From contig AEMJ01000164.1 of the NCBI GenBank assembly GCA_000166735.2, forward strand, positions 1 through 64,000: a DNA stretch of 64,000 nucleotides. Reading direction: 5' to 3'. A model generated the notes under the pieces. The model did not search any database. It was given only the letters and a program-made list of their open reading frames with translations, and had not been told where the DNA came from. Below, piece by piece: positions 1 to 64,000 of the stretch (its first letter is position 1; the number at the start of each line of letters is the position of its first letter). A program made the position numbers and the translations under genes. The DNA is from Leuconostoc inhae KCTC 3774 (GTDB lineage: Bacteria > Bacillota > Bacilli > Lactobacillales > Lactobacillaceae).

Positions 1-75
1 TATTGGGCGTTTTGACGTTATAATAACTTGAAGTGCTTAGACTACTTTGCTATGTTTTTAATTCAAGTCTAGAGA

Positions 76-567
76 TCAGTCAAAAATCATAAATTTAGAA
101 ATGAAATAATTAACCACAATTGCAATCACTTGGATTACAAAAACTGCAATGACAGCATTGAATGATATACTATCATACACCCACCCGTGTAGCCACGACC
201 AAGATAATTCAAAGGGAAACGTTTGAAAATTAATTGTCTTCAGTCGTAACAAACGAATAAATAGGTCACTATAGCGTTCAATCATAATATATGTTAATAA
301 AAAATCAATTCCGGCAACAAATAACCTACCAACGCTAAATCTTATCAACTGCACGACAACATGCCGACTTTGATTATCCGCAAACACAAAAAACTTATTC
401 ACCACGAAAGCAAACAAAACCGTCACAACTTGTGCAATCAATACAGGCAACATTGCCTGATTTAATAGCGCCATTGTTAAAAATCGCACCAAAAAATAAA
501 CCAGTGTCGTAATGACGCCCCAAAACAGGTATTTTATTTTCTCGGATTTTAAATAACGTTCTGCCAT
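76..567 (-). CDS. GtrA-like integral membrane protein
   Basis: The 163-residue product is almost entirely hydrophobic, with four probable membrane helices and a short basic N-terminus. The order of helices and the FVVNKFFVF segment after helix 2 match the GtrA/DPMS family, whose members are thought to move polyprenyl-linked sugars across the membrane or to anchor a glycosyltransferase. No glycosyltransferase lies next to it in the window, so its partner is unknown. An AAAGGGC ribosome site precedes the ATG. The assignment rests on fold-level family resemblance; the substrate cannot be told. Confidence 0.75.
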   Translation of the reverse strand: MAERYLKSEKIKYLFWGVITTLVYFLVRFLTMALLNQAMLPVLIAQVVTVLFAFVVNKFFVFADNQSRHVVVQLIRFSVGRLFVAGIDFLLTYIMIERYSDLFIRLLRLKTINFQTFPFELSWSWLHGWVYDSISFNAVIAVFVIQVIAIVVNYFISKFMIFD

Positions 568-592
568 ATGCCCTTTAAATGCTTTTCTAATT

Positions 593-625
593 AAAAAACG
601 GAACGAACATTAATGTTCATCCCGA
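593..625 (-). terminator. Rho-independent terminator after butA
   Basis: Read on the minus strand, a stem built around GAACATTAATGTTC and extended by GGGA/TTCC pairing is followed by six T residues. It sits downstream of the butA stop codon and before the GtrA-like gene. Confidence 0.7.
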
Positions 626-688
626 TTATGACGCTAATGAAAATAATTCTCTTTATTACAACATAAATATAGTATGTTAGTCAAGTAA

Positions 689-1459
689 TCAATGGAAAAC
701 CATGCCACCATCAACAATAATTGTTTGACCTGTCACATAATTTGAATCATCACTAGATAAGAAACTAACAACACTAGCAATTTCTTCAGGTTCACTCAAA
801 CGGCCTAGAGCAATGCCATCTGAGAATTGCGCCATGCCCCATTCATCATCTTTTCCAGCATTTTGACCGACTTCGTGTGCTATATCCCACATCATAGGCG
901 TTTTAACAATCCCTGGTGCAAACGCATTAACTGTAATTCCAAATTGTGCTAATTCCTTGGCTGTTGTTTGTGTGATACCGCGAATAGCAAATTTTGTCGA
1001 CCCGTATACGGTTAAGTTTTCATTACCCTCAACACCAGCTTGTGACGTAGCATTAATGATTTTACCGCCATGCCCCAATTCCTTAAACGCTTCTGTTGCG
1101 GCCTGAGTTCCCCACACAACACCATTAACATTAATACCCCATGTCCAATTCATGTCATCTTCTGTAACAGCCATTATTGGTGTCGTTGGTGCAACTCCGG
1201 CATTGTTAACAATAACATTCAGATCACCAAAGGCTTCTTTTGTGGCTTTGACTGCTTCAAAAACCTCATCACGTTTAGCAACATCAGCACGAATCGCAAT
1301 GGCTTCTCCACCATTGGCGTTAATGTCATTTGCTACTCTTTGCACTTTTTCCAAATGTCGGCCAATTAGGGACACTTGGAATCCGTCTTTCACTAAACGA
1401 TGTGCAATTGCCTCGCCAATTCCCTGACCTGCGCCTGTTACTAATGCTACTTTACTCAT
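689..1459 (-). CDS. butA: Diacetyl reductase / (S)-acetoin-forming SDR
   Basis: A 256-residue classical short-chain dehydrogenase that reduces diacetyl to acetoin, and probably acetoin to butanediol, with NADH in the cytoplasm. Visible family marks are the N-terminal dinucleotide loop TGAGQGIG (residues 8-15), NNAG near residue 86, a serine in NATSQAG and the catalytic YGSTK near residue 152. The length is typical for ButA/BudC of lactic acid bacteria. AAAGGA lies a normal distance upstream of the ATG. It is transcribed alone and ends at a terminator. The SDR family is certain; the exact substrate is inferred from overall resemblance to ButA. Confidence 0.85.
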   Translation of the reverse strand: MSKVALVTGAGQGIGEAIAHRLVKDGFQVSLIGRHLEKVQRVANDINANGGEAIAIRADVAKRDEVFEAVKATKEAFGDLNVIVNNAGVAPTTPIMAVTEDDMNWTWGINVNGVVWGTQAATEAFKELGHGGKIINATSQAGVEGNENLTVYGSTKFAIRGITQTTAKELAQFGITVNAFAPGIVKTPMMWDIAHEVGQNAGKDDEWGMAQFSDGIALGRLSEPEEIASVVSFLSSDDSNYVTGQTIIVDGGMVFH

Positions 1460-1516
1460 GATTAAATTCCTTTCTTAGTTATCTGCCTTCATAGTTTATA
1501 GTTCATAATATACACC

Positions 1517-1538
1517 TAGTTTGTGAATAAGTAAACTA
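1517..1538. promoter_or_regulatory. Inverted repeat in the butA promoter region
   Basis: TAGTTT and AAACTA, separated by 10 bases, form an inverted repeat. On the minus strand it overlaps a possible promoter (TTTACT, 17 bases, TATATT) ahead of butA. Its size suits a dimeric repressor, but no regulator can be named. Confidence 0.35.
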
Positions 1539-1583
1539 ATTAATTTAATCAATTTTATAAAAAATGGTTATCACGAGCTGGTC

Positions 1584-1598
1584 TTGTTATAATAACAA
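1584..1598 (+). promoter_or_regulatory. Probable -10 region for the YczE-like gene
   Basis: A TATAAT hexamer at 1588-1593 lies about 30 bases before the start codon, inside the 15-base palindrome TTGTTATAATAACAA. No good -35 hexamer is visible, so the promoter may need an activator or the palindrome may be an operator. Confidence 0.4.
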
Positions 1599-1622
1599 TA
1601 TTATGGTTCTTGGGAGAATTGC

Positions 1623-2303
1623 ATGTACTACATCGATGGTCAATTTTATCAACTTGGTTTAAAACAAAAAATTAGTTTTTTCGTTATTTCACTCATTGTT
1701 AATTCATTTGGTAATGGTTTAAGTGTGGCATCTAGTATGGGTTCAGCTCCATGGACAGCTAGCGCTGCAAATTTATCCAATGCTAGCGGTTTACCAATTG
1801 GCATTTTTTTAGCAGTAGTCGCCATCACAGTAGCCTTTTTAAATATGTTTCTTGCCATGAACTTCAACTGGCCCCGTCTCATTGGCAACATTATTTTTGG
1901 TCTGTCCTTTAGCTTCTTGGTGAGTTTTTTCGCTAATTATTTTGTCAGTATTGGTATCCACTCACTTGCTTGGTGGTTACGTATACCGATTGATTTCTTT
2001 GGTATCTGGACTATTGGTGTCGCAATTTCTATTTACCAACGTGTCAATTGGATTTTACACCCCTTAGATGATCTCACAAATATTTTACGTTTCGACTATT
2101 TTCATGGCAATGCCTCAACAGCACAAATGAGTAACTTTGCTGCTGCAATTGGTCTGTCGATATTTGCTTTTATTTTTAGCCATCAATTTGTCGCATTAGG
2201 TATTGGTACAGTCTTGTCCTTTTTCTTTCAAGGCCGAAATATTGCTTGGTCAGATAAACATATTTTCAAGCATCTTGTCCATGGCGATGTGAGAGGTAAT
2301 TAA
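1623..2303 (+). CDS. YczE/YitT-family membrane protein
   Basis: A 226-residue polytopic protein with five or six membrane helices. The early segment rich in small residues (GNGLSVASSMGSAPWTA) is characteristic of the YczE/YyaS family of Firmicute membrane proteins, whose function is not established. A GGGAGAA ribosome site lies 5-6 bases before the ATG and the gene is closed by a strong hairpin. It stands alone, divergent from butA, so context gives no hint of function. Confidence 0.7.
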   Translation: MYYIDGQFYQLGLKQKISFFVISLIVNSFGNGLSVASSMGSAPWTASAANLSNASGLPIGIFLAVVAITVAFLNMFLAMNFNWPRLIGNIIFGLSFSFLVSFFANYFVSIGIHSLAWWLRIPIDFFGIWTIGVAISIYQRVNWILHPLDDLTNILRFDYFHGNASTAQMSNFAAAIGLSIFAFIFSHQFVALGIGTVLSFFFQGRNIAWSDKHIFKHLVHGDVRGN

Positions 2304-2345
2304 AAAGTGCTGATAATCCTATGTTAAGAATTATCAGCACTTTTT
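2304..2345. terminator. Bidirectional terminator
   Basis: AGTGCTGATAAT (2306-2317) pairs perfectly with ATTATCAGCACT (2330-2341), flanked by A and T runs on both sides. It separates two convergent genes. Confidence 0.85.
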
Positions 2346-2819
2346 AACTGTATTTATTATTGAATTTTGTTTGACCAAATGATAACCAGAGATTGAATCC
2401 TAAACTAATGACAGTTTGAATGCCATACAGTATATTCTCATTTATGCCGAAAAACACAGCACCACCTATCAGTATAGTATTAACAATAATTACTATAAGC
2501 TGCCACCAACCTGAATGACCCATGTCATGTAACCGTCGAGCATATAAAGCTAAATTAGGGACAATAATAATGATTGATAATATGACAGAAATAACAGCAA
2601 CTAACATTATTGTCCCAAACAATGGTGTTTCATCAGTCATAGACGCCCCATGCTTACCAAAAAAGCACCTAGACCAGCAACACAAACTATCAATATGGCA
2701 ATTATCCAGTAGATAATACTCCAAAACCAAGTCATCCAGTTAAATGCACTTCTTGAGCTTGTGCCAATAAATCGCTTATATTGTTTAAAAAAATCTGTTA
2801 ATGCGCCCCAAGCTGTCAT
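2344..2819 (-). pseudogene. DUF805 membrane protein, frame-disrupted
   Basis: Two overlapping frames together spell one DUF805 protein of about 158 residues: the N-terminal part (start at 2819, preceded by an AGGGGA site) and the C-terminal part with the diagnostic ARRLHDMGHSGWW motif. The frames join if the six-base A run at 2659-2664 (plus strand) had seven bases, giving GAFFGKHGASMTDE across the junction. DUF805 proteins are small membrane proteins of unknown function, often near prophage or stress genes. Either the strain has lost the gene or the run was miscalled. Confidence 0.7.
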
Positions 2820-2896
2820 AAAAACATCCCCTATTATTATTTTTTCAAGTTTACCATTATCTCCTTTTAATGGCAATAAAAAACAGCCGAGGCTGT

Positions 2897-3481
2897 TTAA
2901 GCATTACTTATTAAAAATTTTTTCGTTGCCTGCTTGACCGCAGCATTATTCAAAAAAGCATATGTCACAATAACTTGTATCGGATACATCATAATCGACT
3001 TAATCAAGCGTGGTATGAGTAACGTGACAAACGAATCCCATGTATGCACTTGAGAGTACATGATGAACAACCATAATGTATTCATACCAGCATTAACAAC
3101 AAACGTTACTAAGCCAACTGCCCCTAAAATTCTAAGCCAACTGACATGCACTTGATTGTAATAAAACAAGGCATATATTAGCCCAGCAGTAATCGCTGAT
3201 AATGTAAATCCCAGAAAAAATGTACCGCTTGGATTAATAATTGTTGCACCAACAACATCTAAGATAGTTGCAATCATCATGGTCCATACTGGACCATACC
3301 ATTTAGCAATTAACGACATTGCCACAAACACAAAACTAATTTTGAGAACGTTTGTACCAACAGTTAATTTGCCTAAGACTATATCAAGTCCTACCAGTAA
3401 AGCCAGTACCACAAATTGACTCACGTCTAATTTGGGTAGTGACCAAGTGCCTTTAACAGGCGTTGTGTTTTGAACTGCCAT
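2897..3481 (-). CDS. folT: Folate ECF transporter S component FolT
   Basis: The 194-residue product is the membrane substrate-binding subunit of an energy-coupling-factor transporter for folates; the shared EcfAA'T module must lie elsewhere. After a short soluble N-terminus, LDVSQFVVLALLVGLDIVLG and the block from KISFVFVAM to FFLGFTLSAITAGLIYALF follow the FolT pattern. An upstream in-frame ATG at 3550 lies inside the leader RNA and has no ribosome site, whereas 3481 follows GGAGG by 9 bases. The tetrahydrofolate riboswitch immediately upstream independently supports folate as substrate. Confidence 0.9.
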   Translation of the reverse strand: MAVQNTTPVKGTWSLPKLDVSQFVVLALLVGLDIVLGKLTVGTNVLKISFVFVAMSLIAKWYGPVWTMMIATILDVVGATIINPSGTFFLGFTLSAITAGLIYALFYYNQVHVSWLRILGAVGLVTFVVNAGMNTLWLFIMYSQVHTWDSFVTLLIPRLIKSIMMYPIQVIVTYAFLNNAAVKQATKKFLISNA

Positions 3482-3497
3482 AGTTCTGAACCTCCGA

Positions 3498-3648
3498 GTG
3501 GAGCGCTCACCGCAAAACATATATTGGTGAATGTGATATCTGCATCGCACAAAAAACTAAAACGTGGTTTTCCCACATGATATTTTTTATTTCGTTGAAG
3601 GCTCACATTCCGTCTCCCTCACACTTAACGCGCAGATATCTACCCCTT
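3498..3648 (-). promoter_or_regulatory. Tetrahydrofolate (THF) riboswitch
   Basis: The minus strand carries the conserved core GCGTTAAGTGTG (3631-3620) after GGGGTAG, then GGAATGTGA, CAACGA and a 3' block ending GCGGTGAGCGCTCC. GATATCTGC (3640-3632) pairs with GCAGATATC (3543-3535), and GGAATGTGA pairs with TCACATTC just after that helix, reproducing the long-range pseudoknot of the THF class. CTCC beside the folT ribosome site can pair with GGAG, so control is probably translational: folate binding hides the site. Confidence 0.88.
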
Positions 3649-3772
3649 TTTTTATTTGTCATATTGACTCACCCATTGTAGCATCTTTCTATCCGAACAA
3701 TACAAAAATAGTAAACATGTTAAAATAATGACATATAAGACGATCAATAATGACGTTTCAAGGCGGATAAAC

Positions 3773-4513
3773 ATGACACACAATTTATTAGAAAAACCTC
3801 TCATCACAATTACCAATGTCATTTGGAGTTTTGATGCTCAAACACATGATATTAAACTTTTGTTAATTAAACGTTCTGACAGCCCTTTTAAAGATTTTTG
3901 GGCTTTGCCTGAAACTTGGCTACGCATCAATGAAAGTGCTCATGACGCGACTTTGCGACTAGTTAAAGAAAAACTCGGTCTAGACTTACCAGATGTTCAT
4001 GCCGAACAGTTAGCAACTTTTACAGATCCATCACGTTCACCAGAAGAACGTGCGCTATCTTTAAGTTATATGACCTTTTTGCCACAGCAACCGTTGCTGA
4101 ACCCCGGTCCTGGTGCAACAGACGCACAATGGTTCACACTTCAAAAACAAAAATCAGGTCTTTTTCGTTTCAAAAACCTTGATTTTGTTTTTACGACGTT
4201 AGCCGATGACGATTACATTAATCACAAAAATCAAATGGCTGACAAACATTTAGCTTTTGATCACAATTGGATTTTAACTGTTGCCACCAAAAGAATTATG
4301 AACAAATTGAATTATCAACCGACTATTCTCTTAATTCTCGGACCATCTTTCACTTTAAAAATGGCCCGTCATGTATTTGGCGTTTTTGGAAAAACTGAAC
4401 CTGACAACTCAAATTTCTTACGAAACCACCAAGACCTGTTACAACCTCTTGGTGCAAGCATTCAGAATAAACCTGGACGTCCTGCAAAACAATATCGGTT
4501 GCTTATTAATTAG
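3773..4513 (+). CDS. nrtR: NrtR-like Nudix-related transcriptional regulator
   Basis: The 246-residue product has an N-terminal Nudix-like fold (residues about 8-150) and a C-terminal region ending in GRPAKQYRLL, as in the winged-helix half of NrtR regulators that sense ADP-ribose or NAD metabolites. The Nudix box is degenerate: where an active enzyme has G-x5-E-x7-REUxEExGU, this protein reads LPETWLRINESAHDATLRL followed by VKEKLGL, lacking the first catalytic glutamate of the REUxEE core. It is therefore a ligand sensor. The start at 3773 follows AAGGCGG. Its neighbour is the niacin transporter niaP, as expected for this regulon. Confidence 0.8.
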   Translation: MTHNLLEKPLITITNVIWSFDAQTHDIKLLLIKRSDSPFKDFWALPETWLRINESAHDATLRLVKEKLGLDLPDVHAEQLATFTDPSRSPEERALSLSYMTFLPQQPLLNPGPGATDAQWFTLQKQKSGLFRFKNLDFVFTTLADDDYINHKNQMADKHLAFDHNWILTVATKRIMNKLNYQPTILLILGPSFTLKMARHVFGVFGKTEPDNSNFLRNHQDLLQPLGASIQNKPGRPAKQYRLLIN

Positions 4514-4538
4514 ATTTCATGTACAATTCTCTTTAATA

Positions 4539-4562
4539 AATAAAAGTTAAAAAACTTTTATT
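4539..4562. promoter_or_regulatory. AT-rich perfect inverted repeat before niaP
   Basis: AATAAAAGTT and AACTTTTATT, 10 bases each with a 4-base spacer, lie 16 bases before the niaP start codon. The element could be the NrtR operator or a weak terminator after nrtR; its lack of G/C pairs and nearness to the ribosome site favour an operator. Confidence 0.4.
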
Positions 4563-4578
4563 AACATTAGGAGAATTT

Positions 4579-5745
4579 ATGATGGATAACTCTAAACGTT
4601 TCTTATTAATTATTGGTACAGCTTGGATGATTGATGCCCTCGATGTGGCACTATTATCGTTTATTATGCCCTTATTAAAAACAGAGTGGGCACTCAATGC
4701 AACCCAATTAGGTGTTGTTGCGGCTATTACTTCTGCTGGTATGATGGTCGGTGCCCTCTTGTGTGGTAGACTTTCCGATGTGTTTGGCCGTAAAAAAGTA
4801 TTAATAGGGACGCTCATATTATTTTCGCTCAGTAATTTAGCACTTGTTTTTGCCCCAAATGTCACTTGGTTTATAATCATTCGTTTTATCACAGGCATTG
4901 GTCTTGGCGGCGAATTACCTGTTGCAGCAACCATTATTGCCGACCGCTATACCGGTAAAAAGCGTTCACAAATGTTAGTGTTGAGTGACAGTTTTTGGGC
5001 TTATGGTTGGATTCTAGCATCATTAATCGCGTTTTTTGTCATTCCCCATTTTGGTTGGCGTATCGCTGTCATGCTAACTGTCATTTTTGCTAGCTATGCA
5101 CTCGTGTTAAGAAAACATTTACCACCAGATCCCTCAGTCAAAAACAAGCCCACAACACAGCCATTTCAAGAACTACTATTCCCTAAAAACAAACGACCAT
5201 TCATCATGATCAGTATTGTTTGGTTGATTGTCATGCTAACCTATTATGGCATATTTCTTTGGCTTCCCAGCGTGTTAGTTTTACGTGGTTTTCCAATTGT
5301 CAACTCAATAGGCTATACCTTGATCATGAGTATCGCGCAATTACCTGGTTACTATTTAGCAGCTCATCTTTTATCAAAGATTAATCCCAAAAAATTATTA
5401 ATCACCTATCTTCTGGGTACCATTGCCTCAAGTTTAGTTTTCATTCTGTCAACTAGTTTACCAATGGTCTTGCTCTCTGGAGCCTTTCTATCTTTCTTTG
5501 ATCTTGGTGCATGGGGAATTTTGATTGCTCTTACCCCCAGTTTATTTCAAACAAATATTCGTGGTACAGCTATGGGAACAGCTCAATCTATTGGTAGATT
5601 TGGTGCTACCATCGGGCCTTTTCTGGTTGGTTGGTTGTTAGATATGAAAACAGGTATTGCCTTTATCTTTAGCCTGTTTGTTGCACTATTGCTTATTGCT
5701 GTCATCATCATTAATTTTGGTATCAGTGAACAGCCCTCACAATAA
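4579..5745 (+). CDS. niaP: Niacin/nicotinamide MFS transporter NiaP
   Basis: A 388-residue major facilitator protein with 12 predicted helices. The N-terminus (WMIDALDVALLSFIMPLL), the loop GRLSDVFGRKKV, the stretch GIGLGGELPVAATI and FWAYGWILASLIAFFVIP follow Bacillus NiaP closely. It imports nicotinic acid or nicotinamide for NAD synthesis. GGAG lies at a normal distance before the ATG. It follows nrtR in the same direction, 65 bases downstream, consistent with NAD-responsive control. The 3' end overlaps the convergent LysR gene by 9 bases. Confidence 0.82.
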   Translation: MMDNSKRFLLIIGTAWMIDALDVALLSFIMPLLKTEWALNATQLGVVAAITSAGMMVGALLCGRLSDVFGRKKVLIGTLILFSLSNLALVFAPNVTWFIIIRFITGIGLGGELPVAATIIADRYTGKKRSQMLVLSDSFWAYGWILASLIAFFVIPHFGWRIAVMLTVIFASYALVLRKHLPPDPSVKNKPTTQPFQELLFPKNKRPFIMISIVWLIVMLTYYGIFLWLPSVLVLRGFPIVNSIGYTLIMSIAQLPGYYLAAHLLSKINPKKLLITYLLGTIASSLVFILSTSLPMVLLSGAFLSFFDLGAWGILIALTPSLFQTNIRGTAMGTAQSIGRFGATIGPFLVGWLLDMKTGIAFIFSLFVALLLIAVIIINFGISEQPSQ

Positions 5746-6582
5746 GGTTTTAGCGATTTTTTCTACCATCACAATAAAATCCTGAATCTCAGGACGATTG
5801 TTATGTTGATGATTAATTAAATAAAAATCACGATTAAAACTATCTGGCAATTTTATAAAGGACATATTTTTTGGCAGTGTCTGACTACTAACGATCGATT
5901 TACCAATATTTTCTGACAGCATTTTGACAATAATATCATTATTCGTAATAGTTAAAAAATGTTCTGGTACAATATTTTGTTGTTTGAAATATTGTTGCAT
6001 ATAATGATAAACACCTGATCCTTTTTCTCTCACCAGCCACATATCGGAGGCAAGATTTCCTGCTAATACCAACTGATCTTTAGCCAACGTGTGGCGTACA
6101 ATAAAATCATTCGTGATAGGCTTTTCAATGAAACCTAAATCGAATTGCTTATTCAATACCCCAGCCAAAATTTCTTCAGAATTATGCATTTCGACTTTTA
6201 AATTCATACTATTAAGCGTTGATTTTGATAATTGTGCTATGATTTTTGGCAACAAAACAGTTGCCGTCGTTTGTGAAGCACCAATACTAATGCTTGTACG
6301 CGTATTTTCTGTTGTCAAATCTAAACTCGCTGTTGCCTCTTGCCAGTCATCGAGTAATTGCGTCGCATGTTGATAAAACCGACGCGCATTTAATGTTGGT
6401 GATAAAAACATACGCCCATTACGGTCAAATAATTTAACATTTAATTGTTCTTCTAGTTGCTTAATATGCACGCTAACTGTTGGTTGCGAGATAAAAAGTT
6501 GATCTGCTGCTTTTGAAAAAGATCTTGTTTCATAGACAGCAATAAATGTTTTTATTAGTTTAAGCATCATCGCCCTATCCAT
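5737..6582 (-). CDS. LysR-family transcriptional regulator
   Basis: The 281-residue product has the N-terminal LysR helix-turn-helix (TRSFSKAADQLFISQPTVSVHIKQLEEQL, residues about 18-47) followed by a two-lobed substrate-binding domain. It is divergent from the YeiH-type permease gene, with about 107 bases between the starts, a layout typical of a LysR activator and its target. Several in-frame ATGs crowd the start; the ATG pair near 6570-6565 sits closest to an AGGG site, so the true start may be a few codons inside. The inducer is unknown; sulphur compounds would fit the neighbour. Confidence 0.85.
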   Translation of the reverse strand: MDRAMMLKLIKTFIAVYETRSFSKAADQLFISQPTVSVHIKQLEEQLNVKLFDRNGRMFLSPTLNARRFYQHATQLLDDWQEATASLDLTTENTRTSISIGASQTTATVLLPKIIAQLSKSTLNSMNLKVEMHNSEEILAGVLNKQFDLGFIEKPITNDFIVRHTLAKDQLVLAGNLASDMWLVREKGSGVYHYMQQYFKQQNIVPEHFLTITNNDIIVKMLSENIGKSIVSSQTLPKNMSFIKLPDSFNRDFYLINHQHNNRPEIQDFIVMVEKIAKTLL

Positions 6583-6689
6583 TACGTTTATTAATTGAAT
6601 ATATTATAAACATTTATTTTACAAATAGCAAATAAACGCGTAGCATGAGAATTAACAAAAAACATATTGGGTAGTTTAGGAGAATAGTT

Positions 6690-7688
6690 GTGAGAATAAA
6701 AGCTAACATGTTAAACGGTATCATTGCTACCGTCATTTTATCAATCATTGCTAAAGTTTTAGCGATATGGTTACCGTTTTTAGGTGCTGAAGCCATTGCC
6801 ATGTTACTCGGCATATTACTTGGAAACACCGTTCTAGCCGGTGCAACATGGGCACCAGGAATAAAATGGGCCGAAAAGTTTCCCATCGAAATTGGCATTG
6901 CCTTGATGGGTCTAACAGTTACATTACGAACCATAGAAAAATTGGGTATTAATGGTCTATTATTTATCTTAATTCAAATGACCCTAACAATTGTTATTGT
7001 TCTCTGGTTGGGTGGCCGTATATTTAAGGTATCAAAACAGTCTGCCATGTTAATGGGTGCTGGTAACGCTGTTTGTGGGTCAAGTGCTATTGCATCCGTG
7101 TCACCTGCAATTGGCGCAACTGATGATCAACGCCGAACTACTGTGGCAACTGTTAGTCTAACTGGTGTGGTACTACTTCTTGTTATACCTGTCATTGGCC
7201 CTTACTTAGTTGGTAACAATAATTTGTTGCTCGGTGCATTAGTTGGTGGTGTCGTACAGTCAGTTGGCCAAGTTGTTGGTACTGCTGCTTTAATTAATCC
7301 AACCGTTGTCACTTATGCTACTTTATTTAAAATGTTACGCATCATTTTACTTACTGTCGTTGTGTTAATATTTGCAAAGATGGCTCAAAAAGACGATACG
7401 AATAATCAAATTACAACCCCTAGTAAGGGCGTTAAGATTCCTTGGTTCATTATTGCCTTTGTTATCTTACTCTGCGTGAACAGCTTCATTTCGTTACCTC
7501 ACCTCATTAATAATAGTGCAAAAACAATTTCTAGTTTTACTGGTGTCGTTAACTTGGCAGGAATTGGTTTAAATCTTAAATTTGCCACAATTAAAAAATC
7601 TGGTGGCAAATTCTTAACTTACGGATTAGTGACTGGTGCTGTGCAGGTCATTCTAGCAGTTATTTTAATTCATTTCCTATTTAATTAA
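6690..7688 (+). CDS. YeiH/UPF0324-family putative sulfate exporter
   Basis: A 332-residue membrane protein with about ten helices. GAGNAVCGSSAIASVSPAI (residues about 126-145) and the block around GGVVQSVGQVVGTA are hallmark motifs of the YeiH family, proposed to export sulfate or related anions. Translation most likely begins at GTG 6690, because AGGAG lies 7 bases upstream and no better ATG precedes the conserved region. The divergent LysR gene is its probable regulator. Transport function is an inference from family annotation. Confidence 0.8.
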   Translation: MRIKANMLNGIIATVILSIIAKVLAIWLPFLGAEAIAMLLGILLGNTVLAGATWAPGIKWAEKFPIEIGIALMGLTVTLRTIEKLGINGLLFILIQMTLTIVIVLWLGGRIFKVSKQSAMLMGAGNAVCGSSAIASVSPAIGATDDQRRTTVATVSLTGVVLLLVIPVIGPYLVGNNNLLLGALVGGVVQSVGQVVGTAALINPTVVTYATLFKMLRIILLTVVVLIFAKMAQKDDTNNQITTPSKGVKIPWFIIAFVILLCVNSFISLPHLINNSAKTISSFTGVVNLAGIGLNLKFATIKKSGGKFLTYGLVTGAVQVILAVILIHFLFN

Positions 7689-7703
7689 TTATTTTAAACA
7701 AAG

Positions 7704-7754
7704 AAAAGGAGGCCAATAAGGTGAGATAATATCTCACCTTATTGGCCTCCTTTT
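7704..7754. terminator. Strong bidirectional terminator
   Basis: A perfect 24-base-pair stem (7704-7727 with 7731-7754) with a 3-base loop ends in T runs in both directions, serving the permease gene and the convergent surface-protein gene. Confidence 0.92.
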
Positions 7755-7780
7755 TCCCTCAACACAATGGCTACGGTGTT

Positions 7781-9406
7781 TTAGTTTAATTCATCACCAC
7801 TGTTGATATCAAACTGATGCACACTGCCATCCTTAAAAGTGACTGAATAACCTTTAACTTGTGTCCCATCTGTATTAAAGTAATACTTATGACCATCAAT
7901 GATCTGTTGACCTGTTAAAGGTAGACCACTACTGTCCAAGTACTGCCATTCACCGTTTGGCATTTCCATAAATCGATTCTTGATTTGACTATTTGACTGA
8001 GCTATCGTGACACCAAAAGGATACAAAACAGCAGACAAATTCTTTTCTGAATCCATTTGATTAACAGCATTAGTTAATACGATCGATCTTTGCTGATCAA
8101 ATGAATTACTGGCAAAACAACCAGAACCTACGCGTTGCAAACTGGATGGGAGTTCCACGTCTTTAATATGATTATCTAAAAAGGTGCCATCCCCAATTGA
8201 CTGTAAAGTATTTGGTAAATTAATGTCTGTTAGCTGATTACTAGAAAAAGCAAAATCGTTTAACGCTGTTATACCATTATTCGGCCAATTTATCTTTGAA
8301 ATATTGTTTGAAGCAAAAGCATACCAGCCAATACTTGATATATCAGTGTTTAAACAATTAGGAAGTGTTAATGTATTTGAAATTTGATTATCATAGAACG
8401 CAAAATTCCCAATTTGCTTGAGCCCCACTGCTTTTGAAAAATCAACTGCTACGATACCTAATGATTTAAATGCATTGTCGGCAATTTTCGTGACATTATC
8501 TGGTATAACAATAGTTTTACCAAGTGTTGTAATCCCTGATTTGACACCTGTAATCGTTGATAAATTCTGAGAATCATAGGTAAAACTATCTGCTGTATTG
8601 ATGTTACCGGTTGTTCCAGTACTATAGTTCTGGTGCTTTAAGGCATATTGACTGGCGATGCGGTTGGCTTGACCAGTATTTTGACCAAATGTTTCATAGC
8701 CATACCAACGAATCGGACGATTGCCACTGTTATTCAATTCGTTATTTGGTAACACGGCAACACGTGATGCTTGATTACCATAAAATGCACCCGATCCAAC
8801 ATTTAAATCATTAGTATGCTTAATCGTTGTTAAGTCAATTGTACTTAAACGATCACCAGCAAAAGACCAATCGCCTATTGCCGTGATGGTTGATGGTAGG
8901 TTAACTGCTGTTAGATTAGGATTTTTAGCAAAAGCACCATCATTAATATGGGTCACGCCGTCAGCAAATGTCACCACATTAATATCATTATCGTAAAATA
9001 TATACCACCCTAAATTATTATCGTTAAGATTAGGATAATTAACGGTGCTTAAATGGTTTTTAGCAAAAGCAAAATCACCAATAGATTTTAATTTAGTCGC
9101 CGCACTAAAATCAACTCGGCCAATACCTTGATTATAAAAAGCTGTATTTGCAATGCTTGTCACATTGTTTGGAACGACAACAGTCGCACCTATATGTTGT
9201 GTTTGATCATCTGAAAAACCATATAACACACCATCTTTAACGTTTAAAGGTGGTTGTGATATTGTATCGGCATGCGCTGTTATATGATTAAAATTAATCA
9301 TAAATGTTGCTAAAAATATGACACCCATTGTTTTTAAAAAAGCCCCATTTGTTTGTACTCTCCCAAAAAAGTACCTGATACTTATTATCCTACTACTAAC
9401 CTTCAT
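7781..9406 (-). CDS. Exported leucine-rich-repeat surface protein
   Basis: The 541-residue protein starts at 9406, where GGGGGA precedes the ATG; the longer frame to 9472 has no ribosome site. A basic N-terminus and hydrophobic stretch (GVIFLATFMINF) ending near AHADT form a signal peptide. The body carries two sets of BspA-type repeats of the form LxxIGDxAFxxNxLxxVxLP, separated by a linker. The last 50 residues (WQYLDSSGLPLTGQQIIDG, then YYFNTDG) resemble a glucan/choline-binding repeat. It is probably a wall- or glucan-associated adhesion protein; no LPxTG anchor is present. Confidence 0.8.
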   Translation of the reverse strand: MKVSSRIISIRYFFGRVQTNGAFLKTMGVIFLATFMINFNHITAHADTISQPPLNVKDGVLYGFSDDQTQHIGATVVVPNNVTSIANTAFYNQGIGRVDFSAATKLKSIGDFAFAKNHLSTVNYPNLNDNNLGWYIFYDNDINVVTFADGVTHINDGAFAKNPNLTAVNLPSTITAIGDWSFAGDRLSTIDLTTIKHTNDLNVGSGAFYGNQASRVAVLPNNELNNSGNRPIRWYGYETFGQNTGQANRIASQYALKHQNYSTGTTGNINTADSFTYDSQNLSTITGVKSGITTLGKTIVIPDNVTKIADNAFKSLGIVAVDFSKAVGLKQIGNFAFYDNQISNTLTLPNCLNTDISSIGWYAFASNNISKINWPNNGITALNDFAFSSNQLTDINLPNTLQSIGDGTFLDNHIKDVELPSSLQRVGSGCFASNSFDQQRSIVLTNAVNQMDSEKNLSAVLYPFGVTIAQSNSQIKNRFMEMPNGEWQYLDSSGLPLTGQQIIDGHKYYFNTDGTQVKGYSVTFKDGSVHQFDINSGDELN

Positions 9407-9480
9407 ATTTAATTTCCCCCAGTTATTCTGGCGTGCTGTCCGCACGCCCCTCATAATTGTAACCTTATTCAAATTTTAGA

Positions 9481-9789
9481 TAGTGATCAGTGAAGGACTA
9501 CCATACCTATCATGTGAATAAGGTATCAATCATTCCTTTTAGTTTACCATATTTTTGTTATATAGCCCAATTTCTATTAAAAATGCAATATAAAAAGCCC
9601 ACTTGAAGTGAACTTTCTAAAATACATATTAATTACGATATGCTAAATTATATAATAATCGCTGCAACACGCGTTGTCCTGATAAAAGGTCTGAATCGGT
9701 CGTATTCTCTTGTGTCACATGACTGACACCAGTATAATACTGGTGGCTAACAAAACAATCCCATTTCGTAACACTTATAAACCATTCAA
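9481..9789. other. Intergenic stretch with a possible micro-ORF
   Basis: No gene of normal size is visible. The minus strand holds a short open frame ending at 9629 whose last residues read SGQRVLQRLLYNLAYRN, and the hairpin CACCAGTATAATACTGGTG near 9729-9747 lies within it. There is no good ribosome site, so this may be the tail of a lost gene. Confidence 0.25.
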
Positions 9790-10587
9790 TTAATCAACAG
9801 ATCCCGCAAAACTAGGCATCCATCCAGAATACAATGTTTGCACACGCACCACATCTCCTGGTTGTGGTGCGGCAATAAATTGATTATTCCCTAAATAAAT
9901 ACCAACATGATATGTTTCTCCGTGACCACCCCAAAACAGCAAATCACCAGCTTGCGCCGCTGATACTGATTTCTGTTGTACAAGTGCCTCTTGGTAAACA
10001 GTGTAGCTGGGGAAATTTGATGTGCGACCAGAATTATTTAATACATAGGCAACAAATCCTGAACAATCGAATCCAGCAGGTGTTTTACCACCCCAAACGT
10101 AGGGTGTTCCCACTAAACTCATGGCTAAATCATGCCAATTAGAAGTATTTTGATTGGGAGTGTTGTTGTCATCATTATTACTGTTGTTATCAGATGCTAC
10201 TAATGTTAATACTTGACCAACCGCAATATAATTCACATTTTTTATGTTATTAGCATTGGCTAAATCAGTAACTGATATATCATGTGCTGCAGCAATACGA
10301 TACAAAGTATCACCTGCTTCAACCGTGTACGTACCAGTAGTATCTGTTTGGTTCGGATTAGTTGAACCAGAGGTCACTAATTGTTGCCCAACAAAAATTA
10401 GATTCGTATTTTGAATATTGTTTGCTTTGGCTAACTCAGCAACTGTTGTGCTATTTGCTGCGGCAATCGTATTAAGTGTGTCTCCCGCTTTAACTGTAAT
10501 CGTATCAGCTGATACAGAAGCGATCCCGGCAATGGCAAATGTACCGGCCGCCGCAGTGACAAACTTAATGATGGTAGATGGTTTCAT
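9790..10587 (-). CDS. LysM-NlpC/P60 cell-wall endopeptidase
   Basis: A 265-residue exported hydrolase. A signal peptide (residues 1-27, ending near SVSA) is followed by two LysM peptidoglycan-binding modules (about 29-71 and 85-129), an asparagine-rich linker and a C-terminal NlpC/P60 domain. The catalytic Cys is in TPAGFDCSGFVAYV and the His in YHVGIYLGNNQF. Such enzymes cut D-glutamyl-diamino-acid or related bonds in peptide stems during growth and cell separation. GGAG precedes the ATG. It is transcribed alone. Confidence 0.92.
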   Translation of the reverse strand: MKPSTIIKFVTAAAGTFAIAGIASVSADTITVKAGDTLNTIAAANSTTVAELAKANNIQNTNLIFVGQQLVTSGSTNPNQTDTTGTYTVEAGDTLYRIAAAHDISVTDLANANNIKNVNYIAVGQVLTLVASDNNSNNDDNNTPNQNTSNWHDLAMSLVGTPYVWGGKTPAGFDCSGFVAYVLNNSGRTSNFPSYTVYQEALVQQKSVSAAQAGDLLFWGGHGETYHVGIYLGNNQFIAAPQPGDVVRVQTLYSGWMPSFAGSVD

Positions 10588-11034
10588 GATGATTAACTCC
10601 TTCAGTTAATGTGTTACGATTTTAAGTTCGTAAGCAATTTAAATTACTCTCAAACCCATAGTTTGGTTGATTCTAGGATTGATTAGTTAAACTACTTATA
10701 GTATTATAAGTTAAAACTAACAGTTAGATTATCGGATTTTTTAAAAAATAGATAATACATGATAACCCTCTAAATGGTTAATGTTTTAGCACTTCTCAAA
10801 AAAATGCCATCGTGCCTTAAAAAAGCAATAACATAATTCGCTGTGCAAGTTATCATAGGGGTGTATGTTTATTAAATGCTTTGAACTACAACTTTGCACC
10901 TGAAGTGTATTTTTTATTACTAATTCCCCTGAATTATCTTAATAGAAAAAATATGTCTCATGGTTTCTTGATTTTTTTCATAACACAGATAATATTAAGA
11001 TTATTTTCATTTTAAAAAAATTTTGGAGGTTTAC
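10588..11034. other. AT-rich intergenic stretch, no gene seen
   Basis: About 450 bases separate two divergent genes and must hold both promoters. I see no open frame with a credible ribosome site, no strong hairpin and no named RNA motif. Confidence 0.4.
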
Positions 11035-12519
11035 ATGTTAATTAACTTTCTATCAAAAAAGAAACAGCGTCAGCTGGCTATTTTACAGTCACTTTTCACC
11101 AATACGACTAATGGGTTTCCTTATTTAGTAAAAGAATTTGATATAACAGAAGTTCAACTCACGCATGATATTGAAGATATTAACAAAACAGTTCAGACCA
11201 TAGCACACCAAAAATTAGTGGATACTTCTAATAAACATAACTACACGGTTAATATTGATGATATACATCTATATCAACAGCTTGAATTTCATTACCTCAA
11301 CGATTCATTGACTTTTCAAATCTGTTCTGAAATCATTACACATCGACATTTGCCATTCAACAATCTGTGCGATAAACTTGCTATCAGTACTTCTCATTGC
11401 TATAGGGTGTTAAAACAACTCAATAGTATTTTAGATCAATTCAATATTGTTATTACAATTGATCAACATACAGTCCCAGTATTTACTGGCAATGAAATCA
11501 ACATTAGAGTTTTTATATTCTCGTTCGTCAAATATTGTTTTCCACGCACAAACTGGCCTTTCCCAACAATTTCTCGTGCTGAAACAATTTCCGACTTTAA
11601 TCTATTAAGTCCTAATAACAAACTTGCGCCATCATTCGCAGAAGAAATCACTTTATTACTTGCCGTCATGAAAATCAGGCTATCTAAAAGTTATTTTGCA
11701 GAACCAATGTCCGAATACGTTCAAACATTGCTACAAAAATTCGTTGTCTCTGATTACAATACTTTTAAAAGCTTATTTTTTCAAAAAAAATGACAGATAA
11801 TAATATTATCAAAGTAGAATTTTTTACTTGAATTTTTTGCTCATTTACTATTACCTAATCTCATTGAAGAAAACCATGCAATTTCTTTAGGTACCATTAT
11901 TTCGCATTCTCACTTAAGCGCTGATATCTTTGTCAACAAACTAACGGCTAAGTGGCAAGAAAGATTCAATTTAGATTTAGCCTCTGATGACCTAGCCAAA
12001 GTAAAATATTTTTGTTTGATTTTTTACGTGTTAGCTTTTCACATTCACCTTAATATTATTGAAATTTTAAAATCTGATGCCACATTTTTAAATGACAAGC
12101 GCACAATAAACACCGCCGCCATGCATGACATCAGATCTTTTTTGACCACTACTTTACCAACAATAGGTCATAACAATCCTTGCCGTGACTTACCTCAAGA
12201 TTTTGCTATAGATTATTTTTCCAATTTGTTTTTCTTCTCTACTCAAACATACAAACAACAGCAAGTCACTATCTACATGCATTTTGCTGATTATAGTGTC
12301 CGAGAATTTCTAAAAACTAAACTTAAAACTATTTATACGCCACTCGCAGTCAAGACAGTAGATAATATCAATACAGCGGATATTATTTTGACAGATACTT
12401 TTGATATTATTGTGCCAAACAAGAAATGCATTGTTATACGTAATGTTTTTAATCCCCAAGAGTTACAAACAATGTTAACGGCTATTGATAATTCCTTATT
12501 TCTATCCGCCAAACGCTAA
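11035..12519 (+). pseudogene. Mga-like transcriptional regulator, frame-disrupted
   Basis: The two halves (11035-11793 and about 11815-12519) lie in the same frame and together have the length of an Mga-family regulator, about 495 residues, with N-terminal helix-turn-helix segments and a C-terminal EIIB-like part. Stops at 11791 and 11812 interrupt it. Adding one base to each of three runs (A8 at 11783-11790, T6 at 11820-11825, T6 at 11833-11838) gives a continuous KMTDNNIIKVEFFYLNFFAH and leaves the frame unchanged. The ATG at 11035 follows GGAGG. Targets are unknown; assignment to Mga rests on size and architecture. Confidence 0.6.
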
Positions 12520-12524
12520 TGATT

Positions 12525-12573
12525 AAAAAACCGGTTGTTCGGACAAATTAAGCTGTCCAAACAACCGGTTTTT
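12525..12573. terminator. Bidirectional terminator
   Basis: AAAACCGGTTGTT (plus GGACA) pairs with TGTCC and AACAACCGGTTTT across an 8-base loop, with one internal mismatch and T runs at both ends. It lies between convergent genes. Confidence 0.88.
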
Positions 12574-12591
12574 AATCTGAAAATCATCTAT

Positions 12592-13557
12592 TTAATTCAC
12601 TTTACTAAATAGAGGTTTCATCAATATCGGCGCAACAATAGTTGAAATAATGATAGCAACAATAAACTCCGCTGATGCCGCATCACCTATAAGATGAGAG
12701 GAAATTCCGATTTGTGTGATCACTAACGCCATTTCACCTCTTGAAATCATGCCAGCACCAATTGCTTGAGCAACAGTTTTATTTAAGCCTGATAACTTTG
12801 CACCAATGAGTGATCCGAAAAACTTAGTAATGATGGCTAAAATGCTAAATAGCATAATTGGCAATAACTTATTATTCAGATCTTGAAGTGCTATGCCTAA
12901 ACCAATGGATCCAAAAAAGATAGGATAAAACAACCAACTGCCCATCCAGTTAAGTCCTTGTGCTAGTTGCTCAGAAAATGATACTTTTCTTAACAAAATG
13001 CCCATTGCAAAAGCAATTAAAGGTAACAGACTACCAACACCTAGCGCGCCACCACCAATAAATACAGAAAATAGTGTCACTGCAATTAATGCGATAATAT
13101 CATCAAGCACGGCCGCAGATAAAATGATAGCACCCATAGGCGTTGCTAATTTCTTTTGTTCTGCTAATACAGCCAAAGTAATGGATATAGATGTGGCTGA
13201 AAAGACAACACCAGCAAATAATGACACTTTTAGTGTATAACCTAGTAACATGAAAGCAATTGGAAATGATACGGCAGGCACAATAACGCCCATAATTGCA
13301 ATTAACGTAGATGCTTTTATATATTTTCTCATCTCTTTAATATCAGATTCCATACCGGAATTTAACATAAGTATAAAAATACCAATCTCTGATAATAAAT
13401 GAATCAAACTAGTCGGATGCACAATGTTTAATACACTAGATCCGAGTATTATACCTGATAGAAGTTGTCCCACAACCTCTGAAAATCCAAGTTTTGGTGC
13501 TATTTTTCCAAAAATAATAGTAACAACAATCAATAATGCAATAATTATATATGACAT
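12592..13557 (-). CDS. CPA2-family cation:proton antiporter
   Basis: A 321-residue membrane protein of the NapA/KefB-like CPA2 family with about ten helices. The ion-binding acidic pair is seen as VLDDIIAL near residue 151, and GFSEVVGQLLSGIILG is the typical N-terminal motif. It exchanges Na+ or K+ for protons across the membrane. It is shorter than KefB because it lacks the cytoplasmic nucleotide-binding domain. GGAG lies before the ATG. A structured leader precedes it, and a degraded relative lies at 16080-16220. Confidence 0.85.
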   Translation of the reverse strand: MSYIIIALLIVVTIIFGKIAPKLGFSEVVGQLLSGIILGSSVLNIVHPTSLIHLLSEIGIFILMLNSGMESDIKEMRKYIKASTLIAIMGVIVPAVSFPIAFMLLGYTLKVSLFAGVVFSATSISITLAVLAEQKKLATPMGAIILSAAVLDDIIALIAVTLFSVFIGGGALGVGSLLPLIAFAMGILLRKVSFSEQLAQGLNWMGSWLFYPIFFGSIGLGIALQDLNNKLLPIMLFSILAIITKFFGSLIGAKLSGLNKTVAQAIGAGMISRGEMALVITQIGISSHLIGDAASAEFIVAIIISTIVAPILMKPLFSKVN

Positions 13558-13580
13558 AGTTTATCTCCTCAACAGAAAAA

Positions 13581-13690
13581 GCTTCAAAAACACATTGGTT
13601 CCCCGACCAATTAATTTCTTGAAGCTCTCGCCCAACCGTAATTTATTTAACTGTAACAATCATACCATTATTTATTATCCCATATCAAAT
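13581..13690 (-). promoter_or_regulatory. Structured leader of the antiporter gene
   Basis: On the minus strand AGCTTCAA and TTGAAGCT enclose an inner hairpin ATTGGT...ACCAAT, and the outer helix is followed by TTTTT, as in an attenuator. It is preceded by GGTTGGGCGAGAGC. The arrangement resembles a cis-acting RNA that ends in a terminator ahead of the ribosome site. I cannot assign it to a known riboswitch class with certainty. Confidence 0.5.
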
Positions 13691-13701
13691 AGAAGGTACT
13701 T

Positions 13702-14115
13702 TTATTTTTGAATACTTTTCTCAATTAAAAGACTAATCTGCTGACGAATAGTCGGTGTGATTTGCTTTATTGCAAAGGTTACTGGCCAAAAATCTCCTTC
13801 ATCCAATGTTGCAGCATCATTGAACCCTAAAGTTGAATATCTTGCTTTGAATTTGGTCGCAGGTTGGAAAAATAGAACAACTTTACCATTTCTGTTAGCA
13901 TAAGCTGGCATTGAATACCAAGTTTTTGGTTTTAATTCTGATGCTATTTTTTTAACAAGATGATGAATCTCAATGGCAATTTGTGCTTCACTATCTGTCA
14001 TCTCTGAAATTTTGTCTAGCACGTCAGCTTCTGTGTTTTTGGTTTTTCTAAGTTCCTCTGCTCGCTCTCTCATTGCCTCACGTTCAAAATCAGAAAAGGT
14101 ATCTTTATCCATCAT
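13702..14115 (-). CDS. DUF1801-like protein
   Basis: A 137-residue soluble protein. The N-terminal 40 residues are highly charged and helical (FEREAMRERAEELRKTK). The C-terminal part, with TWYSMPAYANRNGKVVLFFQ and a late FAIKQITP, matches the DUF1801/YdhG-like fold, whose biochemical role is not settled. AAAGGAG precedes the ATG. It lies between the antiporter and the damaged arsenic-type cluster and shows no operon partner. Confidence 0.6.
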   Translation of the reverse strand: MMDKDTFSDFEREAMRERAEELRKTKNTEADVLDKISEMTDSEAQIAIEIHHLVKKIASELKPKTWYSMPAYANRNGKVVLFFQPATKFKARYSTLGFNDAATLDEGDFWPVTFAIKQITPTIRQQISLLIEKSIQK

Positions 14116-14349
14116 GGTTTCTCTCCTTTAGACTATTATTTCTTAGTTTACCATTACTAGATGAGATTGTACCCATCTTTAAGTAAAATTTATTTTGTAT
14201 CATTTCTTGATATGATGCAAAACACCTATATGTCCTTAATCGTTTTTGTTATACTAATTTTTGGAGCTATAATAGATTGATCAAAAAGCTAGACTTAAAA
14301 ATAAATAGGCGCTTCAAATATATAGTGCTATAGAAAGTATATAAATCAT

Positions 14350-15453
14350 ATGCCAAACTTAATAAAAAAATTCTGGTCGACAAAACATTTTTAGTAACTT
14401 TCATTTTATCTATTATTTCCTTAGTGGCTGGTAATGTCAGGATAACAGATATTGATTTCAAAACAATCTATTCGTTAGCTTCCTTACTAATTATAGTGGC
14501 AATTTATCAAGATTTAGGCATTCTAAAACATATCGCCAATTATATTGTTTCAAAATGCCATTCTTCTCGTAGTGTATTTTTAGTACTATTATTATGTTCG
14601 TTTGTCGGATCAATGCTATTTACAAATGACGTCGCTATTTTAACTCTCGTTCCTATATTTTTTAATATTAAAAAATATATCAATTTACCTAGTATAGCTA
14701 CTATCAGCTTATTAGCGATATACGCAAATCTTGGTAGTTCTATCACACCTTTTGGTAATCCTCAAAATATTTATATCGTTTCATTTTATAAACTCAGTAT
14801 TTCTCAATTTTTAGGCATGTCACTTATTATCGGTTCAATAGCTCTCGTGGCGCTTTTTATAAGTTGTTTATTTATAGATAATGAAGAAGTGACTACAAAT
14901 TTCGACAATAATCAAGTCATAGATCGAAAAAAACTACCCTATTGATTGTTTCAAGTCTAGTTGTTTTACTAGGTGTATTGTCAGTTATTCCTATATTATT
15001 TTCATTAATAATAAGTATCTTAAGCGGGCTATTCTTAAGTAAAAAAGTATTTTTACACGTTGATTATGCAATTATACTAACATTCGTTAATTTTTTATAA
15101 TTGTTGGGGCTGTTAGCAAAATCGCTTTGGTTCATCACTTAGCTACCATTACCACTCAAAATTCAATAGCAACTTTTATTTCAGCATGTATAACGAGTCA
15201 ATTCATAAGTAACGTTCCTACTGCCGTATTACTATCTAAGTTTACTGATAACGTCTATCCCTTATTTTTAGGCGTATCTGTTGGTGGGCTTGGGACATTA
15301 ATAGCTTCTCTCGCAAATTTGTTAGCCCTAAGACAGTATTCTGCATATTCTCAAAATCACACAAATTTTACATTTTTTAAAATATTTACATTTCTGAATA
15401 TTTTATTTTTATCTATTTTTGTATTGATTGGATTATTGCTCTTATTTTTATAA
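14350..15453 (+). pseudogene. ArsB/SLC13-type anion permease, frame-disrupted
   Basis: Pieces in several frames form one polytopic protein of about 367 residues. Diagnostic stretches are TNDVAILTLVP, NLGSSITPFGNPQN and, in the second half, SQFISNVPTAVLLS, as in ArsB/NhaD/SLC13 permeases. Three one-base gaps account for all breaks: A7 at 14364-14370, A7 at 14927-14933 and T6 at 15091-15096. With these filled, the frame is open from ATG 14350. The convergent arsC suggests arsenite export, but other anions are possible. It is either a recently lost gene or a set of miscalled runs. Confidence 0.7.
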
Positions 15454-15495
15454 TTAAAAAAAGTGATAGTTCACCTCTAATTGTGGATAAAGTAA

Positions 15496-15528
15496 AAGCA
15501 ATCCATAGCTTATTATTGGATTGCTTAC
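15496..15528. terminator. Hairpin after arsC
   Basis: AAGCAATCC pairs with GGATTGCTT around a 13-base loop and is followed on the minus strand by TTTTAC. It lies between the convergent permease and arsC genes. Confidence 0.55.
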
Positions 15529-15534
15529 TAACTA

Positions 15535-15944
15535 TCATACGATGTCACTCTTTAATTCATATACTAAAGACTTAATCTGATCGCGTGTTTTTCTAAATTG
15601 ATTTTTCACAACCTCTTTTGTGCCAATAATGCCAGCTGGATCAACCAATGGCCAATGCAATCTAGTAATACTGGCTGGAGTAACTGGACATTTATCATTA
15701 GCGTCACCACAAAGTGTGATAGCATAATCACAACTAAATAAAAAATTTTCATCAATTAAATCAGATGTATGATTGGATATATCAATACCAATTTCATCCA
15801 TTGTATCGACAGCTAGCGGGTTTAATCCATGCTGTTCAGTACCCGCGCTTTTGATTATCCAATCATCAGGCATTATGTCTTTGGCAAATCCTTCAGCAAT
15901 CTGACTGCGACACGAGTTGCCTGTACACAAAAATAAATTTTCAT
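15535..15944 (-). pseudogene. arsC: Arsenate reductase ArsC (thioredoxin type), start frame-shifted
   Basis: The open frame of about 131 residues begins CTGNSCRSQ, the phosphatase-like active-site loop of thioredoxin-coupled ArsC, with the redox cysteines in LCGDANDKCP. The enzyme reduces arsenate to arsenite in the cytoplasm. The expected start MKIYFLCTGNS exists as ATG 15944 behind AAGGA but is out of frame by one base in the A5 run at 15929-15933 (plus strand). As given, translation would have to begin at a TTG with no ribosome site. One missing base explains it. Confidence 0.75.
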
Positions 15945-16079
15945 AATCGTTCCTTTCAAAATTTTATCTAAAAATTATTAGCTTGACGTAATATTAACTG
16001 ATTACAAATTAATTAACAAGCACATGGTCATTTTTTCAAGAATATGGGAATATATACCTATTTAATAATAGCAAGACCT

Positions 16080-16220
16080 ATCTCACTTCTGGTAATCATA
16101 CCAGTACCAACTGCATTTGCCACATTGGTACCTAAGCCTGACATCAATATATGAATCAGAAAACTTTGTAATAACAACTAAACTACTAACTATGACTATT
16201 AACATTAAAGTCTCTACAGT
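16080..16220 (-). pseudogene. Fragment of a second CPA2 antiporter gene
   Basis: In the minus strand, VVITKFSDS followed in a second frame by SGLGTNVANAVGTGMITRSE aligns with IITKFFGSLIGAKLSGLNKT and AIGAGMISRGE of the intact antiporter at 12592-13557. The fragment has lost both ends, so it is a genuine relic of a paralogue and not only a miscalled run. Confidence 0.7.
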
Positions 16221-16317
16221 TTTTTTGTGCAAGATGTGCCGTTGAATTTTACAATCTGCCACATCCATTTTAATTCGTATATATCTTGATTATGTACCAC
16301 ATTCTTGTTGACGTGCT

Positions 16318-16392
16318 TAATGTTTCCCTTTTGTGCAAATCAAAAACAGCTTACTTACGTATTTAAAATGTTTCCCTAAAAGTTTCCCATTT
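16318..16392. repeat. GTTTCCC direct repeats next to tRNA-Ser
   Basis: Three copies of (A/G)TGTTTCCC or AAGTTTCCC lie near 16319-16328, 16368-16376 and 16380-16388. Clusters of short direct repeats beside the 3' end of a tRNA gene resemble integrase arm-binding sites at the edge of an integrated element. No integrase gene is seen. Confidence 0.4.
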
Positions 16393-16490
16393 TTTGTGAA
16401 ATGCTATGAAATACAGTGCAACGTTTTCGAACAAAAAAAGCGCTACATCAAGGTTTTTGCAACCTTATGCAACGCCATGAAATGCTTAGT

Positions 16491-16577
16491 GGAGAAGAAG
16501 GGATTCGAACCCTCGCACGCTTTAACACGTCTACACCCTTAGCAAGGGCGCCTCTTCAGCCACTTGAGTACTTCTCC
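16491..16577 (-). tRNA. tRNA-Ser (anticodon GCU)
   Basis: Minus-strand cloverleaf of 87 bases: acceptor GGAGAAG/CTTCTCC, anticodon stem CGCCC/GGGTG with loop TTGCTAA giving anticodon GCT, a long variable arm as in class II tRNAs, and T loop GGTTCGAATCC. CCA is not encoded; the base after the acceptor stem reads A, whereas serine tRNAs usually carry G. Confidence 0.93.
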
Positions 16578-16671
16578 ATAACAGATATTATTATACCAGC
16601 TATAAACAATAGTAGCAAGCATTTTCGTGTGTTTGGTTCGTACAAAGCAAAAGATTGGCGCGTTAATGCGA

Positions 16672-18183
16672 TTAATGTTTTAATTGCCGGCGATAGGTCA
16701 ACAATTCATGTGAAATTTCTTTAGTTGCTGCATAAATAGTTTGATAGATCGCATAAACTTGATCATAATTAGCAACTGCTTCAGGATTAGGATAATAGGT
16801 TGTACCAAATTTAATAATTTTATTTGCTGCATCTTGAACACTGTCATACCAACCCAACCCAGTGGCAGCTAACATCGCCGCACCAAGCCCTGGACCTTGT
16901 TCGTTAACCAAAGTGGTCACTTTTTTATTAAAAATATCTGCTTGAATTTGCAACCAAAGCGAACTTTTAGCTCCACCACCGATGGCCACGACTGTGTCAA
17001 AATTAGCGCCTTCACGATCATAAATCATCATAATATCCTTAAAACTAAAAATAATACCTTCCAAAACGGCGCGAATAAAGTCAGCGCGCTGATGTGTCCG
17101 ATCAATTCCAGTAAAACTAGCGCGAATATCCGCATCTGGATAAGGTGTGCGTTCACCAGAAATATATGGTGTGAAAATCAAACCATTGGCGCCGACTAAC
17201 GACTGCGCAGCTTCGTTTACCCAATCTCCAAAAGGTATATCTTCTCCAAAGACTGACTTAAACCAAGCATTGGCGTCCCCAGCAGCTAAAGTGACGCCCA
17301 TTGAATAAAATTTATTCGGTATCGCATGATTAAAAAAATGAATATCACCCTTGTAGTCAACGTCCGCACGATCTTCAAATTTGGCTACAACACCCGATGT
17401 TCCAATTGAAGACATCACCATATTAGCGTTGAGCAGACCAGCACCCACAGCACCCGCTGCGTTATCTGCAGCACCTCCAAAGACTTTTGTTGATGTGTGC
17501 AACCCGGAAAATGTTGCATACGACTCTGAAATATACCCTGCAAAATCAGTTGATTCGATTAATTCTGGGAAAAATGATGCAGGTAAATCAAAAGTTTTTT
17601 GCACTGCTTTTGACCAAACTTTATGTACCACATCCAATGCCACAGTGCCTGCCGCGTCTGAATAATCCATGGCTAAATTGCCTGTCATTCGGTAGCGCAA
17701 ATAATCCTTTGGCAACAAGAACATTTTGGCTTGCTTGAAAATTTCTGGTTCATTTTCTTTCACCCACAGAATTTTAGGTAAGGTGAAGCCTTCCAATGCA
17801 AGATTTCGCGTAATTGCCACAAACTCTTCTGACATTTTTTCAGCGATTTCTTGTGTCTGTGATGTCGTTCGCGTATCATTCCACAAAATTGCTGGGCGCA
17901 ATACTTGATTGTTATCATCCAATAACACTAAACCATGCATTTGACCAGAATACGATATGCCAGCGATGTCTGCAGGATTTAAGCCATCTTTCAAAATTAA
18001 GTTAACAATTGCAACAGTTGTCCCATTCACCCAATCTTCAGGGTTTTGTTCTGACCAACCAGGATGTGGTTGCGTCAATGGATAGTCGAAACTTTGTTGT
18101 GCAACAATTTGTCCCTGACGATCAACAGCAGAAACTTTAACAGATGATGTGCCTAAATCGACACCCAATACAACTTGTGTCAT
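16672..18183 (-). CDS. xylB: Xylulokinase XylB
   Basis: A 503-residue FGGY-family sugar kinase that phosphorylates D-xylulose to xylulose 5-phosphate, feeding the phosphoketolase pathway. [10 protein letters not shown] at the N-terminus is the first ATP-binding loop; SGQMHGLV and [12 protein letters not shown] are xylulokinase signatures. The start at 18183 follows GGAGAAAA; an in-frame ATG 13 codons upstream has no ribosome site. It lies downstream of xylA on the same strand, with about 200 bases and a hairpin between them, and is probably co-transcribed at lower level. Confidence 0.95.
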
Positions 18184-18251
18184 GCTTTTTCTCCAATGTG
18201 GTTTGATAAAATATTTGCACACATGGCAGATGTTGCGAGTGTGCTATGTAC

Positions 18252-18284
18252 AAAGGGCCGGCACATCAATTGTAGCGGCCCTTT
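18252..18284. terminator. Intercistronic hairpin between xylA and xylB
   Basis: AAAGGGCCG pairs with CGGCCCTTT around a 15-base loop. On the minus strand only three T residues follow, so it may attenuate rather than stop transcription into xylB, or protect the xylA message. Confidence 0.55.
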
Positions 18285-18387
18285 TTGCCGTGTCATTTTT
18301 AGAGGGAGGGGTAAAACACGGCATAGATTAAATGATATATGATATTAAGTTTCAGAGGATTGGTTGATGACTATTAGCATTGAAATA

Positions 18388-19734
18388 TTAGCGGCCTAGC
18401 ACTGAGAAAATATAATTATTCAGAGTTGACTTAATTTGCTCTTGACGTCCTGACTGTAAGGTGGCGTTAATTTCATCATCTGTCTTATTTTCTGCATAAG
18501 CAGCTAAGTCTTTCAAAGTCACTTTGCCAGCTTCAAAATCAGCACCGATACCTGAATCAAATGATGCGTAACGATTCTTCAAGATATTTTCAATCACTTG
18601 ATCTTCAATCAACTTACTTGCTACCTTCAAACCAGCAGCATAAGTGTCCATTCCAGCAATGTGAGCATAGAACAAATCTTCAAATTCGAAACTTTGACGG
18701 CGTGGCTTTGAATCAAAGTTCAAGCCACCAGTTGGTAAACCACCATTTTTCAAAAATTCGTACATGACCAAAGTTGCTTCGTAGACGTCATTAGGGAATT
18801 CATCAATATCCCAACCCGTCAACTTGTCACCCATGTTAGCATCCAATGATCCCAACAAACCAGCTTCGCGAGCGAAACGCACCTCATGTTCATATGTGTG
18901 ACCACCCAAATAGGCATGGTTACCTTCCAAGTTCAACTTGAATGTGTCTTCCAAACTATATGTCTTCAAGAAAGCAATGGTTGTTTGTGCATCAAAGTCA
19001 TACTGATGTTGTGTTGGTTCCTTTGGCTTTGGTTCAATCAAGAATTGACCCGTGTAACCAATTTCATCAGCATAATTTTTCGCTAATTTAAAGAAGGCCG
19101 CAATGTGATCTAGTTCACGTTTTGTATCTGTGTTTACCAAGAAGTCATATCCTTCACGTCCACCCCAGAACACATATGATTCTGAACCCAAACGCTTAGC
19201 AATGTCAAGTGAGTGCTTGATTTGGCCTGCAACATAAGCAAAAACTTCCGCAAATGGTGTCGTTGCGCCACCAGCTAAGAAACGTCTGTTGGTGAACAAT
19301 GATGAAGTATTCCACAACAACTTCTTACCAGTTTCTTGCATCTTTTGTTCAATTTTATCAATGACTTGATCTAAGTTAGCATTTGTTTCGGCTAATGTCT
19401 TGCCTTCTGGTGCCAAATCACGATCGTGGAAAGCGAAGTATTCAACACCTGTTTTGTCCAAAAATTCAAATAAGTAATCTACCTTGGCCAAAGCTGCTGC
19501 CATTGTGTTAGGATCGCCTTCTATATCCCATGGACGCGTAGCTGTTCCTTCACCAAATGGATCCGTCAAACGTTGATCCATTGTATGCCAATAAGCCACT
19601 GAGAACTTGAGCCATTCGCTCATTTTCTTGCCTGCAACAACTTCATCAGCATTATAGTAATGATACCCATCACCAGCTTGCAAGGATTGATTCCCTACGA
19701 ATGCCACTTTTGGAAATGAGAATAATTCAGACAT
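18388..19734 (-). CDS. xylA: Xylose isomerase XylA
   Basis: A 448-residue class II xylose isomerase that converts D-xylose to D-xylulose with divalent metal. The catalytic His and Asp are in [10 protein letters not shown] (residues about 101-110); the metal-binding glutamate and lysine are in [14 protein letters not shown], and [10 protein letters not shown] follows. AAGGAG lies before the ATG. It is the first gene after a clear promoter with XylR and CcpA sites, so it should be induced by xylose and repressed by glucose. Confidence 0.97.
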
Positions 19735-19782
19735 GTTAGATACTCCTTCTGGACTTTTGCGTCCTACTTACGTTTTATTTGT

Positions 19783-19806
19783 GTTGGTTGGTTTGAACAA
19801 CCAACT
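19783..19806. promoter_or_regulatory. XylR operator upstream of xylA
   Basis: GTTGGTTGGTTTGAACAACC followed by AACTT is an imperfect palindrome of GTTDGTTG half-sites, the form known for xylO in Firmicutes. It lies just downstream of the xylA -10 hexamer, where bound XylR would block transcription. A second copy is at 24946-24972. Confidence 0.8.
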
Positions 19807-19816
19807 TACATTTATT

Positions 19817-19845
19817 ATTGTATACGGTTTCATTAAATAGTGCAA
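19817..19845 (-). promoter_or_regulatory. xylA promoter with overlapping cre site
   Basis: On the minus strand TTGCAC (19845-19840) and TACAAT (19822-19817) are 17 bases apart, a good sigma-70-type promoter. The spacer contains ATGAAACCGTATACA (19833-19819), which fits the degenerate CcpA cre pattern WTGNAANCGNWNNCW, so catabolite repression would act by covering the promoter. Confidence 0.8.
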
Positions 19846-19892
19846 CCCCTTTTGAACAAAAATGTATCATTTTAAATCGTGATAAAACCATG

Positions 19893-19998
19893 ACACTAAA
19901 AAAGAACCCTAATTGAAGTGAACCCAATAACTTTCTGAACAGATTTTTTATTCTGTCCAAGTTATTGGGTTCACTTCATAATGGATTCTTTTTAGTGT
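19893..19998 (-). terminator. Very long hairpin terminator of xylR
   Basis: About 40 bases on each side pair almost fully (around CACTTCA, CCCAATAACTT and AGAAT/ATTCT), ending on the minus strand in six T residues. The 5' arm includes the xylR stop codon. Confidence 0.8.
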
Positions 19999-21161
19999 GT
20001 GAATTTCAAATCTAAATTGTCTAAATCAAGAATGCGACGTGTAACGCTGGCAGCGCCACCAAGTAATGTTGCTTCATAAACCGAACGATTAGCAAATAAA
20101 ATTTCGCTCTCATTTGTTGGATTCATTTGTTGATATGCTACCACAACGCGGCCCAATAATTCTGGCATTTCAGCTATAAAGCGCGAATGAATAAAAAGTA
20201 CTTGTGGTGCTGCTGTTTGGATGATATTATAGGCCACTTGCGCAACTCCCATCACCCAGTCATCTAATAATTGCGTGACAACTGCGCTTTTTTGATTCGC
20301 AAATGTTACAAACGCGTCACGATTGGCAACTGGTTGACCAGTTAGTGCCGCTAGTCGTTCAAGCATTGCATCCTCAGAATATAAATCTTCAACACGAACA
20401 GGCTCTTGATCTGCCATGGCTACAATACTTCGGCCAACTTCGCCAGCACGCCCTTGCATGCCACGATAAAGTTGGCCCTGAATAATAATTCCAGCACCTA
20501 TACCATAATGGATATTTAAGGCAACTAAACTATCATATTGATCAGTGCTTAAGTAATCGTGATAGTCTCGAATATACACAGCAGCCGAATTGGCTTCGTT
20601 TTCCAACATCACATGTACGCCACTCAATTCTTCAAGCTTTTCAGCCACATCAACTTGGCTATAATCAAAAAATGGTGAGTAGACAACGTGATTGTTATCC
20701 ACAACGCCATGAATACCAACAGCAATACCCATGAGACCTTCTTTTGTCCCATGTTTTTTGTGCTTATTGTCTTTAATATGTTGACCCATTAATGCAATAA
20801 CATCTGCAACAGACATGTCATCAACAGCTTCCGAACTTTCAAGTATGACCTCACCGCTCAAGCGTACTAATGCCACTCGCAAATGATGCCGTCCCATATC
20901 AAAACTCATGACGTAACCATAATTACGGTTAAAACGAATCATTTTAGCTTTACGGCCGCCAGTTTCTGTGGTCACGCCTTCACCCAAATCTTCAATAAAT
21001 TCTAATTTATCTAAGTCACGGTAAATTGAACTAATAGTAGATTTATGTAGATTTAAATCAACAGCTAACTTCGCTCGCGATGTTTCTTTCGCGTTAAATA
21101 GCGCTTGTAACACTAACCGCTGATTATGGTCTCTCATTGTGATTTGATCTGATTTATTCAT
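19992..21161 (-). CDS. xylR: XylR, ROK-family xylose repressor
   Basis: The 389-residue product has an N-terminal winged helix (MRDHNQRLVLQALF, then SRAKLAVDLNLHKSTISSIYR, residues about 9-50) and a C-terminal ROK sugar-binding domain with ENEANSAAV, LNIHYGIGAGIIIQG and GRAGEVGR. It represses the xylose genes until xylose binds. Two matching operators flank the locus. The cysteine-rich zinc motif of ROK kinases is not evident, as usual for XylR repressors. The gene lies between xylA and the xyloside operon and ends in a strong hairpin. Confidence 0.93.
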   Translation of the reverse strand: MNKSDQITMRDHNQRLVLQALFNAKETSRAKLAVDLNLHKSTISSIYRDLDKLEFIEDLGEGVTTETGGRKAKMIRFNRNYGYVMSFDMGRHHLRVALVRLSGEVILESSEAVDDMSVADVIALMGQHIKDNKHKKHGTKEGLMGIAVGIHGVVDNNHVVYSPFFDYSQVDVAEKLEELSGVHVMLENEANSAAVYIRDYHDYLSTDQYDSLVALNIHYGIGAGIIIQGQLYRGMQGRAGEVGRSIVAMADQEPVRVEDLYSEDAMLERLAALTGQPVANRDAFVTFANQKSAVVTQLLDDWVMGVAQVAYNIIQTAAPQVLFIHSRFIAEMPELLGRVVVAYQQMNPTNESEILFANRSVYEATLLGGAASVTRRILDLDNLDLKFTH

Positions 21162-21185
21162 TTTTTCTTTTTATCGACGCTCCAA

Positions 21186-21330
21186 TTAGAATGACTGATG
21201 ATATTGATAGGTAATAACTTTCTGACGTGTCTTGTTGGCTTTTAGTGTCACATCCAAAAAATCAGGTATAATGTCACTGTTTGGTAAATTTTGTAGTTCT
21301 AAAACCACTGCCACCTATTATTTGGCATGT
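21186..21330 (-). pseudogene. 3' remnant of an aldose 1-epimerase gene
   Basis: Immediately upstream of xylR, the minus strand encodes ELQNLPNSDIIPDF, then VTLKANKTRQKVITYQYH and a stop at 21186-21188. This is the C-terminal signature of aldose epimerases (LETQNLPDA..., KPGETY...). The rest of the gene is missing, so a mutarotase gene once stood in the xylose cluster and was mostly deleted. Confidence 0.65.
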
Positions 21331-21450
21331 CTAGCGTCATTGACTTAACTGTCAGAACAACAAGTCAATTTTTGTTCGACATTATTTCTATTGTACGCGA
21401 ACTAACCGTATCCTTCAAGTTAGCGATTAAATTTTTCACATGTTAATGCC

Positions 21451-21497
21451 AAAAATCAGCATAGAACACGTTTAAACGCGTTCTATGCTGATTTTTT
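21451..21497. terminator. Bidirectional hairpin
   Basis: AAAAATCAGCATAGAAC pairs with GTTCTATGCTGATTTTT, and the inner CGTTTAAACG can extend the stem. T runs are present in both directions. It lies between the xyloside operon and the epimerase remnant. Confidence 0.8.
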
Positions 21498-21584
21498 AGG
21501 ATATTAATCGGGTTTATCTAGCCTATTGATAAAATGCTATAACGATTGATTTCAAGATGTGTCTCTTTATCTCGTTATTAACAT

Positions 21585-21617
21585 AATAAACGAGTCCTAA
21601 TCAAAGACTCGCTTATT
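21585..21617 (-). terminator. Hairpin directly after xynB
   Basis: GACTCG and CGAGTC with flanking TTATT/AATAA pairs (one mismatch) form a stem 14 bases past the xynB stop codon; the T-rich tail is weak, so the stronger hairpin at 21451-21497 may back it up. Confidence 0.5.
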
Positions 21618-21630
21618 ATTTTCTATTGAT

Positions 21631-23319
21631 TTAGTAAAAACGTGATTCTGATTTCTGCCATGATATTGTCCCATTAATGTCTTTATGATCACCCAATTCC
21701 TTATAATCGAAGTAATCAAATTCAGCTGTTGAATCATAACCTGAATAGTCAACCGCTGCCAAACCAACATAGGCACCAGTGAAGAAGCCACCATATTCGC
21801 GAACAACATAGTCATCTGACAAAATTGCAGCATCTAATGTCACACCAGTTGAAAGCCAGTTTTCACTGTCAAATGAGTAGTAATAGGTGTATGATTCCTT
21901 ACGATTTTCTGATTTGAAGTAAACATATTCGATGCCTTCTGGAATCACAGGCGCATTGTCACGCAAATATGATGTATAAGAACCATTCCGCAAACCACCC
22001 TTATTTTCACCCACTTCAATAACGTTTTGACCATCATCATTCTTTGTGATGAAAATCCATGACCAGTGTGAGTGGTTGTAATAATTTGTTAGACCAGCCA
22101 TTGATTGGTATGAATAAGGGTTGAACTTAACCTTTGTCTCAGCATCGAAGTAGAATGCTTGCCAACGACGGGCGATCAATGACAAATCAAATGTGTTTGA
22201 TAATGACCCTTGACCAACTAAAGTCAGTTTGCCAGTACCAGTTGAACCCATCTTTTCAGTAAATGGTACACGTAATGTATTCCAGTTAATGTCTAATATG
22301 GTATCGTTAAATTCATCGTGTTGTGAGTGGTCAACAGGCGCATCTGTTAAAATGGCATCCTGAGGTGCTTCGACGAATGTTTGTCCGCCATGGCCGCCAA
22401 CAACGCGTGGCCAACCAGCATCATCCCATTCAACTTTTTGGATTGATGTTTCACGACCCAAAGTTGACCAACCACGTGGATCAGTCGCACTTTCATTATC
22501 GTGGTTCCATGGCCGAGCTGTTAATGAAGCATAGTACCATTCGCCACCCGGTGTTGAAACCAAAGCACCGTGTCCTTGCTTTTGCAGGTATGAGTTTGGT
22601 GTGTCAAAATTTGTGATAAATGGACCGTCAGGTTCAACGACAAATGACATGCTATTCAATGACTTTGAGCGCGCCACCACCTCTTGGTGAGTAAATATTG
22701 TACCACCTTCAGCCGCAAACAAGAAATATTCGCCGTTAATTTTGTATAGGTGTGGCCCTTCAACTAACTTTACAGCCGTACCTGAAAAAATTGTGCGGGC
22801 AGTTTCAGGCTTCAACTTCATGGTATTGGTGTCAAATTCTGTCAAAGTAATGCCATCAAATGGGTGATGATATTCACGGTGATCCCAAGTTTGTTGCACG
22901 AGATACTTACGCCCATCTTCATCGTGGAACAATGACGCATCAAAACCAACACCGTTTACAAATACAGGCTCCGACCAAGGGCCTTCGATTGTTTCAGCAG
23001 TCGTCAAGTAGTTCTTCATATCTTTGAAGTTACCATCAGTAATCTTAACATCTGTGAAAATTAGCCAGAATTTACCATCAGCATATGATAGATCCGGCGC
23101 CCAAATACCACCAGATGATGGATTACCTTTCATATCAAGCATTGCCGTGGTATCCAACACATTTTTAACAAGATTCCAATGAACCAAATCTTTTGACGCA
23201 TGGATACGCACACCAGGAAACCATTCAAATGTTGATGTCGCAATATAATACGTGTCCTCAACACGGATGATTGAGGGATCTGAATTGAAACCAGGTAATA
23301 CAGGGTTTTGAATTTGCAT
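21631..23319 (-). CDS. xynB: GH43 beta-1,4-xylosidase
   Basis: A 562-residue intracellular glycoside hydrolase of family 43 that releases xylose from xylobiose and short xylo-oligosaccharides. The general-base Asp is in FNSDPSIIR (residue about 14), the second Asp in WAPDLSY, and the acid Glu in VEGPHLYK; the C-terminal beta-sandwich is complete and no signal peptide is present. AGGAG precedes the ATG. It lies 24 bases downstream of the symporter gene, so imported xylosides are cut inside the cell and pass to XylA and XylB. Confidence 0.93.
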   Translation of the reverse strand: MQIQNPVLPGFNSDPSIIRVEDTYYIATSTFEWFPGVRIHASKDLVHWNLVKNVLDTTAMLDMKGNPSSGGIWAPDLSYADGKFWLIFTDVKITDGNFKDMKNYLTTAETIEGPWSEPVFVNGVGFDASLFHDEDGRKYLVQQTWDHREYHHPFDGITLTEFDTNTMKLKPETARTIFSGTAVKLVEGPHLYKINGEYFLFAAEGGTIFTHQEVVARSKSLNSMSFVVEPDGPFITNFDTPNSYLQKQGHGALVSTPGGEWYYASLTARPWNHDNESATDPRGWSTLGRETSIQKVEWDDAGWPRVVGGHGGQTFVEAPQDAILTDAPVDHSQHDEFNDTILDINWNTLRVPFTEKMGSTGTGKLTLVGQGSLSNTFDLSLIARRWQAFYFDAETKVKFNPYSYQSMAGLTNYYNHSHWSWIFITKNDDGQNVIEVGENKGGLRNGSYTSYLRDNAPVIPEGIEYVYFKSENRKESYTYYYSFDSENWLSTGVTLDAAILSDDYVVREYGGFFTGAYVGLAAVDYSGYDSTAEFDYFDYKELGDHKDINGTISWQKSESRFY

Positions 23320-23343
23320 TATTTTTCTCCTATCAATTTAAAT

Positions 23344-24822
23344 TTATGCAAAATTAACTATTTTTTCTTTTAACGTGTGATTCATTTTATCAACGTATGC
23401 ATCAGACAAAGGATAGCGACTAATAACAAACATTGCTAAGAATGCCATAATCATTGGCAACCAAATCATTGACCACTCAATACCTGTTTGTGCAGATGCA
23501 GATTGTGTCAATGCACCAGACTTAAAATTCATGAATTGTAATAAATAACCAGGAATGATACCACCTAAAGCCAAGCCAATTTTGAAGAAAAGACCCATAA
23601 TCGCATTGATAATACCCGCCACACGCTTGCCTGAAATATACTCACCATTTGATACAACTTCAGGTACTAATGCCCACATAAATCCTGTAGCCGAAGTTAA
23701 TCCCCATTGTTGTAAGAAGCGTCCAGTAAAGCCAAGCCAATCAGCTGATGGATTCTTTGACCAAGCCAAAAGCAACAATTGACCAACAACAAAAATGCCG
23801 AGGAATGTGTAGAAGAAACCTTTTTTACCTAAAGTTGCACGTAATCTTGGCCAAATGACGACCAAGAAAATACCAGGAATTGAACCGATCAAACCAATGG
23901 ATGCCATCAAGGCTGATTTTCCACCTTCAACACCAAAGTTATATTGCATAAAGTATGGCCACACTGTATTACCAAAGAACATAAGTGTAAAACCTACTAA
24001 AAAGAACAATCCGAGAATTTGTAAGGCTTTATTCCGCTTTAATTCAGCAAACAAATCCGTATATTTTACTTGGTCTGTTGCCTCTTCTGAAGCAAGTACG
24101 CGCTCTTTGGTATTACGATATGTCAAAAACAGCAATACTGCGCCTAATATCATGTACACGCCATAAACTTTAAACCACGCACCGGCAGCTGATGGGGCTG
24201 CATAATTACCTAATTTCAGTTTCAAACCAAACAAACCTGTGTCAGTTAACTTAGCGTTTGGAGAGGCTAATTGTACAAATAATGGGAATAGTGTATATAC
24301 CAACAAGTTACCAATGTTTGCAAGCATCATTCGTGTTGACGTTAACTTGCCAATTTCTGTTTCATCACGGGTCAATGAAGCATTTAATGAACCATAAGGA
24401 ATATTGACAAATGAATAAACTAAAGCTGTTGCCATGTAGGATACAGTCGCATAAATCGTTGTTGCAAGTGTACCAGCGCCAAGTACTTTAGCTACTGGTA
24501 AAAACAACAATGCTGCTAAAATGACCAATGGAATCCCAAAATTAATCAAGAATGGCCGATATTTGCCATTTTTTGTGATTTTAGCTTTATCAACAACTGT
24601 TCCAACCCATGGGTCCCAGATAACATTAATCCAACGTACAACAAGAAATATTGTTGCCCCAACACCAGCTGAAATACCATTAATATTTGTTAGATAGAAT
24701 AGCAAAAATCCACCAACAGTTCCAAATACTAAGTTTTGAGCAAAATCGCCGAGGCCATAACTCACACGATCCCATGTTGAGAGCTTAGCAAACTCATCAT
24801 TCTTCTGAACTCTTACGTCCAT
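23344..24822 (-). CDS. xynP: GPH-family xyloside:cation symporter
   Basis: A 492-residue, 12-helix transporter of the glycoside-pentoside-hexuronide family. WDRVSYGLGDFAQNLVFG at the N-terminus and DPWVGTVVDK are family marks, and the whole resembles Bacillus XynP and Lactobacillus XylP. No C-terminal IIA domain is attached. AAGGAG precedes the ATG. It heads a two-gene operon with xynB behind an XylR operator and a cre site, so its substrates are most likely xylo-oligosaccharides. Confidence 0.88.
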   Translation of the reverse strand: MDVRVQKNDEFAKLSTWDRVSYGLGDFAQNLVFGTVGGFLLFYLTNINGISAGVGATIFLVVRWINVIWDPWVGTVVDKAKITKNGKYRPFLINFGIPLVILAALLFLPVAKVLGAGTLATTIYATVSYMATALVYSFVNIPYGSLNASLTRDETEIGKLTSTRMMLANIGNLLVYTLFPLFVQLASPNAKLTDTGLFGLKLKLGNYAAPSAAGAWFKVYGVYMILGAVLLFLTYRNTKERVLASEEATDQVKYTDLFAELKRNKALQILGLFFLVGFTLMFFGNTVWPYFMQYNFGVEGGKSALMASIGLIGSIPGIFLVVIWPRLRATLGKKGFFYTFLGIFVVGQLLLLAWSKNPSADWLGFTGRFLQQWGLTSATGFMWALVPEVVSNGEYISGKRVAGIINAIMGLFFKIGLALGGIIPGYLLQFMNFKSGALTQSASAQTGIEWSMIWLPMIMAFLAMFVISRYPLSDAYVDKMNHTLKEKIVNFA

Positions 24823-24904
24823 AATTATTCTCCTTCTGGTTTTAACAGATCATTAGGTTTACTTGTTGCCACTTTGCAAGTCACTGGAACGTCTTCCAAC
24901 GCAT

Positions 24905-24918
24905 TGAAAGCGGTAACA
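24905..24918. promoter_or_regulatory. CcpA cre site in the xynP leader
   Basis: TGAAAGCGGTAACA matches the cre consensus TGWAANCGNTNWCA at every defined position. It lies between the promoter and the gene, where CcpA would act as a roadblock during growth on glucose. Confidence 0.8.
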
Positions 24919-24936
24919 TTTCTTTTTACAAAGACT

Positions 24937-24972
24937 ACTATATCACAGTTAGTTTGTTCGAGCAACCAACTC
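24937..24972 (-). promoter_or_regulatory. XylR operator and promoter of xynP-xynB
   Basis: TTAGTTTGTTCGAGCAACC followed by AACTC (24949-24972) is a close relative of the site before xylA and of the known xylO palindrome. On the minus strand it spans the -35/-10 spacer: TTGCTC and TATAGT (24942-24937) are 17 bases apart. Confidence 0.8.
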
Positions 24973-25096
24973 ATGTATATTTTTTAACTATTTTTATTTA
25001 TTAAAATGAAAACGTTACTATCACCATATTTTTCACATACAAATTTGCTAGCTACGTTTTTTAATCATTGGCTATCATAATATTTATGGACTACAA

Positions 25097-25120
25097 AAAA
25101 GATAGCTTACGCTATCTTTT
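25097..25120. terminator. Terminator after recQ
   Basis: AAAAGATAGC pairs with GCTATCTTTT across a 4-base loop, followed on the minus strand by further T residues. Confidence 0.75.
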
Positions 25121-25135
25121 AACATATCTCACTAA

Positions 25136-26968
25136 TTAATGTTGATTAACAATGACACTAGCGAAATCTTTATGATAAATATCGAATTTTTTCTCACCAA
25201 CACCTGATATTGCTAAGAATTCTTCATCAGTTTGTGGGCGTAGAATAGCCATATTCATTAATGTTTTATCTGAGAAAATCAAGAATGGCGGAATACCTGC
25301 TTCGCGCGCTAAATCTAAGCGCTTAGATTTTAATTCAGCAAATAATTTATTATCACTCTCGGACAATTTAAGCCCTTTAGCTGCTGATGTGACTTTTTGT
25401 TGCGCAATCACACGTCGGTTGACGCGTTTTTCCACAACTAATTTTCCTTTTAGAACCCGTGCACCAGTCTCAGTAACTTTTAATACTGGAAACTCGCCCC
25501 CTTCAATTCTGAGGTAGCCATCCGCCGTTAAGTAATCAATAAAACTACTTAAATCTTTAAGTGTCCGATCTTTCATCAAACCGTATGTGGGTAACTTCAT
25601 CAAATAGTCATACTTCTTCACAGTTGCATCTTGTGAACCTTTCAAAACCTTAGCGACCATTGTCTTCCCAAAGCTTTGGTTCATACGCACAACATTGGCC
25701 AAAACACGTTGTGAATCAGTAGTAACGTCAACCATTTCACGAGCATCTAAACAATTTGAACAATGGCCACAATCATGATCAACAATTTCACCAAAATAAC
25801 CTAGTAAGTAACGTGGCAAACAACTTTGCGTATTTGCAAATGCGTTCATCTCGCGAATTTTGTTATATTCATTTTGCTTATGTTCTTCTGTACCTTCTGA
25901 CTTTTGTACAAAAAACTCTTGTAAATGAATATCTTGTGGTGCATATAATAATACTGCTTCTGCCGGCAAGCCGTCACGGCCAGCTCGACCAATCTCTTGA
26001 TAATACGCCTCAATGTTTCCCGGTACTGAGTAGTGAATAACAAACCGCACATTAGGTTTGTTAATCCCCATTCCAAAAGCATTCGTGGCTACCATAACTT
26101 GTACTTCATCAAACAAAAAAGCTTCTTGCATCGTTTGTCGTTCACGTTCAGGCAAACCAGCATGATAATGGCCTGCTTTAACACCTTTTTTATTTAAAAA
26201 TTCATATAATTCATCAACTTGTTTACGTGTGGCTGCATAAATAATCCCACTTTGGTCCTTATTCTCACGTAAATACTCTTGCACATACTGTCGCTTATCA
26301 ACATTGTGGGCAATTTTCAGCGCCAAATTATCACGCGCAAAACCAGTTAAAATCGTGTCTTCATCTGACACACCAAGTAGTTGCTGTAAGTTTTGACGTA
26401 CACGATCAGTAGCTGTTGCTGTTAATCCTAAAACGGCAGGATTTCCAGGGATTTTAGCCAGCAAAGGTAAAATATTAAGATAACTTGGACGAAAATCATG
26501 TCCCCACTGTGACATGACATGCGCCTCATCAATAGCCACCAATTCAATGGGTAATTGTTGTATAAAATCAAAAAAACTTGAAATCTCTAGACGTTCGGGC
26601 GATACATATAGCATTTTATAATAGCCTGATCGTAAATCCGACATACGCTGTGCTTGTACTTGGCCACTCAATGTTGAATTAAGAAACGTTGCATCAATTC
26701 CCATCGCATCAAGCCCATCGACTTGATCTTTCATCAACGATATAAGTGGCGAAATCACTAGCGTAATGCCATCAAATAACATAGCTGGTAGTTGATAGGT
26801 AATCGATTTACCACCACCAGTTGGCATAATAGCTAACGCATGCTTATGCGCTAACACTTTTTCAATCACATCTAATTGTCCTGTACGAAAATTATCATAG
26901 CCAAATTTTTCTTTTAAAATTGTTTGAGGTGTCAAATTCTGCATACTTTCTATTATATCATGAGTCAT
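25136..26968 (-). CDS. recQ: ATP-dependent DNA helicase RecQ
   Basis: A RecQ-family 3'-5' helicase of about 610 residues that unwinds recombination and replication intermediates. Walker A is MPTGGGKS (near residue 50), the DEAH box is in VAIDEAHVMSQWGHDF, helicase motif VI is in QEIGRAGRDG, and a zinc cluster follows (SCLPRYL, then DCGHCSNC). The C-terminal 75 residues form an HRDC domain. No clear ribosome site marks the start: ATG codons at 26968 and 26944 are both possible, and a TATAAT at 26957-26952 lies between them. Confidence 0.93.
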   Translation of the reverse strand: MTHDIIESMQNLTPQTILKEKFGYDNFRTGQLDVIEKVLAHKHALAIMPTGGGKSITYQLPAMLFDGITLVISPLISLMKDQVDGLDAMGIDATFLNSTLSGQVQAQRMSDLRSGYYKMLYVSPERLEISSFFDFIQQLPIELVAIDEAHVMSQWGHDFRPSYLNILPLLAKIPGNPAVLGLTATATDRVRQNLQQLLGVSDEDTILTGFARDNLALKIAHNVDKRQYVQEYLRENKDQSGIIYAATRKQVDELYEFLNKKGVKAGHYHAGLPERERQTMQEAFLFDEVQVMVATNAFGMGINKPNVRFVIHYSVPGNIEAYYQEIGRAGRDGLPAEAVLLYAPQDIHLQEFFVQKSEGTEEHKQNEYNKIREMNAFANTQSCLPRYLLGYFGEIVDHDCGHCSNCLDAREMVDVTTDSQRVLANVVRMNQSFGKTMVAKVLKGSQDATVKKYDYLMKLPTYGLMKDRTLKDLSSFIDYLTADGYLRIEGGEFPVLKVTETGARVLKGKLVVEKRVNRRVIAQQKVTSAAKGLKLSESDNKLFAELKSKRLDLAREAGIPPFLIFSDKTLMNMAILRPQTDEEFLAISGVGEKKFDIYHKDFASVIVNQH

Positions 26969-26975
26969 GACGTTC

Positions 26976-27010
26976 AAAAATCGATGGTACAGTTTCGACC
27001 ATCGATTTTT
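26976..27010. terminator. Terminator between a membrane protein gene and recQ
   Basis: AAAAATCGATGGT pairs with ACCATCGATTTTT around a 9-base loop, with T runs in both directions. It ends the upstream gene just before recQ. Confidence 0.85.
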
Positions 27011-27023
27011 GATATAGTAACGA

Positions 27024-27473
27024 TTATTTTATTAAGGGATTGAGCTGGAATTTAATTGGTGACTTATGACGTAGTAACCAATTCAAGATGGCAACAATGC
27101 CCGTGACAATAGTTAACAACCAGAATTGTTGTCGCTGAAAATTAGTTGTCATCTGTAAAATAATAAAACCAAGTGTGAACCAACCGAAATAGGCCGCCAT
27201 TGTGTTCCCCCCAATTCGTAATATTTTATCAATCACGTTTTCTGGACCGTCACTTAGGAATTTAACATGTACCCAATCAAAAAATAACATGATGAATACA
27301 AAACTAATCAAGTCAAACGACACAAACTTCACGATCGATAAATAATCACGCGCGGGAGAAAAATGCGACACACCGTGATAAAGTAGTAAGCCATAAGTCA
27401 TCATAATATCTGATCCAATAATAAACAATAACCAACTAACCGGTTTTGCCCGCACCATATCTCTAATTAACAT
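27024..27473 (-). CDS. Four-helix membrane protein of unknown function
   Basis: A 149-residue protein with four clear hydrophobic segments (about residues 13-32, 49-66, 88-108 and 116-134) and short polar loops. I do not recognise a family. GGAGC lies before the ATG and a terminator follows, so it is probably a single-gene unit. Its neighbours, recQ and an NhaC-type transporter, do not suggest a role. Confidence 0.7.
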   Translation of the reverse strand: MLIRDMVRAKPVSWLLFIIGSDIMMTYGLLLYHGVSHFSPARDYLSIVKFVSFDLISFVFIMLFFDWVHVKFLSDGPENVIDKILRIGGNTMAAYFGWFTLGFIILQMTTNFQRQQFWLLTIVTGIVAILNWLLRHKSPIKFQLNPLIK

Positions 27474-27542
27474 TTTTGCTCCATATCAGATGTCTACGTA
27501 AAACCTAGTATCTATTTCTAAAATATTATATCACTACTCAGT

Positions 27543-28904
27543 TTACACGTCAGGGTTATCTTGTTTCAAACCAATACCTGTCATTGCTGACAAAAATGAC
27601 ATGATTGGTGACAATAAAGCAAACAACGTAAATGGTGCAAATTCAAGGACTGGCACGCCTAATGTTTGCGCAGCAAAACTACCTGCCACACCCCAAGGCA
27701 CCAAATAATTGATCACTGTGCCTGAATCTTCAATCGTTCGACCAAGTGCTAATGGTGACAATTTAGCTTTTTTAAAACTTTCTTTAAACAACTGACCTGG
27801 TAAAATTGTTGCCAAATACTGTTCACCAACCAAAAAATTAGCACCAATTCCAGTTACTAACGTTGCCAAAACAATCGAACGCTGGGTTCGTAAATGGCTA
27901 ACAATTGGTGCCATGACGCGGTTTAAAATACCTAAGCCACTGAGTAAACCACCTAAAGCTAACGCTAACATAACCATCATAATAGTTGTCATCATCGCAG
28001 ACATCCCTCCGCGATTAAGTAATGCCATCAGTGTTGGATTCGTACTTGTCGTCTGAAAGCCATCAACTAATAGTTTCGCCCAAGTTGTAATAGCATGTTG
28101 CGTTAAGAACATGACACTTGATACTAATACATTGATCATAAGTGCCGGAATAGCAGGCATTTTAAACCATGCTGTCACAACTAATAGACCAAGTGGTACA
28201 ATTGTCCACCATGTTGGTTCCAACTGCGGTAACAAAGCCGTAATTTGATGTGTGGCTGCTGCGTCAACATGATGACCAAAGCCCAATAAAATTGTCACGA
28301 TAAATGTCAAAATCCAAGCTGGTACAGTAGTCCACATCAGATTTTTAATATGTGCAAATAAATCAGTTTCAGAAATAGCACTTGCTAGATTAGTTGAATC
28401 TGATAATGGCGAATTTTTATCGCCAAAAATTGCACCTGATAAAATAATACCAGCAACCAAAGCAGGGTTGATACCCATTAACGTTCCAACGCCCATCAGC
28501 GCAACGCCAACTGTCGAAATCGTTGTAAATGCACTACCGATTAGCGTACCAATAATTGACGTTGTTACGAAGGCTGTTGGCAAGAAAAAAGCAGGCGTTA
28601 ATACTTTAAAACCAACCCAAATCATCGTTGGAATCACACCAGTAGCTAACCACAATGCAATGAGTGACCCAATTAATAAAAATAAAAATAAAGGTGTCAA
28701 ACCTGATTCAACACCTTTAATTAGTGCTTTTTGGCTATCTTGCCAAGAAACACCACTAAAACGTGCAACAATCATAATCATACCAATCGCGAGTAAAATG
28801 GGCGCAATTGGTGCTAGACCAAAACCAATTACACCGATTGCCAAAATAGTGATCGTAGCCACTACTAGTAACACTGAAGTTCCTGTGCTTAATTTATTGT
28901 TCAT
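27543..28904 (-). CDS. NhaC-family transporter, T-box controlled
   Basis: A 453-residue membrane protein with about 11-12 helices of the NhaC antiporter superfamily. The motif GAIFGDKNSPLSDSTNLAS in the middle is diagnostic. NhaC members include Na+/H+ antiporters, the malate/lactate antiporter MleN and the amino-acid carriers of the YheL type. The T-box leader directly upstream means transcription depends on an uncharged tRNA, so amino-acid uptake, probably of tyrosine, is more likely than sodium export. GGAG precedes the ATG. Confidence 0.85.
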   Translation of the reverse strand: MNNKLSTGTSVLLVVATITILAIGVIGFGLAPIAPILLAIGMIMIVARFSGVSWQDSQKALIKGVESGLTPLFLFLLIGSLIALWLATGVIPTMIWVGFKVLTPAFFLPTAFVTTSIIGTLIGSAFTTISTVGVALMGVGTLMGINPALVAGIILSGAIFGDKNSPLSDSTNLASAISETDLFAHIKNLMWTTVPAWILTFIVTILLGFGHHVDAAATHQITALLPQLEPTWWTIVPLGLLVVTAWFKMPAIPALMINVLVSSVMFLTQHAITTWAKLLVDGFQTTSTNPTLMALLNRGGMSAMMTTIMMVMLALALGGLLSGLGILNRVMAPIVSHLRTQRSIVLATLVTGIGANFLVGEQYLATILPGQLFKESFKKAKLSPLALGRTIEDSGTVINYLVPWGVAGSFAAQTLGVPVLEFAPFTLFALLSPIMSFLSAMTGIGLKQDNPDV

Positions 28905-28944
28905 CCTAGTTCTCCTGCCAATTTTTTATAACAACAATAAAAAA

Positions 28945-29150
28945 GTCCCTGCTGTCACATTGACAACAGGGACGAATTGACATTTAAAAATCCGTGGTAC
29001 CACCCAGCTTACGCGCTAAAAAGCACATCACTTTGACATTTGATAACATGGTGCTGCCATGCTTAAATCGATAGCTGTATTTCGAATATCAACACCTGTG
29101 CAGTTTTCACCAACCACTGCTTCTCTTAACGCCGAATGTTTATTCTACTC
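28945..29150 (-). promoter_or_regulatory. T-box riboswitch (probably tyrosine)
   Basis: The minus strand shows the T-box core GGGTGGTACCACGG (29005-28992) and a terminator GTCCCTGTTGTCA...CAGCAGGGAC with six T residues (28973-28945). Upstream lies a stem I with AGAGAAGCAGTGGTTGGTG. In the specifier region GAAATACAGC, a TAC codon (29079-29077) sits in the usual place after GAA and before A, pointing to tRNA-Tyr; that reading is less certain than the T-box itself. Confidence 0.88.
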
Positions 29151-29182
29151 AATAATTGCTAATTTCAAGTAGCTTTAGTCTA

Positions 29183-30401
29183 CTATGCCACTGGATTTTT
29201 GTCAATACGTCGTGACATTGTCAACGCTAGTAAACCAGTGATTATTATCATAACAATAAATACAGATAAAAATAACATGTTTGTCCATCCATGATCCATC
29301 ATAACACCTGAATATATTGGGCCAACAACACGACCTGAACTAATCATCATTGAGACAAATCCTTGCGCTTGTCCAGCAACTTCTTTAGGGGTAATTTGAG
29401 CAACCCATGCTGGTACTTGCGGACTTTGTAGCATTTCACCAAGCGTTAGTAGTTCAAAAACTAGTACAATTTGCCAAAATGTATTCACAAAAATCAAAAA
29501 AAGAAACTTAAAGCGAAAATGACACTGCCTAAAATAACGGACACATGATACGGATGCTTATTGGCCCAATTAGAGACAAATTTCTGCAATACAATAATTG
29601 TGATCCCATTAATCATCCACAAGTCGGCATAGTTACGCGTTGGCATCCCCAATGTTTTCATATGCGGTGCCATCACTGTTTCCCAGAGCATATAAGACAG
29701 ATAAGTAATAAATAAAAGTGCCCCAATAGCAATTAGAACCGGCGTTAATTTGAATTTTTTCTTGTCACTTCTGGCTTGTTAAACTGTTCTTCTTTATCAT
29801 TAGCTCTCACATCGATTAAATTATCAGTATCCAACGACACATTAAATTTAGTAATAATAATCAACGTTAATCCAAAATAAATGGCAGTCGAAATCATCAT
29901 CAACAAGCTAAACCCATAATCGAACAAATAACCAACAGCCAATGTTCCCAACACAACACCAATATTTAAAACGATGTACATATTATTAAATATAACACGC
30001 GTTTTTTGACCAGGTACAGTTGTTGCAAATGAGTTCACTAATGTCTGCTCAACACCCATGCCAAAGTTCGCTATCCAGATTAAAATAGCAAATACTGGCC
30101 ATTTATTAAAGAAAATAAGGCTTGCTACAGCTGCTAAAATAATAATACTTGTCATAACCATGGCGACATATGGTCGCCAATGATCAAATAATTTACCGCC
30201 AACAAATGAGCCAAATAAACTTACCATTGCGCCAATCATCAAGACAACACCAGCCGTTGTAAAACTCTGATTTAACACACCTGTGATATATAGGGTCATA
30301 ACAGGCCAAATCATAGAATTCCCCGTGCTGGATAGCAAAGTTCCCAAAAGTAGCCATTTTTCATTGAGCTGTCGTGGTTTATCAGCTAAATTAGTTTGCA
30401 T
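29183..30401 (-). pseudogene. MFS multidrug-type transporter, frame-disrupted
   Basis: Three frames (29745-30401, 29494-about 29750, 29183-29497) together make one 12-helix major facilitator protein of about 405 residues. The N-terminal part has the loop GGKLFDHWRPYVAM after helix 2. The joins need one extra base in T6 29755-29760 (giving RKKFKLTPVLIAIGALL) and in A7 29496-29502 (giving SFFFLIFVNTFWQ), both plus-strand positions. The protein resembles drug-efflux MFS carriers of lactic acid bacteria; the substrate is unknown. Confidence 0.7.
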
Positions 30402-30434
30402 AAATCCTCCAATTAGTAGGTTTATTGTAGCACA

Positions 30435-30471
30435 AAAACCAGCTTAAAATACGTCATTTTAAGCTGGTTTT
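30435..30471. terminator. Bidirectional terminator
   Basis: AAAACCAGCTTAAAAT pairs perfectly with ATTTTAAGCTGGTTTT across a 5-base loop. It separates the hypothetical gene upstream from the MFS gene. Confidence 0.88.
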
Positions 30472-30518
30472 AAAAAATAATACGATTCAAAAATTATTTT
30501 CTCAAATGTTTTTATCTA

Positions 30519-30824
30519 CTAAAAGTTTTTAAACAAGCGCCTTATTGGCTTGCTAAAGACAGCAGAATTCAAAACATATTGATGCCGGACAGTTGTCGTC
30601 CTTAAACCACCTGCTTTTAACAATTCGGCTACTTCAACTGGTTTAATTGGCTCATCAGGTTGGTAACGCCAATGATTGGTTTTTAAGTCAACATGAATCA
30701 CATAATAATTTTTACTATCTTTTTTAGTTGGTGCGTGAGCAATCAGCGTTTGACCAGCATACTGACCAATGTCTAATTGTCGTAAAATTTGTTGTTGTTT
30801 TGGGTTAAAATCGTTAATTAACAT
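30519..30824 (-). CDS. Small conserved-looking protein, function unknown
   Basis: A soluble 101-residue product starting MLINDFNPKQQQILRQL at 30824, where GAGGAAAAA precedes the ATG; a longer frame to 30878 has no ribosome site. It has a helical N-terminus, a central beta region (NYYVIHVDLKTNHWRY) and a basic C-terminus (KPIRRLFKNF). I do not recognise a domain. It is divergent from zwf, with about 100 bases between the starts. Confidence 0.65.
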   Translation of the reverse strand: MLINDFNPKQQQILRQLDIGQYAGQTLIAHAPTKKDSKNYYVIHVDLKTNHWRYQPDEPIKPVEVAELLKAGGLRTTTVRHQYVLNSAVFSKPIRRLFKNF

Positions 30825-30929
30825 TTTTTCCTCGCTAAGCGATTGATATGATTGTGAAAACGCGTACTTTCTAACCAATTTTGCGTTATAATAATAGTTG
30901 AATTCAATTCTAATATTAAGGGGAACATT

Positions 30930-32390
30930 ATGGTTTCAGAAATCAAGACATTGGTAACATTTTTTGGCGGTACTGGTGATTTGGCAAAGCGCAAACTTTA
31001 CCCATCAGTTTTCAACCTTTATAAGAAAGGTTACCTACAAGAACACTTTGCCATTGTTGGCACGGCACGTCAAGACCTAACAGACGAAGAATTTAAACAA
31101 CTAGTTCGCGAGTCTATTGCGGACTTTACAGAAGATCAAGATCAAGCCGAGGCATTTATTGCCCATTTCTCATACCGTGCACATGATGTCACAGATGCTG
31201 CTTCATATGCTATCTTAAAAGAAGCCATTGAAGAAGCTGCTACTAAATTTGATATTGATGGCAACCGTATTTTCTACATGTCAGTTGCCCCTCGCTTCTT
31301 TGGCACAATTGCCAAATACTTGAAGTCTGAAGCATTGTTGGCACCAACAGGTTACAATCGTTTGATGATTGAAAAGCCCTTTGGTACATCATATACCACA
31401 GCCGAAGAATTGCAAAATGATTTAGAAAATGCTTTTTCAGACGACCAGCTATTCCGTATCGACCACTATCTCGGTAAAGAAATGGTACAAAACATTGCTG
31501 CGTTACGTTTTGGTAACCCAATCTTTGATGCTGCTTGGAACAAAGACTATATTAAAAATGTGCAAGTGACACTAGCCGAAGTTTTGGGTGTTGAAGAACG
31601 CGCTGGTTACTACGATACTACTGGTGCATTGCTAGACATGATTCAAAACCATACTATGCAAATTGTTGGTTGGTTAGCTATGGAGAAGCCTGATTCATTT
31701 AATGACAAGGACATTCGCGCTGCTAAAAATGCTGCTTTCAATGCCTTGAAAATTTATGATGAAGAAGAAGTTAACAAATACTTCGTTCGCGCACAATACG
31801 GTGCCGGTGATTCATCTGATTTCAAACCATATCTTGAAGAACTTGATGTCCCTGCTGATTCAAAGAACAACACGTTTATTGCCGGCGAATTACAATTTGA
31901 CCTACCTCGTTGGGAAGGTGTACCTTTCTATGTTCGTTCAGGTAAGCGTTTGGCTGCTAAACAAACACGTGTTGATATCGTCTTCAAAGCTGGAACATTT
32001 GACTTTGGTACAGCACAAGAAGCGCAAGAATCTGTTTTGTCAATTCTAATTGATCCTAAGGGTGGCATAGAATTTAAGATTAATTCAAAGTCTGTTGAAG
32101 ATTCATTCAACACACGTACAATTGATCTTGGTTGGACAATCTCAGATGAAGATAAGCAAAATACACCTGAACCATATGAACGTATGATTCATGACACAAT
32201 GAATGGTGATGGATCAAACTTTGCCGACTGGAATGGCGTAGCTATTGCCTGGAAATTCGTTGATGCTATTTCAGCAGTTTATACTGCTGACAAAGCACCT
32301 CTTGAAACGTATAAGTCAGGTTCAATGGGACCAGAAGCATCTGATAAGTTGCTAGCCGATAACGGTGATACTTGGGTATTTAAGGGTTAA
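30930..32390 (+). CDS. zwf: Glucose-6-phosphate 1-dehydrogenase
   Basis: A 486-residue enzyme that oxidises glucose 6-phosphate to 6-phosphogluconolactone, the entry to the heterolactic phosphoketolase pathway. It is nearly collinear with the characterised Leuconostoc mesenteroides enzyme. The coenzyme loop FFGGTGDLAKRKLYP carries the Thr at position 14 (mature numbering), and GTARQ carries Arg46 and Gln47, the residues known there to allow both NAD+ and NADP+. The active-site signature RIDHYLGKEMV and the following His are intact. AAGGGG precedes the ATG and a strong terminator follows. Confidence 0.98.
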   Translation: MVSEIKTLVTFFGGTGDLAKRKLYPSVFNLYKKGYLQEHFAIVGTARQDLTDEEFKQLVRESIADFTEDQDQAEAFIAHFSYRAHDVTDAASYAILKEAIEEAATKFDIDGNRIFYMSVAPRFFGTIAKYLKSEALLAPTGYNRLMIEKPFGTSYTTAEELQNDLENAFSDDQLFRIDHYLGKEMVQNIAALRFGNPIFDAAWNKDYIKNVQVTLAEVLGVEERAGYYDTTGALLDMIQNHTMQIVGWLAMEKPDSFNDKDIRAAKNAAFNALKIYDEEEVNKYFVRAQYGAGDSSDFKPYLEELDVPADSKNNTFIAGELQFDLPRWEGVPFYVRSGKRLAAKQTRVDIVFKAGTFDFGTAQEAQESVLSILIDPKGGIEFKINSKSVEDSFNTRTIDLGWTISDEDKQNTPEPYERMIHDTMNGDGSNFADWNGVAIAWKFVDAISAVYTADKAPLETYKSGSMGPEASDKLLADNGDTWVFKG

Positions 32391-32411
32391 TTTCATCATT
32401 AATCAGATAAG

Positions 32412-32452
32412 AAAAACGCTTAAAGAGTTGAACAACTCTTTAAGCGTTTTTT
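32412..32452. terminator. Terminator after zwf
   Basis: A perfect 19-base-pair stem (AAAAACGCTTAAAGAGTTG with its complement) and a 2-base loop end in T residues in both directions, also serving convergent oppA. Confidence 0.92.
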
Positions 32453-32539
32453 GTGCAATGGCCGTCTCATACAAGTTTCTTTATCTGGGAGGATAGTTAT
32501 TATTGTATCAATACGCCAATTGCACGATGAGCATATTAT

Positions 32540-34405
32540 TTACTTACGTGGGTTCCCTGATGTAACAGGCTTACTTTGTGATACACCCAACTGCGCGTAT
32601 AAGTCATTTTGTTGCGCTGCAAAGTTAGTTGTCCATCCAGTAACGCGTCCATTCACTAATTGTACCTTAATATTAGTAGTTGTTGGAATCGTGTAAGCCT
32701 GTTCGTCAACAACTAACTTCTGGAATTGCTTGATATTCTTAACAAGACTTGCCTCTGATGTGGCTGTTTGTGTATCAGATAAATTCTGAGTTAACTCCTT
32801 TGAAACAACATGACCGAAGTTATAAGGTGCAGACTTGCTCCATAACTGATCAAATGTTGGCACAGTTCCCTCTGACCAACCACCATCAGTAATATCCCAA
32901 TTGTTATTATTGCCATCTACTACAATTGATTGCCAAGTAGAGGGATCTACCAATTTATCTTGGTACAATTTAACTTCAATACCTGCTTTTTTCCATGCTT
33001 CGATGTAAGCTTTAGTTGAGGCTTCAGATGTTGTGTTCCCTGAACGTGCTAAGTAAACTAGACTTAGGCGCTTACCATCTTTAGCATAATACCCAGCTGA
33101 ATCTTTTTTATAACCTGATTTTTCAAGTAAGCCACCAGCTTTCTTGATATCACCAGATGATTTTTGCTGATATCCTTGAACATTGTTATTATAGAACATC
33201 TTTTTAGATTCATTCTTTGAAACGAGAGTATCAGCGGTTACACTCAAACCATTCCCATATTTTTTAACCACATCTCCAACATTCTCTGCATAACCAACGG
33301 CTTTACGAACATTAACATCTTGCAAAGGTGTTTGGCGATCCTGTACGTTTTCACTAGTTTTTGAGTTAAGATGTCCCAAATTAAAGTAAAGTTCCCAATA
33401 ACCGCTATCATAATATCCTGTTGACGCGTAACCTTTATCATTATTGTATTTCGATAATACAGGATTATTAGTCCCATCTTTCCAAAGGGAAGCCGGCGCT
33501 TTTGTCACAATATCGAATTTCTGCTTTGATAAGTCGTTCTCAAGCTTTGTTTGATCTTGGTTCACATAATACGTTATCGTATTTAGTTTAGGTTTCTTAC
33601 CCCAATAGTCAGAATTTTTAACATATTTAACTGTTGAATCTGACGAGACTGATGCCACTTTGAATGGTCCAAAGGATAGTGGATTCTTTGTCACTTTTTC
33701 AGAAGTAGCCAAGTCCTTAGACTTGACATCTTTCAAATCATGATATGGTAAGGCATAAGCAGGTACCCCATCACCCCAATCGACTGCGGCTGGTAGCGTT
33801 GTATATGAGACAGTTAATTGCTTACCCGCTTTACCATCGTCCAACTTCACACCAGAAATGTCTTTTGCCTTACCATTTTGATAATCACTTAAACCTTTAA
33901 TAGCTGTATAAGCTTGTGTAAAATTACCAGAAGCGACTTTATTTGTTGCCAGTGTCTGCAATGAAAACAATACGTCTTGTGCTGTAACGTCTTTACCATC
34001 TGACCATTTTAAATCATCACGAAGTTTAATTGTCACCGTTTTTGCATCTTTATCAACTGTAACTTTAGCTGGACCATCGTTTGTCAGCTTACCATCTTTA
34101 TCAACATAGAAAAGCGTGTTTTTCCCTGCAGGATCAAGTTGCTCTTGTGCAGCTGACCACTGTGCCAATTCCGAATAACCAGCAAAAGACACGGGATCAG
34201 ATGCATTACCAGGATAACTAACCGTTAAACTACCATTTTTGATAGCTGATTTTGAGTTTTTATAGTCTCCTTTAAACGATCCAACATCAACTGCTTTAGT
34301 TGTTGATGTGTGATTTGATGTTGTCGCAACTAATGCCCAAGTAGCTCCAGCGACTATGACTAGGCCACCAACACCAAAGCCTATTTTCTTTCCCGTACTA
34401 ACCAT
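32540..34405 (-). CDS. oppA: Oligopeptide ABC transporter binding protein OppA
   Basis: A 621-residue family-5 solute-binding protein that captures peptides outside the membrane for OppBCDF. SDGKDVTAQDVLFSLQTL near residue 145 is a typical SBP_bac_5 motif. Start at 34405 behind GAGGAGG. The N-terminus has a hydrophobic helix (GVGGLVIVAGATWALVATTS) but no lipobox cysteine, so it is apparently held by an uncleaved helix instead of a lipid. It is the last gene of an oppDFBCA operon and has its own 130-base leader. Confidence 0.92.
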   Translation of the reverse strand: MVSTGKKIGFGVGGLVIVAGATWALVATTSNHTSTTKAVDVGSFKGDYKNSKSAIKNGSLTVSYPGNASDPVSFAGYSELAQWSAAQEQLDPAGKNTLFYVDKDGKLTNDGPAKVTVDKDAKTVTIKLRDDLKWSDGKDVTAQDVLFSLQTLATNKVASGNFTQAYTAIKGLSDYQNGKAKDISGVKLDDGKAGKQLTVSYTTLPAAVDWGDGVPAYALPYHDLKDVKSKDLATSEKVTKNPLSFGPFKVASVSSDSTVKYVKNSDYWGKKPKLNTITYYVNQDQTKLENDLSKQKFDIVTKAPASLWKDGTNNPVLSKYNNDKGYASTGYYDSGYWELYFNLGHLNSKTSENVQDRQTPLQDVNVRKAVGYAENVGDVVKKYGNGLSVTADTLVSKNESKKMFYNNNVQGYQQKSSGDIKKAGGLLEKSGYKKDSAGYYAKDGKRLSLVYLARSGNTTSEASTKAYIEAWKKAGIEVKLYQDKLVDPSTWQSIVVDGNNNNWDITDGGWSEGTVPTFDQLWSKSAPYNFGHVVSKELTQNLSDTQTATSEASLVKNIKQFQKLVVDEQAYTIPTTTNIKVQLVNGRVTGWTTNFAAQQNDLYAQLGVSQSKPVTSGNPRK

Positions 34406-34539
34406 GTAAAAACGCCTCCTCATATATCATGAAATTAAACATACAATCAATCTAGTTCTCAAAAATAAACTATTATAAATATATCATTATAAAATTATTT
34501 GTCAACATTAAATTTTAATCTTAATCTAATGTTTTAAAT

Positions 34540-35436
34540 TCAAGACACAGATTGTCTCTGATCTATTGCGCGACGAGCAACTTGTCCAAGAACTACAATA
34601 CCAAAAGTCAAAATAATTAATACTAATGTGACCGGAATCCATAACCACCATTGTGTATAAACTGATGATGCCGAACTACCACTCAAAACTGTTAACATTG
34701 TACCCAATGAACTTGTGCCGTGCTTCAATCCAAATCCTAAATACGTCAAACTAGTCTCAATACCAATTGAACCTGCCAAGGTTAACGCAAAATCAGAAAT
34801 AACTGTTGATGAGATATTTGGGAAAATACCAGTAAATAGAATTTTATACCAAGGTGTGCCAGAAATTTTAGCTGCCTGAACATAATCTCTATTGACCTCA
34901 GATAACGTTAACGTACGAATTAATCGTACATTTGGTGGCCAACTCAGTACCGCTAGAATTAAAATCAAACTCCAAATTGACAAGCCCTTTGCCGTAGAAA
35001 AAATAATAGCCAAAATCATCAGTAGCGGCATGACCAACCAAAAATCAATCAGCCGCATAGCAATCCAATCAATCCAACCACCAAAATATCCAATAATCAT
35101 ACCAAAAGTAACTGAAATAATTGTAATCAGGATTGCTACGCCAAAGCCGATAATGAGTGAATTGCTAGCTGAAGCAATCAACGTCAAAACAAAGTCAGCG
35201 CCCGAATTCGTAGTCCCAAGAATATGACCATTAGTTAATGGTGGTAAGTTAGCACTTAAAATATTACTCATCGTGCCAATATCAGTTGGTACAAAAATTT
35301 GACCAATAATAATAAACAGAAAAAGCACAATCAATAGTATTGTGGCTAATAAGGCTAAATTATCTTTCTCTAGTTCACGCCAAAAATTTTTAATAAATTT
35401 CGATCCAAATCGCTGTTTCTTAATTTCCATGTCCAT
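34540..35436 (-). CDS. oppC: Oligopeptide ABC permease OppC
   Basis: A 298-residue permease with six membrane helices after an extended cytoplasmic N-terminus. The EAA-type loop that contacts the ATPases is seen as YVQAAKISGTPWYKILFTGIFPN (residues about 187-209). It pairs with OppB to form the peptide channel. It begins 6 bases after oppB and shares its transcript. The gene is intact, unlike its two upstream partners. Confidence 0.92.
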   Translation of the reverse strand: MDMEIKKQRFGSKFIKNFWRELEKDNLALLATILLIVLFLFIIIGQIFVPTDIGTMSNILSANLPPLTNGHILGTTNSGADFVLTLIASASNSLIIGFGVAILITIISVTFGMIIGYFGGWIDWIAMRLIDFWLVMPLLMILAIIFSTAKGLSIWSLILILAVLSWPPNVRLIRTLTLSEVNRDYVQAAKISGTPWYKILFTGIFPNISSTVISDFALTLAGSIGIETSLTYLGFGLKHGTSSLGTMLTVLSGSSASSVYTQWWLWIPVTLVLIILTFGIVVLGQVARRAIDQRQSVS

Positions 35437-35442
35437 GTCCCC

Positions 35443-36407
35443 CTACTTCACTCGAACGCGAGGATCAACCCACGCTGAGATAATATCCGACAATAGGCCA
35501 CCTAATAATGCTAATACACCTTGAAGTAACATTAACGCTGTAATGACAGTATAATCACGACCACTCAACGCTTGAACAAACAATGCACCTAATCCAGGAT
35601 AACCAAAAACAGTTTCAGCAAAAATTGCGCCACCTAAAATACCAGTTATTGAGTATCCAATGGCTGAAGCAATTGGCAAAAAAGCGTTTCGTAAGATGTG
35701 TTTTCTAAAGACGTCTTTTATTTGGACACCCTTAGCACGCGCTGTTCGCACATAATCTTGCGCTTGTTGATCCAATAAATTTGAACGTAAATATTGGAAA
35801 ATGCTATTTGTACTAAACAACGCAATCGTCAAAGCTGGCAAAAAGGCATATCTTAAATTACTAAAAAAATTCGTGGTAAAACTTTGTGTATCGTCAATAC
35901 CTGTCCCAGAACTTGGAAATATTGGAATAATGTAAACAAACAAAACCATCATAACAAAATAAAAACAAACGATGGGACAGCCGATGTCATCGTGTTCCAT
36001 ACAATTAGAATACGATCGATGATTTTATTTTCATTACGTGCAGCTAATAACGCTTGCGAAATTGACAAAACATAAGTTAACACGGCTGCAATGATTCCCA
36101 TTGACAGAGTTGGCCATATGCGTTGACCAATAATACGTGTCACCGTCCAACCTTTATTAACAACATATGAAGTGCCTAAATCCCCATGTAGTACATTACC
36201 AACCCATTTAACATATTGCTGATACCATGGCAAATCCAGACCAGCAGCGTGACGCATTCTTGCAATTGTTGCGGGATCAGAATTGGGATTTAAGCTCCCA
36301 TAAAATGGATCCCCAGGCATTAATTGCGCTAACATAAAAATTAAAATAGAAACCAAAATTAACTGTGGAATCATAATTAACACACGCCTTAAAATTGTTC
36401 GCCACAT
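35443..36407 (-). pseudogene. oppB: Oligopeptide ABC permease OppB, frame-disrupted
   Basis: The N-terminal half (MWRTILRRVLIMIPQLILVS, then LMPGDPF) and the C-terminal half with the EAA loop (YVRTARAKGVQIKDVFRKH) lie in different frames that meet near 35961. One extra base in the A5 run 35961-35965 (plus strand) gives SFVFYFVMMVLFVYIIP and a normal protein of about 321 residues. The other four opp genes have ordinary coding sequence, which argues that the operon is or recently was functional. As written, no complete peptide channel can be made. Confidence 0.8.
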
Positions 36408-36409
36408 AA

Positions 36410-37400
36410 TTATGCTCCCTCTTTCTTAAGTGCCACGTAGTGAGTTTTTGTAATCGGTTCTAAATCATATGCACGATCTCTCAGACCATCTTGTTGGTAA
36501 TAAGCACCTTTATTTTGTGTAAATTCAGACTCAATTCGTTTACGATAAGCTCGCTTTTCGTCACGTTTACTGACATCTAAACTTGGTATCGCAGATAATA
36601 ATCGTTTGGTATAAATATGCTGCGCATCATTAAAAAATGTCATTTGTCGTGCCCATTTCGACAAAACGACCATTATGCATAATTGCAATGTTATCAGTCA
36701 TGTACTTCACCACACCTAAATCATGAGAAATAAATAAGAAACTAATGCCATATTCTCGTTGGATTTTTTTCATAAAATTCAATACTTGTGCTTGAACTGA
36801 TAAATCTAATGCTGATACAGGTTCATCAGCAACAATTAACCGCGGATTTGTTGCCAATGCACGAGCAACGCCTATACGTTGTCGCTGCCCACCCGAAAAC
36901 TGAAATGGATATTGTGCTACTGTCTGAGCAGGTAACCCAACAATTTTTAATAGCGCTAAAACACGTTCATTAATTTTTGTTTGATCAAATGACCTTTCCC
37001 CATCATAGCCTGCGCCAATAACATTGGGCACGCCAAAATTTTTAAGTGGTTCAGCAATGATTTCACCAATTGTTTTTCTTGGATTCAAACTTGACTGACT
37101 ATCTTGGAAAACCATCTGTACGTCTTTGTTATAATTTATAGCCTTTTTTTGTCTATTCGTTGTCACTTCATGACCTTCGAATAAAATTTTTCCACTAGTA
37201 GGGTCTTCAAGTCCAACTAGCGATTTTCCAATAGTTGTTTTACCAGAACCAGATTCACCAACAAGACCATAAGTCTGACCTGATTCAATTGTGAATGAAA
37301 TATTATCTACTGCTTTGATATTGTCTGTTACACGGTTAAAAAAACCTGTTCGTATTGGATAATACACTTTTAAATTTTCTATTCGGACTAACTCACTCAT
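36410..37400 (-). pseudogene. oppF: Oligopeptide ABC ATPase OppF, frame-disrupted
   Basis: The first 256 residues contain a full nucleotide-binding domain: Walker [10 protein letters not shown], signature FSGGQRQRIGVA, Walker B LIVADEPVSALD. The frame then shifts after TTNDIF; the C-terminal domain (NDAQHIYTKRLLSAIP and onward) continues in a second frame to 36410. Here one base too many in the A6 run 36632-36637 (plus strand) explains the break, the opposite of most breaks in the window. The truncated ATPase might still fold, since only the oligopeptide C-terminal extension is lost. Confidence 0.8.
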
Positions 37401-37415
37401 TGCCGCACCCTCTTC

Positions 37416-38411
37416 TTAAAGATCTTCCAAAAATTCAAAATTTTGCCACGCATTGCCACGTACATAATGTTCATCGCTGACTTTTTGTAATTTTTCATCA
37501 ACAGTTGCCTCGACTTCCGCTTTGTCTAACCAAGGTATACGCTTCAAAAACAAGTCTTTACTATGATCCATATCTTTTAAAGCTGGAACGGTACCAGGAA
37601 TAGCATATAATTCGTCCCCAGAATTCACTTCTGATGGATCTGCACGCAATAAGGACCGCGTGTACGGATGTTTTGGATGATTGAAAAGATCTGCCACGCG
37701 AGCCTGCTCAACAATTTGCCCCGCATACATGACGGTAACCGTATCAGCCATTTCAGCAACAACCCCTAAATCATGTGTAATTAATAAGATTCCTGCGTTC
37801 TTTTTTTGTTGAATCTCTTTGATTAGATCTAATATTTGCGCTTGAATTGTCGCATCCAAGGCGGTTGTTGGTTCATCAGCAATAATCAAATCTGGTTCAT
37901 TAGCTAACGCAATTGCAATCATAACACGTTGTCGCATACCGCCTGAAAGCTCATGTGGATATTGTTGGGAAACACGCTGGACATCAACAATACCAACATC
38001 TGAAATTAATTTTTGTACACGTTGTTTCACCTTTTTTGACTGTTTATCATGAACAGTAATGGCTTCAGCTATTTGATCCCCAATTTTCATCAAAGGATTT
38101 AAACTAGATAATGGATCTTGAAAAATCATGCCCACAGAGACACCACGATATGCATCAAATTGCCTTTCACTCAAACCAATCAACTCATTATCGTTCAACT
38201 TAATGGATCCGGTTACTCGCGTTTGATCTGAATTATGTAATCCCATCACGCTCATTGCAAACGTTGATTTACCAGAACCAGATTCTCCAACTAAAGCTAC
38301 AACTTCACCGTGTTTAATTGAAATGTTTATTTTATGAATCGCTGTCTGATATTGTCCATCTATTCTAAAATCGACAGATACATTCTCAGCCTCTAATAAT
38401 TTACCATCCAT
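37416..38411 (-). CDS. oppD: Oligopeptide ABC ATPase OppD
   Basis: A 331-residue ATPase of the peptide importer. Walker A GESGSGKST, signature LSGGMRQRVMIA, Walker B LIIADEPTTALD and the switch His in LLITHDLG are all present, followed by the C-terminal domain typical of OppD. It is the first gene of the operon, behind a promoter at 38441-38468. GAAGG precedes the ATG. Peptide uptake would supply amino acids, as usual in auxotrophic lactic acid bacteria. Confidence 0.93.
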   Translation of the reverse strand: MDGKLLEAENVSVDFRIDGQYQTAIHKINISIKHGEVVALVGESGSGKSTFAMSVMGLHNSDQTRVTGSIKLNDNELIGLSERQFDAYRGVSVGMIFQDPLSSLNPLMKIGDQIAEAITVHDKQSKKVKQRVQKLISDVGIVDVQRVSQQYPHELSGGMRQRVMIAIALANEPDLIIADEPTTALDATIQAQILDLIKEIQQKKNAGILLITHDLGVVAEMADTVTVMYAGQIVEQARVADLFNHPKHPYTRSLLRADPSEVNSGDELYAIPGTVPALKDMDHSKDLFLKRIPWLDKAEVEATVDEKLQKVSDEHYVRGNAWQNFEFLEDL

Positions 38412-38440
38412 TTTATAACCTTCTTTTCTTATATTATAAA

Positions 38441-38468
38441 ATTATATCATTTGTTTTTAATATTTCAA
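38441..38468 (-). promoter_or_regulatory. Probable promoter of the opp operon
   Basis: On the minus strand TTGAAA (38468-38463) and TATAAT (38446-38441) are 16 bases apart, about 30 bases before oppD. The surrounding DNA is nearly pure A/T, and no convincing CodY box is seen. Confidence 0.6.
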
Positions 38469-38502
38469 ATTATATTGTAAAAAATAATATATACGATGTG
38501 AA

Positions 38503-38542
38503 AAAGGGGTTGATTCCTTTGAAATATGGAATCAACCCCTTT
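38503..38542 (-). terminator. Terminator after the GDPD gene
   Basis: AAAGGGGTTGATTCC pairs perfectly with GGAATCAACCCCTTT across a 10-base loop and ends in T residues on the minus strand. Confidence 0.85.
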
Positions 38543-38629
38543 GACAACTATATTATAATGTAAATTCTAAAGAACTCGCAGCTTCAGAAACTAAAATCGT
38601 CTATTCATGCCCAACTTATCTATACGGCT

Positions 38630-40431
38630 TCATCCTAAACCTGCAACATAATAAAGTAACTTATCAGAATATGTGATATGGTTAGCATCTGTCATTGCTC
38701 GCCCCACAGCCGGCATATTGTCAGTTATAACGCCGTCTGCACCAAAATACATCATACGTAAAATTGATTTTTTATCATTTGGTGTCCAAACAAATACTTT
38801 TTTCTTTCATTGTGCGCTGTTTGAATAAAATGCTTGTTCACAGTACTAAATTCGACCGTATAAAAATCCGAATGTGAAATTGGCGGACCAATGAGGTTGA
38901 ACGGTAAAATATACCCTGCCTTAACAGTTGGTGCAATTTTTTTAACATCTTCTATTAACTCAAAATTTAATGACTGAATCATATAATCATTTTCTTGAAT
39001 ATCTTTTTGATATTTCCGCATGAATCTTGCAACTAGTTGCGTATTATCTTTATTTGGCGTTTTCAACTCAATTAAGAGCTTTTGATGGATTGCTTTTGCA
39101 GCTTTTAAGTAATCATCGAATGACTCAATGGGTTGTACCTGATTATTTTCATGCACCTTAAGTTTGGTTAACGCGTTTAAGTTCATATTCTCTGGTGTAT
39201 TATTCACACTAGTTAATTGTTTTAAATTAAAATCATGGAAAACGACAAACTGATTGTCCTTGGTTAATTGAACATCCATCTCCACGTAATCGGGATGATA
39301 TTGTGCCGTCCTATTCATTGCAGAAATGCTGTTTTGGACGCCATTTTTCTCAGAAACACCTCGATGTGACACACTTATTGGCTTAGAAATATCAACTGAT
39401 TTCAAATAATCAAAGTTATAGCCACCGACAATCACTGCACTCATGATACCCAAAACAATATAAAGTGGTGCACTTAAACGGTTTGCAAAATTTTTGCGGT
39501 ACGCACTACTGAACAAACTATCAGGTTTTTTGATAGCGGACAAAACATTGTTCTTTGACATGAAATCAATAATAACAAGAAACATCCCCACAGTTGTTAT
39601 TGCTATGTTAATCAAAATTATGATTTGTAATAGCGTCATAATAACTGCAGCACTAACTACCGTATATGAATGACTATATTGTTCCACTAGTTTTTGAATA
39701 CCAATTAAGCCAGCAATACTTACTGAAGAAAATAGGAGCATCCCAAACCCAATAGCTGCCAATTTCAGAAGTATCGTCACAAATTTTCTACGTGTGATCG
39801 TCAAACTACTTTTAATTGCCTCGCCTATCGACAAATCATTTAATATAAGGTTTGGTAATACGAATATTAGTCGTACACCAATATAAGTTAGTAAAATGTA
39901 TACTAAAATAAACGCGCCAACAACAATGAAGCGATGATCAAAAATGTAATCCATAAGGAATGCCGGGATTTTTACTTTTGATAGCAGATTCGAACTATAA
40001 CTCACCCCACCTAACGGTAATATGAGTACAAGATAAAACAAGAAAAACAAACCAGTACTGATGCCAACTTTTCGAAGTTGTCTCAAGGTAATCACTAATA
40101 GTTGACGCACGCTAACAGGTTGTCTAGTTTGAATAAAGTAAACACTGATCAACAAAAAAGCAAATTCAAAAAATGATAATAAAATGGATAAAATAACAAT
40201 ACTAATCAAAGCCAGAAATACGAGGGGTTGTTGCCGCATCATTGTGCCTAAATTATTTAACGATAAGTAGTTAATCTGACTTATCTTTAAAATAAATTGA
40301 CTCGATTCCCCCAATATTGGTAACAATATAAAAATAAACAAAGCGTGTATAGCAAACACGCTCTTTAGATAACTTTTACTATGCCATAGAAATTCAACAG
40401 AATCTTTAATCTTTAAGCGAATATACTGCAT
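38630..40431 (-). pseudogene. Membrane-anchored glycerophosphodiester phosphodiesterase, frame-disrupted
   Basis: Start at 40431 behind AGGAG. The first 350 residues contain about eight hydrophobic helices, followed by a GDPD domain: SVSHRGVSEKN, then EMDVQLTKDNQFVVFHD with catalytic His and Glu/Asp. Such proteins cleave glycerophosphodiesters, or act on lipoteichoic-acid glycerol phosphate, outside the membrane. The frame breaks at the T6 run 38798-38803 (plus strand); with one more base it continues KKVFVWTPNDKKSILRMM, then GADGVITDNMPAV to a stop at 38630. That tail holds the conserved end of the barrel. Confidence 0.75.
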
Positions 40432-40561
40432 TAACATTCTCCTAAATTTGATTATATATGACAATTAAGAGACAGTCCACCTAATTCTTTGTTACCCGTA
40501 AACAATTTTAAAACATGCTTTTTTAATAAATCATAATAACGCACCCTAAGATATGTTGTGT

Positions 40562-41153
40562 CTAGCCTATATTAATCATTTTAACCGGTAAATCAGCCAG
40601 TTGTTCTATATTATGTGACGTCATGATGACCAATTTTTCACGCTCTTGAACCAAAGATGCAATCATTTTTAGAATCACTTTTGAATTTGTAACATCAACC
40701 CCACTGGTTGGTTCATCAAAAATATACAGTTCTTTTTCCAACAGACATTGTCCGTAAGTCAGCACCATCTGCCTTTCACCACCAGATAATTGTCCCATTT
40801 TAACGGACCATATCTTGTCTAAAGCTTGTCGTTTAATCGTTTGGAAAGTTGATCCACTCTTTTCTAGGCTACGATTGCCAATTTGGCGGTACATATTTAT
40901 CGTTTGGCCGACGCTCAGTGTCGGAAAAAAGTGAATATGCTGTAACTGATAGGCAATATTTTGCTGCTTTGGAACGTTTATTTTTTGTCCTTTGGCCTGT
41001 TTAGGACCCACGCCTGCAATGAAATCTAATAAAGTCGTTTTCCCCGCACCATTGGCACCCGTGAGTACATTAACCACATGATTAAAAAATCCACCTCAAA
41101 ATCTTGTGCTAAAACACGGTCACCATAACATAAAGAATATTTTTTATTTGCAT
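40562..41153 (-). pseudogene. ABC transporter ATPase, frame-disrupted
   Basis: An ATPase of about 198 residues in three frames. With one extra base in T6 41140-41145 and in A6 41084-41089 (plus strand), it reads MQIKKYSLCYGDRVLAQDF, then EVDFFNHVVNVLTGANGAGK and onward. Walker A GANGAGKTT, signature QLSGGERQMVL, and Walker B LYIFDEPTSGVD are clear. Start at 41153 behind GAGGG. It lies 16 bases after an ABC-2 permease gene at the end of the Bce-type operon, so the pair probably exports a compound linked to the same peptide response. Confidence 0.65.
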
Positions 41154-41169
41154 CCTCTAACCCTCGCAA

Positions 41170-41923
41170 TTAAACACGATCAACAATTGAATGGACAGTT
41201 AATTTTGAAATAGCAAACCAACCAATTACTAAGTAAATTATGGTCACAATTCCCAATCTGGCTGTCACTGCACCTTGAATCACGTGATTGAAAAAGAACG
41301 ATAATAATTGATACGATGTGTCAACAATATAAGTTATTGGATTCAGCAAGGTCAATAAATCCCCCATCGCATAACTTTTAGGTAAATTCATTGTTATGAA
41401 TAAAACAAATAATAAAATCGATACTAAAACGTTAATCGATTCAATTTTAACTTTCAAAAGAAATAGTAAACTGCTAATAAAAGTAACCGGTACCGCAACC
41501 GATAGGGTCGCAATCATTCCTGCAATTAGCAAACTGATATGTACATTATGAGTAACACCAATGACCACCAAATTAAATATTAACAGTTCACCATTTAAAA
41601 TGACTAATTGTACCAAAAATTAGCTATTAATATTTTCCACTTTGAACCCACTATAAAAAATAGCTGTTTATAAAAGCCATTTTCCCGTTGTGAAATAATT
41701 GCAACAATGACATTATTTAATAATGTGACCATAATAATGTAAGCCCAAAAATAACTAATTACCATCATGGTTTGATGAGAAAACGCTACCTTTGGCTGAG
41801 ACAAATATTTGATGTTTTTATATAAAAAATAGATAGTTGGTAATACTAAATTAAATAAAAAACAAATTTATTACTCAACGTGTTGACTAGATAGACTTTG
41901 CATAATGCTTTTATCTCGTTCAT
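41170..41923 (-). pseudogene. ABC-2-type permease, frame-disrupted
   Basis: About 250 residues with six hydrophobic helices, split over three frames. One extra base in A6 41857-41862 gives NKFVFLFNLVLPTIYFLYKN; one in A5 41615-41619 gives KILIANFLVQLVILNGE. The middle block FWAYIIMVTLLNNVIVAIISQ, then RENGFYKQLFF, is typical of ABC-2 drug/peptide exporters. ATG 41923 follows GGGGAG. It lies directly downstream of the kinase gene in the same direction and is coupled to the ATPase gene. Confidence 0.6.
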
Positions 41924-42028
41924 ATCATTCTCCCCAATATATTCAATTTGTAAATCAACGATTATAAAAACATCATTTTTATAATCATAACACAATAATC
42001 ATATGATTACAGCCTGCCTATTAAAGAT

Positions 42029-42895
42029 TTAAAAATGAATTATTACCGTGGTACCAGTCCCTATTTCGGATGTTATTAAAATATCAAATGATAATTTGTC
42101 CAAAACTAACTTTGTTAAATACAACCCTAATCCACTTGATTTCTTATCTAAACGACCATTGTATCCAGTAAAACCATGTGAAAATAAACGCGGTAAATCT
42201 GATGCCAAAATTCCTATACCACTATCCACAATCATTAATTGTTGGTCTGTTATGTGAATCGTCACACCACCTATTTCTGTATATTTCACGGCGTTATTAA
42301 TAATTTGTTCAATAGCTACAGTTAACCATTTAGGATCTGTTTTAATACTCGCTTCACCAACAATTGTTACCTGCAATTCTTTATGAATAAATTGGGGTGC
42401 ATATTTCTTAATAATCGTATTAACTAACTCGCGCACATTCACAACATCAAAACGAAAGTCGGTAGCAGTATTTTGAACACGAAGATACTCGAGTAAAATA
42501 GTCAAATAATTTTCGAGCGCAAATGTTTGTTTTTGAAGTTCTGGTAATTGTGTCTGCGCAACCAAATCTATACTAGCCAATGGCACTTTCATTTGATGGG
42601 TCCATACACGCATGATATCCATAAAATCTTTATCACGCTGTAATTGCGCTGATAGTTTTGCTGTTAACTGCGCATTATCTATCTTTAAATTGGATAATTG
42701 TTGCTGATATTTATAAAATTTTTGATAGTCAATTATCGTGTAAACACTAAATATTAATAAAAATAATAAACTCGCATTAAGCAATGGAATCATCGGTAAC
42801 TGCCACAGAGAAAAAGTCAATAAAAATAAAGTGAAACCGATAATAATCGTCAAAAACAAACCAGCTCGCCGCTTTAAATACTTATCCCAAAACAT
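42029..42895 (-). CDS. BceS-like sensor histidine kinase
   Basis: A 288-residue kinase with two membrane helices near the N-terminus (about residues 10-50) and almost no extracellular loop, the design of Bce-type intramembrane kinases that read the state of their ABC partner. The phosphorylated His is in RVWTHQMKVPLAS; the ATP-binding part has EQIINNAVKYT, DSGIGI and SSGLGLYL. The start at 42895 follows GAGG and overlaps the regulator gene by 14 bases. It would sense peptide antibiotics through BceAB. Confidence 0.88.
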   Translation of the reverse strand: MFWDKYLKRRAGLFLTIIIGFTLFLLTFSLWQLPMIPLLNASLLFLLIFSVYTIIDYQKFYKYQQQLSNLKIDNAQLTAKLSAQLQRDKDFMDIMRVWTHQMKVPLASIDLVAQTQLPELQKQTFALENYLTILLEYLRVQNTATDFRFDVVNVRELVNTIIKKYAPQFIHKELQVTIVGEASIKTDPKWLTVAIEQIINNAVKYTEIGGVTIHITDQQLMIVDSGIGILASDLPRLFSHGFTGYNGRLDKKSSGLGLYLTKLVLDKLSFDILITSEIGTGTTVIIHF

Positions 42896-43535
42896 AACCA
42901 ACACCTCGTACTGTGTGAATTTTATCAAAATTAATTATGCCTACTTTTTTTCTCAATCGCGTCATGTTAACATGTAGGGTATTCGCGTCAATAAAATCGT
43001 TATTTTCCCACAATTTAGTCAACAAAAGGTCTTTTGGCACGACAGTTGTGCCATATTCAAATAGTATTTGTAATATTTTAGTTTCTGTACTGGTTAACTC
43101 AACTTTTCCTGCGTTACCTATTAATTGATTATCTACCAACTGGTATTCCTCAAACGTTAATTCAGATGCACTGAAATTATAGCTACGTCGTAACAATGCT
43201 TGCACTTTTGCTCTCAAGACCATCAAATTAAATGGTTTAGCAACAAAATCATCAGCCCCCATGCTCAGTGCCATGACTTGGTTCATCTCATCATTAGCGC
43301 TTGAAATAAAAATAATTGGTACTTTGCTAATTTTACGTAGCTCTGTTGTCCAATAAAAACCATTGAAGTAAGGTAAGGTAATGTCCATCAGTACAAGGTC
43401 TGCATGCACTTCAGTAATTTCTTGAACGACAGCACGAAAATTCAGCGTTGAAACAACGCTGAATTCTGATGATAATACTTTTTTTAAGCTGTCTACGATA
43501 CTTGTATCATCTTCGACAATAAATATTTTTTGCAT
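42882..43535 (-). CDS. BceR-like response regulator
   Basis: A 217-residue OmpR-family regulator. The receiver domain begins MQKIFIVEDDTSIVD, with the phospho-Asp in LVLMDITLPYFNG and the conserved Lys in DDFVAKPF; the C-terminal winged helix ends in HTVRGVGYVLG. The start at 43535 sits 7 bases after the bceB stop; the longer frame to 43571 runs back into bceB. A matching DNA site (TGACA-N4-TGTCA) lies before bceA, so it probably activates its own operon. Confidence 0.9.
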   Translation of the reverse strand: MQKIFIVEDDTSIVDSLKKVLSSEFSVVSTLNFRAVVQEITEVHADLVLMDITLPYFNGFYWTTELRKISKVPIIFISSANDEMNQVMALSMGADDFVAKPFNLMVLRAKVQALLRRSYNFSASELTFEEYQLVDNQLIGNAGKVELTSTETKILQILFEYGTTVVPKDLLLTKLWENNDFIDANTLHVNMTRLRKKVGIINFDKIHTVRGVGYVLG

Positions 43536-43542
43536 AACTTTA

Positions 43543-45530
43543 TTATACGTGACGTTGCACGATGTTAACATAACTACGTGAAGTCATTTTATAAATAATA
43601 TAGTACAATACTGCAATCAATAGAATAACGCCACCACTAACAGATAGCATCAATGTTTTATTCGTAATACCAAAGGCATTAATAATTTTAGAAACCATCA
43701 TATAAGCACCTGCAAAGTGAACGATAGCCACCACAATTGGCATGAAAAATAACAAACGGATTTGACTATTAATTGTTTGCGATACTTCTTTTTTAGATAA
43801 ACCGACTTCCTGTAGTATACGGAACGCTTCCTTATCCTGTTCACCTTCAGCAATTTGTTTATAATAAATGATTAGCGCCGCACCGATTATAAATGTGAGT
43901 CCCAGTGTGAAACCGATAAATAAGAAACCACCTGTATACGCCTGTGCCTCATGCAATCGCGCAAATCGATCAACGGCAAATGTTGATATTGGCGATACGT
44001 TACTTTTACCTTCTGCTTTAAATGCCTTAGCAACCTGCTTGCTGTCTCTTTTGCTCAAATTGATTATTAAGGTACGTCGTGGAATCGTGTAACTATTCGC
44101 ATCAAACTTAATACGCTGATATAACCGCTCGGCTTGTGCATCATTTTGGGCCACAATCATCATACTGTTCCCGATACTACTTTGCGTTGGGTAGTTTTTG
44201 ACGTCTGTTGTTTGCCCTTTAACGCGCAATAATTGACCAAACCAATTGATTGTCTCTGCATTAAAATGACCAGAATAATTATGAATTAATACATCATTTG
44301 GTGCTAATTTTGGTAGTTTGTTGCCCAACTTAATTAATGTATCACGAGAAACAACCTGTACCACTGCTATTCCAGCCTTATTATAATTATCTGTCAAATG
44401 ATTAATAGTGACATGTTTACCGCTGGGTAATATCATCATTGATGTGCCATAATCAACATATTGAACACCGTTTTTCAAACTAACTTGTGACTTTTTTCAG
44501 TCTGGGACAAAATACTTTTAAATTGTTCCTCCGACACATTGCCAACATGAGTATCTCCTGTATTCATAGCGCTAAGCTCAGTCGTAAATGGCATGTTTAC
44601 CATCATGTTTTGCTTTAATCCAGTTTGTAACATAACCGTTGTCACTAACGTTACAATTGCCATTGTAACTAAGATCGTAATGTTTCCCAATCCGATTGCA
44701 TTTTGTTTCATGCGATACAGTAAGGCATTTGTTGTTATAAATTTTTCTGGTTGATAGTAACGTCGACCACGCTTTTGGCGTTTTAAATACCAAATGGTAA
44801 ACGCCACATAAAACAGATAAGTCCCAACAATAACGAATAAAACCGCGACAGCAAATGTAGTCACAATCATTGGTCCTATCTTAACTGTTATTGCCATATA
44901 GTAACCAACAACTAATAATAAAACGCCTAAAAATGCTAAGAATCCTCGTGATTTTGGTTCACGTTCACCTTGACTTTCCGAATGCAGTAACGACAAACTA
45001 GAATGATGATGAATCGTCCAAGTACCAATAACCGCTAACAAGATAAAAGCAACTAAAGCAACTATGATTGGTATAGTAAAACTTAATGTCGAAAACGTTA
45101 AATTGAAATAATTACCACCAATTAAAGCGATAAAAACTAAAAATAAAAACTTTGATAAAATAACGCCGGAAATTGTACCAAGTGTTACTGTTGCTAGCAA
45201 CAAGAATAACAGTTCAAGTAATGCAACAACTATAATTTGAGCTTTACCAAGCCCCAAAATATCATACAAGCCAAACTCTCGTGATCTTTTCTTTAACAAA
45301 AAACGGTAAGCATAAATTTCAATACCAATTGAAAAAGGAATGAGTATGATTTGACCAATAATTAGAACGACAGATACTGACTTAATCCCTAACTTATCTA
45401 ACTGTGGTGAAAGAGCAATTGATGCTAAAATAAAATTCAAAACAAACATCATCATTGTTGCCAGTAAAAATGGTGCAAAATTTTTGAATGATTTTCGAAT
45501 ATTACGTTGCGCTAATTTCAGATAAAACAT
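43543..45530 (-). pseudogene. BceB-type ABC permease, frame-disrupted
   Basis: Two frames join into one FtsX-like permease of about 660 residues, the size of BceB, with four helices at the N-terminus, a large extracellular segment (about residues 330-520) and further helices at the C-terminus. The N-terminus reads MFYLKLAQRNIRKSFKNFAP, as in BceB. The junction needs one extra base in T6 44492-44497 (plus strand), giving TEKKSQVSLKNGVQYVDY. This large loop is where Bce systems recognise bacitracin-like peptides. Confidence 0.78.
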
Positions 45531-45531
45531 A

Positions 45532-46288
45532 TCAATTACCTCCTAAAACACTGCCCATGGCTAAGTTAATTTCCTTGTTAAAATCTGATGTACTACGCTC
45601 AGCACGGTATAATTGGTGATAAATCATACCATCTTTAATAAACAACACACGTTTAGCGTGACTGGCAACAACACTTGAATGTGTCACCATTAAAATAGTT
45701 TGGCCTTCATCGTTGATCTGTTCAAATAAATTTAACAAGCGATCTGAATTTTTGGAGTCTAATGCCGCGGTTGGTTCATCCCCTAAAATCAAGTCAGGTT
45801 GCGTCATCAAAGCTCTCGCAATAGCCACACGTTGTTTTTGTCCACCAGATAATTCAAAAGGTTGCTTATTTAATAATTCTGAAATGTTAAGCAACGGTGC
45901 TAATGTACCAATACGTTCTTTCATCATTTGTACTGGCTTTCGGTTTAACACGAGTGGCAAGTAAATGTTATCTCGCACATTTAATGTATCTAAACAAATT
46001 AAAGTCCTGAAATACAAATCCCAGATGTTCACGACGAAATTTGGCTAAATCATTGGCTTTAATATTTGTAATGTTGTTACCATTCAATGCTACCGTACCA
46101 TTTGTTGGGTGTTCTAGTGTCGCTAAAATATTGAGGAGTGTTGTTTTACCACTGCCTGACTCACCCATAATAGCAATATACTCACCTTTCTCAACACTAA
46201 AATCAATGTCGCGCAATGCCGCCGTTGTTTCTTTTGAAAACCGCGTTTTAAATATTTTTTCAAGATGATTAACTTCTAATAGCATCAT
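45532..46288 (-). pseudogene. BceA-type ABC ATPase, frame-disrupted
   Basis: About 252 residues over two frames: Walker [10 protein letters not shown] in the first; signature LSGGQKQRVAIARAL and Walker B LILGDEPTAALD in the second. The break follows FVFQDFNL; removing one A from 45992-45994 (plus strand) gives FNLLDTLNVRDNIYLPLVL, the expected sequence. This is one of two breaks caused by an extra base. GGAGG precedes the ATG. The product would power BceB. Confidence 0.8.
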
Positions 46289-46355
46289 ACTTCCTCCAAT
46301 TCATATACTCATTATCTAACAATTTGATGCCGTGTTCACTTACACCTCGTGATAT

Positions 46356-46377
46356 AATCTGACAAAATTGTCAGATT
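46356..46377. promoter_or_regulatory. BceR-type binding site before bceA
   Basis: AATCTGACA and TGTCAGATT are perfect inverted arms with a 4-base AAAT spacer. The core TGACA-N4-TGTCA matches the TNACA-N4-TGTNA form described for BceR-like regulators. It lies about 70 bases before the bceA start, upstream of a GATAAT element. Confidence 0.75.
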
Positions 46378-46394
46378 GTTTTTTAACATTCAAC

Positions 46395-46424
46395 TTGACA
46401 AACGATTCCTATTTTTGTTATAGT
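46395..46424 (+). promoter_or_regulatory. Promoter of the adcR operon
   Basis: TTGACA (46395-46400) and TATAGT (46419-46424) are 18 bases apart; the -10 hexamer is covered by the adjoining palindrome. Confidence 0.7.
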
Positions 46425-46450
46425 TTACTGGTTAATTAACTAGTAAACTA
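46421..46450. promoter_or_regulatory. Double AdcR/ZitR operator
   Basis: A 30-base palindrome with one mismatched pair consists of two overlapping sites, TTTACTGGTTAA and TTAACTAGTAAA, each one base from the zinc-repressor consensus TTAACYRGTTAA. It covers the -10 region and start of transcription of adcR, so the operon should be off when zinc is plentiful. Confidence 0.8.
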
Positions 46451-46462
46451 TCGAGGTTACCC

Positions 46463-46903
46463 ATGTCAGAATCCGACAATATTATTCAAGAACTCAACAC
46501 ATTTGTCCAAACGTACGCGGCAAATTCTGAGGTTATTCGCACAGCTACAACACAGCAAATTAATGCCACACAAGCACATTTACTGATGCTATTACAATCA
46601 CAAAGCGCCACCAATACCGTGCTTGCTGACACAATGAAGCTCACAAAACCAGCAATTACCAAGGCCATTAAGAATTTGACCACGCATGGCTACGTAACAT
46701 CAAGCAAAGATGCCACCGATAAACGTAGTATCCATTATTCTTTAACCCCTGAAGGTGTTAAACTTGCTTTGCAGCATGAGCAATTACATCAGAACTTGCA
46801 TCACGATATTAGTGCGACCGTTTCAGATTTCACATCCGAACAACAAGCAACAATTATGACATTTCTTAAACACATTAATCATTTAAAGGATAATCACTCA
46901 TGA
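46463..46903 (+). CDS. adcR: AdcR/ZitR-like zinc-responsive MarR regulator
   Basis: A 146-residue MarR-family regulator. The winged helix lies around residues 50-95 (LADTMKLTKPAITKAIKNL). A histidine-rich helix near the C-terminus (HEQLHQNLHHD) supplies zinc ligands, as in AdcR of streptococci and ZitR of lactococci. It overlaps the next gene by 4 bases (ATGA), and a matching double operator covers its promoter, so it represses itself and the binding-protein gene in high zinc. Confidence 0.82.
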   Translation: MSESDNIIQELNTFVQTYAANSEVIRTATTQQINATQAHLLMLLQSQSATNTVLADTMKLTKPAITKAIKNLTTHGYVTSSKDATDKRSIHYSLTPEGVKLALQHEQLHQNLHHDISATVSDFTSEQQATIMTFLKHINHLKDNHS

Positions 46904-47780
46904 AAAAATAATCGCCATTATGGCAGTTATCATCATTGTCATCGTAGGTTTTGCCGCATTTAAAGGCAATTCACCAAAACAAAATACAGCCAAAATTAAT
47001 ATTGTTGCATCAACTGATTTCTATGCTGAACTTGCCCAAACAGTTGTTGGTAATCATGGCACTGCCACGGCAATTATTAACAATCCTAATGTATCACCTG
47101 AAGATTACGAACCAACCACAGCAGTAGCTAAAAAAGTGAGTGGTGCTGACATCGCGCTTGCTAACGGTTTGGGATACGATTCCTGGCTTGACAAGTTGGC
47201 CCAAACGTCTAAACATACACAGCTAATCCGCATTGGTGAAAATGTTTTAAAAGAAAAGTCAGGTGTTAATCCCCATCTTTGGAACAATCCAGAAACAATG
47301 ATAAAAACAGCACAATATTTAGCTGATAAATTATCAAAGCAAGATCCCTCACATAAAAAAGAGTATCAAGCTAATGCTCAAAAATATATCACCAGTTTGA
47401 AACCCGTGACAGATTTAGTTAGTCAACTGAAAAAACATGCTAATAACCAATCTGTCGCCCAAACTGAACCTGTCTTTGAATATATGTTAACAGCTTTAGG
47501 ATACAAAGTAATGGACACTGACTTTTCTGAAGCCATTGAAGAAGGCAACGATCCTTCACCTGCGACACTAACAAACCTCCGTGCAGCGATTACAAACCAC
47601 AAAATTGCCTTTTTAGTAAATAATAAGCAAACGACAAGTTCAACTGTTTCAACTATTGTTAATCTTGCAAAGGACAATAACGTACCTGTTATTAATGTTA
47701 CTGAAACCATTCCACGTAATGAACATTATGTCAGCTGGAAAGTTGCAGAGTTGAAACAAATTCAAAAAATAACACAATAA
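46900..47780 (+). pseudogene. Zinc-type ABC solute-binding protein, start frame-shifted
   Basis: A TroA/ZnuA-family binding protein of about 293 residues. The natural start is ATG 46900, overlapping the adcR stop and preceded by AAAGGA; the A6 run 46903-46908 must have seven bases to give MKKIIAIMAVIIIVIVGFAAF. The hydrophobic start has no lipobox cysteine. NPHLW keeps one metal-ligand histidine, but the site that is usually HDYEPT reads EDYEPT and the third histidine is replaced, so metal binding may be altered. No ZnuB/ZnuC genes follow, so it must share a transporter encoded elsewhere. Confidence 0.7.
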
Positions 47781-47893
47781 TCTTACCACACCATTAATCA
47801 TTTTAAATATGCTATACTACTCTTGAAAAGTATCAGACTTTTCTGATACCTAAAAAGACAATCGATTAGTAATTTATGATGGAGGTAATATTC

Positions 47894-48754
47894 ATGTCTC
47901 TTACGGACACTTACACACTAGCAAACGGTACTAAAATACCCGTCCTTGGTTTTGGTACTTGGCAATCCGCCGATGGTGATATTGCTTACCAATCAGTCAA
48001 ATGGGCGCTCGATGCTGGCTATCGACACATTGATACAGCCGCAATTTATGGCAATGAAGCATCAGTTGGCCGGGCGATCAAAGATTCAGGTATACCACGA
48101 GAATCCTTGTTTGTGACATCTAAACTTTGGAATGATGCACGAACCTATGAAACAGTAACAAACGCACTGGACGTATCACTCGATAAATTAGGCCTTGATT
48201 ACTTGGACTTATATTTAATTCATTGGCCTAATCCCGCAGGTGTGCAAATTAAGGGTGAAAACGCTTGGCAGTCTGCCAATGCTGAAACCTGGCATGCTTT
48301 CGAAGATGCCTATACAGCTGGTAAAACTAAAGCCATTGGTGTTTCTAATTTCCAAATTCATCATCTAGAGGCATTAACTAAGACACAAACCATAGCCCCT
48401 ATGGTTAATCAAAACTTCCTTAATCCTTCTGATCAACAAGTAGAACTTGTTGCTTACAATAATGCACACAACATTCTAAATGAGGCTTACTCACCATTAG
48501 GTACTGGAAAGCTAATCGACCTGCCACAGGTCAGTTCTTTAGCGGAAAAATACAACAAATCTATCCCTCAAATTTTAATTCGATGGTCATTAGATAAAGG
48601 ATTTTTGCCCTTGCCTAAATCAACTCATGAATCATATATTAAAGCTAACGCAGATGTGTTCGATTTCGTATTAACAGGCGACGATATTGCATCTCTAGAT
48701 AAGTTACAAGCTGTTGGTGAATTGCATACCAATGCTGATCAAGTATCATTCTGA
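47894..48754 (+). CDS. Aldo/keto reductase
   Basis: A 286-residue NADPH-dependent reductase of the AKR5-like bacterial group. The tetrad is visible: Asp and Tyr in GYRHIDTAAIYGNE, Lys in VTSKLW, and His in LIHWP. The start at 47894 follows GGAGG by 8 bases; an earlier ATG at 47876 lies before that ribosome site. Substrates of such enzymes range from 2,5-diketogluconate to methylglyoxal and cannot be inferred. It ends at a strong terminator and appears monocistronic. Confidence 0.9.
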   Translation: MSLTDTYTLANGTKIPVLGFGTWQSADGDIAYQSVKWALDAGYRHIDTAAIYGNEASVGRAIKDSGIPRESLFVTSKLWNDARTYETVTNALDVSLDKLGLDYLDLYLIHWPNPAGVQIKGENAWQSANAETWHAFEDAYTAGKTKAIGVSNFQIHHLEALTKTQTIAPMVNQNFLNPSDQQVELVAYNNAHNILNEAYSPLGTGKLIDLPQVSSLAEKYNKSIPQILIRWSLDKGFLPLPKSTHESYIKANADVFDFVLTGDDIASLDKLQAVGELHTNADQVSF

Positions 48755-48758
48755 GCAC

Positions 48759-48797
48759 AAAAAAGCGATTGTTTCACGTGAAACAATCGCTTTTTTA
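48759..48797. terminator. Bidirectional terminator
   Basis: AAAAAGCGATTGTTTCAC pairs perfectly with its complement around CG, with A and T runs on the flanks. It separates convergent transcripts. Confidence 0.92.
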
Positions 48798-48803
48798 ATA
48801 CAG

Positions 48804-49571
48804 TTAAACTGAACGTTTCTTGAAAATTAAATAAGCAATCACATACATAGCCAAGATGTAAACAAGATAAGCAATCACCACTGTACCTTGTGACATATGC
48901 ACCATACTTTTAATCATACTAGGACTTGCTTGTCCGTACGCAGCCATACCAATAAATATGTTAAACGGATTCCACTTTAATATCGGAGCCATATTAATTA
49001 ACAGCATTGAAATACTACTTAAAATTGGTGTACCAACAATCATAACAACACCTAAACCAATGGCCGCACCAGAACTTTTAACTAGATTTGTAATTAATAA
49101 TACAAGCGCAGCTACGAAAATCATTTGGAACAATGTGTCTATAACTGTGATTCCCATTGTCTGCCAACCATTCCCTGCGTAACTGACGCGCTCTGAGAAA
49201 TCAAACTTAGGTGCAAAAATCAATTGTCCAATCATCGTGCCAATGAATGCACCAATAAACAGTGTTATATAAATGCTAAGATTCAGGAGCAACTTGCTCG
49301 TAAATATCATGCCACGACTAAACCGACGTGATAACAAAGGCCGAATTGTTCCAAAACTAAATTCTTGTGATACGCTTAGTGCCGTAATAATAATACCGAC
49401 TAGATAAACATAAAATGTTGCATGTCCTAGATCAGTTATCGATCCAGCACCGCGCTGAGATTTAAAAATACCCATAATCGCTAGTGGGAAAATTACACTT
49501 AACCCTAGCCAAATGTACAAACGATTTTGCTTGAAAGTTTTATAATACTCTTGCTTCATTAAAGTTAACAT
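48804..49571 (-). CDS. ABC-2-type permease
   Basis: A 255-residue permease with six helices, resembling the BcrB/LanE type used for antibiotic or bacteriocin export. It begins MLTLMKQEYYKTFKQNRLYIW, and its loop RPLLSRRFSRGMIFTSKLLL is typical of that group. It starts 4 bases after the stop of the partner ATPase, so the two are translationally coupled. It is the last gene of the YtrA-type operon. Confidence 0.85.
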   Translation of the reverse strand: MLTLMKQEYYKTFKQNRLYIWLGLSVIFPLAIMGIFKSQRGAGSITDLGHATFYVYLVGIIITALSVSQEFSFGTIRPLLSRRFSRGMIFTSKLLLNLSIYITLFIGAFIGTMIGQLIFAPKFDFSERVSYAGNGWQTMGITVIDTLFQMIFVAALVLLITNLVKSSGAAIGLGVVMIVGTPILSSISMLLINMAPILKWNPFNIFIGMAAYGQASPSMIKSMVHMSQGTVVIAYLVYILAMYVIAYLIFKKRSV

Positions 49572-49574
49572 CTA

Positions 49575-50480
49575 TTATTCCCCCTTATCATCATTGGCTA
49601 ACATATCAAGTAATGATTTTTCCAGATTACCAGTTACTGTATTCAACGTTTGAATTTGTATGTCAGCGTGATTCATTGCCGTAATAACATTTTGCAAATT
49701 ATCCGCCCCTGAAATTTGCACATGACCCTCGTCAACTGTTACTGTCCATTTATTGTCTTGTGCTAATTGAACTGTTGCATCGTTATCAGACGTATCCATT
49801 ACCCAACGCACCTTATCATGACTGAAAAATTCTGTCATGGTCGCTGTTTCAATGATTTTGCCATGGTTAATAATAACCACATCATCAACTAATTTTTGTA
49901 ATTCATCTAATAAATGACTTGAAATCAAGAATGCAACCCCTTGATCTGCTAAATCACGAATTAATTCACGTAAATCATGGACCGATTGTGGATCTAACCC
50001 GTTCATTGGTTCATCCAAGATAACTAACTTCGGATTACGAATTAAAGCAATAGCAATTCCCAGACGCTGCTTCATCCCTAGTGAAAAATTTTTAGCTTTT
50101 CTTTTGCCAAAATTATCACCATCAATTTGTGTTTTATGCATCAAATCTTTAAAATCAGCTGAATCTTGTGTATCCATTGCATACAAATTTAAGTGTTCTA
50201 ATGCAGTCATATTAGGATAAATAGCAGGATATTCAATCAAATTGCCAACTTTATCAAGTGCTTGATGATCACTGAAAGTAATCGGCTTGTCATCAAACAA
50301 AATTGTACCACTTGAATAACTCATCAAACCAGTAATAGCACGCATGGTTGTTGATTTACCAGCACCATTTGGACCGATAAGTCCAACAATATGTCCTGCC
50401 TCAACATTGAAACTGACATTTGTCATTGCCTTCTTTTTACCAAAATTTTTATCAATATTTTTTACTTCTAATAAAGCCAT
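49575..50480 (-). CDS. ABC transporter ATPase (BcrA-like)
   Basis: A 301-residue ATPase: Walker A GPNGAGKST, signature FSLGMKQRLGIA, Walker B LVILDEPMNGLDP, switch His in ISSHLLDEL, and the 80-residue C-terminal extension usual in BcrA-type exporters. It works with the permease that follows. A 66-base gap with a small hairpin separates it from the upstream permease gene, but direction and content suggest one operon. Confidence 0.9.
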   Translation of the reverse strand: MALLEVKNIDKNFGKKKAMTNVSFNVEAGHIVGLIGPNGAGKSTTMRAITGLMSYSSGTILFDDKPITFSDHQALDKVGNLIEYPAIYPNMTALEHLNLYAMDTQDSADFKDLMHKTQIDGDNFGKRKAKNFSLGMKQRLGIAIALIRNPKLVILDEPMNGLDPQSVHDLRELIRDLADQGVAFLISSHLLDELQKLVDDVVIINHGKIIETATMTEFFSHDKVRWVMDTSDNDATVQLAQDNKWTVTVDEGHVQISGADNLQNVITAMNHADIQIQTLNTVTGNLEKSLLDMLANDDKGE

Positions 50481-50545
50481 TTTTATTCCCCCATATAGTT
50501 TCTATTCGTCACACCGCATCATAGCGTTGTGACTTGTTAAACAAA

Positions 50546-51400
50546 TTATTTATCCCACGTCACTTTAAAGGTTGGTTTAAATACAAATATAAATGTCACA
50601 ATTGCCAAAATAATAGGTAAGACAAGCCCTAATAGGAAACCGTCGAAGCTACTTCGACCAGGGCTAGACATTGTTTTCATTAGCGTTGCAATAAACACAA
50701 AAATAACAATTGGCCATTTAAGATAATGAACTCGTACTGCCTCGTCAACTGTATCATCACTAATATTTTGCGCTAGATAATGACCTACAGCAAATATAAA
50801 CAATGCAACTACCATCGTAATGATTGGTTGAATGACTCCTTCAAAATGAGAAGTCATGCTACTACTTATGCTCTTGAAAAACAATTTAATCGTAGGTCCA
50901 GCAAGAGCGAGCAACCCCAGTGTGAAAATTGTCCCCGCCGCTTTCAGCCAGTTCGGACCAATAATTGTAGCAATAATCACAAATAAACTAGACATAAAAA
51001 AAATGTTAGCAGATACTGTGATGTCGACATTTAAAGCATCTAATAAGGTATGTGGTTGTAAGGCAGCAGTTAAACCTATATCAACTACATTTGCCACCAT
51101 AATTGGTAACACAACTAATAGGATCACACGTGTTACAAATAATTGGCCACGTGAGATATTTTGTGTGTATAGCCAAGTATCCAATCGACGTGATTGATCA
51201 TTTAAAAATACGATTATAGCAATGATTAACCAGATAACTATCAATTCTGGGCCCAAAGCATCTACAATATCTTGATTAGGCATGCCTGGAATCAACATAA
51301 ACGACCCCACTGATAAGATAATTAAAATCATGCCAATGACTGCTGCCATTATAAATTGGTTTTTTCTAATCGTCGTATATAACTTAAGTGCTTGTCTCAC
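50546..51400 (-). CDS. ABC permease of the YtrA-type operon
   Basis: A 284-residue membrane protein with six or seven helices and little sequence signature. Translation probably begins at GTG 51400, which overlaps the ATPase stop (GTGA) and follows AGAGGT; the longer frame to 51427 would lie inside the ATPase gene without a ribosome site. It is the membrane partner of the ATPase at 51397-52302. No substrate can be inferred beyond the usual link to cell-envelope stress. Confidence 0.75.
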   Translation of the reverse strand: MRQALKLYTTIRKNQFIMAAVIGMILIILSVGSFMLIPGMPNQDIVDALGPELIVIWLIIAIIVFLNDQSRRLDTWLYTQNISRGQLFVTRVILLVVLPIMVANVVDIGLTAALQPHTLLDALNVDITVSANIFFMSSLFVIIATIIGPNWLKAAGTIFTLGLLALAGPTIKLFFKSISSSMTSHFEGVIQPIITMVVALFIFAVGHYLAQNISDDTVDEAVRVHYLKWPIVIFVFIATLMKTMSSPGRSSFDGFLLGLVLPIILAIVTFIFVFKPTFKVTWDK

Positions 51401-52302
51401 GCGTCTACCTCTAATTCTTGTTGCCACGAAAAGGCTTCTTCGGCAAAACTTGCCCGGAACACGTCCTCACTACTAATCTGTAATTCTTCCACAAACTTAA
51501 ATTCTGGCCCAGCTAATTTAATACCTAGTTCTTCTGAAAAATCATTAAACACAATTGTCACAATGTGACCAGTTTGCGCAATAATTGTACCACTCTCACG
51601 TAAGAATCGTGGCAATTCTTCCCCAGTAAAGGCCAGTTGATATTTTTTAATGTTTTTATTGTCTTCAATAGCAAAGGTACGATCAATCGTTTGATTTTTC
51701 AACAATAAAATACGGTCAACTAACGTATCTAACTCGATTAAATTATGCGAAGCAATTAAAATGGTCGTATTATGTTGTGTTACTTGGTTGACAATTAATT
51801 GTTTCACTTGATCACGAATTAAAACATCTAATCCATCAAGCGGTTCGTCAAGCAGTACATATTGTGCACGACTAGCAAAACTGACAATAATAGCAAACAA
51901 AGCACGCATGCCCTTTGAGTATGTTCGAATACGCTTACTGTTGTTCAAACCAAATCGTTTAATTTCAGCATCATACCAAGATTCATCGAAGTTTTCGTAT
52001 GCTAATTTAAAGATAGTTTTGATTTTTTTAGGCGAGTAATAGTGCAACCAATTTTCAGGCATATCAACATAACACAGTTGGTCATGCAAGCGTGTCGTTT
52101 TATTATAATCTAGATCATCCAACCCAATATGCCCAAAATCAGGTAGTAGCTCACCAGCAATTGTACCAAATAGTGTCGTTTTACCAGCACCATTTCGCCC
52201 TACTAATCCAACTATTTCGCCTTGATGTAATTCAAAACAAACGTTTTCTAATACTTGCTTATCCTGAATTTTTTTAGAAATATTCTCAATGACTAATGTC
52301 AT
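51397..52302 (-). CDS. ABC transporter ATPase (YtrB-like)
   Basis: A 301-residue ATPase with Walker A GRNGAGKTT and Walker B YVLLDEPLDGLD; its signature loop is unusual (YSKGMRALFAI in place of LSGGQ), as is common in YtrB-type proteins. AGGAGG precedes the ATG, which overlaps the GntR stop by 17 bases. It is co-transcribed with its repressor. Confidence 0.85.
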   Translation of the reverse strand: MTLVIENISKKIQDKQVLENVCFELHQGEIVGLVGRNGAGKTTLFGTIAGELLPDFGHIGLDDLDYNKTTRLHDQLCYVDMPENWLHYYSPKKIKTIFKLAYENFDESWYDAEIKRFGLNNSKRIRTYSKGMRALFAIIVSFASRAQYVLLDEPLDGLDVLIRDQVKQLIVNQVTQHNTTILIASHNLIELDTLVDRILLLKNQTIDRTFAIEDNKNIKKYQLAFTGEELPRFLRESGTIIAQTGHIVTIVFNDFSEELGIKLAGPEFKFVEELQISSEDVFRASFAEEAFSWQQELEVDA

Positions 52303-52687
52303 GCATCCTCCTTGGTGAATCTAGTTTACCGCTATAACAGCTATCAAGCCATTGGTGTAATTCTTGAACCGAAATTGATGCGCGTTTTGCTTCAATGACA
52401 ACTTCCCCAAGTTGTTCTTGCAGGCTTGCGATCATTTGTTCATCTGCGGTAAATTCATCATTTGCACGGATAAATGTCCCTCTCCCAGTTACCGTCTCGA
52501 TAACATTTTGATTTTCCAAAGCACGATAGGCTTTAGCGACAGTATTTGGATTTAATCCCTCAATTAAAGCCATCTCTCTTACCGAAGGTAATTTTTCCCC
52601 AATTATCAGCACGCCTGAAGCAACTTGCGCTTTGATACGCCACATGAGTTGTTCATATAATGGCTGATTCCGCTGAATTTGTGCCAT
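52286..52687 (-). CDS. YtrA-type GntR transcriptional regulator
   Basis: A 133-residue regulator: an N-terminal GntR winged helix (QPLYEQLMWRIKAQVASG, then LPSVREMALIEGLNPNTVAKAYRALE) and the short C-terminal dimerisation helices of the YtrA subfamily, without a ligand domain. Such regulators repress ABC operons that answer cell-wall antibiotics. It is the first gene of the operon and probably represses its own promoter at the inverted repeat 52803-52825. Confidence 0.9.
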   Translation of the reverse strand: MAQIQRNQPLYEQLMWRIKAQVASGVLIIGEKLPSVREMALIEGLNPNTVAKAYRALENQNVIETVTGRGTFIRANDEFTADEQMIASLQEQLGEVVIEAKRASISVQELHQWLDSCYSGKLDSPRRMHDISH

Positions 52688-52802
52688 TTATGTACTTCCT
52701 TTTTATTTTTTAACATAAGTTCGGTTCGTCAGCCAACCTATATTATTAACTGTGTTTCATTATTCCCCAAGACACACTTGTTGATTATACTGCGTGTATC
52801 AC

Positions 52803-52839
52803 GTGTACTATGTTACGCGGTACACTTAATCTTGTCAAG
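52803..52839 (-). promoter_or_regulatory. Promoter and inverted repeat before the YtrA-type operon
   Basis: On the minus strand TTGACA (52839-52834) precedes, by 17 bases, a weak TAACAT. GTGTAC and GTACAC, separated by 11 bases (52803-52825), form an inverted repeat over the -10, the expected place for the GntR regulator. Confidence 0.65.
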
Positions 52840-52971
52840 GTGACTATTTCTAATGAGTTAATTTAATTATTTTTTGAATCATCACAAGCATAGTTATGTT
52901 CGCTATAATATATGGTAAGATATGGTCATTAAGATCACAAATTGACTGCACCTGCTAAGATTGGAAAAAAT

Positions 52972-53160
52972 ATGCGAAACCAACAAACTATTAATACCAT
53001 TGTTTTTGTTGCTTTTTTTACTGCTATCACTTTCATAGCAACAAGTATACAAGTTCCTATGCCTGCTCTGATTGGGAAACCATTTGTGCATCTTGGTAAC
53101 GCAGCTGCACTAATTTCTGTTCTTTTTCTACGATATTGCAAGCCTTTTTATCAAAAAAGT
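52972..53160 (+). pseudogene. 5' fragment of an ECF transporter S-component gene
   Basis: From ATG 52972 the frame reads MRNQQTINTIVFVAFFTAIT, then VPMPALIGKPFVHLGNAAAL, the N-terminal third of a vitamin-type ECF S component. After about LISVLFLRY the family resemblance ends, roughly 100 bases before the IS110 transposase gene. The remaining two thirds are absent from this side. Insertion or rearrangement by the IS element is the likely cause. The vitamin is unknown. Confidence 0.6.
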
Positions 53161-53235
53161 CATCTCATTTATCAACAGCTGTACCACAAATAGACCTCAC
53201 AGTTATATGAGGATTTTATAATATTGAAACTATCG

Positions 53236-54413
53236 CTATTTATAATTAAATGTTTCTTGATTGATTACCATATGATGAATTAGCCGTAAAACACGATCCA
53301 TTGCGCCAACTATGATTTTCTTGCGACTCCCAACGATGTCCCTTGAGCGTCTACGATACCATTCCGATACGTTACAGGACTGACCTCGCCCCGCAGCTGC
53401 CATGACACATAGGACAGTTTTAAACAATATTTTACGCGCTGTCGCATTGCCCCGTTTCGTTGTAAACCCAGTTGTCTTCATCTGACCAGAATCATTAAAC
53501 CGGAGATCAATCCCTACAAACGCGTTCATCTTCTGCGGTGTTGCAAATCGATTAATATTCCCTAATTCAGCTATCAAACACAAGGCATTAACCCGGCCTA
53601 ACCCAGGTACTGATTCTAAAATATCAACTTCTGCTATGACTTCAGCCGCCTTTGACATCGCATCAATAATCGCTAACTTTTGTTCCTGATAGGCTATAAT
53701 CTTTGTCGCCCAATGTCTTGTCTGTTCCGTTAATGTTGATGTGACAGGAACAGATACCGCTGTCCTATTAGCCAATGTCAGTAATTTACGGGCAACTTTT
53801 AATGCTCTGACTTGTGATGTCCCATATATGGGCTGGATCATTTTTGCAACGTGTGCCACTGACTGACCTTTTATCATATGAGCATGCGGGATGATTTGGA
53901 TAATACGATACAACGACGTACTATTGCCAGCAAACAATTGCTCAATTTCAGAAAAAGTATCTTGTAAGCATTTATGTAATCTATTTTTGGCCTGCGCGCC
54001 ATCATCAGTGATTTCTTGGTAAAAGCGATGCTGATGACGTAATTCTAAATACACGTCTCCTTCAACAATTGTAGTTGGATAATGTTTTGTCATCTGTAAT
54101 GTGGCTAATTGCCGGGCATCAATGGCATCATTTTTTGTCACACGTAGTGTATCCATCTCTTTTTTGCCTGCAAAGGATTCATCCGTGTATACCCGATATC
54201 ATGTAATTCCAAATAATATTGAAATCTTCTGGAATAAACGCCGGTCGCTTCAAAAATCACTTCCAGATTTTCCTGTTGGAGCATGGTTTGTAAGACTTCA
54301 AAACCATCCAACGTGTTTTGAATGTGCCCTTCATCAAGAACTTCACCATCATCCGTCACCAAACAATAATTCAGCTTCGCCTTGCTAATATCTACACCGA
54401 TAACTTTTCGCAT
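53236..54413 (-). pseudogene. IS110-family transposase, frame-disrupted
   Basis: The N-terminal frame (MRKVIGVDISKAKLNYCLV, with the first acidic residue of the DEDD domain) and the C-terminal frame (KNDAIDARQLATLQ, then ILESVPGLGRVNALCLIAELGN and the Transposase_20 domain) make one protein of about 392 residues. The T6 run 54160-54165 (plus strand) needs one more base, giving QAKKEMDTLRVTKNDA. IS110 recombinases use an RuvC-like domain plus a serine and an RNA guide. As given, the transposase is truncated after 91 residues. Confidence 0.85.
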
Positions 54414-54600
54414 CTTATTTTTGTCACTTTCTCACTCATATTTGAAGTCTTCACATCTGGATTCAATTTTCTATACACGAACTCGAAGTTCAAACTACTA
54501 CAAACGATCTAATACGATGTGAAGCAACCATTTTATTATTCGGACTTGCATCCATAAGAACATTCGGTCTCTGCCTTCAAGTTATATTATGACTCAAATT
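54414..54600 (-). ncRNA. Possible bridge-RNA end of the IS110 element
   Basis: About 190 non-coding bases lie directly upstream of the transposase. In the IS110 group this end is known to encode the guide (bridge) RNA. I have not resolved loops or guide pairs here, so the call rests on position alone. Confidence 0.3.
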
Positions 54601-54610
54601 TGTGCAAAAT

Positions 54611-54639
54611 AAAAAGCCACATTACTCATGTGACTTTTT
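54611..54639 (-). terminator. Terminator of the mobilization transcript
   Basis: On the minus strand AAAAAGTCAC pairs with GTGGCTTTTT (one G-T pair) around a 9-base loop, ending in T residues. It overlaps the end of the membrane-protein gene. Confidence 0.7.
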
Positions 54640-55239
54640 TGCATTTTGTTCCGCGATAGTATTGAGTCGCGTCATAAACTCTTGGACTTCACCAGTTGCT
54701 TCAACGATCCTCGGTGTGTCACCTTCTGTCTCAAGTCTAACTTCTGGTTGATAGGATTGACGTCTTTGTTTCTCTTCTCGATTAGGTAATATTTGATTAA
54801 TAGCTTGATGTAACTTCAGTCTCATACCTGCTGTAATCATGACAGATACAATAACGAGTAATACATGCCAGATACTATCTGAAACAATTTCGCCCCAAAA
54901 CCACCATAATACTATACCAGACAAGATGACCCCTAAAATTTGGAATGGATAGATGATACCAACGTGGATATAATGACACCCGAGTAAATATAACAAGACT
55001 GGGATAACATAAATTATCAATTTCCACCACTCATTCAATGAACTAAACATATTTAGAAGATGAGCTATCGGATATATTTTATCCTCAAATGAACTAAGTC
55101 CAAGAATCGGATTATCATTAAATGCCCACCAACAATTGTAAAACCAAAGAATTATTTCTGGGAAACTAAAAATCACTACAACTAACCAAAATAATCCCAT
55201 TGCCAAATACAGGGCCAAATCTAATACTAAAAATGTCAT
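54622..55239 (-). CDS. Membrane protein of the mobilization region
   Basis: A 205-residue protein with about five hydrophobic segments in the first 145 residues and a charged cytoplasmic tail (REEKQRRQSYQPEVRLE). I recognise no family. It follows the relaxase gene on the same strand, 92 bases downstream, as the last gene of the element's left arm; a role in mating contact, entry exclusion or none is equally open. Confidence 0.65.
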   Translation of the reverse strand: MTFLVLDLALYLAMGLFWLVVVIFSFPEIILWFYNCWWAFNDNPILGLSSFEDKIYPIAHLLNMFSSLNEWWKLIIYVIPVLLYLLGCHYIHVGIIYPFQILGVILSGIVLWWFWGEIVSDSIWHVLLVIVSVMITAGMRLKLHQAINQILPNREEKQRRQSYQPEVRLETEGDTPRIVEATGEVQEFMTRLNTIAEQNAKKSHE

Positions 55240-55331
55240 CAGCTTCTCTACCTAATTTCTAAATAGTTTGTTGCTCTCTACGTCTATTCTATCAGATTTT
55301 TACCTAAGTGTGATATTTTTCGTGATTTTAG

Positions 55332-56996
55332 TCACATCAATTTTTCCACTTTGTCTGTGGGTTTATTCGCATCACGACTAGCAACAATCTGATTAAATTG
55401 ATCTAGACTAGTCACCGTTTCACTGAATTTATCTTGTAATAGGTTTCGTGAGCGTTGCATTGTCTCAATCTCTTTTTCAATCAAAACCAAATTCACCTCA
55501 CTGTCTTCCATAAGGTCACCCATCATAATTTTTTTGGCGACTTGATTCAACGCAATTATTTTGTCATCTAATTCTTTCAATTTATTTTTTGCGTGACTAA
55601 CCGCTTGGTTTAACTTTTCGTAAGCTGTCTCAACTTGCTTGCCATCTGTCACACCTTGATCAGCCAGAAAATTAATTGCCCCCATTAGTTCATTAACAGT
55701 AGTCAGTAGTGGCTCCTTCTTGAGTGGTACTGTGCCGTTATACAGACTCAATTGTTTCACTAATGCTTCTCCTGTGAGATATTTATTTTTATCGGTTCTC
55801 TCACCGTCCATAAAATAGAAATAATCTTTTTGCTTGATATAAAAGGCAAAATTGCCATCCTCTAACTGATCAACTTTAAATCCAGGGACAAATAATGTCC
55901 CGTTTTTACCCACACCAAATTCAACTTTAACATACACACCCCGCCGTGATTCTGACTCAATTTGCCATGGTTCTACCGTTAATTGATAATCAAAATCATT
56001 TTGTATTGTCTCAACTTTTTCGACATAATTACTCACGCAATCTGCCGTACTAATTTTCGGATTCCCTGCGATTGTTTTTTTGATTTCTGCCAAATTGTAT
56101 TTATCGGGCTGCTTTTTTGATAACGATCGGCCTCTCGTATTTTTGATTTGCGGTTCATCTAACAGTTTGTACGTTGCCCATTTTTTTGAGAAATCGACGG
56201 CTAGGTTCAAGGCGGCGGCTTTAGTTTTTAAGTCATCAATATCACGACTGCATTTTAAAAGATGATCTAATCGCTGTTTGATTTTACTTTTATAGCGTGA
56301 TTCTGCCTGCCAAACTGTATATTTTTGATGAGTATTTTTAGGGGACTTTTCAATAATTTTTGCCCCATACTTGGCCGCAATACGATCTGATATTTGCGTG
56401 GCTGCCTCATAAGATAAATCTTTGGTTTTGCCATTTTTAGAATGAATTATTTTCCAGTTAAAGGCCTTACCCGTGACCATATTAGTTGAATTGAAGACAA
56501 TATGATTATGAATGTGGTCTTGATCCACATGCGTAGCAATGACAAATTCATGATCTCCATCAGTTAATTCCATCACTGTTTGCCGACCAATCTCGTGAAT
56601 TTGTTCGGGTGTTAACTCATCTTCTGGTGAAAAGGACTGCACTAAATGATGTGCCAACACCGCATTGTTTTTCTCTAATGCGCTACGCTCAAAAATTAAA
56701 TTTCCTGTTGCTAAATCAACATCATAGTCTGTGCCGGTTTTCCTAGCTTGTATTTCTTTGGTTTGTAAAAATTCTTCATCAGCGTTCTCTACATCAATAA
56801 TATGATATCCCGAAACTAATTTTCTGCCAATTGTTTTTTGATCATTCACAATATATGGAAAAATATTTTTCAAATGGTCACTGATTGGATCCTCTGCTAG
56901 GTCAGCGATGCTTGTTTTCTGATCATCTTCTGAATAGTTTTTTAGATTTCTAATATGTGCCATCGTGTGCACATTATGATGTTTAACATAGACCAT
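55332..56996 (-). CDS. mobA: MobA relaxase (MOBP-like)
   Basis: A 554-residue relaxase that nicks oriT and leads the strand during transfer. The metal-binding three-histidine motif is HVDQDHIHNHIVFN (residues about 178-191), preceded by FVIAT; a tyrosine such as the one in KNYSEDD or GYHIID near the N-terminus would be the nucleophile. The C-terminal 150 residues are helical and coiled-coil-like. The ATG overlaps the mobC stop (TAATG), so the two are coupled. Base composition is like its neighbours. Confidence 0.9.
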   Translation of the reverse strand: MVYVKHHNVHTMAHIRNLKNYSEDDQKTSIADLAEDPISDHLKNIFPYIVNDQKTIGRKLVSGYHIIDVENADEEFLQTKEIQARKTGTDYDVDLATGNLIFERSALEKNNAVLAHHLVQSFSPEDELTPEQIHEIGRQTVMELTDGDHEFVIATHVDQDHIHNHIVFNSTNMVTGKAFNWKIIHSKNGKTKDLSYEAATQISDRIAAKYGAKIIEKSPKNTHQKYTVWQAESRYKSKIKQRLDHLLKCSRDIDDLKTKAAALNLAVDFSKKWATYKLLDEPQIKNTRGRSLSKKQPDKYNLAEIKKTIAGNPKISTADCVSNYVEKVETIQNDFDYQLTVEPWQIESESRRGVYVKVEFGVGKNGTLFVPGFKVDQLEDGNFAFYIKQKDYFYFMDGERTDKNKYLTGEALVKQLSLYNGTVPLKKEPLLTTVNELMGAINFLADQGVTDGKQVETAYEKLNQAVSHAKNKLKELDDKIIALNQVAKKIMMGDLMEDSEVNLVLIEKEIETMQRSRNLLQDKFSETVTSLDQFNQIVASRDANKPTDKVEKLM

Positions 56997-57349
56997 TACT
57001 CATGCGCCTTTCTGATTTCTCCCTTTAATTTATCAGCTACTAATTGCGACAAATCTTTGATTGCATCTGTCATTTCTTGAACGTCCAAACTTGAAATATC
57101 TTCAAAGGAGTTGGCCAACTTGGCCAGTTGATTGATGTTATTGCCGATACGATGTACCTCACTATTTAAATGATACAAATCACTGTAATCTACAAAGACA
57201 ACTTCTTTGGTAAGCAAGGAAATACGTGCATAATTCTGAAAATTTTTAAACGGGCTAGCTTTAATTTTATTTTCTAAATACGTACTCTCCTCCTGATTAA
57301 ACCTAATGATTTTTTGAATAGGTCTTTTTAATTTTTGTTTGTTTTCCAC
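56996..57349 (-). CDS. mobC: MobC-type mobilization accessory protein
   Basis: About 117 residues if started at GTG 57349, where AGGGAG lies 9 bases upstream; the open frame extends further to a TTG within the hairpin-rich oriT region. The centre (FKNFQNYARISLLTK) and the tail (VHRIGNNINQLAKLANSF) match the MobC family, which binds oriT and helps the relaxase. It is coupled to mobA. Confidence 0.88.
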   Translation of the reverse strand: MENKQKLKRPIQKIIRFNQEESTYLENKIKASPFKNFQNYARISLLTKEVVFVDYSDLYHLNSEVHRIGNNINQLAKLANSFEDISSLDVQEMTDAIKDLSQLVADKLKGEIRKAHE

Positions 57350-57539
57350 TTTCTTAGGCTCCCTATTTTTTAGTTGGGGATTGGGGCAACGCCCCAAATA
57401 TTAGTTAAACCCACCGTGATTATTTGCGGGGAGTTTAACTAAAAAACGTGAGATGATATCATCTCACTATGCTTGCAAAAAGAAATTTTACCTTTTTTGG
57501 ATAATCCTTTGTCACTATATCTGATTATTTTTTGTTTTT
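57350..57539. other. Candidate origin of transfer (oriT)
   Basis: Directly upstream of mobC-mobA lie three structured elements: GGGGCAACGCCCC (57383-57395), an interrupted pair AGTTAAAC/GTTTAACT (about 57403-57440), and the perfect 20-base palindrome GTGAGATGATATCATCTCAC (57449-57468), followed by TATGCTTGCA. Position and structure fit oriT; the nick site cannot be read from sequence alone. Confidence 0.55.
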
Positions 57540-57809
57540 TTATTGCTCATACACTGCAAAAAAATGATCCATCAGTTGATCAAAATCATTTTCCAATGTC
57601 ATCTCATCCAACAATTTAATCACTGCTTTATATGGCCCATAATCCATTTCGATACCTAATCCGTGCAGGTCGTTAGTATAGTTAACTAACAACACCCGCA
57701 ATTGTTTTCGTTTAATATTTAATAATTCTTGGCGAATTTCTGGCTGTTCACTAGCCGAGTCCTTTAACATCACTTGGCCTAAAACATAAAATATTTCTTC
57801 ATTTTTCAT
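57540..57809 (-). CDS. Small acidic protein of unknown function
   Basis: An 89-residue, mostly helical and acidic protein (MKNEEIFYVLGQVMLKDSAS to MDHFFAVYEQ). I recognise no domain. GAGGA lies before the ATG. It lies between the antirestriction gene and the oriT region on the same strand; small acidic proteins at this place in conjugative elements are sometimes DNA mimics, but nothing here proves that. Confidence 0.6.
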   Translation of the reverse strand: MKNEEIFYVLGQVMLKDSASEQPEIRQELLNIKRKQLRVLLVNYTNDLHGLGIEMDYGPYKAVIKLLDEMTLENDFDQLMDHFFAVYEQ

Positions 57810-57876
57810 GACTAGTCATCCTCTTTTTTATGCAATCTATTCTTAAATCCCTGCAACCTTTTTTCCAAACTATGCG

Positions 57877-59187
57877 TTACAGGCTGGTCACTTTTGGGTG
57901 AGCTTTCTCCTGGCTTTTTGATGGCATGTTGTTTGATAAGTCAGTTTTTATAGTCGCTACACGCGCATCAAATTTATTATTTGGTTGTGCCAATTGGTAA
58001 ATTTTTTCAAGTTTAACATCAATCTCTGAGATCAATTGTTGCGCTTCTTTTGTAATTGTTGCCAAACTATCTTCAAACACTTCAATCTGTTGTCCACCAT
58101 TTGTCCAACTCGCTAAGTAACCAAATGAAAAATCTGATGAATCAATGCCTAAATGATTTGTCACAATATACGCTACTGCTTCGGCTTCAAATTCTTGTTT
58201 CGCGTAACTTTGACTACCAAAACGTGCTTGAGAATCATGATGCAACCGCGCATGAATTGTTTCATGAATTAATGTCTTAATGGTTTGTTGTTGTCCCATG
58301 CCAGGCCGAATTAAAATCAACTCTCGTGCTGGTATAAAACACCCATTAGCATCATCAGACAGCTCATCTACTCTAGCAAAAATGACTTCGCTTGATGTTA
58401 ATTCAGATAGTGACTTGAACAAGTCCTTAAACTGTTGTGGCTGGCTAAGATTATCTGTTAACTCATAGATTGGCTTAGGTAAGTCTCTGCCCGTCGTCTG
58501 TGATACATCAAATACTGGTGTGAGATGAAATTTTGTAAACGTAATCGCCTGACCTGTTTCATCTTTAAGCGGCTTTCCTTGGTCATCTTTTTTAGTCAAT
58601 TTCATTGGTGCATACACATAAATTGCTTTTGCACCTTTTGAGACTTTCCGGCCTAAATCTTGCCACTTTTTGAAACTAGCGACATGTCTTGCTTCATGAT
58701 TTTGAGCCAAAATCAACGTATTATTTTTACTAGAATATTTGTGAAAACGTGCCACGAAATTTAAATACTGTTTAAAATCATCGCTCTTTAAATATTTTTT
58801 GATGCCTGTTTTGAGATGATCTGCTAAAGCTGAATAATCTTTATTTTTAATGGTTGCTTGAATTTCTTTTTGCTTAGCAACTTGCTCGTAATAAACCCTT
58901 GTTTCGGGATAACGTTCTTGAATAGTTGCCATAATAGCAGCAATCGCTTTTGCGGGCATTGTGCCTTCATTCCCATTCCAGACGTATACAGGTTCCTCCT
59001 TTGTAGCCGCATCTCCCGTCCATCGGCGAATGCTAATGTGGCCTCTATCATCAGGTGATTCATCAACGACTAAAGAATTATTATCAAACAACGTCAACGT
59101 GTCATAACCATCTGACTGAACAAATTTTGTGACTTCGTTCAATAATTCATCATGATTAGTGTCTGTTTTATGCTCAAACTCATTCAA
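57877..59187 (-). CDS. ArdC-like antirestriction / LtrC-type protein
   Basis: The roughly 436-residue product has an ArdC-type single-strand DNA-binding segment (FVARFHKYSSKNNTLILAQN, then KWQDLGRKVSKGAKAI, residues about 143-185) and a zinc-metallopeptidase-like motif IHETIHARLHH near residue 312. ArdC-type proteins protect incoming single-stranded DNA during transfer. The only available start is TTG 59187 with no ribosome site. With one more base in the T6 run near 59199 (plus strand), the frame would open into the upstream gene, so the true N-terminus is uncertain. Confidence 0.75.
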   Translation of the reverse strand: MNEFEHKTDTNHDELLNEVTKFVQSDGYDTLTLFDNNSLVVDESPDDRGHISIRRWTGDAATKEEPVYVWNGNEGTMPAKAIAAIMATIQERYPETRVYYEQVAKQKEIQATIKNKDYSALADHLKTGIKKYLKSDDFKQYLNFVARFHKYSSKNNTLILAQNHEARHVASFKKWQDLGRKVSKGAKAIYVYAPMKLTKKDDQGKPLKDETGQAITFTKFHLTPVFDVSQTTGRDLPKPIYELTDNLSQPQQFKDLFKSLSELTSSEVIFARVDELSDDANGCFIPARELILIRPGMGQQQTIKTLIHETIHARLHHDSQARFGSQSYAKQEFEAEAVAYIVTNHLGIDSSDFSFGYLASWTNGGQQIEVFEDSLATITKEAQQLISEIDVKLEKIYQLAQPNNKFDARVATIKTDLSNNMPSKSQEKAHPKVTSL

Positions 59188-59192
59188 TTGTT

Positions 59193-59738
59193 CTAAATCT
59201 TTTTTAAACTTTCATCCATGTGTTTTGACTCTCTTTCTTTAATTTTGTAGGGAACAACCTGACCTTCTAATCCAAAAATATCTACCCTTTGTCCCAGTAA
59301 TCGCTCAATACCATCAGGGTAAAAAGGCACCGTACTCATCACAATATTGGGATGATGACTTGATAATTGCAGAATTCGTTTTGTATAATCAATAAATTGT
59401 TGTTCCAAAACTCCTAAATTTTCTTCAATAAATTGATATTGCTGAGCTGGCATTGTATTTCTAATATCTAACAACGCCATTTCTTCGGAAATAAAAACAG
59501 ATTTTTGTAGATTTAATCCCGGTCTCTGTAAGTGCGGATTGTGATTTTCAAATGGGGTCTCAAATATGCCATCTTTAGGTGCTTTAAGTGATAGTTTGCC
59601 TTCCAAAGGAATAAACCAATTTGTATTTTCATCAAAAATACCGACGTATAGTCGATTATTTTTCTCATCAAACTGATTTGAACCTGTACGTACTTTTTCC
59701 TCCGCCAAAAACTGAGGATTTAAATATTTGACTTTCAT
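59193..59738 (-). CDS. ToxN/AbiQ-like protein
   Basis: A 181-residue protein whose order of elements follows type III toxins of the ToxN/AbiQ family: an early YVGIFDENTNWFIPLEGK (compare FIGI...KYLAPL), then GLNLQKSVFISEEMALLDI (compare GLINLKFMIPI...SLLDL), then two helices. GGAG precedes the ATG. A short structured leader separates it from an upstream terminator, the usual place of the RNA antitoxin, but no tandem repeats are seen. Resemblance is by eye; a housekeeping role in the element is the main alternative. Confidence 0.45.
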   Translation of the reverse strand: MKVKYLNPQFLAEEKVRTGSNQFDEKNNRLYVGIFDENTNWFIPLEGKLSLKAPKDGIFETPFENHNPHLQRPGLNLQKSVFISEEMALLDIRNTMPAQQYQFIEENLGVLEQQFIDYTKRILQLSSHHPNIVMSTVPFYPDGIERLLGQRVDIFGLEGQVVPYKIKERESKHMDESLKKI

Positions 59739-59763
59739 CTACTTTCTCCATATAATTTAGTTA

Positions 59764-59828
59764 GAATCCAAGTTGGTACAAGCAGCAGATGCTTAGAAGT
59801 CTGTCTTAGATTAGGCCATTGGATTCCT
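59764..59828 (-). ncRNA. Structured leader before the ToxN/AbiQ-like gene
   Basis: On the minus strand GGAATCCAA and TTGGATTC close a loop of about 46 bases that contains a small hairpin AAGCATCTGCTGCTT. It starts shortly after a terminator and ends about 25 bases before the start codon. It could be a single-unit antitoxin RNA or a translational control element. Confidence 0.4.
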
Positions 59829-59850
59829 TTTTATTGCCTTTAATATAAAT

Positions 59851-59883
59851 AAAAGCACCCAAACATTATTTTTGGGTGCTTTT
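59851..59883 (-). terminator. Terminator upstream of the ToxN-like gene
   Basis: AAAAGCACCCAAA pairs perfectly with TTTGGGTGCTTTT around a 7-base loop, with T residues on the minus strand. It follows the coiled-coil protein gene. Confidence 0.88.
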
Positions 59884-59906
59884 TTGCTAGGTAATGTTTA
59901 ATTTTA

Positions 59907-60164
59907 TTAAAGACTAAGCCCTCTACCTCGCGTGTCTTCAGGAGTTGATGATGATTTTCCAACCATTGATTTCAACTGTTGATTTTCTTCTTTCAATCTC
60001 GTCAATTGTAATGATAGTCTCTTATTGTCATCACAAGCCGCAACATATTTATCCTGCCATAACTGTACTTCTTGTTGCTTTAACGTTCTATCATTTTGCG
60101 CTTTTATAATAAATTGCTGAAGGATGTCGACCGATTGTCTAGCACTTTGCTCTGTGCTGCTCAT
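59907..60164 (-). CDS. Coiled-coil small protein
   Basis: An 85-residue hydrophilic protein; residues about 10-68 are heptad-rich (TLKQQEVQLWQDKYVAACDD, then RLKEENQQLKSMV), so it probably forms a coiled-coil dimer. No family is recognised. It begins 13 bases after the preceding membrane-anchored coil protein, suggesting that the two interact. No strong ribosome site is seen, so translation may be coupled. Confidence 0.55.
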   Translation of the reverse strand: MSSTEQSARQSVDILQQFIIKAQNDRTLKQQEVQLWQDKYVAACDDNKRLSLQLTRLKEENQQLKSMVGKSSSTPEDTRGRGLSL

Positions 60165-60176
60165 CTGATTGAGATG

Positions 60177-60449
60177 TTACCGATCTTCCGCCATCCGCTC
60201 CTTAATATTTTCCACAACAGCACTAATGTTTTGAACTCGTAATGCCTGATCACTACTAATACTGTGTTGTAACTCTAATATTCTGACGTGATCCTGTGCT
60301 AAATCCCTCATGCCCACTTTAATAGTCCCAAGGTCTTTATCAATACTCTTATTGTTCCGAGTCATTGTAACAAATATACTGACACTGGTTGCTAAACTGC
60401 CAATAATTGCGACTAATTGTACCCAACTCATAAGACTATATTCTCCCAT
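60177..60449 (-). CDS. Single-helix membrane protein with coiled coil
   Basis: A 90-residue protein with one N-terminal membrane helix (WVQLVAIIGSLATSVSIFVTM, residues 9-29) and a helical, charged C-terminus. It looks like a small membrane anchor of the kind found in phage and conjugative elements (holin-like or DUF2730-like). GGAGG precedes the ATG. The AAGTAG repeat cluster lies 40-70 bases upstream, so it is one of the three genes sharing that element. Confidence 0.6.
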   Translation of the reverse strand: MGEYSLMSWVQLVAIIGSLATSVSIFVTMTRNNKSIDKDLGTIKVGMRDLAQDHVRILELQHSISSDQALRVQNISAVVENIKERMAEDR

Positions 60450-60484
60450 ATTTTAATACCTCCTATTCTACCTTGACTTCGATT

Positions 60485-60525
60485 AATTTTAAAAGTAGAA
60501 ATTTCTACTTTTCTACTTCACTACT
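60485..60525. repeat. AAGTAG repeat cluster, copy A
   Basis: Minus strand: AAAGTAG, TG, AAGTAGAAAAGTAG, AAAT, then the inverse TTCTACTTTT. It lies just upstream of the gene starting at 60449 and shares its core with copies at 61938 and 63097. Confidence 0.75.
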
Positions 60526-60537
60526 TTGGATGCTGCA

Positions 60538-60972
60538 TTATTTTCTTGTTATCTCTCTAAGATTATCACTGTTACGCTTTTCTCCGAAATACGCTTTATA
60601 GAGTAACGGCCGTTTCTTTTTTTGATTTGCCAAAAAATCATCAAAATTTGCCTGACCTCTATACCTTTCAAACATGAACTCTGCATTATACATCAAAAAA
60701 TCATCACATTTAGCCACTTCACTCTGAGACATTCTAGAATGAAGAATAGCCAGATCTTTATCTAACTGCTCTAACGTTCTCACAAAGTAGTTTGTATTTT
60801 TTAAACAACGTGATCCTCGAAATGCTTGTACATAGTTAATCCTAAAGCGTGATGACAATCGAATTTCATCAGGTAATTGATCAATATTCAGTTGTCCTTC
60901 GATTAATTGTCTGCCAATTATTGTCTGATAAATTGATAATAATTTATCTTTACGTGTTTCAATATTATTCAT
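60538..60972 (-). CDS. Element protein, 140-residue family, copy 1
   Basis: A 144-residue helical protein. It is a clear paralogue of the product of 61502-61915: both begin with a helix around YQ.II.R.LIEGQ.NID.LP, then IR.SSRF..NYV.A.RGSR and FVRTL...DKD, and both end KKRPLLY.AYFG with small changes. The spacing of charged helices recalls small DNA-binding or replication-control proteins, but I recognise no family. GGAGG precedes the ATG. Confidence 0.65.
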   Translation of the reverse strand: MNNIETRKDKLLSIYQTIIGRQLIEGQLNIDQLPDEIRLSSRFRINYVQAFRGSRCLKNTNYFVRTLEQLDKDLAILHSRMSQSEVAKCDDFLMYNAEFMFERYRGQANFDDFLANQKKKRPLLYKAYFGEKRNSDNLREITRK

Positions 60973-61061
60973 TTCTTCCTCCTATGAAAACAGCTAATCC
61001 TAGCTTTTGATTTTCAGCCATTCATTCTGTGCTATCTGCGACATTGCAAGTGTCTTGAATC

Positions 61062-61092
61062 AAAAAACAACCTCAAAAAAGAAGTTGTTTTT
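61062..61092 (-). terminator. Terminator after the GNAT gene
   Basis: AAAAACAAC pairs with GTTGTTTTT around a 12-base loop; T residues follow on the minus strand. Confidence 0.65.
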
Positions 61093-61128
61093 GTCATGAT
61101 TAAATGGTTATTAGTGCCTTTCATGCGC

Positions 61129-61584
61129 TCAGATATGGCTGTGCCCCTTATTTGTATAAAGTTGCTTCTCTATTTTTCTGTCTTTAAAACAAAACCCAAA
61201 TTTCTCGTAGATATGATTCCGACGTGCAAAATTAGTATCATCTTGTTCATCAATTTCAGCTAGGTAGCCAGACAACCTTATCTGTTCACACTTTAAGCTA
61301 TACAAATAGTCCAACAGTATTCTCATCAAGACTGTGCCATAACCTTGATTGACTCGTTTAACTATAAAATCATGAATTTCTAATTCTATCAATATTTCTG
61401 TTCTATTTACAACCTCTATCTCCAGATTCCCCATCTTATTCGACATCGTACTAGAAGTATTGCCGTTAAAAATTTCAACATAAATCATTCCCATAATCTC
61501 TTCAACAGTTATCACCACTGGTTCGCCCGAAGTAAGCGTTGTATAATAGTGGTCGTTTCCTTTGCTGTTTTGCCAAATAGTCAT
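61129..61584 (-). CDS. GNAT-like acetyltransferase
   Basis: About 151 residues if started at ATG 61584. The acetyl-CoA loop is seen as VNQGYGTVLMRILLDYL, and the end NHIYEKFGFCFKDRKIEK is the usual last strand and helix of the GNAT fold. The start lies inside the upstream gene, overlapping it out of frame by about 83 bases; an inner ATG near 61496 with GAAGAG upstream is the alternative. The acceptor is unknown; acetylating toxins and ribosomal-protein acetylases share this fold. Confidence 0.65.
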   Translation of the reverse strand: MTIWQNSKGNDHYYTTLTSGEPVVITVEEIMGMIYVEIFNGNTSSTMSNKMGNLEIEVVNRTEILIELEIHDFIVKRVNQGYGTVLMRILLDYLYSLKCEQIRLSGYLAEIDEQDDTNFARRNHIYEKFGFCFKDRKIEKQLYTNKGHSHI

Positions 61585-61915
61585 CGTAATCCGCCATTTC
61601 TCTGTATATTTCAAACATTTGTCTTACATTATACATCAAAAAATCATCATATTTATTGGCTTCTTCTAACGACACATCTGTCCTAATTTGCTCGATATCC
61701 TTGTCCATCCTAATAAGTGTGCGGACAAATAACTTTGCACTTGAAGGATCACGCGATCCTCTAACAGCACGGACATAATTCACATAAAACCGAGATGATA
61801 TTCTAATCGCTTCCGGTAACTCATCTATATTAATCTGGCCTTCAATTAACAATCTATCAATGATTTTTTGATAACTAGTCAATAAGTCATCATCATTGAT
61901 TCTAATGCAACTCAT
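61502..61915 (-). CDS. Element protein, 140-residue family, copy 2
   Basis: A 137-residue paralogue of the protein at 60538-60972, with about half of the residues the same by eye over the full length and the same ending RPLLYNAYFG. AGGAGG precedes the ATG. Unlike copy 1, it lies directly behind an AAGTAG repeat cluster. Two diverged copies separated by a GNAT gene suggest an old tandem duplication within the element. Function unknown. Confidence 0.65.
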   Translation of the reverse strand: MSCIRINDDDLLTSYQKIIDRLLIEGQINIDELPEAIRISSRFYVNYVRAVRGSRDPSSAKLFVRTLIRMDKDIEQIRTDVSLEEANKYDDFLMYNVRQMFEIYREMADYDDYLAKQQRKRPLLYNAYFGRTSGDNC

Positions 61916-61935
61916 TATTTTCCTCCTAAGTGTGA

Positions 61936-61973
61936 TTTAAAAAGTAGAAAACACTACTTTTCTACTTTTTCAT
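61936..61973. repeat. AAGTAG repeat cluster, copy B
   Basis: Minus strand: AAAAAGTAGAAAAGTAG, TG, then the inverse TTTTCTACTTTTT. It lies upstream of the gene starting at 61915 and covers the stop of the next gene. Confidence 0.75.
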
Positions 61974-63083
61974 TTGCTGGTCTTCATTCGTTTCTTGTTG
62001 AATCGCTTCAATCAAGTCACGCGTCACAGGCTCATCAATATTTTGTAGTCGTAACCCTAATTCAATTGATACCCAGTCATCACTGTTTAATAATTTTCGA
62101 GTCTGTTCAATTTCTTTACCAACAAATTGCTCACGATCAACTGTAAATTGCTGTGCCACATCATTCTCACGATTATATATTTTTAACTCAGTGAGACTGC
62201 CACGATAATAAGCCCCAATAGCGTGTTCCAAATAATCATTAATATGTGATAAATCAGTTTCTCGTGTCAGAGAAGCTGATTTTTCATACACATAATACAA
62301 TTGCCATTGCTCACTTGGATGATAACCAACTACCTCATGTGTTATTAACTCTAAGCTGGCTATCCCTAAGATGTCATTGATTGCGGAAATGTTATCAGAT
62401 GACAACCCACCTTCACGCAAACTGTTTCCAAATGACTGATCCTGCCATTGTTCTCCCAATAAACGATTAAGTCCGGTTATCATGCCATCACGCTGTTCAC
62501 GTGGATGTTCTGCTAGCAGTGTTACCAATCGACTACCTTCTGACTCAGGATAACGATAATCACTTAACAAGTAATCATCAAAATATGGTTCTGCCTGCCA
62601 GTCACTATTTTCTAATACGGCTAATGACTCATTAAATGGATTATAAGCGATTGGTTCACGACCATTTGATACGACTTCTGTTGTTAATTGTTCAATTGAT
62701 TTCATTAGATTTGTTCTCTGTTCTTTAAATTGTTGCTGCCCACTTGCTTGTAGGCGTTCAAAATGTGCGCGTGAAATTTCGATTGGCTGTGCCATGATTT
62801 CTGCTTCCGTACGTTCATAAGAAAAGAAATAATGCGCGACTGTTTTAAACTCTGAATAGCTCATCAATCGTACTGCTTCTGATACGAATAACGTATCAAA
62901 TTCTGGTCGTTCCTCTCTGACTAAAAACAATAACTGATCAATAATGTCTGTTTGCAGCACCTTCTCTAAAATGTCAGGCGCTGCTTTTAATATCGCTTCT
63001 CGTGCGCCCTGAAAATACCCCACATTGAGGGCACCTTCATCTACAATTCGCTTTTTTAATGCTTTAATTTCTTTTTGATTCAT
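61962..63083 (-). CDS. Large element protein of unknown function
   Basis: A 373-residue hydrophilic, acidic protein starting MNQKEIKALKKRIVDEGALN at 63083, where GGAG lies 9 bases upstream. Two halves are apparent: a helical N-terminal part with repeated acidic helices, and a C-terminal part with beta segments (WQLYYVYEKSASLTRETD, then GSLTELKIYNRENDVAQQF). I recognise no domain. It follows the Toprim gene and sits behind copy C of the AAGTAG cluster, so it may belong to the replication or partition part of the element. Confidence 0.6.
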   Translation of the reverse strand: MNQKEIKALKKRIVDEGALNVGYFQGAREAILKAAPDILEKVLQTDIIDQLLFLVREERPEFDTLFVSEAVRLMSYSEFKTVAHYFFSYERTEAEIMAQPIEISRAHFERLQASGQQQFKEQRTNLMKSIEQLTTEVVSNGREPIAYNPFNESLAVLENSDWQAEPYFDDYLLSDYRYPESEGSRLVTLLAEHPREQRDGMITGLNRLLGEQWQDQSFGNSLREGGLSSDNISAINDILGIASLELITHEVVGYHPSEQWQLYYVYEKSASLTRETDLSHINDYLEHAIGAYYRGSLTELKIYNRENDVAQQFTVDREQFVGKEIEQTRKLLNSDDWVSIELGLRLQNIDEPVTRDLIEAIQQETNEDQQMKK

Positions 63084-63096
63084 GTTCAACTTCTCC

Positions 63097-63138
63097 ATGT
63101 AGAAACGTCCACTTTTCTACTTCTCTACTTTTCTACCG
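63097..63138. repeat. AAGTAG repeat cluster, copy C
   Basis: Minus strand: GGTAGAAAAGTAG, AG, AAGTAGAAAAGTGG, ACG, then the inverse TTTCTAC. It overlaps the stop of the Toprim gene and the leader of the 373-residue gene. Confidence 0.75.
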
Positions 63139-64000
63139 CTGCAGGTGTTTATCTGTTATAACTTCAGTCGTGCCTTGAGTTTTCTGCCTCGCAGAGGTTA
63201 AACGTGATTGAAATCTATCACTTTGCGGTACCTTGATATGTCGCAGCATATCATTCCAATCTGTTTTATTTTGCCCAGGAATTTGTTTTGGTAGATGTGA
63301 GATAACTGAAATTGACTCAAAATCTAAACTGTCTTTAAAGGCTTTTCCCGCTTCATCGTTATCAACGGCAAGGACGATTTTTTAGTCTTTCCGCCAAATT
63401 TTCACGTTGATCAATCATTCCTAATGCTTTGACCTTAAGTTCCTCCTTAACCTCTGAATTTAATTCATTAGCAACCAATTTTGAAATAACCCCGACCTTC
63501 AAGCCATTCATCGCAACTAATATAACATCAGTTAATTTGTGATGAAATAATTCATAATAACTCATCAAATCAATCGGTGCTTCAAAAGCTACTACAGTTA
63601 ACGGTTTGTCCTTTGTTGCGGTTACCATGGTTGGTGGCTTACCAATTTTGACCATCATACCGGTGAGTCCGTCACCCTGATTACGTTTTAAATGTTCACG
63701 CTTGCCATATGTCTGGTTACGCCACACGCCTTGCGCTGAAAAGCCCTTAATGACTTGATTATTGTCGATAGATTTAAAAACAACGACGGGCTCGCCTTTT
63801 TGATGTTCATAATCAGTTGTATAGCTTGCTTCGGCAAGCACCCCTTTTTCATGAAAAAAGCAACGGTATCATCTGATAACCCGCGCTCTTCTTTTAAATA
63901 TTTAGTTGCCAAGATTATTGTGTGGTGCTCTTTTAAATGGTATTCAAATTGTTGTCGTTTTTCCGGTACAGCTTCAAAAGCCTTGACATCAGACTGCGCT
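63133..64000 (-). pseudogene. Toprim/DUF3991-type protein, partial and frame-disrupted
   Basis: The frame enters from beyond the window and ends at TAG 63133-63135. It reads FEYHLKEHHTIILATKYLKE, then GLSDDTVAFFMKKG, a DUF3991-like region, and later IVLAVDNDEAGKAF, the Toprim metal motif, then TDWNDMLRH. Such primase-like proteins are usual in conjugative plasmids. Two breaks need one extra base each: C4 at 63841-63844 (giving KKGVLAEASYTTD) and T6 at 63378-63383 (giving RLKKIVLAVDND). Otherwise the sequence is continuous. Confidence 0.7.

Follow-up and report, generated by a model that had tools for sequence, protein, structure and literature searches.

Introduction

YheL was reportedly named a tyrosine transporter by Panina (2003) and by Vitreschak (2008). 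In the open-licence papers searched, none was found that pairs yheL with a T-box. A preliminary description of the locus studied here had invoked reports of T-box-controlled NhaC proteins of the YheL type, and these reports stand in so far as Table 1 of Wels et al. 2008 (PMC2494555) lists a tyrosine T-box before NhaC in six species, namely B. anthracis, O. iheyensis, L. plantarum (2), L. acidophilus, L. johnsonii and E. faecalis. They do not extend to B. subtilis 168, for which the accessible part of that paper lists no such pair. An early acquisition is argued there, and Leuconostoc has 0 occurrences in the main text. The pairing of a Tyr T-box with NhaC was thus already predicted for other bacteria in 2008, and in Leuconostoc it is an ordinary one.

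NhaC-type genes are also tied to tyrosine in the tdc operons (PMC4932888, PMC9413887, PMC12607914, PMC3492074). In the accessible sections of these papers the role of the tdc-operon nhaC is called unknown (PMC4932888) and, in a review of 2025, still uncertain (PMC12607914), while the last gene of the operon is given as tyrT, a putative tyrosine transporter (PMC9413887). Judging by the operon order, tyrT may well be of the NhaC type. A further NhaC-like gene under the control of an amino-acid-sensing RNA is found in C. difficile; according to the available excerpt it is preceded by a lysine riboswitch (PMC11477304), i.e., by another RNA class with another ligand.

The locus described in this work lies within a stretch of 64,000 nucleotides (hereafter the window) of Leuconostoc inhae KCTC 3774, contig AEMJ01000164.1. 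The source of the window is, as judged from sequence, a Leuconostoc of the gelidum group; its carrier shares 97% identity with the corresponding protein from L. gelidum KCTC 3527 and 100% with the one encoded in a second genome of its own species. As in the accessible entries for the group of Wels et al., a predicted Tyr specifier is combined with an NhaC-family gene directly downstream. The locus differs from this group in that its leader remains under the Rfam gathering score and in that most of its Weissella relatives read UAU. Unlike the tdc-operon genes, it belongs to a genus whose 19 searched genomes yielded no tyrosine decarboxylase.

The leader RNA

The NhaC-family gene, encoding a carrier of 453 aa and candidate tyrosine importer, occupies positions 28904 to 27543 on the minus strand. 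Immediately upstream on the same strand a T-box leader RNA (RF00230) was detected at 29165-28965 with 76.8 bits, which corroborates the arrangement given in the preliminary description. The match covers the full model (1-219) and had an E-value of 7.7e-17 in a search of 701 bases and of 7e-15 across the whole window. With its right end at 29150, the previously described region misses about 15 bases of the leader as well as a sigma-70-type promoter-like site (TTGACA, 17 nt, TAGACT) at 29205-29177 (-), into which the 3′-end of the MFS gene further upstream extends. In the pattern scan this site showed 10 out of 12 matches; as 14 promoter-like sites were found against 6.3 expected, it is a mere consensus match. 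With its score below the gathering score of 93, the leader does not appear in a default Rfam scan. Of 18 T-boxes detected in the same genome at E <= 0.001, four exceeded the gathering score and 14 were lost by the default scan.

From the Rfam alignment, an antiterminator containing the T-box bulge UGGU was placed at 29005-28969 (-), with the T-box core TGGTACCACG at 29002-28993 (-) holding the bulge. A terminator-like hairpin of 13 pairs followed by a T run was revealed by the pattern scan and by the leader fold at 28973-28945 (-). It has the sequence GUCCC in common with the antiterminator, so that the two structures compete; four terminator-like sites were found in the stretch scanned against 1.6 expected. 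The upper part of stem I comprises AGAGA and GGUUGGUGAAA, followed by GAA-A-UAC-A. Folding of the whole leader gave a z-score of -2.58, four of 200 shuffled sequences being as good, and the strong terminator alone could be the source of this signal. The single-sequence fold of stem I gave no support (z 0.81; 158 of 200 shuffles equally good). In the second genome of the species, 320 bases were compared, among them the leader, which is letter-for-letter the same. The motif TGGTACCACG occurs twice in the whole window. Its second copy, at 42056-42047 (-), was rejected as a candidate; it resides within an ORF (42928-42029) that by eye resembles a histidine kinase, and has no Rfam match.

The specifier codon and the cognate tRNA

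Identification of the specifier by the pattern GAA-N-NNN-R alone yielded many false candidates and missed many leaders, and alignments made with Rfam and MAFFT were used instead. The Rfam model, by which the preliminary description had proposed to fix the specifier of stem I, gave the column A-UAC-A with UAC (Tyr) at 29079-29077 (-), and in eight orthologue leaders (L029, L033, L036, L040, L046, L053, L079 and L088) the same column contained UAC or UAU. A MAFFT alignment of the window leader and 75 orthologue leaders disclosed UAC in 66 and UAU in 10 out of 76 sequences; the flanking bases on the 5′ and the 3′ side each take all four letters. Median identity to the window was 53% for the aligned columns on the 5′ side of the specifier, indicating that the conservation of the specifier is not simply due to recent kinship. 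The loci do not count as independent samples, since one strain contributed both L034 and L035, and one species L065 and L087.

The leaders reading UAU came from eight of the nine Weissella loci (L033-L039 and L042) and from two Lactobacillaceae metagenome bins (L031 and L032), whereas the ninth Weissella locus (W. muntiaci, L078) has UAC. Four of these ten leaders (L031, L033, L034 and L035) also contain a UAC four bases 3′ of UAU, which is absent in the other six; UAU is therefore the sole tyrosine codon common to all ten. The synonymous change between UAC and UAU in Weissella is a small new detail.

The genome also encodes a fitting tRNA. An exact pattern matched no tRNA at all, but with one mismatch allowed a tRNA-Tyr was recovered (L136, positions 232-148, minus strand), whose anticodon is gta (GUA) and whose discriminator base, by eye, is A. 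It thus suits both the specifier UAC and the bulge UGGU, which pairs with ACCA.

The synthetase leaders of this genome served as a control, though a weak one, as the gene was known beforehand: eight of nine, tyrS among them, were readable as the codon of their own amino acid. The T-box of tyrS (L014, C893) shows GAG-U-UAC-A, and by eye the leaders of leuS, ileS, serS, valS, alaS and argS gave CUC, AUC, UCC, GUU, GCU and CGG, respectively, while ACU was read for thrS (ACC likewise stands for Thr). For hisS the reading was GAC (Asp), the usual specifier of hisS-aspS operons.

We also considered that the specifier may not be UAC and that the T-box may belong to another amino acid, the frame being shifted by one base to ACN (Thr) or AUA (Ile). 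The serS leader (L013), inspected by eye, illustrates that in T-boxes the specifier can lie at varying distances from GAA. Such a shift is nevertheless highly improbable here, since frame 0 alone gives one amino acid in all 76 leaders; frame +1 would split them into 66 with a Thr and 10 with an Ile codon, and frame -1 into 59 with Ile, 14 with Leu and 3 with Val. Within the window, the A following the codon and a possible basal helix formed by UAGC before and GCUA after the specifier loop, which by eye can pair, suit the UAC frame. From the covariance-model column, the conservation in 76 leaders and the tRNA-Tyr of the same genome we concluded that the predicted specifier of the leader is tyrosine. 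This agrees with the preliminary description, in which TAC had been named as the probable specifier.

Distribution among relatives

Within the genus, 18 of the 19 genomes carry the NhaC gene. As a sample of orthologues the best 80 of 171 relatives were taken, 75 of which possess a T-box core upstream of nhaC. No T-box core was detected upstream of the gene in L028, L030, L070, L073 and L085, which were excluded from the alignment; these five orthologues lacking the leader are another small new detail. For L070, merely 439 bases of upstream sequence were present. In Leuconostoc litchii (L028, upstream of 3001), inspection by eye suggested that a shortened leader is left, in which a promoter-like site and parts of the terminator region persist. 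This locus has a separate T-box 3′ of nhaC, at 4402-4646, which is its sole Rfam match. In Fructobacillus papyrifericola (L030), nhaC by eye closely follows an MFS-like gene, with no T-box core between them, and the two Fructilactobacillus loci (L073 and L085) are likewise devoid of it. Fructobacillus, Fructilactobacillus and Apilactobacillus are fructose-loving genera. The idea that such genera generally lose the T-box was rejected, since the Apilactobacillus loci among the aligned orthologues retain it.

Across the order, PF03553 matched in 97 of 148 genomes, and the best 30 loci were analyzed, 13 of them full-length relatives at 42-47% identity and 17 distant. Among these 30 loci, a T-box core preceded eight of the 13 full-length relatives, with UAC in all eight by eye. 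In L125 a stretch resembling stem I lies at the start of an over-long called ORF, and four of the 13 (L118, L120, L127 and L128) exhibited no T-box core. In two of the 17 distant loci (L109 and L111) a T-box-like core was seen whose bulge differs. The T-box thus appears to accompany this NhaC branch mostly, not always. The loci devoid of the core, five of the 80 and four of the 13, were counted against the function as an importer discussed below.

A tree was calculated by a quick method from the window protein, the complete set of 80 orthologues, four remote rows and 12 of the 13 full-length relatives from the order-wide sample. L128 was omitted, for which the alignment figures are those of L127, and L125, scored by eye as having a T-box, was trimmed by 75 residues, its called ORF extending back through the leader. 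The tree required seven label changes for presence of the T-box, with 24 of 94 inner branches open and a warning of long-branch joining, so that its deep part is not trusted. The changes point to several losses or gains of the T-box.

The carrier protein

The protein of 453 aa matched PF03553 with an E-value of 8.7e-49 and 166.8 bits, the gathering score being 23, and is the sole PF03553 protein found in its genome, the assembly of which is 89% complete. The NCBIfam model of the Na+/H+ antiporter NhaC (TIGR00931) is matched over nearly its full length with 361.2 bits, narrowly under the curated cut-off of 370. Hence, the protein belongs to the same sequence family as this antiporter but remains below the equivalog threshold, and its gene lies behind a predicted tyrosine T-box. 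The best of 42 aligned orthologues gave an E-value of 6.1e-129 with this model, compared to 7.6e-108 for the window protein, and some orthologues probably pass the cut-off. The preliminary description had expected automatic annotation as a sodium/proton antiporter; this applies to the relatives, for among the 10 listed of 160 matching plasmid records eight are named "Na+/H+ antiporter NhaC" and two have no listed gene.

A true Na+/H+ antiporter tied to the supply of tyrosine and serving pH balance around tyrosine decarboxylation would account for the TIGR00931 scores, just below the cut-off for the window protein and stronger in some orthologues. On account of these stronger matches it was weighted slightly up and an importer slightly down. 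In its accessible sections the 2025 review (PMC12607914) suggests that nhaC of the tdc operons may serve pH homeostasis, and the available excerpt of PMC11477304 offers the same two options for the C. difficile NhaC that follows a lysine riboswitch. A model for tyrosine decarboxylase (TIGR03811), however, identified none in the 19 genomes of the genus, the one studied here included, as against NhaC in 18; as for sensitivity, five of 14 control genomes matched, none above the cut-off, so that the search is without a true positive. With this proviso, the pH role proposed for the tdc operon does not fit Leuconostoc. Moreover, a T-box would activate its gene at a shortage of charged tRNA-Tyr, contrary to the presumable needs of a pump linked to decarboxylation. 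We therefore regard an antiporter of this kind as unlikely.

The structure of the carrier was predicted with AlphaFold2 from 42 sequences (pLDDT 87.1, pTM 0.85). Its nearest fold in the PDB copy was the integrative model of MleN, 9a59_A, aligned over the whole length with a TM-score of 0.91 and 28% identity (Z 49.2, rmsd 2.5, 451 residues aligned); as 9a59 itself was built with deep learning, this top match compares a model with a model. The next matches, with Z about 13 to 25, were DASS proteins (NaS1, NaDC3, LaINDY and VcINDY), TRAP transporters and ArsB, for the most part structures solved by cryo-EM or crystallography. When solved structures were searched by sequence, just two matches resulted, both at chance level. 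MleN, DASS, TRAP and ArsB share the fold of elevator-type substrate carriers, and the window protein is predicted to be a carrier of this type. The MleN of 9a59 is that of B. subtilis, with malate and lactate as its substrates. The window protein resembles it in fold over the whole length and differs from it by the low identity of 28%, handling of malate or lactate having no support here. The fold is common to carriers of many substrates and is silent on tyrosine.

The carrier could also move another substrate with or against tyrosine, either as a broader aromatic carrier or as an exchanger like ArcD or MleN. In favor of this, the arginine/ornithine antiporter ArcD (NF052307) was the second NCBIfam match, MleN is the nearest fold, and single permeases are often broad in specificity, as stated in the accessible part of Wels et al. 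2008 (PMC2494555). Yet the ArcD score of 277.6 bits is far under the cut-off of 650, and the Tyr specifier in 76 of 76 leaders argues for tyrosine as at least a main physiological target, so that a different or wider substrate range appears rather improbable.

Proposed function

The leader, its Tyr specifier, the matching tRNA-Tyr, the T-box of tyrS, the presence throughout most of the genus (18 of 19 genomes, with tyrosine decarboxylase detected in 0 of 19), the sole PF03553 copy, the MleN-like fold and the pairing reported in 2008 together make a tyrosine importer, turned on by uncharged tRNA-Tyr via antitermination, the best explanation of the locus, to which we assign a probability of roughly 0.77. 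We infer tyrosine as the substrate, the direction of import, the coupling ion and antitermination within the cell. When tyrosine is short, uncharged tRNA-Tyr (anticodon GUA) would pair with the UAC specifier of stem I, while the UGGU of the antiterminator would bind the free ACCA end of the tRNA. The terminator at 28973-28945 would then be blocked and transcription would enter the carrier gene. The carrier, a member of the NhaC/MleN branch with an ion-transporter fold of the predicted elevator type, would import tyrosine, probably driven by Na+ or H+. The genome contains one match to PF02153 (prephenate dehydrogenase), so the cell may also make tyrosine, in which case the carrier would be an on-demand salvage route; as import may then not be needed, this match was counted against the importer. 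In the open-licence papers searched we found no uptake, expression or transport test of a tyrosine-linked NhaC.

For the lactic acid bacteria as a whole, we consider it fairly probable that the nhaC genes preceded by a tyrosine T-box constitute one large group of dedicated tyrosine importers with an elevator fold of the MleN/DASS type, misnamed Na+/H+ antiporters, and with a Weissella branch reading UAU. If the importer reading holds true, the standard label "sodium/proton antiporter" would be corrected to a likely entry route of tyrosine in many food bacteria, Leuconostoc among them, a point of relevance to the supply of tyrosine in fermentations. It also bears on the role of nhaC beside tyrosine decarboxylase, which the accessible sections of the 2025 review call uncertain (PMC12607914). 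With one NhaC-family protein and no decarboxylase found, the Leuconostoc genome is a clean place for a tyrosine transport test of a function that has seemingly been a prediction since 2008.

Further observations

Two other T-boxes of the genome precede transporter genes. One (L005, C833:14003-14221) has AUG (Met) in the specifier column and lies in front of an ECF substrate-binding protein, which the models assign to riboflavin transport (NF010182, 250 bits; PF07155), in disagreement with the Met specifier. The other (L015, C836:19160-19385) is by eye readable as ACU (Thr) and is followed by an APC permease ORF of 218 aa, whose best NCBIfam match is ThrP with a score far under the cut-off.

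Downstream of nhaC, between this gene and recQ, an ORF of 149 aa (27024-27473, minus strand) shows membrane-like stretches by eye; it gave 0 matches in the Pfam and NCBIfam profile search. On the other side of the leader, the MFS-type gene (29183-30401, minus strand) is represented by two ORFs of 104 and 218 aa, while at its position another genome of the same species (G151) contains a single open stretch of 420 codons. From this comparison, the split is probably an assembly or sequencing error in the window genome. The tyrS gene (C893:13279-14510) likewise matches as two overlapping pieces, one with an internal TGA, perhaps another assembly error. Finally, a tetrahydrofolate riboswitch was detected in the window at 3523-3649 (minus strand) with 59.1 bits, above its gathering score of 36.
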